47,338 nt of DNA from Vicinamibacteria bacterium (GTDB lineage: Bacteria; Acidobacteriota; Vicinamibacteria; Vicinamibacterales; UBA8438), in contig JAJEEA010000346.1 in assembly GCA_022821235.1 (NCBI GenBank), positions 1-47,338 of the forward strand. The letters run 5' to 3'. Both the position numbers and the translations under genes were made by a program. This document shows positions 1-47,338 of the stretch, piece after piece. Position 1 is the stretch's first letter. The number at the start of each line of letters is the position of its first letter. The notes under the pieces are model-generated. The model was not told the DNA's origin. It was given only the letters and a program-made list of their open reading frames with translations, and ran no database searches.

Positions 1-561
1 GCGGGTCCCGCCGAGGGCCGGGACCCTGCGAATCGCCGCGGTCGCCGTTCTTGCGCGCCATACTTCACGTATCGGCACATGCCCGCGGTACCTGCACACA
101 TTTTCGTGGATTTTCTCGTCACGACCCGCTAACCGAAGACAGGCCGTCAATGCACCCGTTATCTCTACCAAGGGCAGGAGGAAGTTGACGCAGGCAATCT
201 GCGAACTGGTCATATTTCGCGTTGGGCCTTCGCCCGGGGGGTCACCGCTCTTGGGGTTGCGCCACCACTTGATTTTGCGTTCTCGGAAGAACCGGACTGC
301 TCTCTCTTCGGCCCGCACCGTAGGGTACAGGTTGTCGGCCTCGCAGCGTAGCGCCAGCAGGTGTCCGTGGCGACGACCCATGTCGTCGTCGGGAGCGCGG
401 GCCTCGGAGCTGATGGTCTCGGAGGTGTTTCTGAAGTAAGCCTGTTGCTGTTGAGCGGCCCTTCGGAAAGATGGCACGGCATTCTCCTTGTAGTGCCGAG
501 TACTGGTCTTCGCGGTGACGCGCGCCCGCGGGGTTCGGCGCTGTTTCCGCCCCGCTACCAC
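1..561 (-). CDS. PGN_0703-type putative restriction endonuclease, N-terminal part (runs to left edge, possibly broken)
   Basis: The minus frame read leftward from about base 519 has the conserved start region of this family. It shows RHYKENAV (near 498), a PDDDMGRRHGHL block, ERAVRFFRERKIKWW, then GPTRNMTSSQ and CVNFLLPL (near 186). Members are predicted PD-(D/E)XK nucleases of unknown specificity. The start is uncertain: a GTG at 561 would overlap the neighbour's stop by 7 bases, and no ATG lies before the conserved block. After LPLVEITGALTACLRLAG (near base 121) the frame stays open to base 1 but no longer looks like the family. The DNA there is also more AT-rich, so the gene may be truncated. 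A separate start, MARKNG, lies at base 62 in another frame. Recognised from memory of the family. Confidence 0.5.
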   Translation of the reverse strand, partial: MVAGRKQRRTPRARVTAKTSTRHYKENAVPSFRRAAQQQQAYFRNTSETISSEARAPDDDMGRRHGHLLALRCEADNLYPTVRAEERAVRFFRERKIKWWRNPKSGDPPGEGPTRNMTSSQIACVNFLLPLVEITGALTACLRLAGRDEKIHENVCRYRGHVPIREVWRARTATAAIRRVPALGGTR

Positions 562-1943
562 TCCATGTGGGGCAGGACATCCTGCTGGAGACGGAACATC
601 TCGTCGATGGTGTGAACCGCCGCTCGGTACGAGTGGGTGGTCGGGTCGAGCAGTAGCGCCTGGAGCAGGGTCCGGCGGCTGCCGCTCTCGAACGCGTCGA
701 CCAGGAGGCGATTGATGCTGGTCTGGGTCCTCAGCAGCCCGAGGATGCCCTCGGGGAGCGGCGCCATGGTGGCGGGGTGCAGGCCGCTCGCGTCGGCGCG
801 GGCGGGAACCTCGACGACGGCGCCCTCGGGCAGGCCGGGCACGTAGCCGGCGTTCGACACGTTGACGGCGGCGAGGGCGGTGGCGACGCCGCACAGCACC
901 CCTTCGAGGAGGGGGGCCGCGAGCTCACCGGAGGGAGCGAGGTCCGCGTCCGGGTCGAGCGCGTCCGCGTCGTTGCCCGCGTTGTCTCGCAGCCGGGGGA
1001 GCGGCGCGTCGGGGAACGCGGGCACGTCGGTGGGGTGGTCCGCCAGGTTGTAGATCCAGGTCGGCGTCTTCCCCGTCTCCCAAGGCGCGCCGTCCACGGG
1101 GTCGTAGAAGAACTGGAGAAGGCTGCTGCCCAGGAACTCCTGCGCCCATCCCAGGTACTCGCCGATGTGGTTCGCGCCCGGGCTCGGATAACGATCGAAC
1201 ACGCGGAACAGGATGCGGCTCAGCGCGATCTCGTCCCAGTCGTGCAGCCAGTGGGCCTCGCGCTCGCGGTGCTTGAGCCTCGGGTAGAGGTCTTCGCCGG
1301 TCTCCCGGTCGCGCACGGACTCGAACCAAGCGAAGTGGTTGAGCCCGCTCGCACGGGCGTCGAGCCGGTCTACGGGAAGGTCGAGGAGGTGCGCCATCTG
1401 CGCCATGCCGTCGAAGACGCCGTGGCACAGCCCGACGACGCGTATCGAGGAGAGCCGGCTCTGGGCCTCGCACAGCTTGGTGAGCGGGTTCGTGTAGTTG
1501 AGGAGCCAGGCCTCGGGGCAGTGCGCTTCCATCGCCCGCGCCACGTCCAGGGCCGGCTTCATGTTGCGGAGCGCGTGGAAGAGGCCTCCCGGTCCGCCGT
1601 TCTCACCGTAGATCTGCCGCGAGCCGAACTTGCGGGGGACGTGGAAGTCCTGCGCCCAGTGGAAGTAGCGGCGGAGCTCGATCGCCATCACCACCGCGTC
1701 GGCGCCGGGGAGCGCCCGGTCGAGTTCGGTCGTGGCGGAAACCAGGACTCGCCGGCCGAGCCGATCCGCGACCGACTCGGCGTAGGCCAGGGTGCGGGGC
1801 AGCTCCGACGGATCGACGTCGACGAGGACGATGCTCAGACCGCGGTCGCAGAGCGGGTCGCTGAGCAGCAGGTCGCGGATGGAGGCGGGCCCGAACTCTC
1901 GGCTTCCCGCGCCGACGAGGACGATCTTGAGATGGTCCTTCAT
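555..1943 (-). CDS. Family 4 glycoside hydrolase (alpha-galactosidase / 6-phospho-glycosidase type)
   Basis: This is a 462-residue cytoplasmic enzyme. GH4 enzymes hydrolyse glycosides by a redox-elimination route using NAD+ and a divalent metal. The sequence shows a Rossmann start with GAGSREF (residues 11-17) and VDVD (41-44). It also has GENGGPGG (113-120), NYTNP (149-153), the LCHG metal-binding cysteine (C173) and GLNHF (200-204) with the second metal-ligand histidine. Length fits the family (430-480). There is no signal peptide. It lies 16 bases after the sodium/solute symporter gene on the same strand, so the two probably form a transporter-hydrolase unit for a sugar or glycoside. The exact substrate (melibiose, phospho-glucoside, glucuronide) cannot be read from the sequence. 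Confidence 0.9.
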   Translation of the reverse strand: MKDHLKIVLVGAGSREFGPASIRDLLLSDPLCDRGLSIVLVDVDPSELPRTLAYAESVADRLGRRVLVSATTELDRALPGADAVVMAIELRRYFHWAQDFHVPRKFGSRQIYGENGGPGGLFHALRNMKPALDVARAMEAHCPEAWLLNYTNPLTKLCEAQSRLSSIRVVGLCHGVFDGMAQMAHLLDLPVDRLDARASGLNHFAWFESVRDRETGEDLYPRLKHREREAHWLHDWDEIALSRILFRVFDRYPSPGANHIGEYLGWAQEFLGSSLLQFFYDPVDGAPWETGKTPTWIYNLADHPTDVPAFPDAPLPRLRDNAGNDADALDPDADLAPSGELAAPLLEGVLCGVATALAAVNVSNAGYVPGLPEGAVVEVPARADASGLHPATMAPLPEGILGLLRTQTSINRLLVDAFESGSRRTLLQALLLDPTTHSYRAAVHTIDEMFRLQQDVLPHMEW

Positions 1944-1959
1944 GGTGCCGTCCTCCGGT

Positions 1960-3762
1960 TCATGAAGCCGGTCGTCCCGGCGCCGGGGGCGTGTCGGCGT
2001 GCGCGATCCGCACGGTCATCGCCCCCGCGCCCGCGGACACCGCGAGTAGCAGCGCGCCCACGCCGGCCCGGCCGGTGAGCACGTACCCCACCCCGAGGAG
2101 GCTCGCATAGACGAACAGCGCGCCGAGCAGGAAGCCCGGCCACAGGCGGCTCGCCGGCGGGTCGGCCGAGGTCACCCCCGTACGCTCGGCCGCGCGGCCC
2201 CACCAGCCGCCCGGGTGTACTCGCCGGTAGAAGCGGTCGAGCACGTCGTCCGCCTCGGGGCGGGTGGCGAGCACGACGGTCAGCCACAGCGCGGTGCACG
2301 CGAGCAGGATGACCACCGCGCGGACGAGGTCCATCTCCGGCGCGTAGAAGGCGTCGGCGGCGCGCATCACCGGGGCGGGCACGACCGGCTCGATGGCGGC
2401 CAGCAGGACCCTCCCGTTGGCCAGGAGCACCGAGCCGGCCATGGCCGCGATCTCCGCCCACGCGTTGACCCGCCACCAGTACCAGCGGAGCAGCCAGACG
2501 AGCGCCACCCCCGCCGTGAGCTCGATGATGTAGATCCAGCCCCGCTGGATCGAGTCCATCTGCCAGGCGACGCCCCCCGCGACCACCGCCAGCAGCACCA
2601 CCGCGACCCGGGAGGCCGCGACGTAGTGCCGCTCCGAGCGGTCCCTTCTCAGGAAGCGGCGATAGACGTCGTTCACCATGTACGACGCTCCCCAGCAGAG
2701 GTGCGTGTCCATGGTGCTCATGAACGCGGCGAGGAACGTGGCGACCATCAGCCCCCGGAGCCCGGCCGGCATGAGCTCGCGGATCATCATCGGGTAGGCG
2801 AGCTCGGGGTCGGCGGCCAGCGCCGGGTCCATGGCCGAGGGGGGGAAGACGAGGAGCGAGCCCAGCCCCACCACGATCCACGGCCAGGTGAGGAGTACCG
2901 TTCCCGCGAAGGCGAACCAGAGCGACGCCTTCACGGCCTGCCGTTCGTCGCGGGTCGCGAACAGGCGCTGCGCCACGTAGCCGTCGCCCTGCCCGCTCCT
3001 CAGCCACAGGACCAGAATCAGGCAGAGGAAGGAGACGATCTCGAGCGAGGAGGCGTTGGCGGCGCTCGGCACGAGATCGAGGGCGCCCGGCGGCGCCGCG
3101 GGGGCCTCCCGGACGGCGTCGGCCATGGCCGAGGGTCCCCCGAAGCGGACGAGCACGATGCCCGCGAGCGTCGTCGCGCCCAGCATGCCGGTCACGAACT
3201 GGAGGAGGTCGGTCACCACCACGCCCCAGAGCCCCGAGGCCACGGTGTAGGCCAGCGCCAGCCCGACGCAGACGGCGAGCGTGAGCGCCGGGTCCCAGCC
3301 CAGCAGGACCTGGCTGAACTTCACCATCGCCAGCATGACCCAGCCCATGACGACCGCGTTCTTCAGCAGCCCCTGGTACACGGCGGAGAAGCAGCGCAGC
3401 GCCCGCGCGGGCGCGCCCCCGTAGCGGATCTCGATGACCTCGGCGTCGGTGAGCACGCCCGCCCGCCGCCACAGGCGCGCGTAGAAGAAGGTGAGCATGA
3501 GGATGCCCGCCGCCTCGTACCACCACAGCCAGTTGCCGTACACGCCCTGCCTGCGCACGAGCGCGGCGGTGGCGAGGGGGGCGTCGGTGGCGAACCAGGT
3601 GGCCGCGATGGACGTGCCGGCCAGCCACCAGGGCAGCAAGCGGCCGGCCACGAAGTAGTCCTCCATGCTGGCGCCGGCGCGCCGGGCGAAATAGAACCCT
3701 ATCGCGAGAGCGACGGCTCCGTAGACGCCGACCACGATCCAGTCGAGCGGCGTCAGCGCCAT
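1960..3762 (-). CDS. Sodium:solute symporter family (SSS) transporter
   Basis: The product is a 600-residue polytopic inner-membrane protein with about 13-14 hydrophobic helices, starting MALTPLDWIVVGVYGAVALA. The SSS family imports sugars, amino acids or organic acids together with Na+. Family-like features include the first-helix pattern ending in FARR and the motif MEDYFVAGR near residue 33. A conserved helix LPWWLAGTSIAATWFATDAP follows; its small and polar residues resemble the sodium-site helix of the family. The C-terminal quarter has extra helices, typical of long SGLT-like members. The gene shares its strand with the GH4 gene 16 bases downstream, suggesting import of the sugar that the glycosidase cleaves. 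The alternative frame that covers most of this gene is an arginine-rich shadow. Confidence 0.88.
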   Translation of the reverse strand: MALTPLDWIVVGVYGAVALAIGFYFARRAGASMEDYFVAGRLLPWWLAGTSIAATWFATDAPLATAALVRRQGVYGNWLWWYEAAGILMLTFFYARLWRRAGVLTDAEVIEIRYGGAPARALRCFSAVYQGLLKNAVVMGWVMLAMVKFSQVLLGWDPALTLAVCVGLALAYTVASGLWGVVVTDLLQFVTGMLGATTLAGIVLVRFGGPSAMADAVREAPAAPPGALDLVPSAANASSLEIVSFLCLILVLWLRSGQGDGYVAQRLFATRDERQAVKASLWFAFAGTVLLTWPWIVVGLGSLLVFPPSAMDPALAADPELAYPMMIRELMPAGLRGLMVATFLAAFMSTMDTHLCWGASYMVNDVYRRFLRRDRSERHYVAASRVAVVLLAVVAGGVAWQMDSIQRGWIYIIELTAGVALVWLLRWYWWRVNAWAEIAAMAGSVLLANGRVLLAAIEPVVPAPVMRAADAFYAPEMDLVRAVVILLACTALWLTVVLATRPEADDVLDRFYRRVHPGGWWGRAAERTGVTSADPPASRLWPGFLLGALFVYASLLGVGYVLTGRAGVGALLLAVSAGAGAMTVRIAHADTPPAPGRPAS

Positions 3763-3786
3763 GTGCTCGCCCGGCTCCTCTGGACG

Positions 3787-3909
3787 CGGGACAGTCCGTG
3801 CCGCGCGGGGGCCTCGTCGGCGAACGTCATCACGTCGCGCGGCCTTCCACGTGGTTGCCGGGACAGCCCGTGTCGCACCGCCGCCTCGTCGGCAAGCTCG
3901 GTCATCGAC
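3787..3909. repeat. Two imperfect direct repeats of about 50 bp, 72 bp apart
   Basis: Bases 3787-3835 and 3859-3909 match closely. Both start CGGGACAG, share GCCTCGTCGGC and end in a GTCATC block. They fill most of the 270-base gap between the symporter and PIG-L genes. Read on the minus strand both copies stay open and give related peptides (MTELADEAAVRHGLSR and MTFADEAPARHGLSR) within a 52-codon frame (3911 to 3753). That frame would overlap the symporter start by 10 bases. A duplicated regulatory segment or a tiny repeated peptide are both possible. Confidence 0.6.
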
Positions 3910-4032
3910 ATTCCCTCAAGACGAGCAACGGTTCGGCTCGACGATGCAACCGCCCGGCCGTGAACATGTGCAGACGACGGGAGACATGCGCTGTCGAGAA
4001 CCGCTACCACCGGGGACGGCGCCGGAAGAGAA

Positions 4033-7000
4033 TCAGCGATCGACCGCAGATCGAGAAAGAACGTTCGACAGAATGCGGTACGCACCGGGAACGCCGTAGG
4101 GGAGCTGCCGGTGGAGAGCAAGGGCCAGATACATGAAGCGGCCATCACCCACCGTGGCGGTGAGCCACACACCCTCCTGGGGGGCCTGACCCCGGTCGTG
4201 GGTCTCCACCAGGGGCGTGTAGGCCGGGTCCCAGTCGGTGAAGAACTTGGATCCCCGCTGCTCGATCCAGCCGTTGAAATCGGCTTCCGTGATGCGGTTC
4301 GGCGCGGTCAGCAAAGGGTGATCGGGAACGAGGAGGCGTACGGGCGCGTCTTCCTCGGACACTTCCTCCGCGCTCCTCGGCAGAGAGGCCGGGTACGGCG
4401 CCATCGCGGACGGCACGTACTCCTGCGTCTGGTAGAGCACGATCAGGTTGCCGCCCTGCCGCGCGTATTCCAGGAGGCCCTGGTTGTGCTCGAGCAGGTC
4501 CGGCCGGACGGCATAGGCGCGGGTGCCCACCACGATCGCGTCGAACCGGTCTTCGCCGCCGACGCCGACGCCCGCGCGCGGCAGGGTTCGTTGGGCGGCC
4601 ATCCTCGCTGCGCGGGCGTCTCGCGCCAGGGGAGCTTCCAAGGCGACCCCAAGGTCGCCCGGCGACGATTGGCGGGCCAGCGCGGCGAGGGCGGCCTCGT
4701 CCAGCAGCTCGACGGTGGCGCCGAGCGCCTCAATCCCGGCGGGAACCTCGTCGCCGACCCCCATGACGTAGCCGATGCGGGCCCCGTCGAGGCGGGCGAC
4801 GGGCACGGACCGCACGGCGGCGTGAGCCGGCCGCCAGAGCCGCGCGAGCCGCAGGTCGCGATGCTCGATCGTCCGGTACCCGGTGCGATAGGCCATGCCG
4901 GCGGCGCGGGCCACGGCCCGAAGCCGGGCGGCGCCCCGCCACCCCGCCGGCGGCGTTACCGTAAAGGACGCTTCCGCCGTCTCCCCGCGGCTCCGGAACT
5001 CGTGGAGCACGGTCTCGGGGGTCGCGGTCCAGCCGTCGGGCAGCTCGAGGCGGATCGTCGCGGCGAGAGGGCCGACGTTCGCGCTGGCGCGCACCCGCAC
5101 CTGCGCCGGCGGGAAAGCGACGGGCTCGCCCGCGCCCGCGGTCTCCGGGTCGCGGTCTTCCGCGGGCTCCCGAACGACCGTGGTCGAGGCTTCACGAGAA
5201 GGGGTGGAGGCGGCACCCGGGGCGCTGCCTTCCGCCGGCTCCGGAACCACCGGGACGATGCGGACCCCGGGCTCGACCGAGACCGACAGCACCGGCAGCA
5301 CCGCCACCTCGCGCGTCACCGAACCGTACGGCAGGCGTGGGACCTGGGCGGTGACCGGGACGGTGCGCTCGAAGACGTGCCCGGCCACGGACAGCTCGAC
5401 CGCCGCCGAGAGAGCCGGCCGCCGCCACGAGAGGTGGAGGTCGGTCGAATCGGAGATCCGGTAGTGGTTCTCCGCCAGACCGTCGCGCCTGAAGTACGGC
5501 GCGGCGGCCGGGTCGCCCTGCCCGTCTCGCGTTCGCGGGATTCGTATCTGCAGTGTCGCGACGGCGCCCCGAGGGCCGCCCGGCGCATCCGCGGTCCGGG
5601 TCGGGAGTCCGCGCCGTGGAACGCCGCGGGCTCCGGCAGGACTCGTTGGGCGCCGAGAGGAGCCGTCAGGCCACGATTGACGGGCCAGAACATCGCCACC
5701 GCGGCTCGTCACCCGTACCGCCCCCACGGTGACGTCCCCGTTTCCCGGCGTCTCGACCGCGACCCGCAGGGTCGCGGACTCCCCCGGCACGAGCACCGCG
5801 CCGCGCGCGGGCCCCTCCAGCGCCGCGACGACCCGCACCCCGCTCGCGGCCACGATGGCGTCTTCGATCTGGCGTTCCTTCAGCAGGAGGTGGAAACGGG
5901 TCTCGGGCGCTTCGGCCGAGGCCGCGATCGCCGAGCGCAGCAGTCCGAGGCCTTGGACCAGGCCCGGAACCGAACGCTCGGGTGCGCGGAAGTCGAACGC
6001 CTCGACGACGACGGCGATCGAGCGTTGCAGCTCGTCGAGCAGCGGGCCCGCCTCGGGCGCGGCTTCGCCCAGGAGCGCGGGCAGCCCGCCCAGGCTCGTA
6101 TCCAGATCGGCGAAGAACGAGGCCTCGACCTCTCCCGCGCCGGCGTCCTCTCCCGCGGCGGCGTCGTCTCCCGCGGCGGCGTCCTCTCCCTCTCCCGCCC
6201 CGGTGCCCTCTCCCGCGCTGGCGTCACCAGGCGGTATCGCCTCTGGCTCGTTGGGCTCGTCCTCTCCCGGGCCGGCGTTCTCTCCCGCGTCGTCCTCTCC
6301 CGCGCCGGCGTCCTCTCCCGCGCCGGGGTCGACCCCATCCATCCCGTCGAGTCGCTCGTAGAGGTAGCGCCCGCCCCCCGTGCGCACGCGCCCCGCGGTC
6401 TGGGAACGCTGCAGGCCGAGCCCCCGGCTCGCCCAACGCTGCCAGGTGTCGCCCAGCCACGGGCTCGACCCGGTGGCGTCCACCTCCACGTGGAACCGCT
6501 CGCCGGCCCGCACCCCGCCCCTGAACGTGCGCAGGACCCGCCACGGCCGCAGCCCTTCCTCGGTGATCTGGCGCGGAAAGCGGGCGGGGTCGGCCGCGGC
6601 CGCCACCGCCTCCGGCGTCAGCAGGCCCGCGGCGTGGTGATGGCCGTGTCCGTCCCGTTCCGAACCGTGGAACCGGCCGGCGACCACGAACGGGCGGTTG
6701 AGGCGGATGACCCGCACCATGTCCTCGAGGACGGCCTCGCGGTCCCAGCTTCGGAAGGCCTCGTCCACCGACTTGGAGTAGCCGTAGTCGACCGCCGTCG
6801 TGAAGTAGAGGTCGTCGAGGCCGTAGTAGCGTCCGGAGAGGACCAGTTCGCGGGTCCTGATCAGGCCGAGGCCGTCGAAGAGCTCCGGGCCGATGGCGTT
6901 CGCGCCGCCCTCTCCGCGGTTCAGGCTTAGGAGGGCGGTGCGCACCCCCCGGCCCCGGCTGGCCAGCGTGAGCATGCCGGCGTGCTCGTCGTCGGGGTGG

Positions 7001-7263
7001 GCGGTGACGTGGAGGAGACTGGCCGTCGTGGCCAGCTTGCGGATGCGGTGCCAGGCGCCCATCGCCCCGCCGTCCACGTCCAGACGTTCTTCCCCGACGG
7101 GCGCGGGGAAGGCGAGGACGCGGTCGAGCGGCGCCGCGGCAGGGGACGGCTGCCCCGCGAGAGCTGGACCCGCGAGCGCGCCCGCGGCCACCGCGGGGAG
7201 GACGATGAGTCCGAGCGAACGCAGGGTCCTGCCGCAGGCTGCCAGCTTCTTTCGAGCGATCAT
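4033..7263 (-). CDS. Secreted PIG-L (LmbE-like) deacetylase family protein, very large
   Basis: The product has 1076 residues from the ATG at 7263, which is followed by a clear signal peptide (MIARKK, hydrophobic stretch, ALAG near residue 37). The frame stays open further upstream, but that part has no signal and is poor coding sequence. The N-terminal PIG-L domain carries the zinc motif AHPDDEHAG (88-96) and a later HGHHHAAG. The family removes acetyl groups from N-acetylated sugars. An acidic, low-complexity stretch of Gly-Ala-Glu-Asp repeats follows (about 311-381). Next comes a long beta-rich middle part, then a C-terminal part resembling a class I glutamine-amidotransferase fold used for ligand binding. 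Residues about 525-551 are encoded by a copy of a dispersed DNA repeat. Acidobacterial homologues of similar architecture are common; the substrate is unknown. Confidence 0.85.
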   Translation of the reverse strand: MIARKKLAACGRTLRSLGLIVLPAVAAGALAGPALAGQPSPAAAPLDRVLAFPAPVGEERLDVDGGAMGAWHRIRKLATTASLLHVTAHPDDEHAGMLTLASRGRGVRTALLSLNRGEGGANAIGPELFDGLGLIRTRELVLSGRYYGLDDLYFTTAVDYGYSKSVDEAFRSWDREAVLEDMVRVIRLNRPFVVAGRFHGSERDGHGHHHAAGLLTPEAVAAAADPARFPRQITEEGLRPWRVLRTFRGGVRAGERFHVEVDATGSSPWLGDTWQRWASRGLGLQRSQTAGRVRTGGGRYLYERLDGMDGVDPGAGEDAGAGEDDAGENAGPGEDEPNEPEAIPPGDASAGEGTGAGEGEDAAAGDDAAAGEDAGAGEVEASFFADLDTSLGGLPALLGEAAPEAGPLLDELQRSIAVVVEAFDFRAPERSVPGLVQGLGLLRSAIAASAEAPETRFHLLLKERQIEDAIVAASGVRVVAALEGPARGAVLVPGESATLRVAVETPGNGDVTVGAVRVTSRGGDVLARQSWPDGSSRRPTSPAGARGVPRRGLPTRTADAPGGPRGAVATLQIRIPRTRDGQGDPAAAPYFRRDGLAENHYRISDSTDLHLSWRRPALSAAVELSVAGHVFERTVPVTAQVPRLPYGSVTREVAVLPVLSVSVEPGVRIVPVVPEPAEGSAPGAASTPSREASTTVVREPAEDRDPETAGAGEPVAFPPAQVRVRASANVGPLAATIRLELPDGWTATPETVLHEFRSRGETAEASFTVTPPAGWRGAARLRAVARAAGMAYRTGYRTIEHRDLRLARLWRPAHAAVRSVPVARLDGARIGYVMGVGDEVPAGIEALGATVELLDEAALAALARQSSPGDLGVALEAPLARDARAARMAAQRTLPRAGVGVGGEDRFDAIVVGTRAYAVRPDLLEHNQGLLEYARQGGNLIVLYQTQEYVPSAMAPYPASLPRSAEEVSEEDAPVRLLVPDHPLLTAPNRITEADFNGWIEQRGSKFFTDWDPAYTPLVETHDRGQAPQEGVWLTATVGDGRFMYLALALHRQLPYGVPGAYRILSNVLSRSAVDR
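5609..5687 (+). repeat. Copy C of dispersed palindromic element, inside the PIG-L coding frame
   Basis: It begins CGCGCCGTGGAACG and ends CCACGATTGACGGGCCA. It aligns over its full length with copies at 18408-18484 and 43851-43926. With the flanking bases the left arm (GGAGTCCGCGCCG) pairs with the right arm (CGCCGCGGGCTCC) around a TGGAA loop. Unlike the other copies it lies in a gene. The minus-strand protein remains open across it, adding a Ser/Arg/Pro-rich segment (WPDGSSRRPTSPAGARG). Confidence 0.75.
6119..6330. repeat. Short tandem repeats coding the acidic linker of the PIG-L protein
   Basis: Units of about 18 bases based on CTCTCCCGCGCCGGCGTC recur many times with small changes and encode GAGED/AAGED-like peptides on the minus strand. 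All variants seen are multiples of three, so the frame is kept. Slippage could lengthen or shorten this linker between strains. Confidence 0.75.
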
Positions 7264-7520
7264 GGGTTGAAGCCCTCGCGCGGGCAACATTCTATCTGCG
7301 CCACGACCCGGAGGAGAACCTGGGCCGCGCACACGCCGAGGAGGCCCCGCTCGAGCGCCTCCCGGGTCACCCGACCGCCGGGTCGATAAACCTGCGACCG
7401 CGCCCGAGTCAGGCATCCTGGGCGTGGATTCCTCGACTTGCCCGGGTTTTTCATGGGAATCTCACCAGTTGCTCACTTCTCGGTGAGGACTTCGCGGTTT
7501 GAATCACAGAGACTGCCCCC
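7264..7520. other. Divergent intergenic region, PIG-L / serine-hydrolase-like genes
   Basis: About 257 bases separate two outward-facing genes, so promoters for both should lie here; no convincing -35/-10 pair could be picked. A 64-codon minus frame (7454-7260) ends in an ATGA overlap with the PIG-L start and could be a leader peptide, but its Arg-rich composition argues against this. Confidence 0.4.
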
Positions 7521-8744
7521 ATGAATAGATGCACCGTTCGCCTGCTGTTCACCCTGGCCACCGCCTCGATCCTCGCCGGCTGTGGCCTGTCCCCGAGCCC
7601 GGGCGAGGACCCGGGGGCGCTGCCCGCGGATACCCTTGCGCCGCCCGCGGCCCGTTACGCCGCCCCGGTAGAGCAGGCCCGGCTGCATGCGCGGGACCTG
7701 ATCGTCGACGAGAACCTGCCGGGCGTGTCGATCGCGGTGGCCGTTAGTGGCGAGCTCGCGTGGGCCGAGGCGCTGGGGTGGTCGGACCTCGAGGAGCGCG
7801 TCCCCCTGACTCCGCGGACGCGCTTCCGCATCGGTGGAGTGTCCCAGCCCCTCACCGCGGCCGCCGTCGGCCTGCTTCTCGAGCGGGGGCTCCTCGACCT
7901 GGACACGCCCGTGGGGAGCTACGTCCCCGCGCTGCCCGACGGGCATGGGCGGGTCACGGCGCGCCAGTTGATGGGGCATGTCGCCGGGTTCGGTCACTAC
8001 GGCGGGGGAGAGAACGGGCAGGTCGACCCCGACGGCGGGCTGGTGTTCGCCCGCCGGACGTGCGCGGTCGCGGCCGATGCGACCGACATCTTCGCCGGCG
8101 ACCGGCTGCGGTTCGAGCCCGGCACGGCCTTCCGTTACTCGAGCTATGGCTGGGTCCTGGTCAGCGCGCTCGTCGAAGCGGTTGCCGGCGAACCGTTCGC
8201 CGACTTCATGGATCGCGAGGTCTTCGCGGCGGTCGGGATGCCCGACACGCTCCTCGACGCGCCGGGCGGGCCCCCGGGCGGCCACGGGCACGCCGTGCCG
8301 GGCCGGGCCGGCCTCTACTTCCCGGCGTTCGCCATGCGCACGCGGTTCGGCCTGCACGGCGCGCCGAACATCGACCACACCTGTCTCATGGGGGCGGACG
8401 GCTTCGTGTCCACGCCGAGCGACCTGGTGCGGTTCGGTGCGTCGCTGACGCGAGGCGACGTGCTCGAGCCCGGCACCGTCGAGCTGCTGCAGACGGAGGC
8501 GCAGCTCGCATCGGGCGAGCCGACAGGCTACGGCCTCGGCTGGTTCGTGCGGCGCGTGCCGCTCGACGACGCCGAGGTCCGCGTGATCGGCCACGGCGGG
8601 AGTGCGGTCGGCGGCTCGACGTCCTTCATGGCCTTCCCCGATCACGACCTCGTGATCGCCGTGTCGTCGAACGTCTCGTTCGCGGAGGACGCGGTCCGCT
8701 CGCTGGCGCTGGCGACGGCGGCGGCGTTCGCCGGCCACGAATGA
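7521..8744 (+). CDS. Beta-lactamase/serine-hydrolase family lipoprotein lacking the catalytic SxxK residues
   Basis: The 407-residue product has a lipoprotein signal (ILAGC, Cys21). The fold is that of class C beta-lactamases and penicillin-binding-protein-like serine hydrolases. Conserved parts are VSGELAWAEALGWSDLE near 75-91, the second motif region FRYSSYG (204-210) and HGGSAVGG near the C terminus (the KTG-equivalent box). The first motif should read FRIGSVSKPLT. Here residues 102-112 read FRIGGVSQPLT, so the nucleophilic Ser106 is Gly and the general base Lys109 is Gln. The rest of the domain looks intact, so this is more likely a binding or regulatory pseudo-enzyme than decay. It is transcribed alone, divergently from the PIG-L gene. 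Confidence 0.88.
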   Translation: MNRCTVRLLFTLATASILAGCGLSPSPGEDPGALPADTLAPPAARYAAPVEQARLHARDLIVDENLPGVSIAVAVSGELAWAEALGWSDLEERVPLTPRTRFRIGGVSQPLTAAAVGLLLERGLLDLDTPVGSYVPALPDGHGRVTARQLMGHVAGFGHYGGGENGQVDPDGGLVFARRTCAVAADATDIFAGDRLRFEPGTAFRYSSYGWVLVSALVEAVAGEPFADFMDREVFAAVGMPDTLLDAPGGPPGGHGHAVPGRAGLYFPAFAMRTRFGLHGAPNIDHTCLMGADGFVSTPSDLVRFGASLTRGDVLEPGTVELLQTEAQLASGEPTGYGLGWFVRRVPLDDAEVRVIGHGGSAVGGSTSFMAFPDHDLVIAVSSNVSFAEDAVRSLALATAAAFAGHE

Positions 8745-9054
8745 GCGCGACGCGCCGAGCTTGACTGTCGCTCCCCAATGTGGCCAACATCGGACGAATC
8801 CGGCGCCCCGTGGCGGCCGCGGGACGACCCGCGTGAAGATGGTGGGTGATCCGCGAGGACAGCCGGTAAGTCCGCCCGGAGACGTCGGGTTCGCCGATGG
8901 GGCGCACACCGCGCAGGGGGTCGCCGCGGCGACGATCGCGCTCACGCCGGGGGTCGCCGCGCAGCGGGACGCCGGGCCATGCTCCAAGGTGGGTGCTCGT
9001 GAACACGACGGACTGCGTCAAGACTGGCGACACAATCGTCGGCAAGGAGGCCGT
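8745..9054. other. Intergenic region before the MBL-fold gene
   Basis: These 310 bases between two plus-strand genes are open in several frames, but none gives a recognisable protein. The only clear signal is the ribosome-binding site at its right end. A promoter for the downstream gene is expected here but was not identified. Confidence 0.4.
9044..9050 (+). promoter_or_regulatory. Strong ribosome-binding site
   Basis: AAGGAGG stands four bases before the ATG at 9055. It decides this start over upstream ATGs in the same open frame and places a signal peptide at the N terminus. Confidence 0.85.
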
Positions 9055-9927
9055 ATGCGTCTGATATGTGCAGTGGCGGTGCTGAGTGCAGCGATGGTAT
9101 CTCCGTCGCCGTACGGCGCGGCGGAACGGGAGGAGCGAATTCAGGCGGCTGGCGAGGCCGCGGAACCGTTCCGCATCATTGGCAACATCTACTATGTCGG
9201 CGGCCAGTACGGCTCCTACCTCATCACCACGCCGGAGGGCCACATTCTCCACGACACGGGCAGCGCCGACATGCACGAGCTGATCGTCTCGAACGTGGAG
9301 AGGCTCGGGTTCGACGTGCGGGACATCCGGATCATGATCTCGAGCCACGCGCATTGGGACCACGTCGAGGGACACGCGGCCATGAAGCGGGTGACCGGGG
9401 CACAGGTGGTTGCGCTCGGCGGAGACGCCGTGGCGCTCCAGTCAGGCCGGGACAACTCGGCCATAGGGGCCCGGGACTTCGAGCCTGTCACGGTGGATCG
9501 CGTGATCGAGGACGGTGACACCGTCACGCTGGGTGGGACGACGTTGCGGGCCCTGTGGACGGGGGGCCACACCCAGGGGGCAACGATGTGGATGACGACC
9601 GCCGAGGAAGGTGGAGATACCTACTCGGTAGCCTTCCGCGGCGGGGAGATTCCGAACCAGGGGGCTCCGCTCGTCGACAATCCCCGACACCCGACGGTTG
9701 TCGCCGACACGCAGAGGACCCTTCGAAGGCTGAGGGAGCTCGAGCCTCCCGACCTCTTCCTGCACAATCACGCGCGGTATCCGTCCCGCGAGCTGGACCC
9801 GGCCCTGCCCGTCGACCCGAGGTGCGCCACTTGCCTGGACGCGGAAGGCTGGAGCCGTCTCGTGGCGGGCGCCGAAGCCGGATTCGAAGAAATGCTCCGC
9901 GGAGCGGAGGGCCGACGGGACCGTTAG
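9055..9927 (+). CDS. Exported metallo-beta-lactamase-fold hydrolase, subclass B3-like
   Basis: The product has 290 residues with an N-terminal signal peptide (MRLICAVAVLSAAMVS), so it is probably periplasmic. The zinc ligand set of the fold is visible: H98-x-H100-x-D102-H103 (HAHWDH), a histidine in GHTQG (H172), and a histidine in LHNHAR (H237 or H239). Spacing and flanks (SSHAHWDHVEGHAAMKRVTGAQVVA, split here as SSHAHWDHVEGH then AAMKRVTGAQ) resemble subclass B3 beta-lactamases. Many environmental relatives have other esterase or lactonase activity. It is followed by a convergent gene, so it is probably monocistronic. Beta-lactam hydrolysis is possible but not shown by sequence alone. Confidence 0.85.
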   Translation: MRLICAVAVLSAAMVSPSPYGAAEREERIQAAGEAAEPFRIIGNIYYVGGQYGSYLITTPEGHILHDTGSADMHELIVSNVERLGFDVRDIRIMISSHAHWDHVEGHAAMKRVTGAQVVALGGDAVALQSGRDNSAIGARDFEPVTVDRVIEDGDTVTLGGTTLRALWTGGHTQGATMWMTTAEEGGDTYSVAFRGGEIPNQGAPLVDNPRHPTVVADTQRTLRRLRELEPPDLFLHNHARYPSRELDPALPVDPRCATCLDAEGWSRLVAGAEAGFEEMLRGAEGRRDR

Positions 9928-10104
9928 TCGAGTTGGTTGAAATCGGAGGGCCGACCTCCCGACGAAGCACCGTCATGCGCGGGCCGTCGCGGGCGACCGC
10001 GCCAATCACCGAAACAGGGTGTGACTCGTCGTCGAAGGGCCCTCGATAGCTCGTTCGCCGTCTCGGCGGACCGCTCCGGAATCCCGAGATGGCGTGTTCA
10101 TGGT

Positions 10105-10120
10105 GACCACGGCCGTGGTC
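10105..10120. other. Perfect 16-bp palindrome between convergent genes
   Basis: GACCACGGCCGTGGTC lies between the ends of the MBL-fold gene (9927) and the convergent gene ending at 10161. It could be a terminator stem, but there is no T-tract on either side, so its role is open. Confidence 0.35.
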
Positions 10121-10160
10121 GAGGACGTGCGAGCCCTGCAGGGGGTCATTCCATGCGAGG

Positions 10161-11183
10161 TCAGGGGGCCTGCCCGAGCTCGGCGTGGCGCGCGTTGCCC
10201 AGGATGTTGCTCACCGCCCGGTTGCCCTCGTGGCAGGCGTACTCGTAGAGGGTGTAGCTCATGTCGCGCTTCAAGGGCAGATCCAGGGTCCACGGCGCGG
10301 TGTAGACCTCCGGGTCCTCGACGCGGACCTGCCAGTCGAGGGCGTCCTCGGCGACGCGGGTGAAGCGCTCGACCACCTTCAGCGCCGGGCTGACCGGGAC
10401 GCCGTGAACACGGCCGGCGTTCTGGTTCGGGGTGATCCAGGCCTTCTCGGTGAAGTGGGTGGTCTCGACCACCAGCGTCTCCCCTTCCCACCGCCCGCGG
10501 GCGTCGCCCATCCACTGCCGGATCCGCGGGTCGACGTGCGGGCGGCCGTCGAGGGGGATGATGCGCGGCTCGCGGACCATCTCGTAGACGATGATCACGT
10601 AGCCGGGGACCTGGAGGATGTGGTTGCCGGTGTTGTACGAGTTGGGGAGCATCGACCCCGGCACGCCGCGCGTGATGCACCGGCTGTACGGGCTCATGTT
10701 CAGGTACGAATCGCTGCGGTTGGCGACCAGCCATGCGGCGCGCTCCTCGGCCTCGGGGCGCGTGGGGATTCGACCGTCCGCCGGGTCCGCTACCATCGAC
10801 GTGCGGAGGGTGGGCACGATGTGGTCGCGGGGGTCGAACCAGAAGAAGTTGTAGCCGCGGTCCAAGGAGCCGCCCGCGGCCGTCTGCTGCCGGCCGGGGG
10901 CGTTGTCCCGGTCACGCTCGCCGGTGCCGCGGCGCTCGACCGCCGCCGCCTCCTCCGCCGTGTAGAAGGCCTTGTCGCCCAGCTCGGCCGGCCGCTCGAG
11001 GGGGGTCAGGGTGTCGTTGGTCCAGATGCCGGAGATGTCGGGCTGGCCGTCGGGGGTGCGCGGCGCGCGGTAGGACGGCTCGGCTGCGGTCTGCGCCTTG
11101 GCGAAACCGGTGACGGCCGGCACGAGGACCAGGACGGTCGCGACGATTCGACAGAGTTGATATCGTGACATCCGGGTGCCCAT
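10161..11183 (-). CDS. Secreted protein of unknown function, acidobacterial family
   Basis: The product has 340 residues and an N-terminal signal peptide (hydrophobic VATVLVLVPAVTGFAKA, cleavage near AQT). A second possible start (MSRY) lies at 11171. The mature part begins with PRTPDGQPDISGIWTNDT, a signature of a family widespread in Acidobacteria and often present in many copies. Other conserved-looking segments are YNFFWFDPRDH, SRCITRGVPGSMLPNSYN, PLDGRPH, GDARGRWEGETLVVETT and YTLYEYACHEGNRAVSNIL. It has no membrane helix beyond the signal and no recognised catalytic motif. I do not know a function and do not assign one. It is convergent with the MBL-fold gene and divergent from the epimerase gene. 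Confidence 0.8.
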   Translation of the reverse strand: MGTRMSRYQLCRIVATVLVLVPAVTGFAKAQTAAEPSYRAPRTPDGQPDISGIWTNDTLTPLERPAELGDKAFYTAEEAAAVERRGTGERDRDNAPGRQQTAAGGSLDRGYNFFWFDPRDHIVPTLRTSMVADPADGRIPTRPEAEERAAWLVANRSDSYLNMSPYSRCITRGVPGSMLPNSYNTGNHILQVPGYVIIVYEMVREPRIIPLDGRPHVDPRIRQWMGDARGRWEGETLVVETTHFTEKAWITPNQNAGRVHGVPVSPALKVVERFTRVAEDALDWQVRVEDPEVYTAPWTLDLPLKRDMSYTLYEYACHEGNRAVSNILGNARHAELGQAP

Positions 11184-11341
11184 TGTACCAGGGGCCCTTG
11201 TGGCGGAACCCGGCCCGGCGCGCCGCCCGTCGAACCCATGGAGGGGCCTTCAGCCACGGGCTCCTCGGCTCGGTCCGGGCTCGTCGCCGCCGGGGCCGAG
11301 GCACGTTGACCGAGGCGGCGCCGACGATCGGAGGACGGCAG

Positions 11342-12232
11342 ATGCGGATTGGGGTGACCGGGGCGACCGGGCTCGTGGGATCGGCGTTGCTTCCCGTCCT
11401 GGAGGGAGCCGGACACGAGGCGGTGGGACTGCGGCGCGGAGCCGGCGATGCCGCCGGACCGCCGAGCTGGGACCCGTCGACGGGACGGGTGGCCGCCGGG
11501 GGGCCGCTCGAGGCGGTGGTCCACCTCGCGGGCGAGAACATCGCCGGCGGGCGCTGGAACGCCGCGCGCAAGGCGCGCATCCGGGACAGCCGGGTCGACG
11601 GCACGGGCGCGCTGTGCCGGGGGCTGGCCGCTCTCGATCCGCGTCCCGCGACCCTCGTCGCCGCCTCGGCCGTCGGCTTCTACGGGGATCGTGGCGACGA
11701 GCGGCTCGACGAGTCGTCGCCGGCCGGGACCGGCTTCCTCGCCGACGTCTGTCAGGAGTGGGAGGCGGCCGCGGCGCCCGCACGGGAGGCGGGCATCCGC
11801 GTGGTCCACCTCCGCATCGGTATCGTGCTCACCCCGGCCGGGGGCGCGCTGGGCCAGATGCTGCTGCCGTTCAAGATGGGGGTGGGCGGGGTCATCGGGT
11901 CGGGCCGGCAGTTCATGAGCTGGATCGCCCTCGACGACCTCGTGGCCGCCGTCCTGCACGCGGCCGTCACCGACGGGCTGGAGGGGCCGGTGAACGCGGT
12001 CGCTCCCAATCCGGCCTCCAACGCCGAGTTCACCAAGACGCTGGGCCGGGTGCTGGGGCGACCGACGATTCTGCCGATGCCGGCCTTCGGGGCCCGGCTG
12101 GCGTTCGGCGAGATGGCCGACCACCTGCTTCTCGGCGGCGCCCGCGTCGAGCCGTCCCGGCTGCGGGAGACGGGGTTCCAGTTCGGCTACCCGGACCTCG
12201 AGGGCGCCCTGCGCCATCTTCTGGGCGCGTGA
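11342..12232 (+). CDS. TIGR01777 family NAD(P)-dependent epimerase/oxidoreductase (YfcH-like)
   Basis: The 296-residue cytoplasmic protein begins with the Rossmann motif VTGATGLVGSAL. It has HLAGENIAGGRW, SAVGFYGDRGDE (the catalytic-tyrosine region of extended SDR proteins) and a C-terminal DUF1731-type segment (FGEMADHLLLGGARVEP). The start at ATG 11342 follows a GAGGACGG ribosome-binding site and puts the glycine motif at the N terminus. The open frame continues upstream to 11165 but that part is not family-like. The family is widespread and its substrate is not known, although it is sometimes linked to cell division and envelope phenotypes. The DUF420 gene follows 132 bases downstream on the same strand. 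Confidence 0.88.
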   Translation: MRIGVTGATGLVGSALLPVLEGAGHEAVGLRRGAGDAAGPPSWDPSTGRVAAGGPLEAVVHLAGENIAGGRWNAARKARIRDSRVDGTGALCRGLAALDPRPATLVAASAVGFYGDRGDERLDESSPAGTGFLADVCQEWEAAAAPAREAGIRVVHLRIGIVLTPAGGALGQMLLPFKMGVGGVIGSGRQFMSWIALDDLVAAVLHAAVTDGLEGPVNAVAPNPASNAEFTKTLGRVLGRPTILPMPAFGARLAFGEMADHLLLGGARVEPSRLRETGFQFGYPDLEGALRHLLGA

Positions 12233-12364
12233 GCGGAGGTTCACGGTGGATCGGGCGGAGGCCCAGGCCGCCGGCCTTCGCCTGACGCGGGCGACCCGCG
12301 TCCATCGACCGTGGTTCCCCGGCCAGCCGCCGTACCTGAAGAACCCACGGCGAAAGGAAGATGC

Positions 12365-12832
12365 ATGCTCTCGACGGGCTTTCTCGGGACCCGCGCGGAC
12401 GCCTTCGTGGACGTGGCGATGGTGGTCTTCCTGGCCGCGCCGTTCCTGATGGCCTACGCGCTGCGCCTTGCGGCGCAACGCAGCTACCGCGCCCACCGGC
12501 GGCTGCAGGTGGGGGTGCTGCTCGCCGGGATCGTGGCGGTTCTGCTGCTCGAGGGCAGCATCCGATTCGGGGGCGCCATGGACGCGTTCACCGTGAGCGC
12601 GTTCTACGGCACGACGGCGATGGCCGGCCTCTTCGCGGTGCATCTCGCCGTCGCGGTTCCGACGTTCATCGGCTGGTGCGCGCTGGCCGTCCTGTCCTGG
12701 CGCCGCTTTCCCCGCGTCCTGCCGGGCTCCTTCAGCGTGCGGCATCGGCGCTGGGGCCGGCTCACCTTCGTGGGCCTGTGGCTCACCTGCGTGACCGGGG
12801 TGGCCCTCTACGTCATGAGCTTCGCGCTCTGA
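12365..12832 (+). CDS. DUF420-family membrane protein
   Basis: This 155-residue inner-membrane protein has four predicted helices: residues about 14-32, 44-62, 76-100 and 132-150. The family shows conserved histidines in or near helices (HRRLQ, HLAV, HRRWGR), suggesting heme or metal contact. In many bacteria DUF420 genes sit near cytochrome oxidase genes. Here no oxidase is near. The start at 12365 follows GAAAGGAAG. An ATG four bases earlier opens a different, arginine-rich frame that is a shadow. Function not established. Confidence 0.82.
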   Translation: MLSTGFLGTRADAFVDVAMVVFLAAPFLMAYALRLAAQRSYRAHRRLQVGVLLAGIVAVLLLEGSIRFGGAMDAFTVSAFYGTTAMAGLFAVHLAVAVPTFIGWCALAVLSWRRFPRVLPGSFSVRHRRWGRLTFVGLWLTCVTGVALYVMSFAL

Positions 12833-12945
12833 GAACGCGGTACGACGTGCGTGCGGTCGACGGCGGGCGGCACTCGAGGAGCCGGGCCGGCAGCGGCGCC
12901 TCGCGGCAGCTCGTTCAGCCTCGCGTGGACGCGCCGGCTGACCCG

Positions 12946-13037
12946 TCCGTCCCGCGGGGCCGGGGCTCCGCCATCTGAAGGTCCCGGGCCGAGAGCTGGA
13001 TCACCCTCCGTCCCGCGGGGCCGGGGCTCCGCCCCGC
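12946..13037. repeat. Two identical 27-bp repeats with GC hairpin, between convergent genes
   Basis: Bases 12946-12972 and 13007-13033 are identical (TCCGTCCCGCGGGG, then CCGGGGCTCCGCC). The second copy continues into CCGC, which completes a stem of GCGGGGC with GCCCCGC (13015-13037). The block lies between the end of the DUF420 gene and the convergent Sel1 gene, so a bidirectional terminator or a REP-like element are both reasonable. Confidence 0.6.
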
Positions 13038-13066
13038 ATGCCCGCCCGGCACTCGGCCGGCCACCG

Positions 13067-14440
13067 CTATCGCTCGGTCACCGGCCTCCACGCCCGGGCG
13101 CGGCGCTCGGACTCGGCCCGCTGGGCGGACGTCATGCCGGCCGCGACCGCGTCGTGGGCCGCGACCGCCCGGTTCCCTTCCTCGCCGGTCAGCCGCGCCG
13201 CCGCGAGACCGAGCCACAGGTGCGCGGTGACGGGGTCGGCGGGCACGCCGGCCCCCCCGGCGAGCATCACGCCGAGGTCGAGCTGGGCGAGGGCGTCGCC
13301 CTGGTCGGCCGCGAGGTGCAGCCAGCGCACCGCTTCCCCCGCTTCGGGGGAGACGCCGCGGCCGTCGCGGTACATCAGGCCGAGGTAGCGCTGGGCGGGG
13401 GCGTGCCCCTGCCCGGCGGCGGGGCGGATCCACCGGACGGCCTCGGCGTCGTCCGCCGGGACGCCCCGGCCCTGGAGGTACATGAAGCCCAGGTCCGCCT
13501 GCGCCTCCGCGAGCCCCTCGGTCGCCGCGAGGTGCAGCCAGCGCACCGCCTCCGCGTCGCTGGCCGCGACTCCCCGGCCGTTGGCGTAGGCGAGGGCGAG
13601 GCGGTACTGGGCGCGGGCCATGGCCGCGATGTTCGCCTCGGAGCTCGCGTGGGCGGGGTCGGCGGCCCGGCGCAGCCAGCGCAGGGCCTAGGCGTCGTCC
13701 TGGGGCACCCCCTGGCCGACGCCGTAGAGGAACGCGAGGTCGACCTGCGCCGCGACGTAGCCCTGAACGGCCGCTTCGCGCAGCCAGCGGGCGCCCTCGG
13801 CCGCATCCTGGTCCACGCCCCGGCCGTTCAGGTACAGCGCGGCGAGGCCCGCCTGCGAGCGGGCGTGTCCCTGCTCGGCCGCGCGCCGGTACCAGCGCGC
13901 CGCCTCCGCGTCGTCCCGCGGGACGTCCTGGCCGTTCTCGTAGAGCAGGGCCATCGCGTACTGGGCCCGGACCTCTCCCTGGTCGCCGGAGAGCCGCATC
14001 AACCGCGCCGCCTCGATGGCGTCGAGCTCCACCCCCTGGCCGACCCCGTACAGGTACCCGAGCCCGTACTGTCCGCCGGCGTGCCCCTGCTCCGCCGCCC
14101 GGCGGTACCAGCGCGCCGCCTCGCCGTCGTCCTGGGGAACCGCCTCGCCATTGAGGTACAGGTCGCCGAGGGTGGCCTCGGCGGGCGCGTAGCCCTGTTC
14201 GGCCGCCATCCGGTACCAGCGCAGGGCCTCGTCAACATCGCGAGGCACGCCGTCGCCGAGCAGGTACCGCGCCCCGAGATCCGCCTGGGCTTCCGGCACC
14301 CCCTGCTCGGCCCGGGCCTCGAGGGCGCGCTGGTCGGGCGCGCCCTGCCGGTCCGCCGGCGGCGCCGCGCACGCGGCCGCTGCGAGGAGGGCGACGAGAC
14401 CGCGGGCCAGCCGTCGCGGGGCCACGGGCACCAGCCTCAT
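13067..14440 (-). pseudogene. Sel1-repeat lipoprotein gene interrupted by one amber codon
   Basis: Read through, the frame encodes about 456 residues. It has a lipoprotein signal (LAAAACAAPP) and about ten Sel1-like repeats of 36 residues (pattern A..W...AA..G...AQ..LG..Y..G.GV..D..EA.RW). Sel1 proteins are alpha/alpha-solenoid scaffolds, often acting in envelope stress or protein assembly. A TAG at 13690-13688 stands where the repeats normally have Glu (DA-stop-ALRW against DAEA-RW), so a single GAG to TAG change explains it. Both halves keep frame and repeat pattern. The first 250 residues (14440-13688) could still be made as a shorter solenoid. The start overlaps the stop of the enoyl reductase gene by four bases (ATGA), indicating translational coupling. 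Confidence 0.85.
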
Positions 14441-15621
14441 CCGGACGGGCCGCGCCCGAGGGCGGGGTCGACGTCGGCGTCGTAGTCGACGCCGTCGACG
14501 CCGAACCCGAAGATCCGGAGGAAGTCGCCGCGGATGCCGTCGAGGTCGGCGAGCTCGGCGACGTTGTCGGTGGAGACGGCGGGCCAGCGGCGGTTGACCT
14601 CGGCCTGGACCGGATCGGACAGCTCCCGGTCGTCCATCCGGATGCGGCCGGCGTCGTCGAACGGCGGCGGGGCATCGGCGTAGAGGGCGGTGCGGAAGAG
14701 CCGGTCGATGTGGGCGAGGCAGTCCTCGTGGTTGCCGGCGTTCTTCATGACCCGGAACAGCAGGGCCAGGTACAGCGGCACCACCGGAATCGCCGAGCTG
14801 GCCTGGGTGACGACGGCCTTCAGCACCGCCACCCGGGCGTCGCCTCCCAGCCCGTTCAGCCGATCGCGGATGGCGCCGGCGGCGCGGTCGAGGTCCTCCT
14901 TGGCCTTGCCCAGCGTGGCCTGCCAGTAGATGGGCCAGGTCAGCTCGCTGCCGATGTAGGTGTACGAGACGGTCCTGAACCCGGGGGCGAGGACGCCGGC
15001 GTCCTCGAGGGCGTCGATCCAGAACTCCCAGTCCTCGCCGCCCATCACCGCGACGGTGGCCGCGGTCTCCGCCTCCGACGCCGGCTCCAGGCTCACCTCC
15101 TCCACCACCCGGGTGTCCTGGTCGAGCGACTTGACGTGGAACGTCTCGCCGAGGGGCTTGATGGCCGAGCGGTGGAGGACGCCGGTGCGGGGATGCTGGC
15201 GCACCGGCGCCGCGAGGCTGTAGACGAACAGGTCGATCTGGCCGAGCGAGGCCCGGATCTCGTCGACGGCCCGGGCCTTCATCTCATCCGAGTACGCGTC
15301 GCCGTCGAGCGTGCGGGCGTAGAGCCCGCGGGCCGCCGCCGCGTCCTCGAAGGCGGCGTTGTTGTACCACCCGGCGGTGGCCGTCTTGTTCCGCCGGGGC
15401 GCCTTCTCGAAGGACACCCCCAGGGTGCCCGCCCCCGCCCCGAACGCGGCCACGATGCGCGACGCCAGCCCGTAGCCGCCGGAGCCGCCGACGACGAGGG
15501 CCCGCCGCGGGCCGTTCGGGAACGGCTCGACCCGCGCGATCTGCTCGCGGACGCTCGCGGCGCACCCCTCCGGATGCGCCGTCGTGCAGATGAACCCTCG
15601 AATCCTCGGCTTGACGATCAC
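14437..15621 (-). CDS. fabV: FabV-type enoyl-ACP/CoA reductase (trans-2-enoyl-CoA reductase family)
   Basis: The 394-residue enzyme has the usual FabV length. It reduces trans-2-enoyl-ACP or -CoA with NADH in the last step of fatty-acid elongation. Visible signatures are the start VKPRIRGFICTTAHPEGC, the cofactor loop VVGGSGGYGLASR, and GWYNNAAFE. The family's catalytic Y-x8-K follows as YWQATLGKAK, then NHEDCLAHIDRLF and RIRMDDRELSDPVQ near the C terminus. The start is the GTG at 15621, whose last bases overlap the TAG stop of the upstream gene (TAGTG), and it gives the canonical N terminus. FabV enzymes are naturally poorly inhibited by triclosan. It sits between an exported PEP mutase-like gene and a Sel1 lipoprotein gene, an unexpected context. 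Confidence 0.93.
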   Translation of the reverse strand: MIVKPRIRGFICTTAHPEGCAASVREQIARVEPFPNGPRRALVVGGSGGYGLASRIVAAFGAGAGTLGVSFEKAPRRNKTATAGWYNNAAFEDAAAARGLYARTLDGDAYSDEMKARAVDEIRASLGQIDLFVYSLAAPVRQHPRTGVLHRSAIKPLGETFHVKSLDQDTRVVEEVSLEPASEAETAATVAVMGGEDWEFWIDALEDAGVLAPGFRTVSYTYIGSELTWPIYWQATLGKAKEDLDRAAGAIRDRLNGLGGDARVAVLKAVVTQASSAIPVVPLYLALLFRVMKNAGNHEDCLAHIDRLFRTALYADAPPPFDDAGRIRMDDRELSDPVQAEVNRRWPAVSTDNVAELADLDGIRGDFLRIFGFGVDGVDYDADVDPALGRGPSG

Positions 15622-16610
15622 TACTGCCCGTCCTCCCGCAATGCGTTGAACCGCCGCGCCCGGTCGACGGCGGCCTCGTTGCCGATGAGCTCCAGGCGCC
15701 GCGCGCCCCCGAGGCTGCCCGCGCCGGCGTCGCCGATGCTCCCGTCGCGGGCGAGGGCGGCCATGGCGTCGTCGACGGCGCCGAGGGCGATGGCCCCCAT
15801 CGCGCCGACGAAAAAGATGCCGACCCCGTTCTCGCGCGCCGCCTCGAGCGACGGCGCCCCGGTCAGGATGGGGCGCCCCGCCAGCTCGACCGCCCGCCGG
15901 CACTGGTCCAGGGGGATGCCGGGGACGAAGATGACGTCGCCCCCTTCCTGCGCGTAGAGCGCCACGCGCTCGATGGCCTCGTCGAGGGGGCCGCCGTCGG
16001 CCACCACGTCGCTGCGGACGAGCAGCGCGGTGTCGTCGTCGCGCCTCGCGTCGACCGCCGCGCGCACCTTGTCGACCATCGCCTCGCGGCCGATGATCTT
16101 GCCTTCATCATAGCCGGCGAGGTGCTTGGCGCCGTAGAGGTCCTCGATCATGATGCAGGCGGCGCCGGCCTTCTCCATGCGCTGCACCGTGCGGTAGACG
16201 TTGAGGGGGTTGCCGCCGCCGTCGTCCGCGTCGGCGATGATGGGCACGCCGACGGCGTCGAAGGTCCGGTTGCAGAACTCCACCAGGTCGTCCATGGTGA
16301 TGACGCCGAAGTCGCCGGTGCCGTACTTGCTGAGCGACAGCGCGCTGCCGCCGCTCATCACGATCTCGAAGCCGTGCATCTCGGCCAGTCGGGCCGTGGC
16401 CACGTCGCCGCAGTTGATGCAGCGGGCGGGGTCGGCGCCCCCGAGGAGGGCGCGAAACCGGGCCCCCGGGCTCGCGCCGTCCGGCGCCTGGGCCGCCGCG
16501 CCCCCGAAGCCCGCGGGTCCTCCCGCGAGCGCGTGTCCCGCCACCCCGCCCGCGGCGATCCCGGCGCCCCGCAGAAACCGCCGCCGGCTCGGTTCGTTGC
16601 TGCTCGTCAT
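15621..16610 (-). CDS. Tat-exported isocitrate lyase/PEP phosphonomutase-family protein
   Basis: The product has 329 residues. The start at 16610 follows GAGGAGGAGATCGAC and gives a twin-arginine signal (SRRRFLRGAGIAAGG). The mature part is a (beta/alpha)8 barrel of the ICL/PEPM superfamily. It shows VMSGGSALS, the metal-binding IADADDGGG, then AGAACIMIEDLYGAKHL, LLVRSDVV and VIFVPG. In lyases the loop after IED holds a KxCGH-like catalytic cysteine. Here it reads LYGAKHL without cysteine, so a lyase acting on isocitrate or methylisocitrate is unlikely; a mutase, decarboxylase or oxaloacetase-like role is possible. Tat export is unusual for this superfamily. It is the first gene of a coupled operon with fabV and the Sel1 gene. 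Confidence 0.85.
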   Translation of the reverse strand: MTSSNEPSRRRFLRGAGIAAGGVAGHALAGGPAGFGGAAAQAPDGASPGARFRALLGGADPARCINCGDVATARLAEMHGFEIVMSGGSALSLSKYGTGDFGVITMDDLVEFCNRTFDAVGVPIIADADDGGGNPLNVYRTVQRMEKAGAACIMIEDLYGAKHLAGYDEGKIIGREAMVDKVRAAVDARRDDDTALLVRSDVVADGGPLDEAIERVALYAQEGGDVIFVPGIPLDQCRRAVELAGRPILTGAPSLEAARENGVGIFFVGAMGAIALGAVDDAMAALARDGSIGDAGAGSLGGARRLELIGNEAAVDRARRFNALREDGQ

Positions 16611-17061
16611 GTCGATCTCCTCCTCGGCTGCAGGCGCTGGGTGTCGAGCGTCACGATTCGTCCCCGGATGATCCTGACCCAGCCCCTTCGGGCTCATCTT
16701 GCGTGGGGTCGATTCCCCTCGGGCTCGTCTCGCGTGGAATCGCCTCCCCCTTCGGGCTCACTCCTCTTGAGACAGGGGGGCGCACGGCAGGTTCGTGAGG
16801 TGGCCGCCCCTGGCAAGGGTCAGGCCGGCGATCGAGTGTCGTGCCCGGCGGCGTCCCTATCCACTCGTCGTGCCCCCGAGACAAGACTCTGCCTTGACCG
16901 CGACCTGCCCGACTAGAATAATAGAAGGTTCAAGCATGAACAGCGCGCGCCATCGCGGCGCCCGGCGGCGGTTCGTGGCGGCGGAAGCGGGCACGGCGGG
17001 TTCCGCGGCCGGGCAGCCGCTCGACGGGATGGCCGTGAATGAGCGGCGAGGAGCAGCAGTG
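16611..17061. other. Divergent intergenic region, PEPM operon / cytochrome c-PHM gene
   Basis: The 450 bases hold the tandem repeat above. They also hold a more AT-rich patch near 16908-16930 (GACTAGAATAATAGAAGG), the best candidate for a promoter of the plus-strand cytochrome gene. An in-frame ATG at 16936 follows it but would add 42 residues before the signal peptide. Confidence 0.45.
16683..16770. repeat. Three tandem copies of a ~31-bp unit upstream of the PEP mutase-like operon
   Basis: Units start at 16683, 16715 and 16746. Each opens with CCCC(T)TCGGGCTC, and the first two continue with a CGTGG-centred block. The array lies 70-160 bases upstream of the exported PEPM-like gene in a divergent promoter region, so the repeats may be operators or simple slippage products. 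Confidence 0.6.
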
Positions 17062-18402
17062 ATGACGAGAACACGCACGATTCGAGGCGCCCTGGTCCTT
17101 GGCGGGCTCGCGCTCGGCGGCCTGATGCTGGTTCCGGGCATGGCGGCCGCGCAGGACGAGGCCACCCCCACCTACACCAAGGACGTGGCCCCCATCTTCC
17201 GGGCCAAGTGCGAGAACTGCCACCGGCCGGGCTACATCGCGCCGATGTCGCTGCAGACCTACGCCGACTCGCGGCCGTGGGCGCGGTCCATCAGGAACCG
17301 CGTCGAGACCCGGCAGATGCCGCCTTGGCACATCGACAAGTCGGTGGGCATCCAGGCCTTCGAGAACGACCGGTCGCTGACGCAGGCCGAGATCGACACC
17401 ATCGTGCGGTGGGTCGACGCCGGCGCGCCGCAGGGCGACCTCGCCGACCTGCCGCCGCCCGCGGTGTTCGCCGACGACGACGTGTGGAACTACGCCGGGC
17501 TCTTCGGCGGGCCGCCGGACCTGATCCTCTACTCGACGCCGTACACCATGCCCGCCGTCGCGCAGGACGCCTGGTGGAAGCCCGAAGTGCCGACGGGGCT
17601 GACCGAGGACCGGTGGATCCGCGCCATCGAGATCCGGCCGTCGACGGTGGCCGGTCGCCGCATCACCCACCACGCCCTCGCCCGCCTGCAGCAGGAGGAG
17701 GACCCCGAGGACCTCGGCGCCGCCTCGGAAGTCGGCCCCGGCATCCTCATGGAGTGGGCGGTCGGCAAGCAGGGCGAGATCATGCGCGAGGGCAGCGGCA
17801 AGCTCATCAAGGCCGGCTCGTCCATCGTGTGGGACATCCACTACTCGGCCGTCGGCGAGGAGATCACGGACACCGCCGAGCTCGGGCTGTACCTCTATCC
17901 CAAGGGGCAGGAGCCGAAGCACCGGCAGGTGCTGTCGGCGTGGTCCACCATCGAGGGCGGCAGCGACCACCTCTCGATTCCGCCCAACGCCGTCACCACG
18001 ACCGAGAACTTCCACGTGCTGAAGGAGAACGGCCGCATCGAGAACTACCAGCCGCACATGCACCTGCGGGGCAAGGGCATGCAGATGACCGCGATCCTGC
18101 CCGACGGGTCGAAGCAGGTGCTGAGCCGCGTCAGCGACTTCAACTTCAACTGGCACAACAGCTACGTCTATGCCGACCACGCGGCGCCGCTGCTGCCGAA
18201 GGGCACCGTCATCGCCCTGAAGTCGTGGTACGACAACACCTCGGCCAACCGCGCCAACCCCGACCCGAACCAGTGGGTCGGCTACGGCGACCGCACCGTG
18301 GACGAGATGGGGCACGCCTGGGTCAACGTCACCTACATGGACGACGAGGACTTCGCGGCGGCGGTGGCCGAGCGCGAGGCGGTCCTCACCGACGACGAGT
18401 AG
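17062..18402 (+). CDS. Exported cytochrome c fused to a PHM-like copper monooxygenase domain
   Basis: The product has 446 residues and starts at ATG 17062 after GAGGAGCAG. The signal peptide is MTRTRTIRG, a hydrophobic stretch, then MAAAQDE. A single heme c site CENCH lies at residues 50-54, in the pattern DVAPIFRAKCENCHRPG known from planctomycete/acidobacterial cytochromes. The second half resembles the C-terminal domain of copper type II ascorbate-dependent monooxygenases. It has ITHHALARLQ, WDIHYSAVG, and PHMHLRGKGM with H332 and H334. It probably acts in the periplasm as an electron-fed hydroxylase or copper protein, but the substrate is unknown. An upstream in-frame ATG (16936) has no signal-like N terminus. 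The next gene, another secreted protein, begins 166 bases downstream. Confidence 0.85.
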   Translation: MTRTRTIRGALVLGGLALGGLMLVPGMAAAQDEATPTYTKDVAPIFRAKCENCHRPGYIAPMSLQTYADSRPWARSIRNRVETRQMPPWHIDKSVGIQAFENDRSLTQAEIDTIVRWVDAGAPQGDLADLPPPAVFADDDVWNYAGLFGGPPDLILYSTPYTMPAVAQDAWWKPEVPTGLTEDRWIRAIEIRPSTVAGRRITHHALARLQQEEDPEDLGAASEVGPGILMEWAVGKQGEIMREGSGKLIKAGSSIVWDIHYSAVGEEITDTAELGLYLYPKGQEPKHRQVLSAWSTIEGGSDHLSIPPNAVTTTENFHVLKENGRIENYQPHMHLRGKGMQMTAILPDGSKQVLSRVSDFNFNWHNSYVYADHAAPLLPKGTVIALKSWYDNTSANRANPDPNQWVGYGDRTVDEMGHAWVNVTYMDDEDFAAAVAEREAVLTDDE

Positions 18403-18407
18403 AAGCC

Positions 18408-18484
18408 TGCGCCGTGGAACGGCGCGGACTCCTGGCAGGGTCGGTCGGGCGCCCAACGGAGCCGAAGGCGACGATGGGCAGGTC
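18408..18484 (+). repeat. Copy A of dispersed palindromic element
   Basis: It begins TGCGCCGTGGAACGGCGC and ends GACGATGGGCAGGTCA. GCGCCG pairs perfectly with CGGCGC around a TGGAA loop. The right arm (CGGCGCGGACTCCTGG) is the reverse complement of the left flank of copy B. It starts just after the cytochrome c-PHM stop codon, consistent with an intergenic REP-like element that may also end transcription. Confidence 0.75.
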
Positions 18485-18568
18485 AGACCGGCCGGCGCCG
18501 GCGGGAAATCCTGGGAGCCGCCCCATCACCATCGGGGCGGCTTCCGTTACGTACGAGGAGGTTTCGTC

Positions 18569-19411
18569 ATGCGGACGACTCGTTCGATGAGGCTCGCGGC
18601 GGCGGCCGCCCTGCTCGGGGTCACCCTGGGGGCGGCGGGGGCGTCCGCGCAGATCCCCACCACCCTCCAGGGCTTCGGGGCCCCGGTGTATCCCGCGTTC
18701 GAGGGCTGGTACGGGAACCCCGACGGCACCGCGACGCTGCTCATCGGCTTCTACAACGCGAATACCGAGCAGGCCGTGGACCTGCCCGTCGGCGAGCTGA
18801 ACCAGTTCAGCCCGGGCCCGCCGGACCGCGGGCAGCCGACCCACTTTCCCCCGGGCCGGGCGTGGGGCGTCTTCACCATCGTGGTGCCCGGCGACTTCGA
18901 CGGCGATCTGAGCTGGACGCTGGTCGCCAACGGCGAGCCGGTCACCATCCCCTTCCACAACCAAGCGCCGTACTTCGTCGAGCCGTTCAAGGACGCGTCC
19001 AACAACAACGAGCCGCCGACGATCCGCTTCGCCGAGGACGGCCCGCCGCTCACCGGCCCGCCGGTCGGCATCGCCGAGCGCCTGACCGGCACGGTGGGCA
19101 GCCCCGTCGAGCTGAGCGTCTGGCTGTCCGACGTGACCCCCGACACCCACGTGCGCGAGAGCCCGTTCCGCCGCAGCCCGCCCATGAGCCTGCTCTGGCA
19201 CAAGCTGCGCGGTCCCGGCGAGGTCGAGTTCGCCGAGGCGACGTTCGAGTACGAGGAGACGTCGGTGCAGAACCCCCGTACCACGGCCAGCTTCAGCGCC
19301 CCCGGCGAGTACTGGCTGCGGGCCGAGGCGCTCGACTCGACCGGCGTCGGCGGCAGCGGCTTCCAGTGCTGCTGGACGTCGGCCATCGTGCAGGTCACCG
19401 TTTCCGAGTAG
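18569..19411 (+). CDS. Secreted protein of unknown function (acidobacterial, beta-rich)
   Basis: The product has 280 residues. A strong ribosome-binding site (GAGGAGG) precedes the ATG at 18569, followed by a signal peptide cleaved near ASAQ. The mature part starts QIPTTLQGFGAPVYPAFEGWY and continues with GTATLLIGFYNANTEQAVDLPVG, which looks like an immunoglobulin-like or beta-sandwich region. Then come PTHFPPGRAWGVFTIVVPGDF, and late on SFSAPGEYWLRAEALD and a CCW pair (QCCWTSAIV). No catalytic motif was seen. Similar proteins accompany exported cytochrome/PHM genes in acidobacterial genomes as I recall them, which would fit a shared extracellular process, but this is inference. Confidence 0.75.
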   Translation: MRTTRSMRLAAAAALLGVTLGAAGASAQIPTTLQGFGAPVYPAFEGWYGNPDGTATLLIGFYNANTEQAVDLPVGELNQFSPGPPDRGQPTHFPPGRAWGVFTIVVPGDFDGDLSWTLVANGEPVTIPFHNQAPYFVEPFKDASNNNEPPTIRFAEDGPPLTGPPVGIAERLTGTVGSPVELSVWLSDVTPDTHVRESPFRRSPPMSLLWHKLRGPGEVEFAEATFEYEETSVQNPRTTASFSAPGEYWLRAEALDSTGVGGSGFQCCWTSAIVQVTVSE

Positions 19412-19886
19412 CCGTTTGCCCCGCGCGACGACGTGGCCGGCGCCTGGCCCGGCGGTCGTCGCCTGCGGCTCCGCGCGGCGCCCGGTCAACCCCTCCAGGG
19501 GTCCGCGCCGTCCGCGGCGCAGACTCCTGGCCCAGCCGCGCTGGGGGCAACCAGCGGCGATCAGGATCCGCGCGGTTCTACGGCGCAGACTTCTGGTCCC
19601 GCGGCGCCGAGGAGCGACCAGCGGCGATTCGGACCGGATTCGCATTGCGGGGGGACGGAATAAACGCGGCGGTGGGGCGGTCCACGGGACCAGGAGCCCG
19701 CGGATTGGCTGCGGGGTCCCCGGGGGACGCCGTCCGATGGAGCCCGCCATGCACCCTGCGTCGAGCGCCGTGCTGCCCGGTTGGCCGTCCGCGGCCGGCG
19801 TGACGTGGCCGCGGTTGGCTGGGGGGGGCGTCGCACCGGCCCTCGTTCAGCCTGCCGCGAGCGCTGCCTCCGGTGACTTGGCCGAG
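19412..19886. other. Intergenic region with repeats before the sigma-factor gene
   Basis: These 475 bases are open in the plus frame of the sigma factor. The translation before residue METGVGV is low-complexity Arg/Pro/Gly-rich and covers the repeat copies at 19502-19632, so it is probably not coding. A possible earlier start is ATG 19737. Confidence 0.5.
19502..19632 (-). repeat. Copies E and F of the dispersed palindromic element, in tandem
   Basis: Two units of about 65 bp (19502-19565, 19566-19632) share CGGCGCAGACTCCTGG or its close variant and end in ACCAGCGGCGAT. That segment is the reverse complement of the left arm of copy B, so this pair lies mostly in the opposite orientation. They are the most diverged copies. 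Confidence 0.55.
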
Positions 19887-20543
19887 ATGGAGACCGGCGT
19901 CGGCGTCAGTGCCGTCGAGGACCGTGCCCGCGTGGCGGCGGGGCGGGCTGCCGTGACCGGCGAGGCTCGCGCCGCGGACCCCGACCAGGCACTGGTCGAC
20001 GACGCCGTCGCCGGCGATCGCGACGCGTTCGGGGCGCTCGTGCGGCGCCACCAGACCCGCATCGTCAACTACGCGATGGCGATCGTGAGGGACCCCGCCG
20101 AGGCGGAGGACGTCGCGCAGGAGACGTTCATCCGCGCCTACCGGTCGCTGGCCCGCTTTCGCGGCGACAGCTCGTTCAAGACGTGGCTCTACACCATCGC
20201 CACCAACGCCGCCCGCACCGGGCTGGAGCGGCGGGGCCGACGGAGCCGGGTAGAGGACGGGAGCCTGGACGACGACGCCGGCCCCCTCGCCGCCGCCGAC
20301 GTTCCCGCGGGGGACGCCGACGCCGAGACGGCCCTGGTGCGGCGCGAGGCGATCGACCGCGCGCTGGCCGCCCTGCCGCCGGACCTCCGGGTCGCGGTGG
20401 TCCTGCGCGACGTCGAGGGGCTCGACTACAAGGAGATCGCGGCCGCGACGGGTGCGCCGATCGGGACCGTCGAGTCCCGCATCTTCCGCGCCCGCCGCCG
20501 GCTCCGGCCGCTGCTGCAGCCGCTGATGGGGAGATCGTCATGA
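19887..20543 (+). CDS. ECF-type RNA polymerase sigma factor (RpoE-like)
   Basis: The product has about 218 residues if begun at ATG 19887. Region 2 reads DAFGALVRRHQTRIVNYAMAIVRD then AEDVAQETFIRAYRSL and TWLYTIATNAAR. Region 4 reads ALAALPPDLRVAVVLRDVEGLDYKEIAAATGAPIGTVESRIFRARRRL, given here in parts (LPPDLRVAVVLRD, DYKEIAAATGAPIGTVESR). An acidic linker separates the two. ECF factors direct transcription in response to envelope or extracellular signals and are held inactive by an anti-sigma factor. The stop overlaps the anti-sigma start (ATGA), so the pair is coupled. ATG 19737 is an alternative start giving a low-complexity extension. Confidence 0.92.
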   Translation: METGVGVSAVEDRARVAAGRAAVTGEARAADPDQALVDDAVAGDRDAFGALVRRHQTRIVNYAMAIVRDPAEAEDVAQETFIRAYRSLARFRGDSSFKTWLYTIATNAARTGLERRGRRSRVEDGSLDDDAGPLAAADVPAGDADAETALVRREAIDRALAALPPDLRVAVVLRDVEGLDYKEIAAATGAPIGTVESRIFRARRRLRPLLQPLMGRSS

Positions 20544-21022
20544 GATGCGACGACGTGGAGCGTGCGGTCATCGCGCGCGCGGCGGGGCGCCTCGATTCCG
20601 CCGGCGCCGAGCGCCTGGAGGCCCATCTCGACGGCTGCGCCGCGTGCCGCGAGGCGTCGGGCGGCCAGGACGACGTGGCCGCGGTCCTGTCCGCGCGGCC
20701 GGACGCGGCGCCGCCGCTCGGGTTCGCGACCCGGGTGATGGCGCACCTCGACGGCCCGCCCACCTGGCTCGACGTCGTCGACTGGCGCCGCTGGACGGTG
20801 CGGCTCGCACCGGCGGCGGCCGCCCTGCTGGTGGTCGCGGCCGTCGGGCTCCGGCCGGCCGCGGCGGTCGAGCCCATCGAGTTCTCGGACCTCGTGACCG
20901 ACTGGGTCGAGGTCGACGATGCCGCGGGGCCGCCCGCGCTCAGCCTGCTGTGGCAGGAAGAGGTGAACGACGACACCTTGCTGGAGGCGGTGTTGACCTC
21001 GGGTCCGGACGGGTCCTTCTGA
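20540..21022 (+). CDS. Zinc-finger anti-sigma factor (membrane anchored)
   Basis: The product has 160 residues. The N-terminal zf-HC2/ZAS motif is H-x3-C-x2-C (AHLDGCAACRE, near residues 29-39). A single membrane segment follows (RLAPAAAALLVVAAVGL, about 92-110), then a short periplasmic tail ending in SGPDGSF. Such proteins bind their ECF sigma factor in the cytoplasm and release it on a signal. The gene overlaps the sigma gene by four bases. The next gene encodes a periplasmic LTXXQ-like protein, so the three resemble a sigma/anti-sigma/sensor cassette such as CnrHYX. The small size of the periplasmic tail leaves sensing to the third gene. Confidence 0.88.
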   Translation: MRCDDVERAVIARAAGRLDSAGAERLEAHLDGCAACREASGGQDDVAAVLSARPDAAPPLGFATRVMAHLDGPPTWLDVVDWRRWTVRLAPAAAALLVVAAVGLRPAAAVEPIEFSDLVTDWVEVDDAAGPPALSLLWQEEVNDDTLLEAVLTSGPDGSF

Positions 21023-21044
21023 GGGCGGCGGGGCCCGGGGGCCA

Positions 21045-21114
21045 AGCCGTGGAACGAGGCGGGCCCCCGGGGTTGGCGGGAAGCGGAGTCTGAGGCGGCG
21101 ATAACCGGGTCAGG
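21045..21114 (+). repeat. Copy D of dispersed palindromic element (diverged)
   Basis: It contains GCCGTGGAACG, then TTGGCGGGAAGCGGAG and GCGATAACCGGGTCAG, matching the order of blocks in copies A-C with several changes. It sits between the anti-sigma and sensor genes without disrupting either. Confidence 0.5.
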
Positions 21115-21127
21115 CAAGGATCACGCG

Positions 21128-21598
21128 ATGAACCGTACCAGCATGCGCCTGTGGGCCGGTCTCTTCGTCATCGTCGTGTTCAGCGGCGGGCTCGCGGGCG
21201 GGTTCGCGGTGCGGCCGTGGTTCGATCCCGAGCCGCCCCGGGGGTTCCGGGGCCGGGGCGGACCGCCGCCGAGCTCGGCGCGGAGAACCGAGAGGCTGCT
21301 CGACCGCCTGGACGCCGACCTCGAGCTCTCGGACGATCAGCGCGGGCGGCTTCGAGAGGTCTTCGCGGCCGGCCGGCAGCGGTTTCGCGAACTCAACGCC
21401 GGCGTCCGCGAGCAGTTCGAGGCCGAGCGGGCGCGGATGAACGCCGACATAGCCGCCATCCTGACGGCCGAGCAGATGGAGATCTTCGAGAGCCGCATCG
21501 TCAGGATGCGCCGCGACCGCCGCGATCGGTTCGGCCCCCGCGGCCCGGACGGCGGGCGCGGTCCCCGCGGCGACCGCCCGGGTCGCTCGCAGCGCTGA
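21128..21598 (+). CDS. Periplasmic LTXXQ/CnrX-like metal- or stress-sensing protein
   Basis: The product has 156 residues. An N-terminal signal anchor (GLFVIVVFSGGLAGGFAV) is followed by a Pro/Gly/Arg segment. Then comes a helical hairpin (RRTERLLDRLDADLELSDDQRGRL, given as ERLLDRLDADLELSDDQ, then FRELNAGVREQFEAERARM, ILTAEQMEIFESRI). This resembles the Spy/CpxP/ZraP/CnrX group, small periplasmic sensors or chaperones that respond to metals or misfolded protein. LTAEQ matches the LTXXQ motif. The C terminus is Arg/Gly-rich. Position directly after an ECF sigma and anti-sigma gene supports a sensor role; the signal (metal ion or envelope damage) is unknown. Confidence 0.8.
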   Translation: MNRTSMRLWAGLFVIVVFSGGLAGGFAVRPWFDPEPPRGFRGRGGPPPSSARRTERLLDRLDADLELSDDQRGRLREVFAAGRQRFRELNAGVREQFEAERARMNADIAAILTAEQMEIFESRIVRMRRDRRDRFGPRGPDGGRGPRGDRPGRSQR

Positions 21599-21656
21599 GA
21601 TTCGAGGCCTTGCGCTTCTTCGGCAGGTCCGTGCGAATGCGGTCGATGGCCGGTGC

Positions 21657-21967
21657 TCAGGCAGGCGCGTACCACGTGCCGCGTCCGGCTCCGTGCCGCG
21701 TCAAGCGGCCGTCGCGGGTCAGCGCCTTCAAGTGATCCTTGATGGTGTTGCGACGTGGCGGAGGCGCGACAACCGCTCGGGCGCGAGGCGCCCGGCGGCC
21801 TGCCAAGCGCCCTTGAACTCGTGGATTTCGCCGATGAGCGTCAGCAACTCGCCCGTGATGGGGAGCGACTACGCATCGGGCAACTTCCACGTTTCCCCAT
21901 CCGTTTCCATCTGTTTTGACAGGATGGCACGCAGATCACCCGAGGGGTAGCCGCCGGATTCCGTCAC
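21657..21967 (-). pseudogene. Remnant of a Fic-family AMP-transferase gene, catalytic core deleted
   Basis: The minus frame from GTG 21967 gives the N-terminal region of Fic proteins: ITGELLTLIGEIHEFKGAW then APERLSRLRHVAT. A TAG at 21871-21869 already interrupts it. Right after RHVAT (near 21750) the reading shifts frame into RNTIKDHLKALTRDGRLTRHG and GRGTWYAP, the winged-helix C terminus of Fic proteins. Everything between is missing, including the catalytic HPFxxGNGRxxR loop, a loss of roughly 250 residues. So an internal deletion plus a nonsense codon has inactivated the gene. It marks the left border of the defence/toxin-antitoxin island. Confidence 0.75.
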
Positions 21968-22193
21968 GACACGGTCTTTGTCCACCCGCTTTCATCCGCA
22001 AGTCGTTCGGCGGTCTTGTCATCGCAGCCGTTGGCCCGGCGTGCGGAGAGCGAACGCGAGTCCGCATGGGTCATGACCGCCGCGGCCAGCCCGGTCCGCG
22101 CGAACCGGTCCCGCGGCGATTCGGTCCCCCGCGGTCCCCGTGCCGAAGAGGCGTTGATGCGATTCGGAGGCCGACGTCCCGCTTGCCTGCCGT

Positions 22194-22712
22194 TCACTCG
22201 ATCAGGATTGCCCGCAGGTCCTTCATGAGCAGGAACAGGTGTGAGGAATCGGTGGGGCTCGGCTCGAACTCCAGCGCTTCGTACCACGCGCGTGCCTCGT
22301 CGTCCTTGGCGTGCACGAGCAACGCCCGGATGCCGGCGATCTCGGCGGCTTCGGCCGTTCGGATCAACGCGTTCTTGAGGAGCGACCGCCCCAGGCCCCG
22401 GCCGCGCTCCGTACGGTCTGCGGCGAGACGGGCGAGCAGCATGACCGGAATCGGATGCCTCGCCAGCCCCTTGCCGATCCGGGTCGGCGCCACCTTGTGC
22501 TCGACGGCTCCCACCGCAACGCTGTAGTACCCGACCACCCGCAGGTCTCGGCAGACCACGTAGGTACGGGCCCCGCCCGCTTTCTGGTTCGCCAGCGCGA
22601 AGCGCTTCAGGAAGCGATTGAGCGGCTCCTTGCCGCAGTCGAACGCACCGACATCGTGGGTTGCCCCGAGCGGTTCGACCGGGGACAGCGCGGCTTCGGC
22701 GTCCGGTGTCAC
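22194..22712 (-). CDS. GNAT-family toxin (TacT/AtaT type)
   Basis: The 172-residue acetyltransferase starts at GTG 22712, which overlaps the antitoxin stop (GTGA). This overlap is typical of the TacA-TacT group. These toxins acetylate the amino group of aminoacyl-tRNA and halt translation. Features are FDCGKEPLNRFLKRFALANQ (as FDCGKEPLNRFL), YVVCRDLRVVGYYSVAVGAVE, and the acetyl-CoA loop RTERGRGLGRSLLKNAL. The family's C-terminal signature follows as AWYEALEFEPSPTDSSHLFLL. The length is normal and no motif is damaged. It probably forms an autoregulated two-gene operon with the RHH antitoxin upstream. Confidence 0.92.
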   Translation of the reverse strand: MTPDAEAALSPVEPLGATHDVGAFDCGKEPLNRFLKRFALANQKAGGARTYVVCRDLRVVGYYSVAVGAVEHKVAPTRIGKGLARHPIPVMLLARLAADRTERGRGLGRSLLKNALIRTAEAAEIAGIRALLVHAKDDEARAWYEALEFEPSPTDSSHLFLLMKDLRAILIE

Positions 22713-22984
22713 TCCAGCACGCTCTTGTCCGCCAGCAATCGCGCCAGGCGAGGCTTGTCGGAGACCGGACGGTCGAGCACGTCCTGGAACGCACGCCACC
22801 GCGCCTCGTCCAGCCGGAACACCCGCTGGTTGGCCAGGGCATCTTCCGCGGCGTCGATCCCGGCATCGAGCAGGAAGTCCGTGACGTTCTTGTGAGACGC
22901 CGCCGCGACCCGCTGCAGCAGTGCCTTCACGCTCGGCGTGGTACGGACCTCTATGCGTTCGGTCTTCGATTCGCCGATGGCCAT
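22709..22984 (-). CDS. DUF1778 ribbon-helix-helix antitoxin (TacA type)
   Basis: The product has 91 residues. The start at ATG 22984 (MAIGESKTERIEVR) is preferred because it gives the usual short N terminus before the RHH strand; a second in-frame start lies 39 bases upstream. The N-terminal RHH domain (ERIEVRTTPSVKALLQRVAA) binds operator DNA. The C-terminal tail (WRAFQDVLDRPVSDKPRLARLL) wraps and neutralises the GNAT toxin. The order antitoxin then toxin and the four-base overlap match known pairs. Upstream bases 22985-23060 should hold the operator. An AT-richer patch (ACTCTACCATACGGACAATGTACG) is split here as CTACCATACGG and CAATGTACGG. Confidence 0.92.
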   Translation of the reverse strand: MAIGESKTERIEVRTTPSVKALLQRVAAASHKNVTDFLLDAGIDAAEDALANQRVFRLDEARWRAFQDVLDRPVSDKPRLARLLADKSVLE

Positions 22985-23117
22985 GGGGTGTTCTCTCCAG
23001 TCGGACCGCTTCAACTCTACCATACGGACAATGTACGGACAGGCGAAAGGCGCGGAGGCACGGGTGCCCGCAAACCTCCGGCAGGACCACAGGTCTGGAG
23101 GGCGGGACAGTCGGCGT

Positions 23118-23852
23118 TCACGCCTTGGCGGCTATCCGGGCGACGAACTGGCGGTGTTCGGCGGAGTCGATGCCCTCTTGCAGTTGCCGGAGGGCGCCCG
23201 CGAGGTCTCCGTTCAGAAGCGCGGCAAGGGCCAGCCGCAGGCCGGGGAAGACGCGGCTGCGCACCACGCCGGCGTCGTCGGCGGGCAGGGGGCGGTAGTC
23301 GCCGTCCGCCAGCTCGAACCAGTCGATGCGCTGCCCCTGAGTGCGCCAGACGATGTACTCCTGCACACCGTTGCGGCGGTACGCGCGCAGCTTGTCGTGC
23401 AGGTCGATCGACGCGTTGCTGGCGGCGATCTCGACTATCAGCTCGGGCGGGCCCTCGACGTAGTCGTCGTCGCTCAACCGCGAGCGGCCGCCCGCGTCCG
23501 GTTCGATGCGCAACAGCCCGTCGGGCTGTGGCTCGTTGTCGAGATCGAGCCTGACGGTGACGTTGTCGCCGACGCTCACGCCCGGCGTGAACGCGCGGTA
23601 GTGGAGGAGAACGCCGAGAATCGCTGCATGCGGTTCGCCGTGCGTGGCGAAGCGGACGGGGGACGGCATGTAGACGACTCCCTCGATCAGTTGCGCCTTC
23701 TTCAGGTCGGGCCGCAGGGCGTAGCGGCGTTCGAACTCGCACCGCGTGAGCCGGTCGCCGTTCTCCAGCGTCGGCCGGCGGGGGTCGGGGGGCCGCGGCG
23801 GCGCGACGGCTCCGGGCGCGCCGGACCGTGCCGTCGGGTCGAGTTCAGCCAT
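23118..23852 (-). CDS. Uma2-family (DUF820) endonuclease-like protein, copy 1
   Basis: The product has 244 residues from the ATG at 23852. Uma2 proteins have a PD-(D/E)XK nuclease fold and are common in Cyanobacteria and other environmental phyla. Their role is unsettled. Key residues appear in PELIVEIAA (acidic) and IDLHDKLRAYRRNGVQEYIVW (lysine). A Pro-rich N terminus precedes LENGDRLTRCEFERRY. It is nearly identical over long stretches to copy 2 at 29576-30295, including the first bases upstream of both starts. The shared leader suggests a recent segmental duplication. It is divergent from the restriction-modification gene. Confidence 0.88.
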   Translation of the reverse strand: MAELDPTARSGAPGAVAPPRPPDPRRPTLENGDRLTRCEFERRYALRPDLKKAQLIEGVVYMPSPVRFATHGEPHAAILGVLLHYRAFTPGVSVGDNVTVRLDLDNEPQPDGLLRIEPDAGGRSRLSDDDYVEGPPELIVEIAASNASIDLHDKLRAYRRNGVQEYIVWRTQGQRIDWFELADGDYRPLPADDAGVVRSRVFPGLRLALAALLNGDLAGALRQLQEGIDSAEHRQFVARIAAKA

Positions 23853-23995
23853 GCCGGGCGATGTCTCCAGGGCGCACCCTCCGCATTGCATCATGCCACA
23901 GCGGTCGCCGTTGCGGGAGCCTGCGGGACCTGGCCGTCGGGCTCGTCGTCCCGCGCGTCCCGGACGGGCCCGCCAGCGTGCAACAATTGCCCCAC

Positions 23996-26900
23996 ATGCA
24001 GAGATCGAAAGCGAAGCTCGCGGCCGCCGTCGAGACCTACCTGACGGAGCTGCGGCGGGTCCGGGCGTCGGGCGGCGCGACTGGCGAGCGGTCCAGCTAC
24101 GGACCGCTCGCGAACCTGCTGAACGCCGTCGGCGCGACGCTTCGACCGAAGGTATTCTGCGTCGCCGAGCTCGCGGACCAGGGGGCCGGCCATCCCGACT
24201 TCGGCCTCTACACGGCGCGGCAGGTGCAGAGGGGCCGGCCCCGCGACGCCCAGGTGCCCGAGCGCGGCGTCGTCGAGGTGAAGACGCCGCGCGACAGCAC
24301 CCGGACGACGGCGGTGCGCGAACAGGTGAGCCGTTACTGGGGGCGCTACCGCCTGGTACTGGTGACGAACCTGCGCGAGTTCGAGTTGGTCGGCCCCGAT
24401 GCGGCGGACGGGGAGACGATACTGGAGTCCTTCCGACTGGCCGGCGGCAACGACGAGTTCGAGCGCCTGCTGGAGACGCCGCAGAGCCTGGCCCGCGCTG
24501 CCGGTGCGGGTCTGGGCGAGTATCTTCGCCGTGCGCTCTCGCACCGTTCGACGATCGCCGAGCCGAAGGACCTCGCGTGGCTGCTGGCCTCGTATGCGCG
24601 CGACGGCCTGACCCGCGTCGAGGCGGCCGGCGAGGCGCCGTCGCTCGCCGCCGTCCGGTCGGCGCTCGAAGATGCGCTCGGCGTCGGCTTCGAGGGCGAC
24701 CGCGGCGCCCGTTTCTTTCGCTCGACCCTGGTGCAGACGCTGTTCTACGGCGTGTTCTCGGCGTGGGTTCTGTGGGCGCGCACGGTCCCGCCCCCGGGCG
24801 GGCCGTTCGACTGGCGCACCGCGGTGTGGCACCTGCGGGCGCCGGTCCTGCGGGCGCTGTTCCAGCAGATCTCCGACCCGGGCCGCCTGCAGCCGCTTCC
24901 GCGAGGGCGAAGCGGTGCCGTACTTCTACGAGCCGTTCCTCCAGGCGTTCGATCCCGAGTTGCGCAAGCAACTCGGGGTCTGGTACACGCCGGCCGAGGT
25001 GGTGCGCTACATGGTGGCCCGGGTCGACAAGGCGCTGAAGGACGATCTCGACATCGCCGAGGGGCTCGCGGCCGACAACGTCTATGTCCTCGATCCGTGT
25101 TGCGGCACCGGCGCCTATCTCGCCGAGGTCCTGCGCCGAATTGCCGCCAATCTGCAGGGCCGCGGCCTCGGCGCCCTGACCGGCGCCCGTGTCAAGCAGG
25201 CGGCCACGGAACGCGTGTTCGGCTTCGAGATCATGCCGGCACCGTTCGTCGTCGCCCATCTGCAGGTCGGCCTGACCATGCAGGGGCTCGACGCGCCGCT
25301 CGCCGAGGACGGCCGGGAACGCGCCGGCGTGTACCTGACCAACGCGCTGACCGGGTGGGAGCCCCGCACCACCAAGCCGCTGCCGTTCCCCGAGCTGGAG
25401 GAAGAGCGCGACCGTGCCGAGCGCGTCAAGCGGGAGACGCCGGTGCTCGTCATCCTCGGCAATCCGCCCTACAACGGCTTCGCCGGCATGGCCGTGGAAG
25501 AGGAGCGGGAGCTGTCGGAAGCCTACCGGGTGACGCGCCGCGTGCGCCGCCCGGAGGGGCAAGGGCTGAACGACCTCTACGTCCGCTTCTTCCGCATGGC
25601 GGAACGGCGCATCGCCGAGAGGACCGGCCGGGGCGTGGTGTGCTTCATCTCCAACTATGGGTGGCTCGACGGGATGTCGTTCACGGGCATGCGGGAGCGG
25701 TATCTGGAGGCGTTCGACGTGATCCGTGTCGACTGCCTGAACGGCGACAAGTACAAGACCGGCAAGGTGGCCCCCGACGGCTCGCCCGACCCGAGTATCT
25801 TCTCGACGCCGGACGACCCGATCGGCATCCAGGTCGGGACTGCGATCGCCACGCTCGTGCGCAAGCGCGAGCACGCCGCGGCCGGCGAGATCGGCTTCCG
25901 CCATCTGTGGGGGCAGTCCAAGCGCGCGGACCTGACCGCGACGGCCGAGGTGGCGCCGTCCTCCCTCTACACCGGCGTCGACCCGCGGCTGCCGCTGGGT
26001 CTGCCGTTCGTCCCGACCGCGGTGAACGACGACTGGTTCGACTGGCCCTCGTTGCCCGAGCTGTTCCCGGTATCGTGCCCCGGCGTGAAGACCGACCGCG
26101 ATTCGTTCTTGATCGATACCGATTTGGACCGGCTCCGCGCCCGCGTCGCCGACTACTTCGACGCACGCGCGGCCCATGAGGAGATAGCTCGCCGTTATCC
26201 GGCCTCGATGAGGAACACGACCTCGGTGCGTCTCGACGCCCGGACGTTGCGCGACGGGCTGCTGACCCGTGGTGGCCCCAGCGCCGATGGCTTCGTCCGC
26301 TGCGCCTATCGGCCGTTCGACAATCGCTGGCTCTACTGGGAGGCGGACGCGGGCCTGTTGGCGCGCCCCAGACCCGACTACCGGCCTCATGTCTCCCAGG
26401 GGAATATGTGGTTCTCCGCGGCCCAACACCTGCGGAAGGGCGCCGCCGAGCCGCAAGCGTGCTTTACCAGACACATCGGCCAGCTCCACCTGATCGAACG
26501 CAGCGCGAGCATGTTTCCCGCTTGGCTCTACGGTTCGGGTATGGGCCGAGGCGGCCGACGCTCGAACCTCTCCGGCACGGCTCAACGCTATCTCGACGCC
26601 TTGGGGCTGGGTGTAGGGGAACTATTCCACCATGTTCTGGCCGTTCTCCATGATCCCGCCTATCGGGCTGCCAACGCCGACGCACTCAGTACGGGGTGGC
26701 CGCGAATCCCGCTGCCCGGTTGGTCTGGGGGTGTGGCGGGTGTGGCTGGGGTCGCGGTGGCCGCTGGCGGCAAGCCAGAGGCGAATAGCACGGGCGCTAC
26801 CGTGGCCGCGCTCATGGAATCGGCAACGCAGGGACGCGAACTCGCTCGTCTGCTCGATCCGGACACGCCCGTGTCTGGCGTAACGGAGGGTGTCCTGCGT

Positions 26901-27329
26901 CCGGAAATCGCCGCGATCGCAGTGCCGTCCACCGTCGACGGGCGCAACATGACCGCGGACGACTTTGCGATAGCCGCCGGATGGGGACACTTCGCGCAGG
27001 GCGACGCCGTGATGCCGGGGCAGGGCCGCACCGTCGAGCGCGCCAGTGTCCCGAGCGAGCGGACCGCCATGGGCGACGCCGTGCCGGTGCTCGGCGAGAC
27101 GACGGTCGACGTCCATCTGAACGACCGGGCCTTCTGGCGCAACGTGCCCGCCAACGTCTGGTCCTACCAACTCGGCGGCTACCAGGTGCTCAAGAAGTGG
27201 CTCTCCTACCGCGAGCACGAGATCCTCGGCCGGCCGCTCACGGCCGACGAGGTCCAGCACTTCACCGACACAGCCCGCCGCATCGCGGCGATTCTCTTCT
27301 TGACGTCGAAGCCTCTCCGTCAGCGGTGA
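23996..27329 (+). pseudogene. Type ISP/IIG-like restriction-modification gene with one frameshift
   Basis: Two open segments in different frames (23996-24893 and 24894-27329) join into one protein of about 1,110 residues. Order: N-terminal nuclease with HPDFGLY and VVEVKTP (PD-ExK, residues about 66-98), a helical linker, and adenine methyltransferase motif I DPCCGTG (near 365) and motif IV NPPYNGF (near 490). A specificity domain with FDNRWLYWEA and a C-terminal ILGRPLTADEVQHF then TARRIAA close it. No helicase is present. The shift is one extra C in CAGCCGCTTCC at 24893-24894; removing it restores LQ-RFREGEAVPYFYEP. There is no long homopolymer, so a recent mutation or an assembly error are both possible. 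Intact, it would cut and modify DNA as one polypeptide. Confidence 0.85.
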
Positions 27330-28583
27330 TTATTGCCCCGCTCCCGTCAGGAACAGTCGTAGTTGTTGGGGTATGGCGATCCGATCGTGGGGTCTGAGAT
27401 GTCGCAATTTGTGGGAACGAGGCCGATTACTTGCACCCCAAATCTCGATTTCTCGCTCTCGCCATAGTTGAAGTATAACCGAATCCAGATCGGAGAAACG
27501 CGCGGCGGTTCTGTTCGCAAATGCGTGCCGTATGGCATCTATGGTGATTGGTCCTTCCGAAGTCAGTGCCGACAGCTCTTCCGGTACGGTCTTGAGGAGG
27601 CGCACTCTCAGGTCTTCGGCTTCAAGTTCGTCGAAATGAAAGAGTCGTAACGACTCTGTAGATCTCAACGAATCCCAACCCAACATGTTGAAGTCACCGG
27701 AACCATAATGTTCGAATGTGCTGAAATTGTTCCAGTGGCACTGAATCATCACGTCACGTGCGATGGGATGGCGCGACAAGTGGAGGAACCACAGCGCACG
27801 TCGCGACCGTTCCGGCCTTATGAAAAAAGGAGTATCGTAAGCAGCGCCCGTAGCCAGACGGATTTTCTCCCGGAGCACCCGCTGGACGAGTGCTCGTCCG
27901 CCAGCACCCTCCTTGGCTTGGACGAGATCGTGCACATCGCTTTCGCTGAGGTCGAGCGGAGAGACCGCCTGAACGATCGCCGGTGTTTCGGCCAAGAAAT
28001 TGACGAGGGTTCCCGCGGCCAGGGTCAGAATGACTTCCGCCTTGGGCAATTCACGGAGAATCCGGGCTACGAGTGCGAGCTCCACGTGCGTAAAGCCGCA
28101 TTGGTCGAGGAGGAACAGCGAGCGGCCGGCTCTGGGTTGACGGCGGCGAATCTCGGCGATGATGGTGCCCGCGACGGCTTGGAAGGCTTCATTGCGGATG
28201 ACGATGCGTTCGTCGTCGGCGCCATAGCCACGTTCGTTCAGTGCTGCCTTCAGGTGGTCGGTGTGGGCTTCTTCGATATCAACGAAGTAGTACTTGAAGT
28301 CGAAGCGTAGCGGCTTGGTGCGATCCTGATTCAACCTCTGTCGCGCGGACTCCGACTCTTCAAGCATGATGAGCGGAGTGCCCGACACGATTGCCTTGCC
28401 GTCGAGGAAGGTGCCGCCGCCAGCGAAGCCGTCGACGAGGTCGAGCTTGAAATCGTCGCGTGGTAGATGGGCGGCCAGTCGGTCGAAGTAGGCGCGAAGA
28501 TAGCTGCGCAGGACCCTGAGCTTCGCCCGGCTGTGGCCCTCGATGGAGGGCGGGGGCTCGTCGGGATGCCATCGGAAGGACAT
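27330..28583 (-). CDS. tcmP: TcmP, three-Cys-motif partner protein
   Basis: The product has 417 residues. It shows the family start WHPDEPPPSIEGHSRAKLRV, a Rossmann-like motif LDLVDGFAGGGTF, KYYFVDIEEAHTDHLK, SLFLLDQCGFTHVEL and FNMLGWDSL, with a C-terminal winged-helix-like part. The family was named for its tight linkage to the three-Cys-motif protein, which lies 3 bases upstream here on the same strand. Its fold resembles methyltransferases, and it may act on nucleic acid, but no reaction is established. G+C is clearly lower than in core genes. The stop codon abuts the end of the convergent restriction-modification gene with no gap. Confidence 0.9.
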   Translation of the reverse strand: MSFRWHPDEPPPSIEGHSRAKLRVLRSYLRAYFDRLAAHLPRDDFKLDLVDGFAGGGTFLDGKAIVSGTPLIMLEESESARQRLNQDRTKPLRFDFKYYFVDIEEAHTDHLKAALNERGYGADDERIVIRNEAFQAVAGTIIAEIRRRQPRAGRSLFLLDQCGFTHVELALVARILRELPKAEVILTLAAGTLVNFLAETPAIVQAVSPLDLSESDVHDLVQAKEGAGGRALVQRVLREKIRLATGAAYDTPFFIRPERSRRALWFLHLSRHPIARDVMIQCHWNNFSTFEHYGSGDFNMLGWDSLRSTESLRLFHFDELEAEDLRVRLLKTVPEELSALTSEGPITIDAIRHAFANRTAARFSDLDSVILQLWREREIEIWGASNRPRSHKLRHLRPHDRIAIPQQLRLFLTGAGQ

Positions 28584-28586
28584 TTG

Positions 28587-29375
28587 CTACAGCGTCTGGG
28601 TTGCTCTGGACACGGAATGTCGGGCGCGGGAAGGGCGCGGAAGCGGTGTGGCGTTCCACGTCCGGCCGTCGAGCTCGCGCCCCGCCTGCTTCTTGCGCGG
28701 TCCGCCCCATTGTTTGAAGAAGAAGGCGACGTTCTGTTCGGCGCATTGGTCGCGGATGGAGCGGACCCAGCCGGACGCCATGGGGCGGGCACCGGGGCCG
28801 CTCTCGCCGCCGACGATGGCCCAGTGAACGTCCGCGAGCTGCGCGTCGTCCACGGGACCGAGCAGTGGTTCGAAAGAGACGAACCGCACGGCGGCGCGGG
28901 TCGCCTGGAGCTCGCGGACGCGCCAGAGGTGGTCGGATGTCTCGACGCTGGTTCCGAGCCACACGTTGGGCAGGCGATCGAGGTGTTCGGCGATGGCGCG
29001 CATGCGACGGGGCCGCTTGGTGAGGATCTGGAAAGTGTGTTGCGGGGCGGCCGCCATCGTGTTCCACACGTGGCGGATGAACGGTTCGGGAACCTCGGCG
29101 TGGAAAAGATCGCTCATGGAGTTGACGAATACGAATCTCGGCTTGCGCCACCGGAGGGGGATGTCGAGACTGGCTTCGTCGCACACGACCTTGCCTGTCC
29201 AGGACGGACCGCCGGCGGTGGTGCGCGTCAGGCCGCGGTACTTGGCCTGGCCCATGGCGGCGAGGCGGGCGGCCATGCGGATGGCGTAACAGTTGGCGCA
29301 GCCGGGCGAGACGACTGTACAGCCGGCAACGGGGTTCCAGGTGGCATCGGTCCACTCGATCGTCGTTGCGGCCAT
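28587..29375 (-). CDS. DUF5131 / phage Gp37-Gp68 family three-Cys-motif protein
   Basis: The product has 262 residues. The N terminus IEWTDATWNPVAGC with VSPGCANCYA carries the C-x6-C-x2-C motif (C19, C26, C29) that names this system. It probably binds a metal or iron-sulfur cluster. Later blocks are FVFVNSMSDLFH, ILTKRPRRM, PNVWLGTSVE, VRFVSFEPLLGP, WAIVGGESGPGARPM and FFFKQWGG, all typical of the family. Members occur in phages and mobile islands. The gene precedes tcmP by three bases, so the two are co-transcribed and probably co-function. The reaction and target are unknown; a nucleic-acid-linked or defence role is inferred from neighbours. Confidence 0.9.
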   Translation of the reverse strand: MAATTIEWTDATWNPVAGCTVVSPGCANCYAIRMAARLAAMGQAKYRGLTRTTAGGPSWTGKVVCDEASLDIPLRWRKPRFVFVNSMSDLFHAEVPEPFIRHVWNTMAAAPQHTFQILTKRPRRMRAIAEHLDRLPNVWLGTSVETSDHLWRVRELQATRAAVRFVSFEPLLGPVDDAQLADVHWAIVGGESGPGARPMASGWVRSIRDQCAEQNVAFFFKQWGGPRKKQAGRELDGRTWNATPLPRPSRARHSVSRATQTL

Positions 29376-29575
29376 GGGGTGTCCTTGTCAAGAGGGTGGT
29401 TCCGTCGAGGACGGGCATGGATCGGGTCGTCGCGCGTCCCGGAGAACACGGCTGATCGCATTGTCGGCGGTACAAGGGGTCGGCTGTAGACCCGGCGTCG
29501 GGCGGCGGGATCCGGGAGGCAATGGCAACGTCGGACGGCGGGGAGGCTGGGGGAGACGTGGCGTGCGGCGGCGGG

Positions 29576-30295
29576 TCACGATGGGTCCGCGAGGCGGGCG
29601 GCGAACCGGCGGTGTTCGTCGGCGTCGACCCCCGCCTGCAGCTCCCGGAGGGCGGCGGAGAGGTCGCCGTTCAGGAGCGCGGGGACCGCGAGGCGCAAGC
29701 CGGGGAAGACGCGGCTGTGGACGGTGCCGGCGTCGTCGGCGGGCAGGGGGCGGTAGTCGCCGTCCGTCAGCTCGAACCAGTCGATGCGCCGTTCGTGGGT
29801 GCGCCAGACGACGTACTCCTGCACCCCGTTGCGGCGATAGGCGCGGAGCTTGTCGTGGAGGTCGATCGAGGCGCTGGTGGCGGCGACCTCGACAATCAGC
29901 TCGGGTGCGCCTTCCAGGTAGCCGTCGTCGCTCACGCGGGACCGGCCGCCGGCCTCGGGGGCGAGGCGGAGCAGCACGTCGGGCTGCGGCTCGTTGTCGA
30001 GATCGAGGCGGAGGGTGGCGTTGTCGTAGCCGTGGACGCCGGGGGTGGACGCGGCGTACACCAGCAGGGCGGCCTGAACCATCGCGTGCGGTTCCGCATG
30101 GGCCACGCTGACGGGCGACGGCATGTAGACGATTCCTTCGATGAGTTGCGCCTTCTTCAGGTCGGGCCGCAGGGCGTAGCGGCGCTCGAACTCGCATCGC
30201 GTGAGCCGGTCGCCGTTTTCCAGCGTGGTCGTCGCGGGCGCGCCGGGCGGTGCGGCGGGTGCTCCGGACGGTGACTTGATCTCGAGTTCAGCCAT
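29576..30295 (-). CDS. Uma2-family (DUF820) endonuclease-like protein, copy 2
   Basis: The product has 239 residues from ATG 30295. The PD-(D/E)XK-type core has PELIVEVAA and IDLHDKLRAYRRNGVQEYVVW. It shares most of its length with copy 1 (23118-23852), for example RLTRCEFERRYALRPDLKKAQ in both, with differences concentrated in the N terminus and around residues 80-95. Its start lies inside the last codons of the RES gene (overlap of 8 bases), so it is probably translated from the antitoxin-RES transcript. Copy 1 lacks a RES neighbour. The 6-kb block between the copies holds the restriction-modification and TcmP/DUF5131 genes. Confidence 0.88.
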   Translation of the reverse strand: MAELEIKSPSGAPAAPPGAPATTTLENGDRLTRCEFERRYALRPDLKKAQLIEGIVYMPSPVSVAHAEPHAMVQAALLVYAASTPGVHGYDNATLRLDLDNEPQPDVLLRLAPEAGGRSRVSDDGYLEGAPELIVEVAATSASIDLHDKLRAYRRNGVQEYVVWRTHERRIDWFELTDGDYRPLPADDAGTVHSRVFPGLRLAVPALLNGDLSAALRELQAGVDADEHRRFAARLADPS

Positions 30296-31067
30296 GCGCG
30301 GCACTGTCTCCAGCCTGCGGCTCGGGATCCATCATGCCACAGCGATGAAGGCGTAGCGGCGCGGTCCGGCCAGGGGCGGTCGTCAGGGCGCCCGGCGGTC
30401 CGGGGGAATCGCGGACGGCTTCAGACGCGGCGTTCAGCTGCAGGGCGTACCCGATTCCGCGGGCGACGTTCTTCAGAACGGAGAGCAGCGCCGGGTCGCC
30501 GAGTGCGCGGTGGAAGCGGGGATGCGCCGGCATGACGCCGGCCGCCTCGGCGCGGTCCGTCAGGACCATCGCCGGCCGGTTGGCGTGCATCGACGAGGGA
30601 TAGTAGAGACCGACGGTGGCCGGATAGGCTTGGTAGAACGCCCGCGCCCAGTTCCGGGACACGGACCGCGCGGCGGTCATCAGGGCCATCGACGCCCCGG
30701 CGCGCGTGGTGAAGGCGCCGGTGAGGTTGAGCAGGGGGGCGGGGACGGCGTTCTCGAACCCGACGAGCCACGGCTCGTTGTGCCGGCGGTTGACGAGGCG
30801 GGTCCTCTGGAAGACCTCGGCGAAGCAGGTCGCGGGGTCGGCGGCCGCGTAGAGGACCGCCCGTCCCTGGTCCTCCCCCGGTAGTTCGAGCTGATGATCG
30901 AAGCGGGCGTCGGTGGGCCCGACCCGTCTGAAGCGGTTCCACCGCGTGGGGTGCCGCCCGCCGCGAAAGTAGATCCGCCAGACGATCGTCCCGGCCGGCA
31001 GGACGTGAACGTCCGGCGGCAACGCGTCGAGCCGGTCGAGCGGCGGCGTGCGCGGGACCTTCGGCAT
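30288..31067 (-). CDS. RES-domain toxin
   Basis: The product has 259 residues. RES toxins are NAD+ glycohydrolases or ADP-ribosyltransferase-like enzymes that stop growth by draining NAD+. The three named residues are present: R31 (VWRIYF), E84 (CFAEVFQ) and S158/S159 (YYPSSMHAN). The core continues GLYYPSSMHANRPAMVLTD. The last 20 residues (CGMMDPEPQAGDSAAHG) are encoded by the leader segment that also precedes Uma2 copy 1. The native C terminus may therefore have been replaced or extended when that segment landed here. It starts 7 bases after the antitoxin gene, with which it forms a toxin-antitoxin operon. Confidence 0.9.
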   Translation of the reverse strand: MPKVPRTPPLDRLDALPPDVHVLPAGTIVWRIYFRGGRHPTRWNRFRRVGPTDARFDHQLELPGEDQGRAVLYAAADPATCFAEVFQRTRLVNRRHNEPWLVGFENAVPAPLLNLTGAFTTRAGASMALMTAARSVSRNWARAFYQAYPATVGLYYPSSMHANRPAMVLTDRAEAAGVMPAHPRFHRALGDPALLSVLKNVARGIGYALQLNAASEAVRDSPGPPGALTTAPGRTAPLRLHRCGMMDPEPQAGDSAAHG

Positions 31068-31074
31068 GCGCGGG

Positions 31075-31668
31075 TCACAGGTCGCGCGCGATCTGGATGA
31101 CGGGCTTCGGCGGCAGCCCGGCCTTGAGCCACTGGAGCGGGCTGAGCGCGCGCCCGTCGGCCGTCTCGAGCTGCGAATCGGGGGCTGTGTACCAACGCAG
31201 CACCGAAACGGGGTCGAGCGTGCGCGGCACGGCCGCGTTGACCAGGCCGACGTTCGGGACGAGTCCGTCGCGGTCGAACTGAAAGAGGGGGACCTTCCAG
31301 CGGTTCTCGATCCGGACGGCGTACAGCGCGCCCTCGCGGATCATCTGGCGGACCCGAACCTGGGTGATGCCTCCGAGGCGGGCGGCGGCCTGCGCCGGCG
31401 TGAGACACGTGGCCAGGATGGCGCCGAAGGCGGTGACGTAGGTCGCCAGCGGGTCGTCGCGGTCCGGGTGGTCGTCCACCTCGACGCCGGCCTGCCGGAG
31501 CACCGCGAGCTCCGGCGCCGTGAGCTCGCTGACCGACGGCGCGTACAGCGTGCGGCGCAAGCTCGAGATCGCTTGCTGCAGGGCCGTGTTCAGCGCCCGC
31601 GGCGCTTGGGCCGTGAGGCCGTGCATCTGGAAGTAGCGATCGTCCGCCTCTCGTGTGCGCCGCGGCAT
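31075..31668 (-). CDS. HTH antitoxin partner of the RES toxin
   Basis: The product has 197 residues. A central helix-turn-helix lies at about 89-125 (LTPAQAAARLGGITQVRVRQ, then MIREGALYAVRIENRWKVPL). It is followed by VPNVGLVNAAVPRTLDPVSVLRW and LSPLQWLKAGLPP, which resembles the toxin-binding end of Xre/MbcA/ParS-type antitoxins (their GxxxxPLxWL pattern). The first 85 residues are helical and not recognised. As antitoxin it should bind both RES and the promoter just upstream, where a G+C drop occurs (31669-31720). The assignment rests mainly on position and the C-terminal pattern. Confidence 0.75.
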   Translation of the reverse strand: MPRRTREADDRYFQMHGLTAQAPRALNTALQQAISSLRRTLYAPSVSELTAPELAVLRQAGVEVDDHPDRDDPLATYVTAFGAILATCLTPAQAAARLGGITQVRVRQMIREGALYAVRIENRWKVPLFQFDRDGLVPNVGLVNAAVPRTLDPVSVLRWYTAPDSQLETADGRALSPLQWLKAGLPPKPVIQIARDL

Positions 31669-32109
31669 GCCGGCTGTTTCCTTTGCTTATGCAGAAAGCT
31701 GACGAAAATCGTAGCATCCCGACCGACCGGCTTCAATCCGTCCGGCGCGCCCGTCCGGGAATCGGCGCAAGGCCGTGCCGTCCGCCCTCGTCCGCATTTC
31801 GTCCTCTCGGAGCGCCACGCGGCCCGGGAACGGCGCCGCAAGGCGGTGCTGCCCCGGCTGGGCGCGCCACGGGCTGTCAACGTCGATGTCGGTGCGAACG
31901 ACCGCCGCAAGGCGGTATTGCCCGGGCCGGGCGAGCCACCGCCCGAGCGCGGGCCATTCGAGGGGACCCGATCAGGCGAGGTCGTTTCGGGTCCAGGCCC
32001 GACGTTCGGCCCGAACGCGTCCGCCGTGACCATTGCGCGTCGTCCGGGCCGGCGGTAGGATCGCCGGGTGGGGAACCTGTCCGGTGGGTGCCACATGAGG
32101 GAGATCACG
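31669..32109. other. Intergenic region between RES antitoxin and DUF1592 genes
   Basis: The 440 bases contain an AT-rich stretch at the left (promoter side of the antitoxin gene) and then hairpin repeats (next entry). The long plus frame that covers it is an arginine-rich shadow. The right end has the DUF1592 ribosome-binding site (GAGGGAG, 32097-32103). Confidence 0.5.
31763..31939. repeat. Three ~70-bp-spaced repeats with GCAA-loop hairpins
   Basis: Copies at 31835-31870 and 31904-31939 share 36 positions starting GCCGCAAGGCGGT and ending GCCAC. A weaker copy begins near 31763. The last forms a perfect ACCGCC-GCAA-GGCGGT hairpin (31901-31916), followed by GCCCGGGCCGGGC. The array looks like a REP/BIME-type intergenic element. 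Confidence 0.65.
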
Positions 32110-34554
32110 ATGCGGCTCGGGAGAACGCTCCTGGTTCCGGCGTTGGCCGTCGCGGCGGGGCTCGTGCCGGCGGCGCCGCTCGTCGCGCAGGAGGCGGCGT
32201 CGGGCTCGCCCCGCGCGGTCCTCGATCGCTACTGCGTCGCCTGCCACAACGACCGGCTGCTGACCGGGGGGCTCAGCCTCGAGGCGGCCGCCGTCGACGC
32301 CGCCGACCCGAGCCGCGACGCCGGCGTCTGGGAGCGGGTCATCGCGAAGCTGCGGACGGGGGCGATGCCGCCGCCGGGGCGGCCGCGGCCCGACGCCGCG
32401 ACCTACGACGCGGTGGCGGCCCGGCTCGAGGCCGACATCGACCGCGCGGCGGCCGCGAACCCCGACCCCGGCCGGACCAGCACCGTCCACCGGCTCAACC
32501 GCACGGAGTACCGCAATGCCGTCCGCGACCTCCTTGCCCTCGATCTCGACGTGACGCCGCTGCTGCCCGGCGACGAGACGTCGGACACCGGCTTCGACAA
32601 CAACGCCGACGTGCTGTCCATCTCGACCGCGCAGCTCGAGCGCTACCTGTCGGCGGCGCGGACCATCAGCCGCCTCGCGGTGGGCCTGGCGCCGGCCGCG
32701 CCCGCGTTCGAGACGTTCGACGTGCCCCTGCTGCTGCTGCAGGACGACCGCCAGAGCGAGGACCTGCCGCTCGGCTCCCGGGGCGGGGTGGCCATCCCCC
32801 ACCACTTCCCGGTCGACGGCGAGTACCTCGTCAAGATCGAGCTGCGGTCGAACTGGCAGGACTACATCCTCGGCCTGGGCAGCGAGCATCTCCTCGACGT
32901 CCGCATCGACGGCGAGCTGGTGCAGCGCTTCACGGTCGGGGGCGAGGATCACGGCCGGCCCGCACCGGTGACGTTCACCATCGCCGAGCGGGGCGACCCC
33001 GAGTGGGAGGCGTACCTGCAGACGGCCGACGACGACCTCGAGGTCCGCGTGCCGGTCGAGGCGGGGCCGCGCACCGTCGGCGTGTCGTTCGTCCGCAACG
33101 TGTGGGAGCCCGAGGGCATCCTGCTGCCGCGGCAGGCGGGCGAGGTGCTGTCGAACGACGAGGCGTACCACGGCAACGACGCGGTCGCCGCCGTCGGCAT
33201 CGGCGGGCCCTACCAGCCGGCCGGGCCCGGGGACACGCCGAGCCGGCGCGCCATCTTCACGTGCCGGCCGGACGCCGGGGCGTCGGATGCCGACGAACGC
33301 GCGTGCGCGGAGGAGATCGTCTCCGGGCTGGCCCGGCGCGCCTATCGCCGGCCGGTGACGGCGGCCGACGTCGACACCCTGCTCGGCTTCTTCGACAGCG
33401 GGCGCGAGAGCGGCGGCGGCTTCGACGCCGGCATTCAGCTCGCGCTCGAGCGGATGCTCGTCGACCCCGACTTCCTGCTCCGCATGGAGCGCGATCCGGC
33501 GGGGGCGGCCCCGGGCGCGCCGTACCGGTTGAGCGACGTCGAGATCGCCTCGCGGCTGTCATTCTTCCTCTGGGGCAGCATCCCCGACGAGGCGCTGCTC
33601 GACGCGGCCGAAGCGGGCCGCCTGACCGAGCCGGCGGTCCTCGACGAGCAGGTTCGGCGCATGCTCGCCGACCCGCGCGCCCGGTCGCTCGTCGACGACT
33701 TCGCCATGCAGTGGCTGCACCTGCGCAACCTCGAGGACGTCAAGGGCGACCCCGTGCCCTTCCCCGACTTCGACGACAACCTCGTCGAGGCGTTTCGGCA
33801 CGAGACGACCCTGTTCCTCGCCAGCACCCTGCGCGAGGATCGCAGCGTGCTCGACCTCCTCGACGCCGACTACACCTTCGTCAACGAGCGGCTCGCCCGG
33901 CACTACGGCATCCCCGGCGTCTACGGCAGCCGGTTCCGGCGCGTGCCGCTGCCCGACCTGACGCAGCGCGGCGGCCTCCTGGGGCACGGCGGGCTGCTCG
34001 CGCTGACGTCGTACCCGACCCGCACGTCGCCGGTGCTGCGCGGCAAGTGGCTGCTCGACACCATTCTCGGCGCCCCGCCGCCGTCGCCGCCGCCCGACGT
34101 GCCGGCTCTCCCCGAGGGGGAGGGCGGCGGGCGCACGACCTCGGTCCGCGAACGGCTCGAGCGCCACCGGCAGGCCCCGGCCTGCGCCACGTGTCACGCC
34201 TCGATCGACCCACCGGGCTTCGCGCTCGAGCAGTACGACGGACTGGGCGGGTGGCGGACGGCGGACGAGTACGGCAACCCCGTCGATGCGACGGCGACGC
34301 TGCCGAGCGGGCGGACGGTGGAGGGCATGGCCGGCCTGCGCGCGTGGCTGCTCGAGCGGCCCGAGCAGTTCGCGGGCACGGTGACCGAGAAGCTCCTGTC
34401 GTACGCCCTCGGCCGCGGCCTGGCACACGTGGACCGGCCGACGGTGCGCGCCGTCGTCCGCGAGGCGGCGGCCGAAGACTACCGCTGGTCGGCCCTCGTC
34501 GCCGGCATCGTGAAGAGCCCCGCGTTCCTGATGCGGAACGCGTCGGCGGACTGA
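32110..34554 (+). CDS. Exported DUF1592-family cytochrome c protein (PSD1-type)
   Basis: The product has 814 residues starting at ATG 32110, which follows GAGGGAG and gives a signal peptide (MRLGRTLLVPALAVAAG, then LVAQE). An N-terminal heme c site (C42-x2-C45-H46, YCVACHND) precedes the DUF1587 motif HRLNRTEYRNAVRDLL. The DUF1595/1592 region follows, then DUF1588 (GGLLALTSYPTRTSPVLRGK), a second heme-like CATCH at 692-696, and DUF1585 at the C terminus (LLSYALGR). The family is common in Planctomycetes and Acidobacteria, is exported, and is usually followed directly by a DUF1552 gene. Here an unrelated gene intervenes. It may act in redox breakdown of extracellular polymers; no substrate is proven. 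Confidence 0.9.
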   Translation: MRLGRTLLVPALAVAAGLVPAAPLVAQEAASGSPRAVLDRYCVACHNDRLLTGGLSLEAAAVDAADPSRDAGVWERVIAKLRTGAMPPPGRPRPDAATYDAVAARLEADIDRAAAANPDPGRTSTVHRLNRTEYRNAVRDLLALDLDVTPLLPGDETSDTGFDNNADVLSISTAQLERYLSAARTISRLAVGLAPAAPAFETFDVPLLLLQDDRQSEDLPLGSRGGVAIPHHFPVDGEYLVKIELRSNWQDYILGLGSEHLLDVRIDGELVQRFTVGGEDHGRPAPVTFTIAERGDPEWEAYLQTADDDLEVRVPVEAGPRTVGVSFVRNVWEPEGILLPRQAGEVLSNDEAYHGNDAVAAVGIGGPYQPAGPGDTPSRRAIFTCRPDAGASDADERACAEEIVSGLARRAYRRPVTAADVDTLLGFFDSGRESGGGFDAGIQLALERMLVDPDFLLRMERDPAGAAPGAPYRLSDVEIASRLSFFLWGSIPDEALLDAAEAGRLTEPAVLDEQVRRMLADPRARSLVDDFAMQWLHLRNLEDVKGDPVPFPDFDDNLVEAFRHETTLFLASTLREDRSVLDLLDADYTFVNERLARHYGIPGVYGSRFRRVPLPDLTQRGGLLGHGGLLALTSYPTRTSPVLRGKWLLDTILGAPPPSPPPDVPALPEGEGGGRTTSVRERLERHRQAPACATCHASIDPPGFALEQYDGLGGWRTADEYGNPVDATATLPSGRTVEGMAGLRAWLLERPEQFAGTVTEKLLSYALGRGLAHVDRPTVRAVVREAAAEDYRWSALVAGIVKSPAFLMRNASAD

Positions 34555-34568
34555 TGGACGTATGAGGC

Positions 34569-35426
34569 ATGGAGGCAGGAGATCGAATCCGGCACCCGGC
34601 GAAACCCGATTGGGGAATCGGTCAGGTCCTCGACATGGGTTCAGCGAAGGCCGCAGTCTTCTTCGTCGAGGCGGGCCACAAGACGATCTCGCTGCAGCAC
34701 GTGTCCCTGACAGTCCTCGATCCGAGGCCGAGTCATCCGCTGCTGGACGGTATCGATCTGAAGGCGGCCGGCCGTGGCGCTGACTATCGGAGCGTGAGCG
34801 AGTCCATCAAGGGCTTTCTCGAAAGATATCCAGGGGGTCTTTACGGCGACCGCTATCTGGAGTGGGAACGGAACTACAAGGTCGAGGCCCACGAGTTGGC
34901 GGCTGTGGTTCTCGGACGGGCCACACTGGAGCCGCTGCTCTCGGCCGGTGCGTTCGCAGAGATTTGCCGTCGCGCGATGCAGGTGGTGAACAAGACGAAC
35001 TTGATCTTCCCGCAGGAGAAGATGAGTCTGAAGGACGGGTTGAAGTCGGCTGGCGGCGAACAAGCGTTCGCGGAGGCTCTGTTCGCGACGCTTCACGGTG
35101 AGGACACGCAGCCGTCCCGGTTCAACCACTTTGCAAGGGCTCTCCACGACTTGGGAGCAGCCAAGTGGACCGTCGCCACCTACTTCCCGTTCCTGCTATA
35201 CCCCGGAGAACATCAGTTCATCAAGCCGACGAACGTCAAGAACGCCGCCGCCATCTGCGCTTTCGACATCGCGTATACGTCCAGCCCTGCCTGGCCGGCT
35301 TACGAGCGCATGTTGCGGTTCTCGGACTATCTGAAGTCGGAGCTTGAGCGGGCAGGCCTGAAGCCGCGCGACAACATTGACGTGCAGTCCTTCATGTACT
35401 GTATTGCCAGACCGAGCGGCACATAG
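34569..35426 (+). CDS. DUF3553-domain protein inserted between DUF1592 and DUF1552 genes
   Basis: The product has 285 residues and no signal peptide. The N-terminal GDRIRHPAKPDWGIGQVL with FFVEAGHKTISLQHVSL is a small beta-barrel of the DUF3553/CarD-like type seen in UvrD/TRCF-related proteins. The remaining 230 residues look helical (FLERYPGGLYGDRYLEWERNY split here, AEICRRAMQVVNKTNLIFPQEKM, FNHFARALHDLGAAKWTVATYFPF) and are not recognised. G+C is visibly lower than in both flanking genes. The neighbours are normally adjacent, so this reads as a single-gene insertion, probably from a mobile or defence context. A role in transcription- or repair-linked defence is only a guess. Confidence 0.75.
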   Translation: MEAGDRIRHPAKPDWGIGQVLDMGSAKAAVFFVEAGHKTISLQHVSLTVLDPRPSHPLLDGIDLKAAGRGADYRSVSESIKGFLERYPGGLYGDRYLEWERNYKVEAHELAAVVLGRATLEPLLSAGAFAEICRRAMQVVNKTNLIFPQEKMSLKDGLKSAGGEQAFAEALFATLHGEDTQPSRFNHFARALHDLGAAKWTVATYFPFLLYPGEHQFIKPTNVKNAAAICAFDIAYTSSPAWPAYERMLRFSDYLKSELERAGLKPRDNIDVQSFMYCIARPSGT

Positions 35427-35449
35427 GATGCACTGAGGAGAACGACACC

Positions 35450-36787
35450 ATGACCATCAGCAGGAAATCGCTGCCGCGCCGGACCGTGCTGCGGGGCCTC
35501 GGCGTGACGTTGGGGCTGCCGTTCCTCGACGCGATGTCGCCGGCGCTGACCGCGCTGTCGAGGACGGCGGCGAAGCCCATCCACCGGTTCCAGGCCATCT
35601 ACGTGCCCAACGGCATGGCCATGCAGTACTGGACGCCGGAGCGCGTGGGCCGCGACTTCGAGCTGACCCCGATCCTCGAGCCGCTGGCGCCGTTCCGCGA
35701 GCAGATGCTGGTCGTCTCGGGCCTCCGCGCGTCGTGGGCCTACGTGCACGCCGGCGCGTCGGCGTCGTTCCTGACGGGGACGCCGCGCGGCGGGCAGACC
35801 GAGACCGACGTGCTCGCCAGCACCTCCATGGACCAGATCCTCGCGCGCGAGCTCGGCAAGACCACGCAGCTCGGCTCGCTCGAGGTGTCGATGGACAAGT
35901 TCGCCAACGCCGGGCAGTGCACCGCCGGCCTGAGCTGCGCCTACACGCAGACCATCTCGTGGCGCACGCCGACGCAGCCGCTGCCGATGGAGAACAACCC
36001 CCGTGCGGTGTTCGAGCGGCTCTTCGGCGACAGCGGCTCGGCCGATCCCGCCGTACGGCGGGCGCGCCGGCGGCAGAAGCAGAGCATCCTTGACTCGGTC
36101 ACCGACAAGCTCGCCGACCTGAAGGTCGAGGTCGGGGCGCGCGACCGCGTCAAGCTGGACGAGTACACCGAGGCGGTCCGCGACGTCGAGCGCCGCATCG
36201 AGATCGCCGAGCAGCAGCGCGACGTCGAGCCGACGTTCACCGAGCAGCCGTCGGCCCCCCCGCGGGTCTTCGAGGACCATCTCGGGTTGATGTTCGACCT
36301 GCAGTTCCTCGCCCTCCAGGCCGACCTCACCCGCGTCGTCACGTTCATGATGGGCCGCGAGCAGAGCACCCGCGCCTATCCGCAGATCGGCGTGCCCGAC
36401 GCGCACCATCCGCTCTCGCACCACGAGGACGACCCCGAGCGCATCGCGGTCATGTCGAAGATCAACGCGTACCACGCCGAGCTCACGGCCGGCTACCTGG
36501 CCCGCCTCCGCGCCGCCGAGGACGCCGACGGCTCGCTCCTCGACAACATGACCATCCTCTACGGCGCCGGCATCTCGAACAGCACCCGGCACCTCGGCGT
36601 CGACCTGCCCCTGCTCCTCCTCGGCGGCGGCGCCGGCAAGCTCAAGGGCGGCCGCCACCTGCGCTACTCGCCCGACACGTCGAACGCCGACCTGCTGATG
36701 ACCCTGATGGACAAGCTCGACATGCCGCTCGACCGCCTCGGCGCCAGCACCACGAAGCTGCCCATCGACACGCTCTCGGAGGTTTGA
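35450..36787 (+). CDS. Tat-exported DUF1552-family protein
   Basis: The product has 445 residues. A twin-arginine-type signal (LPRRTVLRGLGVTLGLPFLD) starts it, and GAGGAGAACGACACC precedes the ATG. Family blocks are RFQAIYVPNGMAMQYWTPE, LVVSGLRASWAYVHAGASASFLTG (as SGLRASWAYVHAGASA), SMDQILAREL, SLEVSMD, FERLFGD, RVVTFMMGREQSTRAYPQIG, and DNMTILYGAGISNSTRHLG. DUF1552 proteins resemble a sulfatase/alkaline-phosphatase-like exported fold and are the constant partner of DUF1592 cytochromes. The pair is split here by the DUF3553 gene, yet all three share direction and may still be co-transcribed. Confidence 0.9.
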   Translation: MTISRKSLPRRTVLRGLGVTLGLPFLDAMSPALTALSRTAAKPIHRFQAIYVPNGMAMQYWTPERVGRDFELTPILEPLAPFREQMLVVSGLRASWAYVHAGASASFLTGTPRGGQTETDVLASTSMDQILARELGKTTQLGSLEVSMDKFANAGQCTAGLSCAYTQTISWRTPTQPLPMENNPRAVFERLFGDSGSADPAVRRARRRQKQSILDSVTDKLADLKVEVGARDRVKLDEYTEAVRDVERRIEIAEQQRDVEPTFTEQPSAPPRVFEDHLGLMFDLQFLALQADLTRVVTFMMGREQSTRAYPQIGVPDAHHPLSHHEDDPERIAVMSKINAYHAELTAGYLARLRAAEDADGSLLDNMTILYGAGISNSTRHLGVDLPLLLLGGGAGKLKGGRHLRYSPDTSNADLLMTLMDKLDMPLDRLGASTTKLPIDTLSEV

Positions 36788-36930
36788 GTTCGCGGTCGAT
36801 CCTGAGCGGGCCTGACGACAGTCTGTCCGTCAACCTCGAACGAGGACTGCATCCAAGTGACGGAGTGACTGCGGCGGGCGATTGTCGCCGGACGAGTACC
36901 GGTTCGTAGAGGCCGATCAGGATTGCCCGA

Positions 36931-37059
36931 ATGAAGGTGCAGTTCGGGTACGAGGCCGGAGTCTGGTGCGGGTTATGCCTCAATCCTGCCGCCGGTGAGT
37001 ACAAGGGCTGGCCGATCGAAGAGGACGAACGTCGTGCGGTTTTCGACCGAGTGGGTTGA
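36931..37059 (+). CDS. Possible 42-residue protein upstream of the EcsC cluster
   Basis: An ATG at 36931, with AGGA eight bases upstream, opens a 42-codon frame. It has balanced composition (MKVQFGYEAGVWCGLCLNPA, ending RAVFDRVG) and a C-x2-C pair (CGLC). It overlaps the start of the next gene by about 26 bases in another frame. No homologue is known to me; it may be a real small protein or leader. Confidence 0.35.
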   Translation: MKVQFGYEAGVWCGLCLNPAAGEYKGWPIEEDERRAVFDRVG

Positions 37060-37723
37060 TCAAGGTCCGAACGCGTCGGCGGAGGAAAGGGCTACGCTGT
37101 GCCGTCTGAGCCTCTACGTGTTGGAGGAAAATGCGTGCAGATTCTTCGACCCCGTGTCCAATCGCACTTGTGACCATGTCACGGTGCCCGCCGTGCATCT
37201 GGCTGAAGGCCTCGCGACGGACTGGTGGTCGATTTTCGGCGGTCGAGATCGAGAGCACACGATCCGCAAGTATCGGACCGGGTTCGTTCTCCCGGACGTG
37301 ACGTTGGGGTTCGACGGATCGACGTTCGAGATCCGGGGAGCGCAATGCGCCTCCACGAAGCCCGATGTGCGTTTCCGGCAGGTCGGCAGGGAGGGTTTGA
37401 CCCGCGCAGCCGCGGAGGCGACGTTGGCGAAGTTCATCGAAGACGTTGCAGCGCGGCTGGCGACCGCAGGCCTGTCAGACAGCGAAGTGGCTCTCCGATG
37501 GTCGCACTTGTCGCGGTCACTCGACAACCCGGACGAACGTGTGTTCTGTGAGGCGGCGGGGGCGCTGGGTGTTGACCCGTATGGGATTTCGGAGGCGGAC
37601 GCCACCTTCATCGAGCAGGCAGCCGAGCTCTTTTCGGGAGAAGCGTTACTCGAGTTCCTGGCCGGAGTGGACAGCACCCGCCGCAGTCCGTGGGATGCCA
37701 GCGTGACTGCGGATCGTCGTTGA
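37034..37723 (+). CDS. Uncharacterised accessory protein (resembles N-terminal part of ImmA/IrrE-associated proteins)
   Basis: The product has 229 residues from GTG 37034 (GAGG nine bases upstream); an earlier GTG at 36995 is also in frame. Conserved-looking text includes VRFSTEWVDQGPNASAEERA, DHVTVPAVHLAEGLATDWWS, IFGGRDREHTIRKYRTGF, SEVALRWSHLSRSLDNPDE and EAAGALGVDPYGISEADATF. I recall similar segments at the front of longer proteins that end in an ImmA/IrrE metalloprotease domain. Here no HExxH follows and the frame stops 18 bases before the EcsC gene. It may be a stand-alone or truncated form. Low G+C and context point to an accessory role. Confidence 0.6.
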   Translation: MRFSTEWVDQGPNASAEERATLCRLSLYVLEENACRFFDPVSNRTCDHVTVPAVHLAEGLATDWWSIFGGRDREHTIRKYRTGFVLPDVTLGFDGSTFEIRGAQCASTKPDVRFRQVGREGLTRAAAEATLAKFIEDVAARLATAGLSDSEVALRWSHLSRSLDNPDERVFCEAAGALGVDPYGISEADATFIEQAAELFSGEALLEFLAGVDSTRRSPWDASVTADRR

Positions 37724-37741
37724 GTCCGTCAGGAGCACAGT

Positions 37742-38674
37742 ATGGAGCCCCCGAAGTACGAACGCCGTGCGCTCGAACGGATCCATGAGTGGAAGAACCC
37801 GGAACTCGGCTGGTTCGGCCAGACGATGCAGCAGATTGGCTGGCCGGGAGCGATGCAGGATCTGGGTAGTTTCATCGGGAGAGCCGGCGATGCTGTCGGC
37901 GCAACCGCCCTGTTCGACGTGTTCAACAAGGCGGTGGCGGGTACCGTCAGTGTCCTGAGCGACGCAGCCGGCTCGACCATCAAGCCGGAGGCCGTACACG
38001 CGGCCTATCGCAAGGCTGGGCATGACGTTCAGCAGCGCACGGATGTCTTCTGCCTCGATTTGGAGCGCGTCGACGAGACGGTCGGCCGGCTCGACGCGAA
38101 ATACAAGGGTTTGGCGTTCACGCAAGGGGCGGCGGCAGGCGTGGTCGGGATCCCCGGGTTGATTGCAGACATTCCTGCCTTGGTCACCCTGAACCTGAGA
38201 GCCATCTCCGAGTACGCCACGTTCCACGGATTCGACGTTTCCTCTCAGGGCGAACGGTTGTTCGTGCTTCAGGTACTGGGCTTGGCTTCTAGTCCGGACG
38301 CTGCGGCCAAGCAGGCGATCATGGCCGAGTTGTCGACCATTGCTCGGGCCGCCGCCCGGAAGGAGGCGTGGAAGAAGCTGGAAGAGCGTGTTTTCGTGAC
38401 AGTCGTGCAGCGAATCGCGAAAGCGCTGGGTGTGCGTCTCACGAAGGCCAAGCTGGCTGGGGCCGTTCCGATCATGGGGGCGGCGGTAGGCGGTGGCTTC
38501 AATGCCTACTACACGGCAAGGGTCTGCGATGCTGCCTATCATCTCTACCGCGAACGGTTCCTGGCCGAGAAGTACGGTTCCGAGATCGTCGACGTGATCG
38601 CCAACTTGGTAGAGGAGCAAGGGTTTGAGCATCGCTATCCGGAGGCCGGCCAGGAGATGCCGGGCGACGAGTGA
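37742..38674 (+). CDS. EcsC-family protein
   Basis: The product has 310 residues. The EcsC domain begins about residue 30 and contains small, alternating hydrophobic segments: AGDAVGATALFDVFNKAVAG, GAAAGVVGIPGLIADIPALV (the family's most conserved part), TLNLRAISEYATFHGF, then KLAGAVPIMGAAVGGGFNAYY. EcsC was named for the third gene of the B. subtilis ecs operon; its biochemical role is unknown and it may be membrane-associated. It starts 18 bases after the preceding gene, and its stop overlaps the next start (GTGA), giving a compact three-gene unit with lower G+C than the core genes. Confidence 0.85.
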   Translation: MEPPKYERRALERIHEWKNPELGWFGQTMQQIGWPGAMQDLGSFIGRAGDAVGATALFDVFNKAVAGTVSVLSDAAGSTIKPEAVHAAYRKAGHDVQQRTDVFCLDLERVDETVGRLDAKYKGLAFTQGAAAGVVGIPGLIADIPALVTLNLRAISEYATFHGFDVSSQGERLFVLQVLGLASSPDAAAKQAIMAELSTIARAAARKEAWKKLEERVFVTVVQRIAKALGVRLTKAKLAGAVPIMGAAVGGGFNAYYTARVCDAAYHLYRERFLAEKYGSEIVDVIANLVEEQGFEHRYPEAGQEMPGDE

Positions 38675-39342
38675 AGGTGCCGGTCGAGGACAACCTGTTT
38701 GACCTATTGTGCCCGACCGCGATGTCGTGTGCGATCGGAAATCTGAAGCTAAACCGGAGGGGTTTGGAGCGGTACAATTACCTCCAGAGAACGCTGCTGA
38801 AGGACGGCGGGGCTTTGAATCCGGACTTCCAAAGGGCGTTCAAGAGCTTCTACAGGGTGAGAAGATCTGACGGCTGGTGTGAGATGTTCTTCACGATTCT
38901 CGATCGCGAAAAGCACAACCTCGCTGTGTCATTTCGGGACGTGCTGGCAGAGATCCACTGCGGGACCAAGCGGGTAGAGGCATCGTTCGCGTCGAAGCTG
39001 GTTGCAACGATCAACGCGAACCGCCCCGTGTGGGACAGGCATGTCTTGGACAACATGGGATTGAAGCCCCCGCACTGGAGCAGGAACCCATCACGGCGTC
39101 TGCGTCGCTGCGAAAAGTTGTACGAGGGCATTCGGACGTCGACGTCAAGGACGATTCGGAAGAGTGAATTCGAGGAATGGCGAAGTCAATTCGACGATGA
39201 GTTCCCGCAGTTCTCGCACTTCACGGATATCAAGAAGCTCGATCTGCTCCTCTGGCAGTCCAGACCTTCGGAACCTTCGGGTCACGCCTCCGGCAAATCG
39301 TCGCCGGGTGCGGGCGGCGTGTCGGGCGCGTTCTCGAGGTAG
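38671..39342 (+). CDS. Unknown protein, third gene of the EcsC cluster
   Basis: The product has 223 residues, starting at GTG 38671 in a four-base overlap with the EcsC stop. Visible blocks are NLKLNRRGLERYNYLQRTLL, SFYRVRRSDGWCEMFFTILD, NLAVSFRDVLAEIHCGTKRV, ASFASKLVATINANRPVWDR and HVLDNMGLKPPHW, then DIKKLDLLLWQ. No domain is recognised. The last 20 residues (SGHASGKSSPGAGGVSGAFSR, as SGHASGKSSPG then VSGAFSR) are encoded by the reverse complement of the PIN toxin's 3' end. The original stop was therefore probably lost when the two segments were joined. It is coupled to EcsC, so it probably works with it. Confidence 0.7.
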   Translation: MKVPVEDNLFDLLCPTAMSCAIGNLKLNRRGLERYNYLQRTLLKDGGALNPDFQRAFKSFYRVRRSDGWCEMFFTILDREKHNLAVSFRDVLAEIHCGTKRVEASFASKLVATINANRPVWDRHVLDNMGLKPPHWSRNPSRRLRRCEKLYEGIRTSTSRTIRKSEFEEWRSQFDDEFPQFSHFTDIKKLDLLLWQSRPSEPSGHASGKSSPGAGGVSGAFSR

Positions 39343-39914
39343 CGGGTCAGTTCGTCGGGCTTGGCACCGGCGGCCCGGCGCTTGAGGAACTCGCTCGCCG
39401 CTTCGACTGCGCGGCTCTTCTGAGCGACCGGGGCGTCACGTGCCTTCAGTTGCTGCAGGACTCCGGGAGAAATCCGGTAGCCGTTGGCCGTCATCCGCTG
39501 AACGACGGTTTCCGCATCGTCGATCAGGGATCGCCGCTCGGCCAGCAGCAGCATGCGGGCCGTGCCGATATAGTCCAGTCCCAGTTGGAGCGCCTGTCGC
39601 CTTGCCAGCCGATCGTCCACGATGAGCAACGACGGCCTCGTCTCCATCGCGAGCTGCAGGGCCTCGATTTCGCCTCGGCCCAGACTGGGAGGGAATCGCT
39701 TGCGGGTTGCTTCAGGGGTGAGCTTCACGACGCGGAGCCAGCCGTCGCGCCCCGCCTGTTCGATTCGCCGGCTGTCGTCGCCCGGCTTTCCCCGGCACTC
39801 CGACCAGACCGCTTCGGGGATCTGAAGGCGGGCAAACAGCCTCTGCGCCACGAACAGGGCATCCACCTTGGCAAGGGCGATCAAGGGGCCGGCATCGCTT
39901 ACGACGACAGCCAC
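39282..39914 (-). CDS. DUF3368 PIN-domain toxin (VapC-like)
   Basis: The product has 210 residues. PIN nucleases cleave RNA using clustered acidic residues: here VSDAGPLIALAKV (D7), the glutamates in GRGEIEALQLA, and IVDDRLARRQA. This order is typical of DUF3368. Members are usually near 160 residues. This one has about 50 extra C-terminal residues (AQKSRAVEAASEFLKRRAAG, then a Pro-rich end) that overlap a convergent gene. Its start overlaps the UPF0175 antitoxin by 16 bases, as in other such pairs. It probably acts as a growth-arrest toxin kept silent by the antitoxin. Confidence 0.88.
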   Translation of the reverse strand: MAVVVSDAGPLIALAKVDALFVAQRLFARLQIPEAVWSECRGKPGDDSRRIEQAGRDGWLRVVKLTPEATRKRFPPSLGRGEIEALQLAMETRPSLLIVDDRLARRQALQLGLDYIGTARMLLLAERRSLIDDAETVVQRMTANGYRISPGVLQQLKARDAPVAQKSRAVEAASEFLKRRAAGAKPDELTRYLENAPDTPPAPGDDLPEA

Positions 39915-40240
39915 GCGGAGACGTCTCCCGTTTCGTGGCGCGTGGTCTCGTCCTGCCTGACGACGTCGATGCCGAGGCTGCCGAGGTGGCTGACGAAATC
40001 GCTCACGGAGAGGCCGCTGACTGCCGCCGCCCGGCCCAGCGAGAGGCAGCCTTCACGGTAGAGGCTCGCGGCCAGCGCGGGGCGTATTCCGGCCTCGGTG
40101 GCAGTCAGGGATCCGTCCAGATGCACCAGCAGCGCATCGGGCTCGTCGCCCTTGAGGATCAGGACGGGACCCGTCTCCCTGGCCATGCGCAACGCCTGCG
40201 AGGGGTTCTTCTTCAGCGCCCGTACGTTGGTCGACTGCAC
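39899..40240 (-). CDS. UPF0175-type antitoxin
   Basis: The product has 113 residues. The start GTG 40240 follows GCAAGGAGCCGGCC, a good ribosome-binding site, and gives a Phd/YefM-like N terminus (QSTNVRALKKNPSQALRMAR, then VLILKGDEPDALLVHLDG). The C-terminal UPF0175 helix-turn-helix is LSLGRAAAVSGLSVSDFVSHL, then GIDVVRQDE. UPF0175 proteins pair with DUF3368 toxins, and the 16-base overlap with the toxin supports this. It should repress its own promoter in the divergent gap 40241-40439 shared with the ankyrin gene. Confidence 0.88.
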   Translation of the reverse strand: MQSTNVRALKKNPSQALRMARETGPVLILKGDEPDALLVHLDGSLTATEAGIRPALAASLYREGCLSLGRAAAVSGLSVSDFVSHLGSLGIDVVRQDETTRHETGDVSAWLSS

Positions 40241-40439
40241 GGCCGGCTCCTTGCTCGGTGTTCGGCGCGACTGGCGTGGTCTACGGCCCGTAGGAACGCT
40301 AGCACGCTCCGGGGGCGGCGTCAAAGGTCGCAGGCGCTCCGACATCGGCGGGAACGGTGCGGGAGAGCGGCGCTTGATTGGCTGATTTGGGACGGCTAAC
40401 ATGGTCGCGGAACGCGGTGGCGGCAGGGCGAGGATGCTG

Positions 40440-42011
40440 ATGAGAGGTTGCACAGCGGTTGGTGGAGGCGTGGCCGGGGCGTTGCTCGCGGCTGCCGGAC
40501 TCGTGGCGGGCGTTGCCCCGGTCGTTGCGGCCGGGCCACCGCTCGCGGACGCCGCGCAGCGGGCCGACTGGGGCGCGGTGCGGGAGCTCGTCGCGCAGGG
40601 CGCCGACGCGACGGCGCGGCAGGGAGACGGGGCGACGGCGCTGCACTGGGCCGGGTACTGGGACGACGTCGACATCGCCGGGGTGCTTCTCGACGCCGGC
40701 GCGGACGTGAACGCGGCCAACGACCTCGGGGTGACGCCGCTGTGGGCGGCGGCCGAGAACGGCCGGGCGCCGATGGTGCGGCGGCTGCTCGTGGCGGGAG
40801 CGGACCCGAACGTGCCGCTGCTGTCGGGCGAGACGCCGCTGATGACCGCCGCCCGGGTGGGAGCGGCCGACGTCGCGGGCCTGCTGCTCGCGGCCGGCGC
40901 GGACGCGGACGCGGCGGGGGCGCGCAGCCAGACCGCGCTGATGTGGGCGGTGGCGCAACGGCATTCCGACGTGGTGGAGATGCTGCTCGACCACGGCGCG
41001 GCGGTCGACTCCCGGTCTGACGTCTGGACCGAGGTGGTCAAGACGACGCCCGAGCCGTGGAACCCGGAGTACGTCACGGAGGTCCCCCAGGGCGGCTACA
41101 CCCCGCTGCTCTTCGCGGCGCGGGTCGGCGACCTCGCGTCGGCGAAGCTGCTCGTCGAGGCCGGGGCCGACGTGGACGACGCCCCGCCCTACGGCACCAG
41201 CGCGACCGTCGTCGCCGCCCACAGCGGGCACGGCGACGTCGCCGCCTACCTGCTCCAGCAGGGCGCGGACCCCAACGCGGCGGAAGCCGGCTACACCGCC
41301 CTCCACGCGGCCATCCTGCACCAGGACGCAACGCTGGTGCGGGCGCTGCTCGACCACGGCGCGGACCCCGACGCCGCGGTCATGACGTCGACGCCGGTGC
41401 GGCGCGACGCCGTCGACTTCTACCTGCACCCGTCCTACGTGGGGGCGACGCCGTTCTGGCTCGCGGCGCGCTTCGGGGCGCCGGGCATCATGCGCATGCT
41501 GGCCGAGCGCGGCGCCAATCCCCGGGCCGTCCACCACCCGACGTACTGGCCCGGCTCGCTCTCGGTGCGGGACGAGCGGGTGCAGGTGCGCGAGGGCGCC
41601 ACCACCGCCCTGATGGCGGCGGTCGGCCTCGGCGGGCGCAACCCGCTGGTGGCCGTCGACCGGCTGGGCCGCATCGCCGAGAGCGCGCCGGTCAGGAGCA
41701 CGCGGCGCGAGCCCGACCCCGTCGAGCGCGAGGCGGTGGTCCTCGAGGCGGCCCGGCTCGCCCTGACCCTCGGGGTCCCCGTCGACACCGCCAACGCCCG
41801 CGGCGACACCGCCCTGCACGCGGCCGCCGCCCGCGGCTACGACTCGGTCATCGAGCTGCTGGTGGCGAACGGGGCCGACATGGGCCTCGTGAACGCCGAC
41901 GGGCAGACCCCGCTCGACATCGCGACGCGCGGCTCCCGGCGCCTCGGCATCGCGTGGGCCACCCCGAAGCAGAGCACGGTCGAGCTGCTGCAGTCGCTCG
42001 CCGGCAACTGA
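40440..42011 (+). CDS. Exported ankyrin-repeat protein
   Basis: The product has 523 residues if started at ATG 40440 (GAGG six bases upstream); ATGs at 40401 and 40434 are also in frame. A signal or anchor segment (GGGVAGALLAAAGLVAGVAP) is followed by about ten ankyrin repeats. Examples are TALHWAGYWDDVDIAGVLLD, TPLWAAAENGRAPMVRRLL, TPLMTAARVGAADVAGLLL, TALHAAILHQDATLVRALLD and TALHAAAARGYDSVIELLVA. A longer insert lies between repeats near residues 295-370. Such proteins are protein-binding scaffolds. No enzymatic domain is attached. The reductase gene starts 29 bases after its stop. Confidence 0.88.
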   Translation: MRGCTAVGGGVAGALLAAAGLVAGVAPVVAAGPPLADAAQRADWGAVRELVAQGADATARQGDGATALHWAGYWDDVDIAGVLLDAGADVNAANDLGVTPLWAAAENGRAPMVRRLLVAGADPNVPLLSGETPLMTAARVGAADVAGLLLAAGADADAAGARSQTALMWAVAQRHSDVVEMLLDHGAAVDSRSDVWTEVVKTTPEPWNPEYVTEVPQGGYTPLLFAARVGDLASAKLLVEAGADVDDAPPYGTSATVVAAHSGHGDVAAYLLQQGADPNAAEAGYTALHAAILHQDATLVRALLDHGADPDAAVMTSTPVRRDAVDFYLHPSYVGATPFWLAARFGAPGIMRMLAERGANPRAVHHPTYWPGSLSVRDERVQVREGATTALMAAVGLGGRNPLVAVDRLGRIAESAPVRSTRREPDPVEREAVVLEAARLALTLGVPVDTANARGDTALHAAAARGYDSVIELLVANGADMGLVNADGQTPLDIATRGSRRLGIAWATPKQSTVELLQSLAGN

Positions 42012-42040
42012 GCCCTTTACGCCTTCACGATGGAGAACGG

Positions 42041-43024
42041 ATGGCCGGGCTGAGAACCGGCACGGTCGTGCACCGGGAGATCGTCTCGGAGATCCTGATC
42101 CGGTTCCGGCTCGCCCCCGAGAGCGGCCACCCGTTCCCCGCCTACGAGGCGGGCCAGGCCATCGCCTTGAGCCGGGACGACTGCAAGCTGACCCGGAAGG
42201 CCGGCGGCGGACCCGACGGCAAGCCGATCCGCGAGCCCGAGTACGACCCCTGGGGACGGCAGACCGTCGGTCCCCTCACCCACTACTACTCGATCGCCTC
42301 CGCCCCCAGCGACACCGCGGCGCACGGCTGGCTCGAGTTCCTCGTGGCCCTCGAGCACGGCGTCCACGGGCTGTCGGGTCGTCTCAGCGAGCTGCTGTTC
42401 GGGGAGGAGGGGGACGACGGCGCCTGCGAGGTCGGCTATCAGGACCGCATCGGCGGCCGCTTCACGCTGTCGGCGCGGGCGGGCGACGCCGCGAGCGTCC
42501 TCATGGTCGGCACCGGCACCGGGGTGGCGCCGTTCGTCTCGATGGTCCGGGAGCTCCGGGCGCGGGACGACGGCGGCGACGGCCGGCGCTACACCCTGGT
42601 CCACACCGCCCGCACCGAGGCCGAGCTGGCCTGCCGCGACGAGCTCTTCGAGATCGAGGCGGCAGGCCGCTTCGACTTCCAGTACCTGCCGACGGTCAGC
42701 CGCCGCGCCGGGACCGCGGGCATGGACGCCCGCATCGGGCTGGGTCGGGCCTGCAACGTGGTCCGCTACGTCTACGGCCTGCCCACCGCGGAAGAGGAGA
42801 AGCAGGCGCAGGCGAGGAGCGAGGTCACCCGCGCGGCGGCCGACGCGGCCATGGAGCGGCTGGTCCATCCCCAGCTTCCCGCCCACGTGAACGTGGCCGA
42901 ACTCGCCGCCCGCCTCGCCGCCGACGAGACGGCGCTGCTCGCCTGCGGCAATCCCGCCTCGCTCGCCGACATCGAGTCGACGGCAGGGCGCCGGCAGGTG
43001 CGGTTCGAGCGGGACACGTGGTGA
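42041..43024 (+). CDS. Ferredoxin-NADP reductase-like FAD/NAD(P)-binding oxidoreductase
   Basis: The product has 327 residues. The start at ATG 42041 follows GGAGAACGG. The FAD domain has HYYSIASAPSD (the RxYS-like flavin motif) and GLSGRLSELLFG. The NAD(P) domain has LMVGTGTGVAPFVSMVREL, TLVHTARTEAELACRDEL and LLACGNPASLADI, with the C-terminal aromatic RDTW typical of FNR enzymes. It probably moves electrons between NAD(P)H and ferredoxin or flavodoxin. An insertion with GLPTAEEEKQAQARSEVTRA near residues 247-266 is charged and helical. The protein is cytoplasmic and follows the ankyrin gene closely. Confidence 0.88.
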   Translation: MAGLRTGTVVHREIVSEILIRFRLAPESGHPFPAYEAGQAIALSRDDCKLTRKAGGGPDGKPIREPEYDPWGRQTVGPLTHYYSIASAPSDTAAHGWLEFLVALEHGVHGLSGRLSELLFGEEGDDGACEVGYQDRIGGRFTLSARAGDAASVLMVGTGTGVAPFVSMVRELRARDDGGDGRRYTLVHTARTEAELACRDELFEIEAAGRFDFQYLPTVSRRAGTAGMDARIGLGRACNVVRYVYGLPTAEEEKQAQARSEVTRAAADAAMERLVHPQLPAHVNVAELAARLAADETALLACGNPASLADIESTAGRRQVRFERDTW

Positions 43025-43245
43025 ACGGCTGCCGCTGCCCGGCCGCCTGTGCACGGAGCGACCACCATAGCGTGAACGCAACGCGGACGTGCCGTTGGTG
43101 CGCCAAGCGTGCACGCGCCCGCCGGGTGACAGGTGGCACACGGCTTCGCGACCCCGCTTCGTCTGAACCGAGTCGCGCTCCGACAACGGCCCCCCTGTGC
43201 GGTGCCGGGCGCCGAACGCGTCTCGTCGAGGGTCTTGGGGCCCGA
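43025..43245. other. Convergent intergenic region
   Basis: Between the reductase and OsmC genes, which point toward each other, I see no repeat, RNA or coding signal. Confidence 0.4.
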
Positions 43246-43686
43246 TCACTCCGCAGAGTCGTCGAACGTCACCGCATCGTCGAAGTGCACGCCCTGCGCC
43301 AGCGTCTTGTGCACGGGGCACCGTTGCGCCACCTGGGCGAGCCGCGCGCGCTGGGCGCCGCTGAGCTCGCCGTGGATGGCGACCTCGGAGCGCACCCGCT
43401 CGATGAGGCCGTCGCCGCGCTCCTCGCAGTCGACGCAGTCGTCCGCGTGCACCCGGTCGAACTCCAGGGTCACCTCGACCCCGGCCAGGGGGATCTGCCG
43501 GCGCTCGGCGTACAGCCGCAGGGTCATCGCGGTGCACGCGGCGAGGCTGCCGAGCAGGAACTCGTAGGGGGTGGGGCCGGAGTCGGCGCCGCCCGCCGGC
43601 TTCGGCTCGTCGCTGCGCCACAGAAAGCGGCGGGCGCGGATGTCGACCGCCGTGCCGTGCTTCAGCGATGCCTTCACGGTTGCCAA
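43246..43686 (-). CDS. OsmC-family peroxiredoxin-like protein
   Basis: The product has 146 residues. OsmC/Ohr proteins reduce organic peroxides with two redox cysteines. Here they appear in LAACTAMTLRLYA (first Cys) and AQRCPVHKTLAQG (second Cys). GPTPYEFLLGSLAAC is the usual helix before the first one. Length is normal for the family. An extra cysteine pair (DDCVDCEERG) lies in the middle and is common in the YhfA-like subgroup. It is cytoplasmic, monocistronic by position, and would protect against oxidative stress. A dispersed repeat copy lies about 170 bases upstream of its start. Confidence 0.9.
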   Translation of the reverse strand: MATVKASLKHGTAVDIRARRFLWRSDEPKPAGGADSGPTPYEFLLGSLAACTAMTLRLYAERRQIPLAGVEVTLEFDRVHADDCVDCEERGDGLIERVRSEVAIHGELSGAQRARLAQVAQRCPVHKTLAQGVHFDDAVTFDDSAE

Positions 43687-43850
43687 GCGCCTCTCCTCTT
43701 GTCGCTGTCAGCGTGCGACGGCCCGCCGTCGCTGTCTCGCGCGCTCCCCGCTCAGCCTCCCGTCGCGCCGCGGATGGCGGCTCCGTCCGGCCGTCGAGCC
43801 CGCCGTCGGGAGTCGGCCGCAGGTTGTGCAGTATAGCCGGACCAGGAGTC

Positions 43851-43926
43851 TGCGCCGTGGAACGGTGCGGAGTCCAGGAGGTCGGTTGGGCGCCGAGCGG
43901 AGCCGCCGGCGACGATTGGCGGGCCA
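43851..43926 (+). repeat. Copy B of dispersed palindromic element
   Basis: It begins TGCGCCGTGGAACGGTGC and ends GACGATTGGCGGGCCA. The left flank CCAGGAGTC extends the stem partner seen in copy A. It is in the 310-base gap between the PEGA and OsmC genes (43687-43996), which otherwise shows nothing. Confidence 0.75.
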
Positions 43927-43996
43927 TGACCAGGGGCGCCCGCCGAGGGAGCCCGTGGCGAAGACACGGCGCCCTTGCCACGGGCGGCCCCTGCCG

Positions 43997-45139
43997 TCAC
44001 CTTCCCGGATCCGGCGCGGGTTCCTCCGGCGCCGCCTGTCGGTTCCTCGGCAGGCTGATGTTCACCGCCCTCGACTCGCCGCTGCGCACCGCGACGTCGG
44101 TGACGTACGACTCGTAGCCCTCGCGCCGGACCTCGATGCGGTGGCGTCCCGCGCCGACCTCGAGCTCGAGGCGCGAGCCGTCGGGGCTGTACCACTCCTC
44201 GCCGTCCACGAAGATCGACGCGTCGGCCGGCTGCACCCGCACCACGAGCCGTCCGAACCCGGCGACGGGTGCGAGGGGCGGCGCCGCGGGGTCGGGGCCG
44301 GGCGGGAAGAACGCGTCCGGCTCCAGGTCGGGCTCGAACTCCGCCTCGGTTCGGGGTTCCGGTGGGGGCGGCGTCGTCTCGCCCGGTCCGAGGGGCTCCA
44401 TCATGTGCTCGATGCGATAGGTCTGTCCGACCCCCAGGTACACCTGTTCCTGGATGCTGCGATAGCCCTCGAGGCGCAGCTCGATGTCGTGCCGGCCGGG
44501 GGGCAGGCTCAGCCGTTGGAAGAACCCGTCGTAGCTGTCGACGACGCCGGCGTAGTAGCCGTCGACGTAGACCTCGGTCTCCTCCGGCTTGACCTGCAGG
44601 CGCACGGAGCCGCGCTCGCGGTAGTAGCCGCCCCAGTACTGATAGGCCCCCCACGGGCCGTACGGGTGCAGGCCCCAGCCCGGGCCGTAGAGGTACCCCG
44701 GATGGTAGAAGGGGCTGTAGTACCCGTATCCGGGGCCGTACCAGGCGCGGGTATGCAGCACAGGCCGCGACGTGCGGCGCACCGCCCGTCCGCGGGCGCC
44801 GGGTGCTCGCTGTGCGCCCGCCGACTGCTGCCCGCTTCGCGCCCGCTGTGCGCCGGCTGGCCGCTGTCCGTCTGGTATCCGCTGTGCGCCCGCCGCCCGT
44901 GGCGCCTCGGGCACCTGCCGCCGTGCGGCTGTCCCCTGCGGTGCGCCGGGGCTCCTCCGCTGCGCGCCTGCCGCCTGAGGTGCTCCCGCGGTTTGCGGAG
45001 CGGGGGCCGCTCGCCGCTGCGCGCCCGCCGCCTGCTGCGCGTCCGCCGCCTGCTGCGCGTCCGCCGCGACCGGCGAAGCCAGCAGGGCCAGGACGCCGAT
45101 CACGCATGGCCAGGATGTGGATCTCTTCGTCACAGTCAC
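43997..45139 (-). CDS. Exported PEGA-domain protein with Ala/Gln-rich repeat region
   Basis: The product has 380 residues. A signal peptide (MTVTKRSTSWP, hydrophobic stretch, cleavage near ADAQ) is followed by about 100 residues of AGAQR/AAGAQ-type repeats. A Gly/Tyr-rich segment follows (WYGPGYGYYSPFYHPGYLYG). Then come two PEGA domains of about 70 residues: SVRLQVKPEETEVYVDGYYA with LSLPPGRHDIELRLEGYRS, and RLVVRVQPADASIFVDGEEW with LEVGAGRHRIEVRREGY, separated by an acidic Pro-rich linker. PEGA domains bind surfaces or polysaccharide and often sit outside the membrane. The repeat DNA may vary in copy number. No partner gene is evident. Confidence 0.85.
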   Translation of the reverse strand: MTVTKRSTSWPCVIGVLALLASPVAADAQQAADAQQAAGAQRRAAPAPQTAGAPQAAGAQRRSPGAPQGTAARRQVPEAPRAAGAQRIPDGQRPAGAQRARSGQQSAGAQRAPGARGRAVRRTSRPVLHTRAWYGPGYGYYSPFYHPGYLYGPGWGLHPYGPWGAYQYWGGYYRERGSVRLQVKPEETEVYVDGYYAGVVDSYDGFFQRLSLPPGRHDIELRLEGYRSIQEQVYLGVGQTYRIEHMMEPLGPGETTPPPPEPRTEAEFEPDLEPDAFFPPGPDPAAPPLAPVAGFGRLVVRVQPADASIFVDGEEWYSPDGSRLELEVGAGRHRIEVRREGYESYVTDVAVRSGESRAVNISLPRNRQAAPEEPAPDPGR

Positions 45140-45360
45140 CGGATCTTCCTCCTTCGATTGCCGGACGGCAACTGCTATTGCAAAGCGTGTTCCAGGGCCT
45201 CGGTCCCCGGCGGGCCGGCCTCATCGGGGCGCCCGCGGCCGATGTGTCGCCTTCCCGTCGAGGCAGGTGTCACGTGCCGAGGACACTCGCGCGCCGCCGC
45301 CCGCCCGGGAACAGAGCCGTCCGGCTCGGCCGCCGGCTCGTCGGTCTTTGAGACAGTCCA

Positions 45361-47037
45361 CTAGGCCGCGTCGTCCTGCGCCGCGCTGAACAGCGCCCCC
45401 GGCACGTCGGGGCGGAGGCTGGCCAGCATGCGGGCCGCGAAGCCGGTCAGGGTCAGCCGGGTCACGAGGTACGCTCCCAGGCCCGCGGCTAGCGTCGCGA
45501 CGACGACCGCGGCGACCGAGCGGAACAGCAGATACTGCATTCCAACCCCGACAGCCAGTCCCACCGCGTACAGCACCATCACCCCGAACAGCATGGAGCT
45601 GCGGGTGGGCGGCGTCTGCTTGCCGAAGGGCACGCCTTCGATCAGTCTCAGGCTCAATCCCAGGTACAGGAACGCGACGGCCGTGCTGAAGGCCGCGAAC
45701 AGGACCGCGTCGCGCACGCCCCACGACCAGGCCAGCAGGAGCAGCCAGCCGGCGTGGGGCACGACGATCAGCAGGAGGGAGAGCGCGGCGTGGATCCCTC
45801 GCGCGAACGGACCGGTGGCGGAATCGGGGGCGGTGGCGAAGCACCAGGCGCCCTTGTGGTCGTTGCCGTAGGCGAGGAACGCGCAGACCAGGATCACGGC
45901 AAGCCCGAACACGTGGGGCAGGAAGTGGGCGAACGCGAAGTGGGGGCCGAACGGAGATGCGTCCCGCCCGGCCACCAGCAGGGCGATGAAGCCCACGATC
46001 ACCCCGGGGAGGTTCAGGGCCATGTTGCGCCGGAACTGCCAGTCGCGGACCATCGTTGCGCCCAGGTACTCGTAGCCCGCTCGTCCCGTCTGGCCGCCGG
46101 CCAGTCTCGCCATCCACGAGCCGGGCACCCATCTCCACCGGGTTCGCCGCCTCGCCCCGCCGGCGCTCATCAGGCCGGCCACCCGGATCAGGTGGTCTCG
46201 CGAGAACGCGCGCAGGCCGAAGATGACGGCGGCGGTCGCGACGACCGCGGTCAGGGGGGCGAGTATCGTCGCGAGCCCGCCCGGTACCGCCTCGACGGCG
46301 GCGAGCCAGCTTGCGGGCGGCCGAATAGCGGCCGCCCAGTCCGCGACGGACTCCCAGACCACGCGGCCCATGTTGAACCCGAAGATCACGAGCATGGGCA
46401 GGACCTGCACCAAGGCCGCCGCCGCCTTGAGCCGCCGGACCGGCACGATGCGAACCAGCCACCCGAACAGGCTGCAGCAGAGCAGGGCGAACACCAGCCC
46501 GCCGCCCAGGGCGACGAGAAGGTGCAGGAGAGGATAGGCGAGGCGCATGGCCGCGGCGTCGTGGGAGAGCGCCAGGCCGACCAGCGCCGGCACCGCGTTC
46601 AACCCCGTCACCGCGTAGACGACGATCTTCGTCAGATGCGCGAGCTTGGCCCCCGACCAGGTGGCGCCGTCCACCGGCAGATGGGCCAGGATCAGGCCGT
46701 CGACCGGGTTCACGAGGCTCTCGGCGATCTCGGGCAACAGGAGGACGCCGAGCTGGAAGATGGTGAGGGCCAGGAAACCGGCGAGGTAGACGCCTGGGGC
46801 GGCGCCGGCGGCAGCGGCCAGGAAGCTGCCGATGGCCGACAGGATGAACCAGATGTACATCAGGCCGCGCATGGAGTATTCGTTGCCCAGCCCAACCACT
46901 TCCTGCCGGGCGCCGAGCGTCTCGAACAGGTCGACGAGCACCCAGAAGCGGCGGACGTCGACGCCGTAGCGCTCGAGCAGCGCGGTGAACGCCGGGCCGT
47001 GGAGCAGCCGCCGGCCGTGCGCGATGAGGCCGCTCAC
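45361..47037 (-). CDS. ABC transporter permease (large ABC-2 type)
   Basis: The product has 558 residues from GTG 47037, whose bases overlap the ATPase stop (GTGA). The polytopic membrane protein has about twelve helices, including YSMRGLMYIWFILSAIGSFL, GVYLAGFLALTIFQLGVLLL, LLHLLVALGGGLVFALLCCSL and ILVCAFLAYGNDHKGAWCF. This organisation, with LLPEIAESLVNPVDGLILAH after helix 3, matches export-type permeases of unknown substrate in Acidobacteria and Planctomycetes. The immediate upstream ATPase and overlap make a two-gene exporter. An open frame further upstream is the antisense of nothing known and was not used. Confidence 0.85.
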   Translation of the reverse strand: MSGLIAHGRRLLHGPAFTALLERYGVDVRRFWVLVDLFETLGARQEVVGLGNEYSMRGLMYIWFILSAIGSFLAAAAGAAPGVYLAGFLALTIFQLGVLLLPEIAESLVNPVDGLILAHLPVDGATWSGAKLAHLTKIVVYAVTGLNAVPALVGLALSHDAAAMRLAYPLLHLLVALGGGLVFALLCCSLFGWLVRIVPVRRLKAAAALVQVLPMLVIFGFNMGRVVWESVADWAAAIRPPASWLAAVEAVPGGLATILAPLTAVVATAAVIFGLRAFSRDHLIRVAGLMSAGGARRRTRWRWVPGSWMARLAGGQTGRAGYEYLGATMVRDWQFRRNMALNLPGVIVGFIALLVAGRDASPFGPHFAFAHFLPHVFGLAVILVCAFLAYGNDHKGAWCFATAPDSATGPFARGIHAALSLLLIVVPHAGWLLLLAWSWGVRDAVLFAAFSTAVAFLYLGLSLRLIEGVPFGKQTPPTRSSMLFGVMVLYAVGLAVGVGMQYLLFRSVAAVVVATLAAGLGAYLVTRLTLTGFAARMLASLRPDVPGALFSAAQDDAA

Positions 47038-47338
47038 GACCGGAGGCCCTCGATGATGCCGGAGACGCCGCTCATCGTCCCCTCGGTGTGCGTGAGCTGC
47101 CGGAACACGTCCTCGAGGCTCCCCCGCTCGGTGGACGCCTTCAGGGCGTCGAGCGAGCCGTCGGCGATGAGATGGCCCTCGTGGATGATCAGCGCGCGGT
47201 CGCACACCCGCTCGACCACGTCGAGCACGTGCGAGCTGTAGAGGATGGCCTTTCCCTCGGCCGCGAGGGCCGCGACGAGGTCGCGGACCATGAGCCCGGC
47301 GTTGACGTCGAGGCCCGACAGGGGCTCGTCGAGCAGCA
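47034..47338 (-). CDS. ABC transporter ATP-binding protein, C-terminal part (runs off right edge)
   Basis: This partial gene holds the last 100 or so residues. The Walker B motif and D-loop (LLDEPLSGLDVNAG) lie at the very edge. The switch histidine (YSSHVLDVVERVCDR) and a common export-type tail (GSLEDVFRQLTHTEG) follow. The signature and Walker A motifs lie beyond the window. It is coupled to the permease by a four-base overlap. The tail SLEDVFRQLT is typical of ABC-2-type exporters (antibiotics, lipids, polysaccharide). Confidence 0.9.
   Translation of the reverse strand, partial: LLDEPLSGLDVNAGLMVRDLVAALAAEGKAILYSSHVLDVVERVCDRALIIHEGHLIADGSLDALKASTERGSLEDVFRQLTHTEGTMSGVSGIIEGLRS

Follow-up and report, generated by a model that had tools for sequence, protein, structure and literature searches.

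A predicted LACTB-like lipoprotein of Vicinamibacteria that has lost the SxxK serine and lysine, and its clade with a cysteine pair

Active SxxK serine hydrolases require the Ser and the Lys of that motif, and both are absent from a protein encoded in the window (the whole stretch of 47,338 nucleotides from a Vicinamibacteria bacterium analyzed here), which carries Gly at position 106 and Gln at position 109. What could such a protein do? An earlier note had claimed, from the letters alone, that two separate substitutions in an intact frame with a lipoprotein signal suggest a selected noncatalytic role, for example in ligand sensing or binding to the cell wall.

The gene, its motifs and its fold

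Residues R101-P110 read RFRIGGVSQP (encoded by 7821-7850), with G106-V-S-Q109 at the SxxK position, and the codons in the window DNA (GGA for 106 and CAG for 109, located in RFRIGGVSQPLTA) confirmed the replacement of both residues. The frame is open over 407 amino acids and LAGC, recognized by inspection at residues 18-21, marks the product as a predicted bacterial lipoprotein, as the earlier note had described. The protein matches the Pfam profile PF00144 over residues 63-393 (E 2.1e-61, 208.4 bits against a curated cut-off of 27). By the motif definitions in a passage of PMC2266909, motif 2 (Tyr or Ser) is represented by Y206, and the third motif, [KH][ST]G, is replaced by H-G-G. A model predicted by AlphaFold2 with 66 sequences (mean pLDDT 88.9, pTM 0.89) has a helix at 105-121, residue 106 lying at its start, and both Foldseek and VIA-align 2 ranked LACTB first (best Z 42.2 over 329 residues at 2.0 Å). 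The statement that the rest of the fold and the HGG box are kept therefore stands for the predicted fold and for Y206, but the third motif is kept only in part, as HGG against HTG.

Human LACTB (PDB ID: 7v21, 7v1y, 7ulw) is the top match among solved structures by sequence (E 3.9e-34) as well as by fold, and the Ser and Lys of its SISK stand opposite G106 and Q109. Its catalytic motifs, given in an excerpt of PMC9815587 as SISK, YST, and HTG, are kept, in contrast to the G/Q and HGG of the window protein, and a Phe and a Tyr of LACTB stand opposite the two cysteines of the window protein discussed below. Because Gly has no side chain, the window protein cannot be acylated at position 106, which leaves binding, structure, or some other chemistry.

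Table 1. Features of the LACTB-like gene, in window coordinates
Feature	Coordinates	Strand	Basis
PF00144/LACTB-like fold pseudo-hydrolase gene, 407 aa, SxxK lost	7521..8744	+	ORF, Pfam, predicted fold
Signal peptide, residues 1-20, LAG end preceding the lipobox Cys	7521..7580	+	inspection
Lipobox Cys21, predicted lipid attachment site	7581..7583	+	sequence
Codon 106 GGA (Gly), nucleophilic Ser position	7836..7838	+	sequence, codon comparison, tree alignment
Codon 109 CAG (Gln), SxxK Lys position	7845..7847	+	sequence, codon comparison, tree alignment
C181, first clade-specific cysteine; intact relatives mostly Tyr	8061..8063	+	alignment
Y206, motif-2 Tyr kept; weighted frequency 0.69 across the degenerate group	8136..8138	+	alignment
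C288, second clade-specific cysteine; intact relatives mostly Tyr	8382..8384	+	alignment
H358-G359-G360, degenerate third motif; HTG in human LACTB	8592..8600	+	alignment

Relatives, order of loss and the cysteine pair

The search for orthologues covered 60 genomes, that of the window together with those of relatives, and motifs were read from the fetched loci. At least 18 of the 60 carry a member of the window group, and SxxK is broken in 15 of the 17 members with a readable motif, in varied forms (GGVSQ, GSVAM, GGVAM, GTAST, GTASK, GHVSK, GTASV, and others); intact LACTB-like proteins (SISK or SVSK) form a separate set in this search, at about 37-40% identity. The congener copy (L051, listed in the same genus and named Vicinamibacteria) is 97% identical with the same codons at 106 and 109, and a 72% identical relative (L052) has GGVSK, encoded with GGC at 106 and AAG at 109. 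Sequencing error at the two positions is unlikely, given the codons of L051 and the Gly of L052. Because L052 has Gly yet retains Lys, the codons indicate that Ser was lost before Lys in the window's lineage, which supports the claim of two separate substitutions.

Clade members at 5683-6776 of L073 and 1083-2157 of L049 have an intact GSVAK in broken frames, and L031, on the same contig as L073, also reads GSVAK in a broken frame; L031 and L049 are the two of the 17 readable members whose motif is intact. The frames of L073 and L049 may be broken by assembly error or in true pseudogenes; L031, L049, and L050 were omitted from alignment A1 as frame-broken or partial. A second scan, in which a 15-member alignment was run against named genomes, yielded 80 loci and, being seeded with clade members, gives no estimate of frequency. 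By their named records, members with the cysteine pair are mostly from Acidobacteriota, with some from Gemmatimonadota, Eisenbacteria, Bauldia, and Acidimicrobiia. SxxK is kept in all 18 newly fetched relatives without the pair. Clade members were found in at least 11 of 247 genomes of a phylum sample, where the ten full-length ones are 100% identical to sequences already used and so bring no new evidence, unlike the 18 relatives without the pair.

The window genome (G000) has 18 other PF00144 loci (20 matches before removal of the window gene and of a double match on contig C95, with L016-L019 judged by eye), with Ser at the SxxK position in all 18 and Lys in 17. One of these paralogues, L012 on C259, has SMTR in place of SxxK, and the locus L015/L020 on C95 has internal stop codons within its match. 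The intact LACTB-like paralogue L005 (SISK) is 42% identical to the window protein over the match. Such intact bacterial proteins share family and fold with the window protein, but they have an intact SxxK, no cysteine pair, and an NSYKWAGGG loop, against DxSCxxG in the window clade.

From 93 aligned rows, a maximum-likelihood tree was inferred after the columns of SxxK, of the cysteines, and of other motifs had been masked. Duplicates of named loci, second hits per locus, hits shorter than 240 residues (including L118 and L122), and L127, L110, L114, L115, and L004 were dropped from this tree and from an earlier one; L013, misplaced by a long branch in the earlier tree, was dropped from the 93-row tree, and L073 entered it with an off-frame tail. 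C181 and C288 are both present in 57 rows and both absent in 36, and no row has a single cysteine. Of the rows with the pair, 55 of 57 have a broken SxxK, compared with 1 of the 36 without it, an association limited by the cysteines having changed in only two events on the tree. The clade of 58 rows (the 57 and L058) has a support of 99/91, and it includes the window protein, which has C181, C288, and a degenerate SxxK. At least four changes are required on the tree for the presence of Ser and eight for the presence of Lys. The lone broken row without the pair, L058 (9881-11098), reads GTTTI at SxxK and nests inside the clade. Both Ser and Lys are retained in three clade sequences, the frame-broken L073 and L049 and the open frame of L093 (925-2115). 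This last, from a Gemmatimonas MAG, combines an intact GSISK with both cysteines on a basal, long branch, and judging by its sequence it is possibly an intermediate, an enzyme with the cysteine pair.

In a comparison of residue frequencies between the groups (L058, L093, L073, L121, L129, and L130 dropped), C181 and C288 alone were listed as both group-specific and fully invariant. Intact relatives mostly have Tyr at both positions (weights 0.82 and 0.94), which suggests that the two positions form a contact pair, and we infer a C181-C288 disulfide in the periplasm. The predicted localization is also shared. Besides the window protein, 55 of the 56 Cys-pair rows surveyed have an anchor (9 a lipobox and 46 a hydrophobic segment), and the remaining row (L103) is cut at a contig end; in this survey, each frame was followed for at most 110 residues ahead of the core with no start codon required, L058 was omitted, L055 (LLPAC) counted among the hydrophobic segments, and the lipobox of L093 is weak. 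Near kin of the window protein mostly have a lipobox and the large GTAS lineage a membrane segment.

Constraint, neighborhood and alternative explanations

By its substitution pattern, the gene is under purifying selection. The Nei-Gojobori dN/dS is 0.32 between the window gene and L051 (from 26 differences) and 0.28 between these two and L052; among the 14 degenerate pairs, the 11 others within the clade range from 0.13 to 0.39, and five intact pairs from 0.10 to 0.24. Some pairs (up to 0.39) are thus above the intact ones, and some relaxation in the degenerate group is possible. Mean entropy across 318 columns is no higher in the degenerate group than in the intact group (1.43 vs 1.57 bits), a comparison that is not strict since mean pairwise identity is 0.56 in the former and 0.51 in the latter. 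For columns near invariant in the intact group, entropy in the degenerate group averages 1.53 bits at the five that belong to textbook motifs and 0.67 at the remaining 42 (P 0.008), and the Ser, Lys, and Tyr columns alone reach 2.06 bits (P 0.002), with columns treated as independent, the tree ignored, and L058, L093, and L073 dropped. The columns of a further, nine-column test were partly chosen after the residue-frequency comparison.

A slowly decaying gene, its activity lost and itself on the way out, would explain the dN/dS values above those of intact pairs, the scattered occurrence (in at least 18 of the 60 genomes of relatives and at least 11 of 247 in the phylum), and the few frame-broken copies. 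However, the clade is diverse, its frames are mostly open, constraint across the domain is like that of the intact group, the cysteines are invariant and the anchors nearly universal, so that we consider decay very improbable. A selected family of pseudoenzymes is instead the best reading of the clade, because constraint like that of the intact group extends over the domain, catalytic columns are released, dN/dS is low, and anchors and fold are kept. That the active site decayed while the remaining protein was kept points to a job that needs shape, not chemistry. The search for orthologues with the same changes and the measurement of constraint, both proposed in the earlier note, thus found a loss common to orthologues, a kept frame, and dN/dS well below 1.

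The gene neighborhood was examined by clustering ORFs of at least 100 amino acids at 58 loci, with flanks of up to 10 kb and often less. No conserved partner gene was found, in that no ORF cluster occurs at more than 10 of the 58 loci besides the gene itself and ORFs antisense to it. The two antisense clusters over the gene (51 and 26 loci) were rejected as partner genes and taken as shadows of a GC-rich coding frame. The next largest cluster (10 loci) resembles, by eye, a MacB/ADOP-like permease, and clusters of 7 loci a TolB-like winged-helix regulator, an ABC protein, and a TonB-type/carboxypeptidase-regulatory-like protein.

In the window, a gene at 10164-11183 (-) encodes a 340-residue protein with no Pfam match. 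The protein is part of a very large family, with relatives at 5 of the 56 loci with the cysteine pair and at 8 of the other 36. Several intact LACTB-like genes have such a relative as a close neighbor, for example immediately upstream of L005, L038, L039, and L044; as a partner the gene was discounted, having 114 matches in the window genome. The gene at 9055-9927 (+) encodes a metallo-beta-lactamase resembling subclass B3, which carries an HAHWDH motif and scores 224.7 bits where the NCBIfam B3 cut-off is 240. A B3-type gene adjoins the pseudoenzyme in the congeneric genome too, and among the loci fetched was matched only at these two. The gene at 4036-7416 (-) encodes a PIG-L deacetylase-like protein of 1127 residues with an acidic stretch rich in Gly, Ala, Glu, and Asp, within which gene the alignment to the congener breaks up.

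Alternatively, the pseudoenzyme could bind and regulate an intact LACTB-like enzyme that the cell also makes, with L005 as the candidate in the window genome. However, 6 of 10 phylum-sample genomes with a full-length clade member show no candidate intact match at E 1e-60, a count in which seven candidates were scored per genome, so that weaker homologs could be missed. The other four (G000, G009, G217, and G279) have an additional match, at E 1e-60 or better, that could be an intact protein; in G030 and G056 the second match scores like a clade member, and the one in G056, L112, is itself a clade row. With no extra intact-type match in those six genomes at the threshold used, a fixed enzyme partner is unlikely.

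The noncatalytic role foreseen in the earlier note could also lie in the old pocket, the dead site binding peptidoglycan peptides, D-amino acids, or beta-lactams and signaling its occupancy. The window protein keeps the fold together with Y206, H153, H159, Y160, and H358, and its own pocket may bind something; the S64G mutant of AmpC can hold a beta-lactam. Of the columns conserved in intact relatives, however, the ten most relaxed are 159, 109, 293, 289, 158, 194, 262, 106, 160, and 206, seven of which (159, 109, 293, 289, 106, 160, and 206) belong to the pocket, which argues against one ligand shared across the clade in the old site. A regulator or kinase constantly linked to the gene was not found among the 58 loci. 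We regard a sensor of this kind as rather unlikely, though it is the least improbable of the alternatives. The selected noncatalytic role thus keeps the support of the shared loss, the kept frame, and dN/dS of 0.28-0.32, but this support does not extend to its proposed form as ligand sensing, penicilloyl binding, or cell wall binding.

Across the 55 degenerate rows, residue 106 is T, H, G, S, D, or N (Thr in 34), residues that are mostly good helix caps, and residue 109 is uncharged in 44 and Lys in 11. Some rows read T-x-x-K, and catalysis might continue through Thr106 in these members or through a shifted nucleophile elsewhere. The Gly at 106 of the window protein speaks against this, and the invariant cysteine pair would, in an exported protein, better fit a disulfide; we consider such catalysis quite improbable, slightly more so than regulation of an active paralog.

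Precedents and the proposed role

The AmpC laboratory mutants S64G and K67Q have a stabilized fold and no activity. They represent the same two kinds of substitution as the window protein, but they were made by hand and are not a natural clade; PDB 1KVL and S64G are mentioned together in one passage of the literature.

The nearest precedent seen is MipB of Pseudomonas aeruginosa, described in sections of PMC10936184 as an exported lipoprotein with a beta-lactamase fold, no SXXK, and degenerate motifs 2 and 3, which copurifies with MipA and is proposed to form with it a co-sensor for ParS. By that description, both MipB and the window protein are lipoproteins that have the fold without SXXK. 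MipB, however, has 220 extra C-terminal residues with two eight-stranded barrel domains, whereas the window protein ends with the fold at residue 407, and for this reason we claim a likeness by description and not membership. MipB also has a linked mipA gene; none was seen near the window gene, and no Pfam match to the MipA family was found among seven neighboring window genes.

Excerpts on LACTB itself state that metazoan homologs conserve the catalytic serine (PMC2266909), that the polymerization residues are conserved in higher eukaryotes only, and that prokaryotic relatives are not membrane-associated (both PMC9815587); unlike in this last statement, the Cys-pair clade is predicted to be membrane-anchored. 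As an excerpt of PMC12609066 reports an active-site mutant of LACTB to be impaired, LACTB offers no precedent for a noncatalytic role.

With moderate confidence, we propose that the window protein is an exported, lipid-anchored LACTB-like pseudoenzyme that acts in membrane-tethered binding through surfaces beyond the old site. The constraint elsewhere in the domain, the cysteine pair, and the anchors would together suit a membrane-tethered domain that binds in the envelope, and the variation of the old pocket within the clade would favor binding or transduction through other surfaces over a shared sensor of a small ligand. The C181-C288 disulfide would take over the aromatic contact and stiffen the loops around the former pocket, and the domain would work without turnover, binding another envelope component through surfaces apart from the old catalytic site, as a membrane-tethered adaptor, co-sensor, or structural part. 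More tentatively, the clade could be a widespread family of membrane-tethered pseudo-hydrolases with a single origin from LACTB-like enzymes, in which the disulfide came first, Ser and Lys were then lost repeatedly and by differing routes under continued selection on the fold, and members serve as envelope receptors or transducers.

Pseudoenzymes of the penicillin-binding protein/beta-lactamase fold seem to be rarely described, MipB being the only bacterial one among the matches listed from the open-licence literature, and no description of a clade of this kind appears in the titles and abstract openings of those matches. The graded loss within the clade, from intact with the cysteine pair through Ser lost or Lys lost to both lost, makes it possible to trace the path of an enzyme fold to a noncatalytic part. 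It is also a caution that some genes annotated in environmental surveys as beta-lactamases or serine hydrolases may encode proteins incapable of these reactions.
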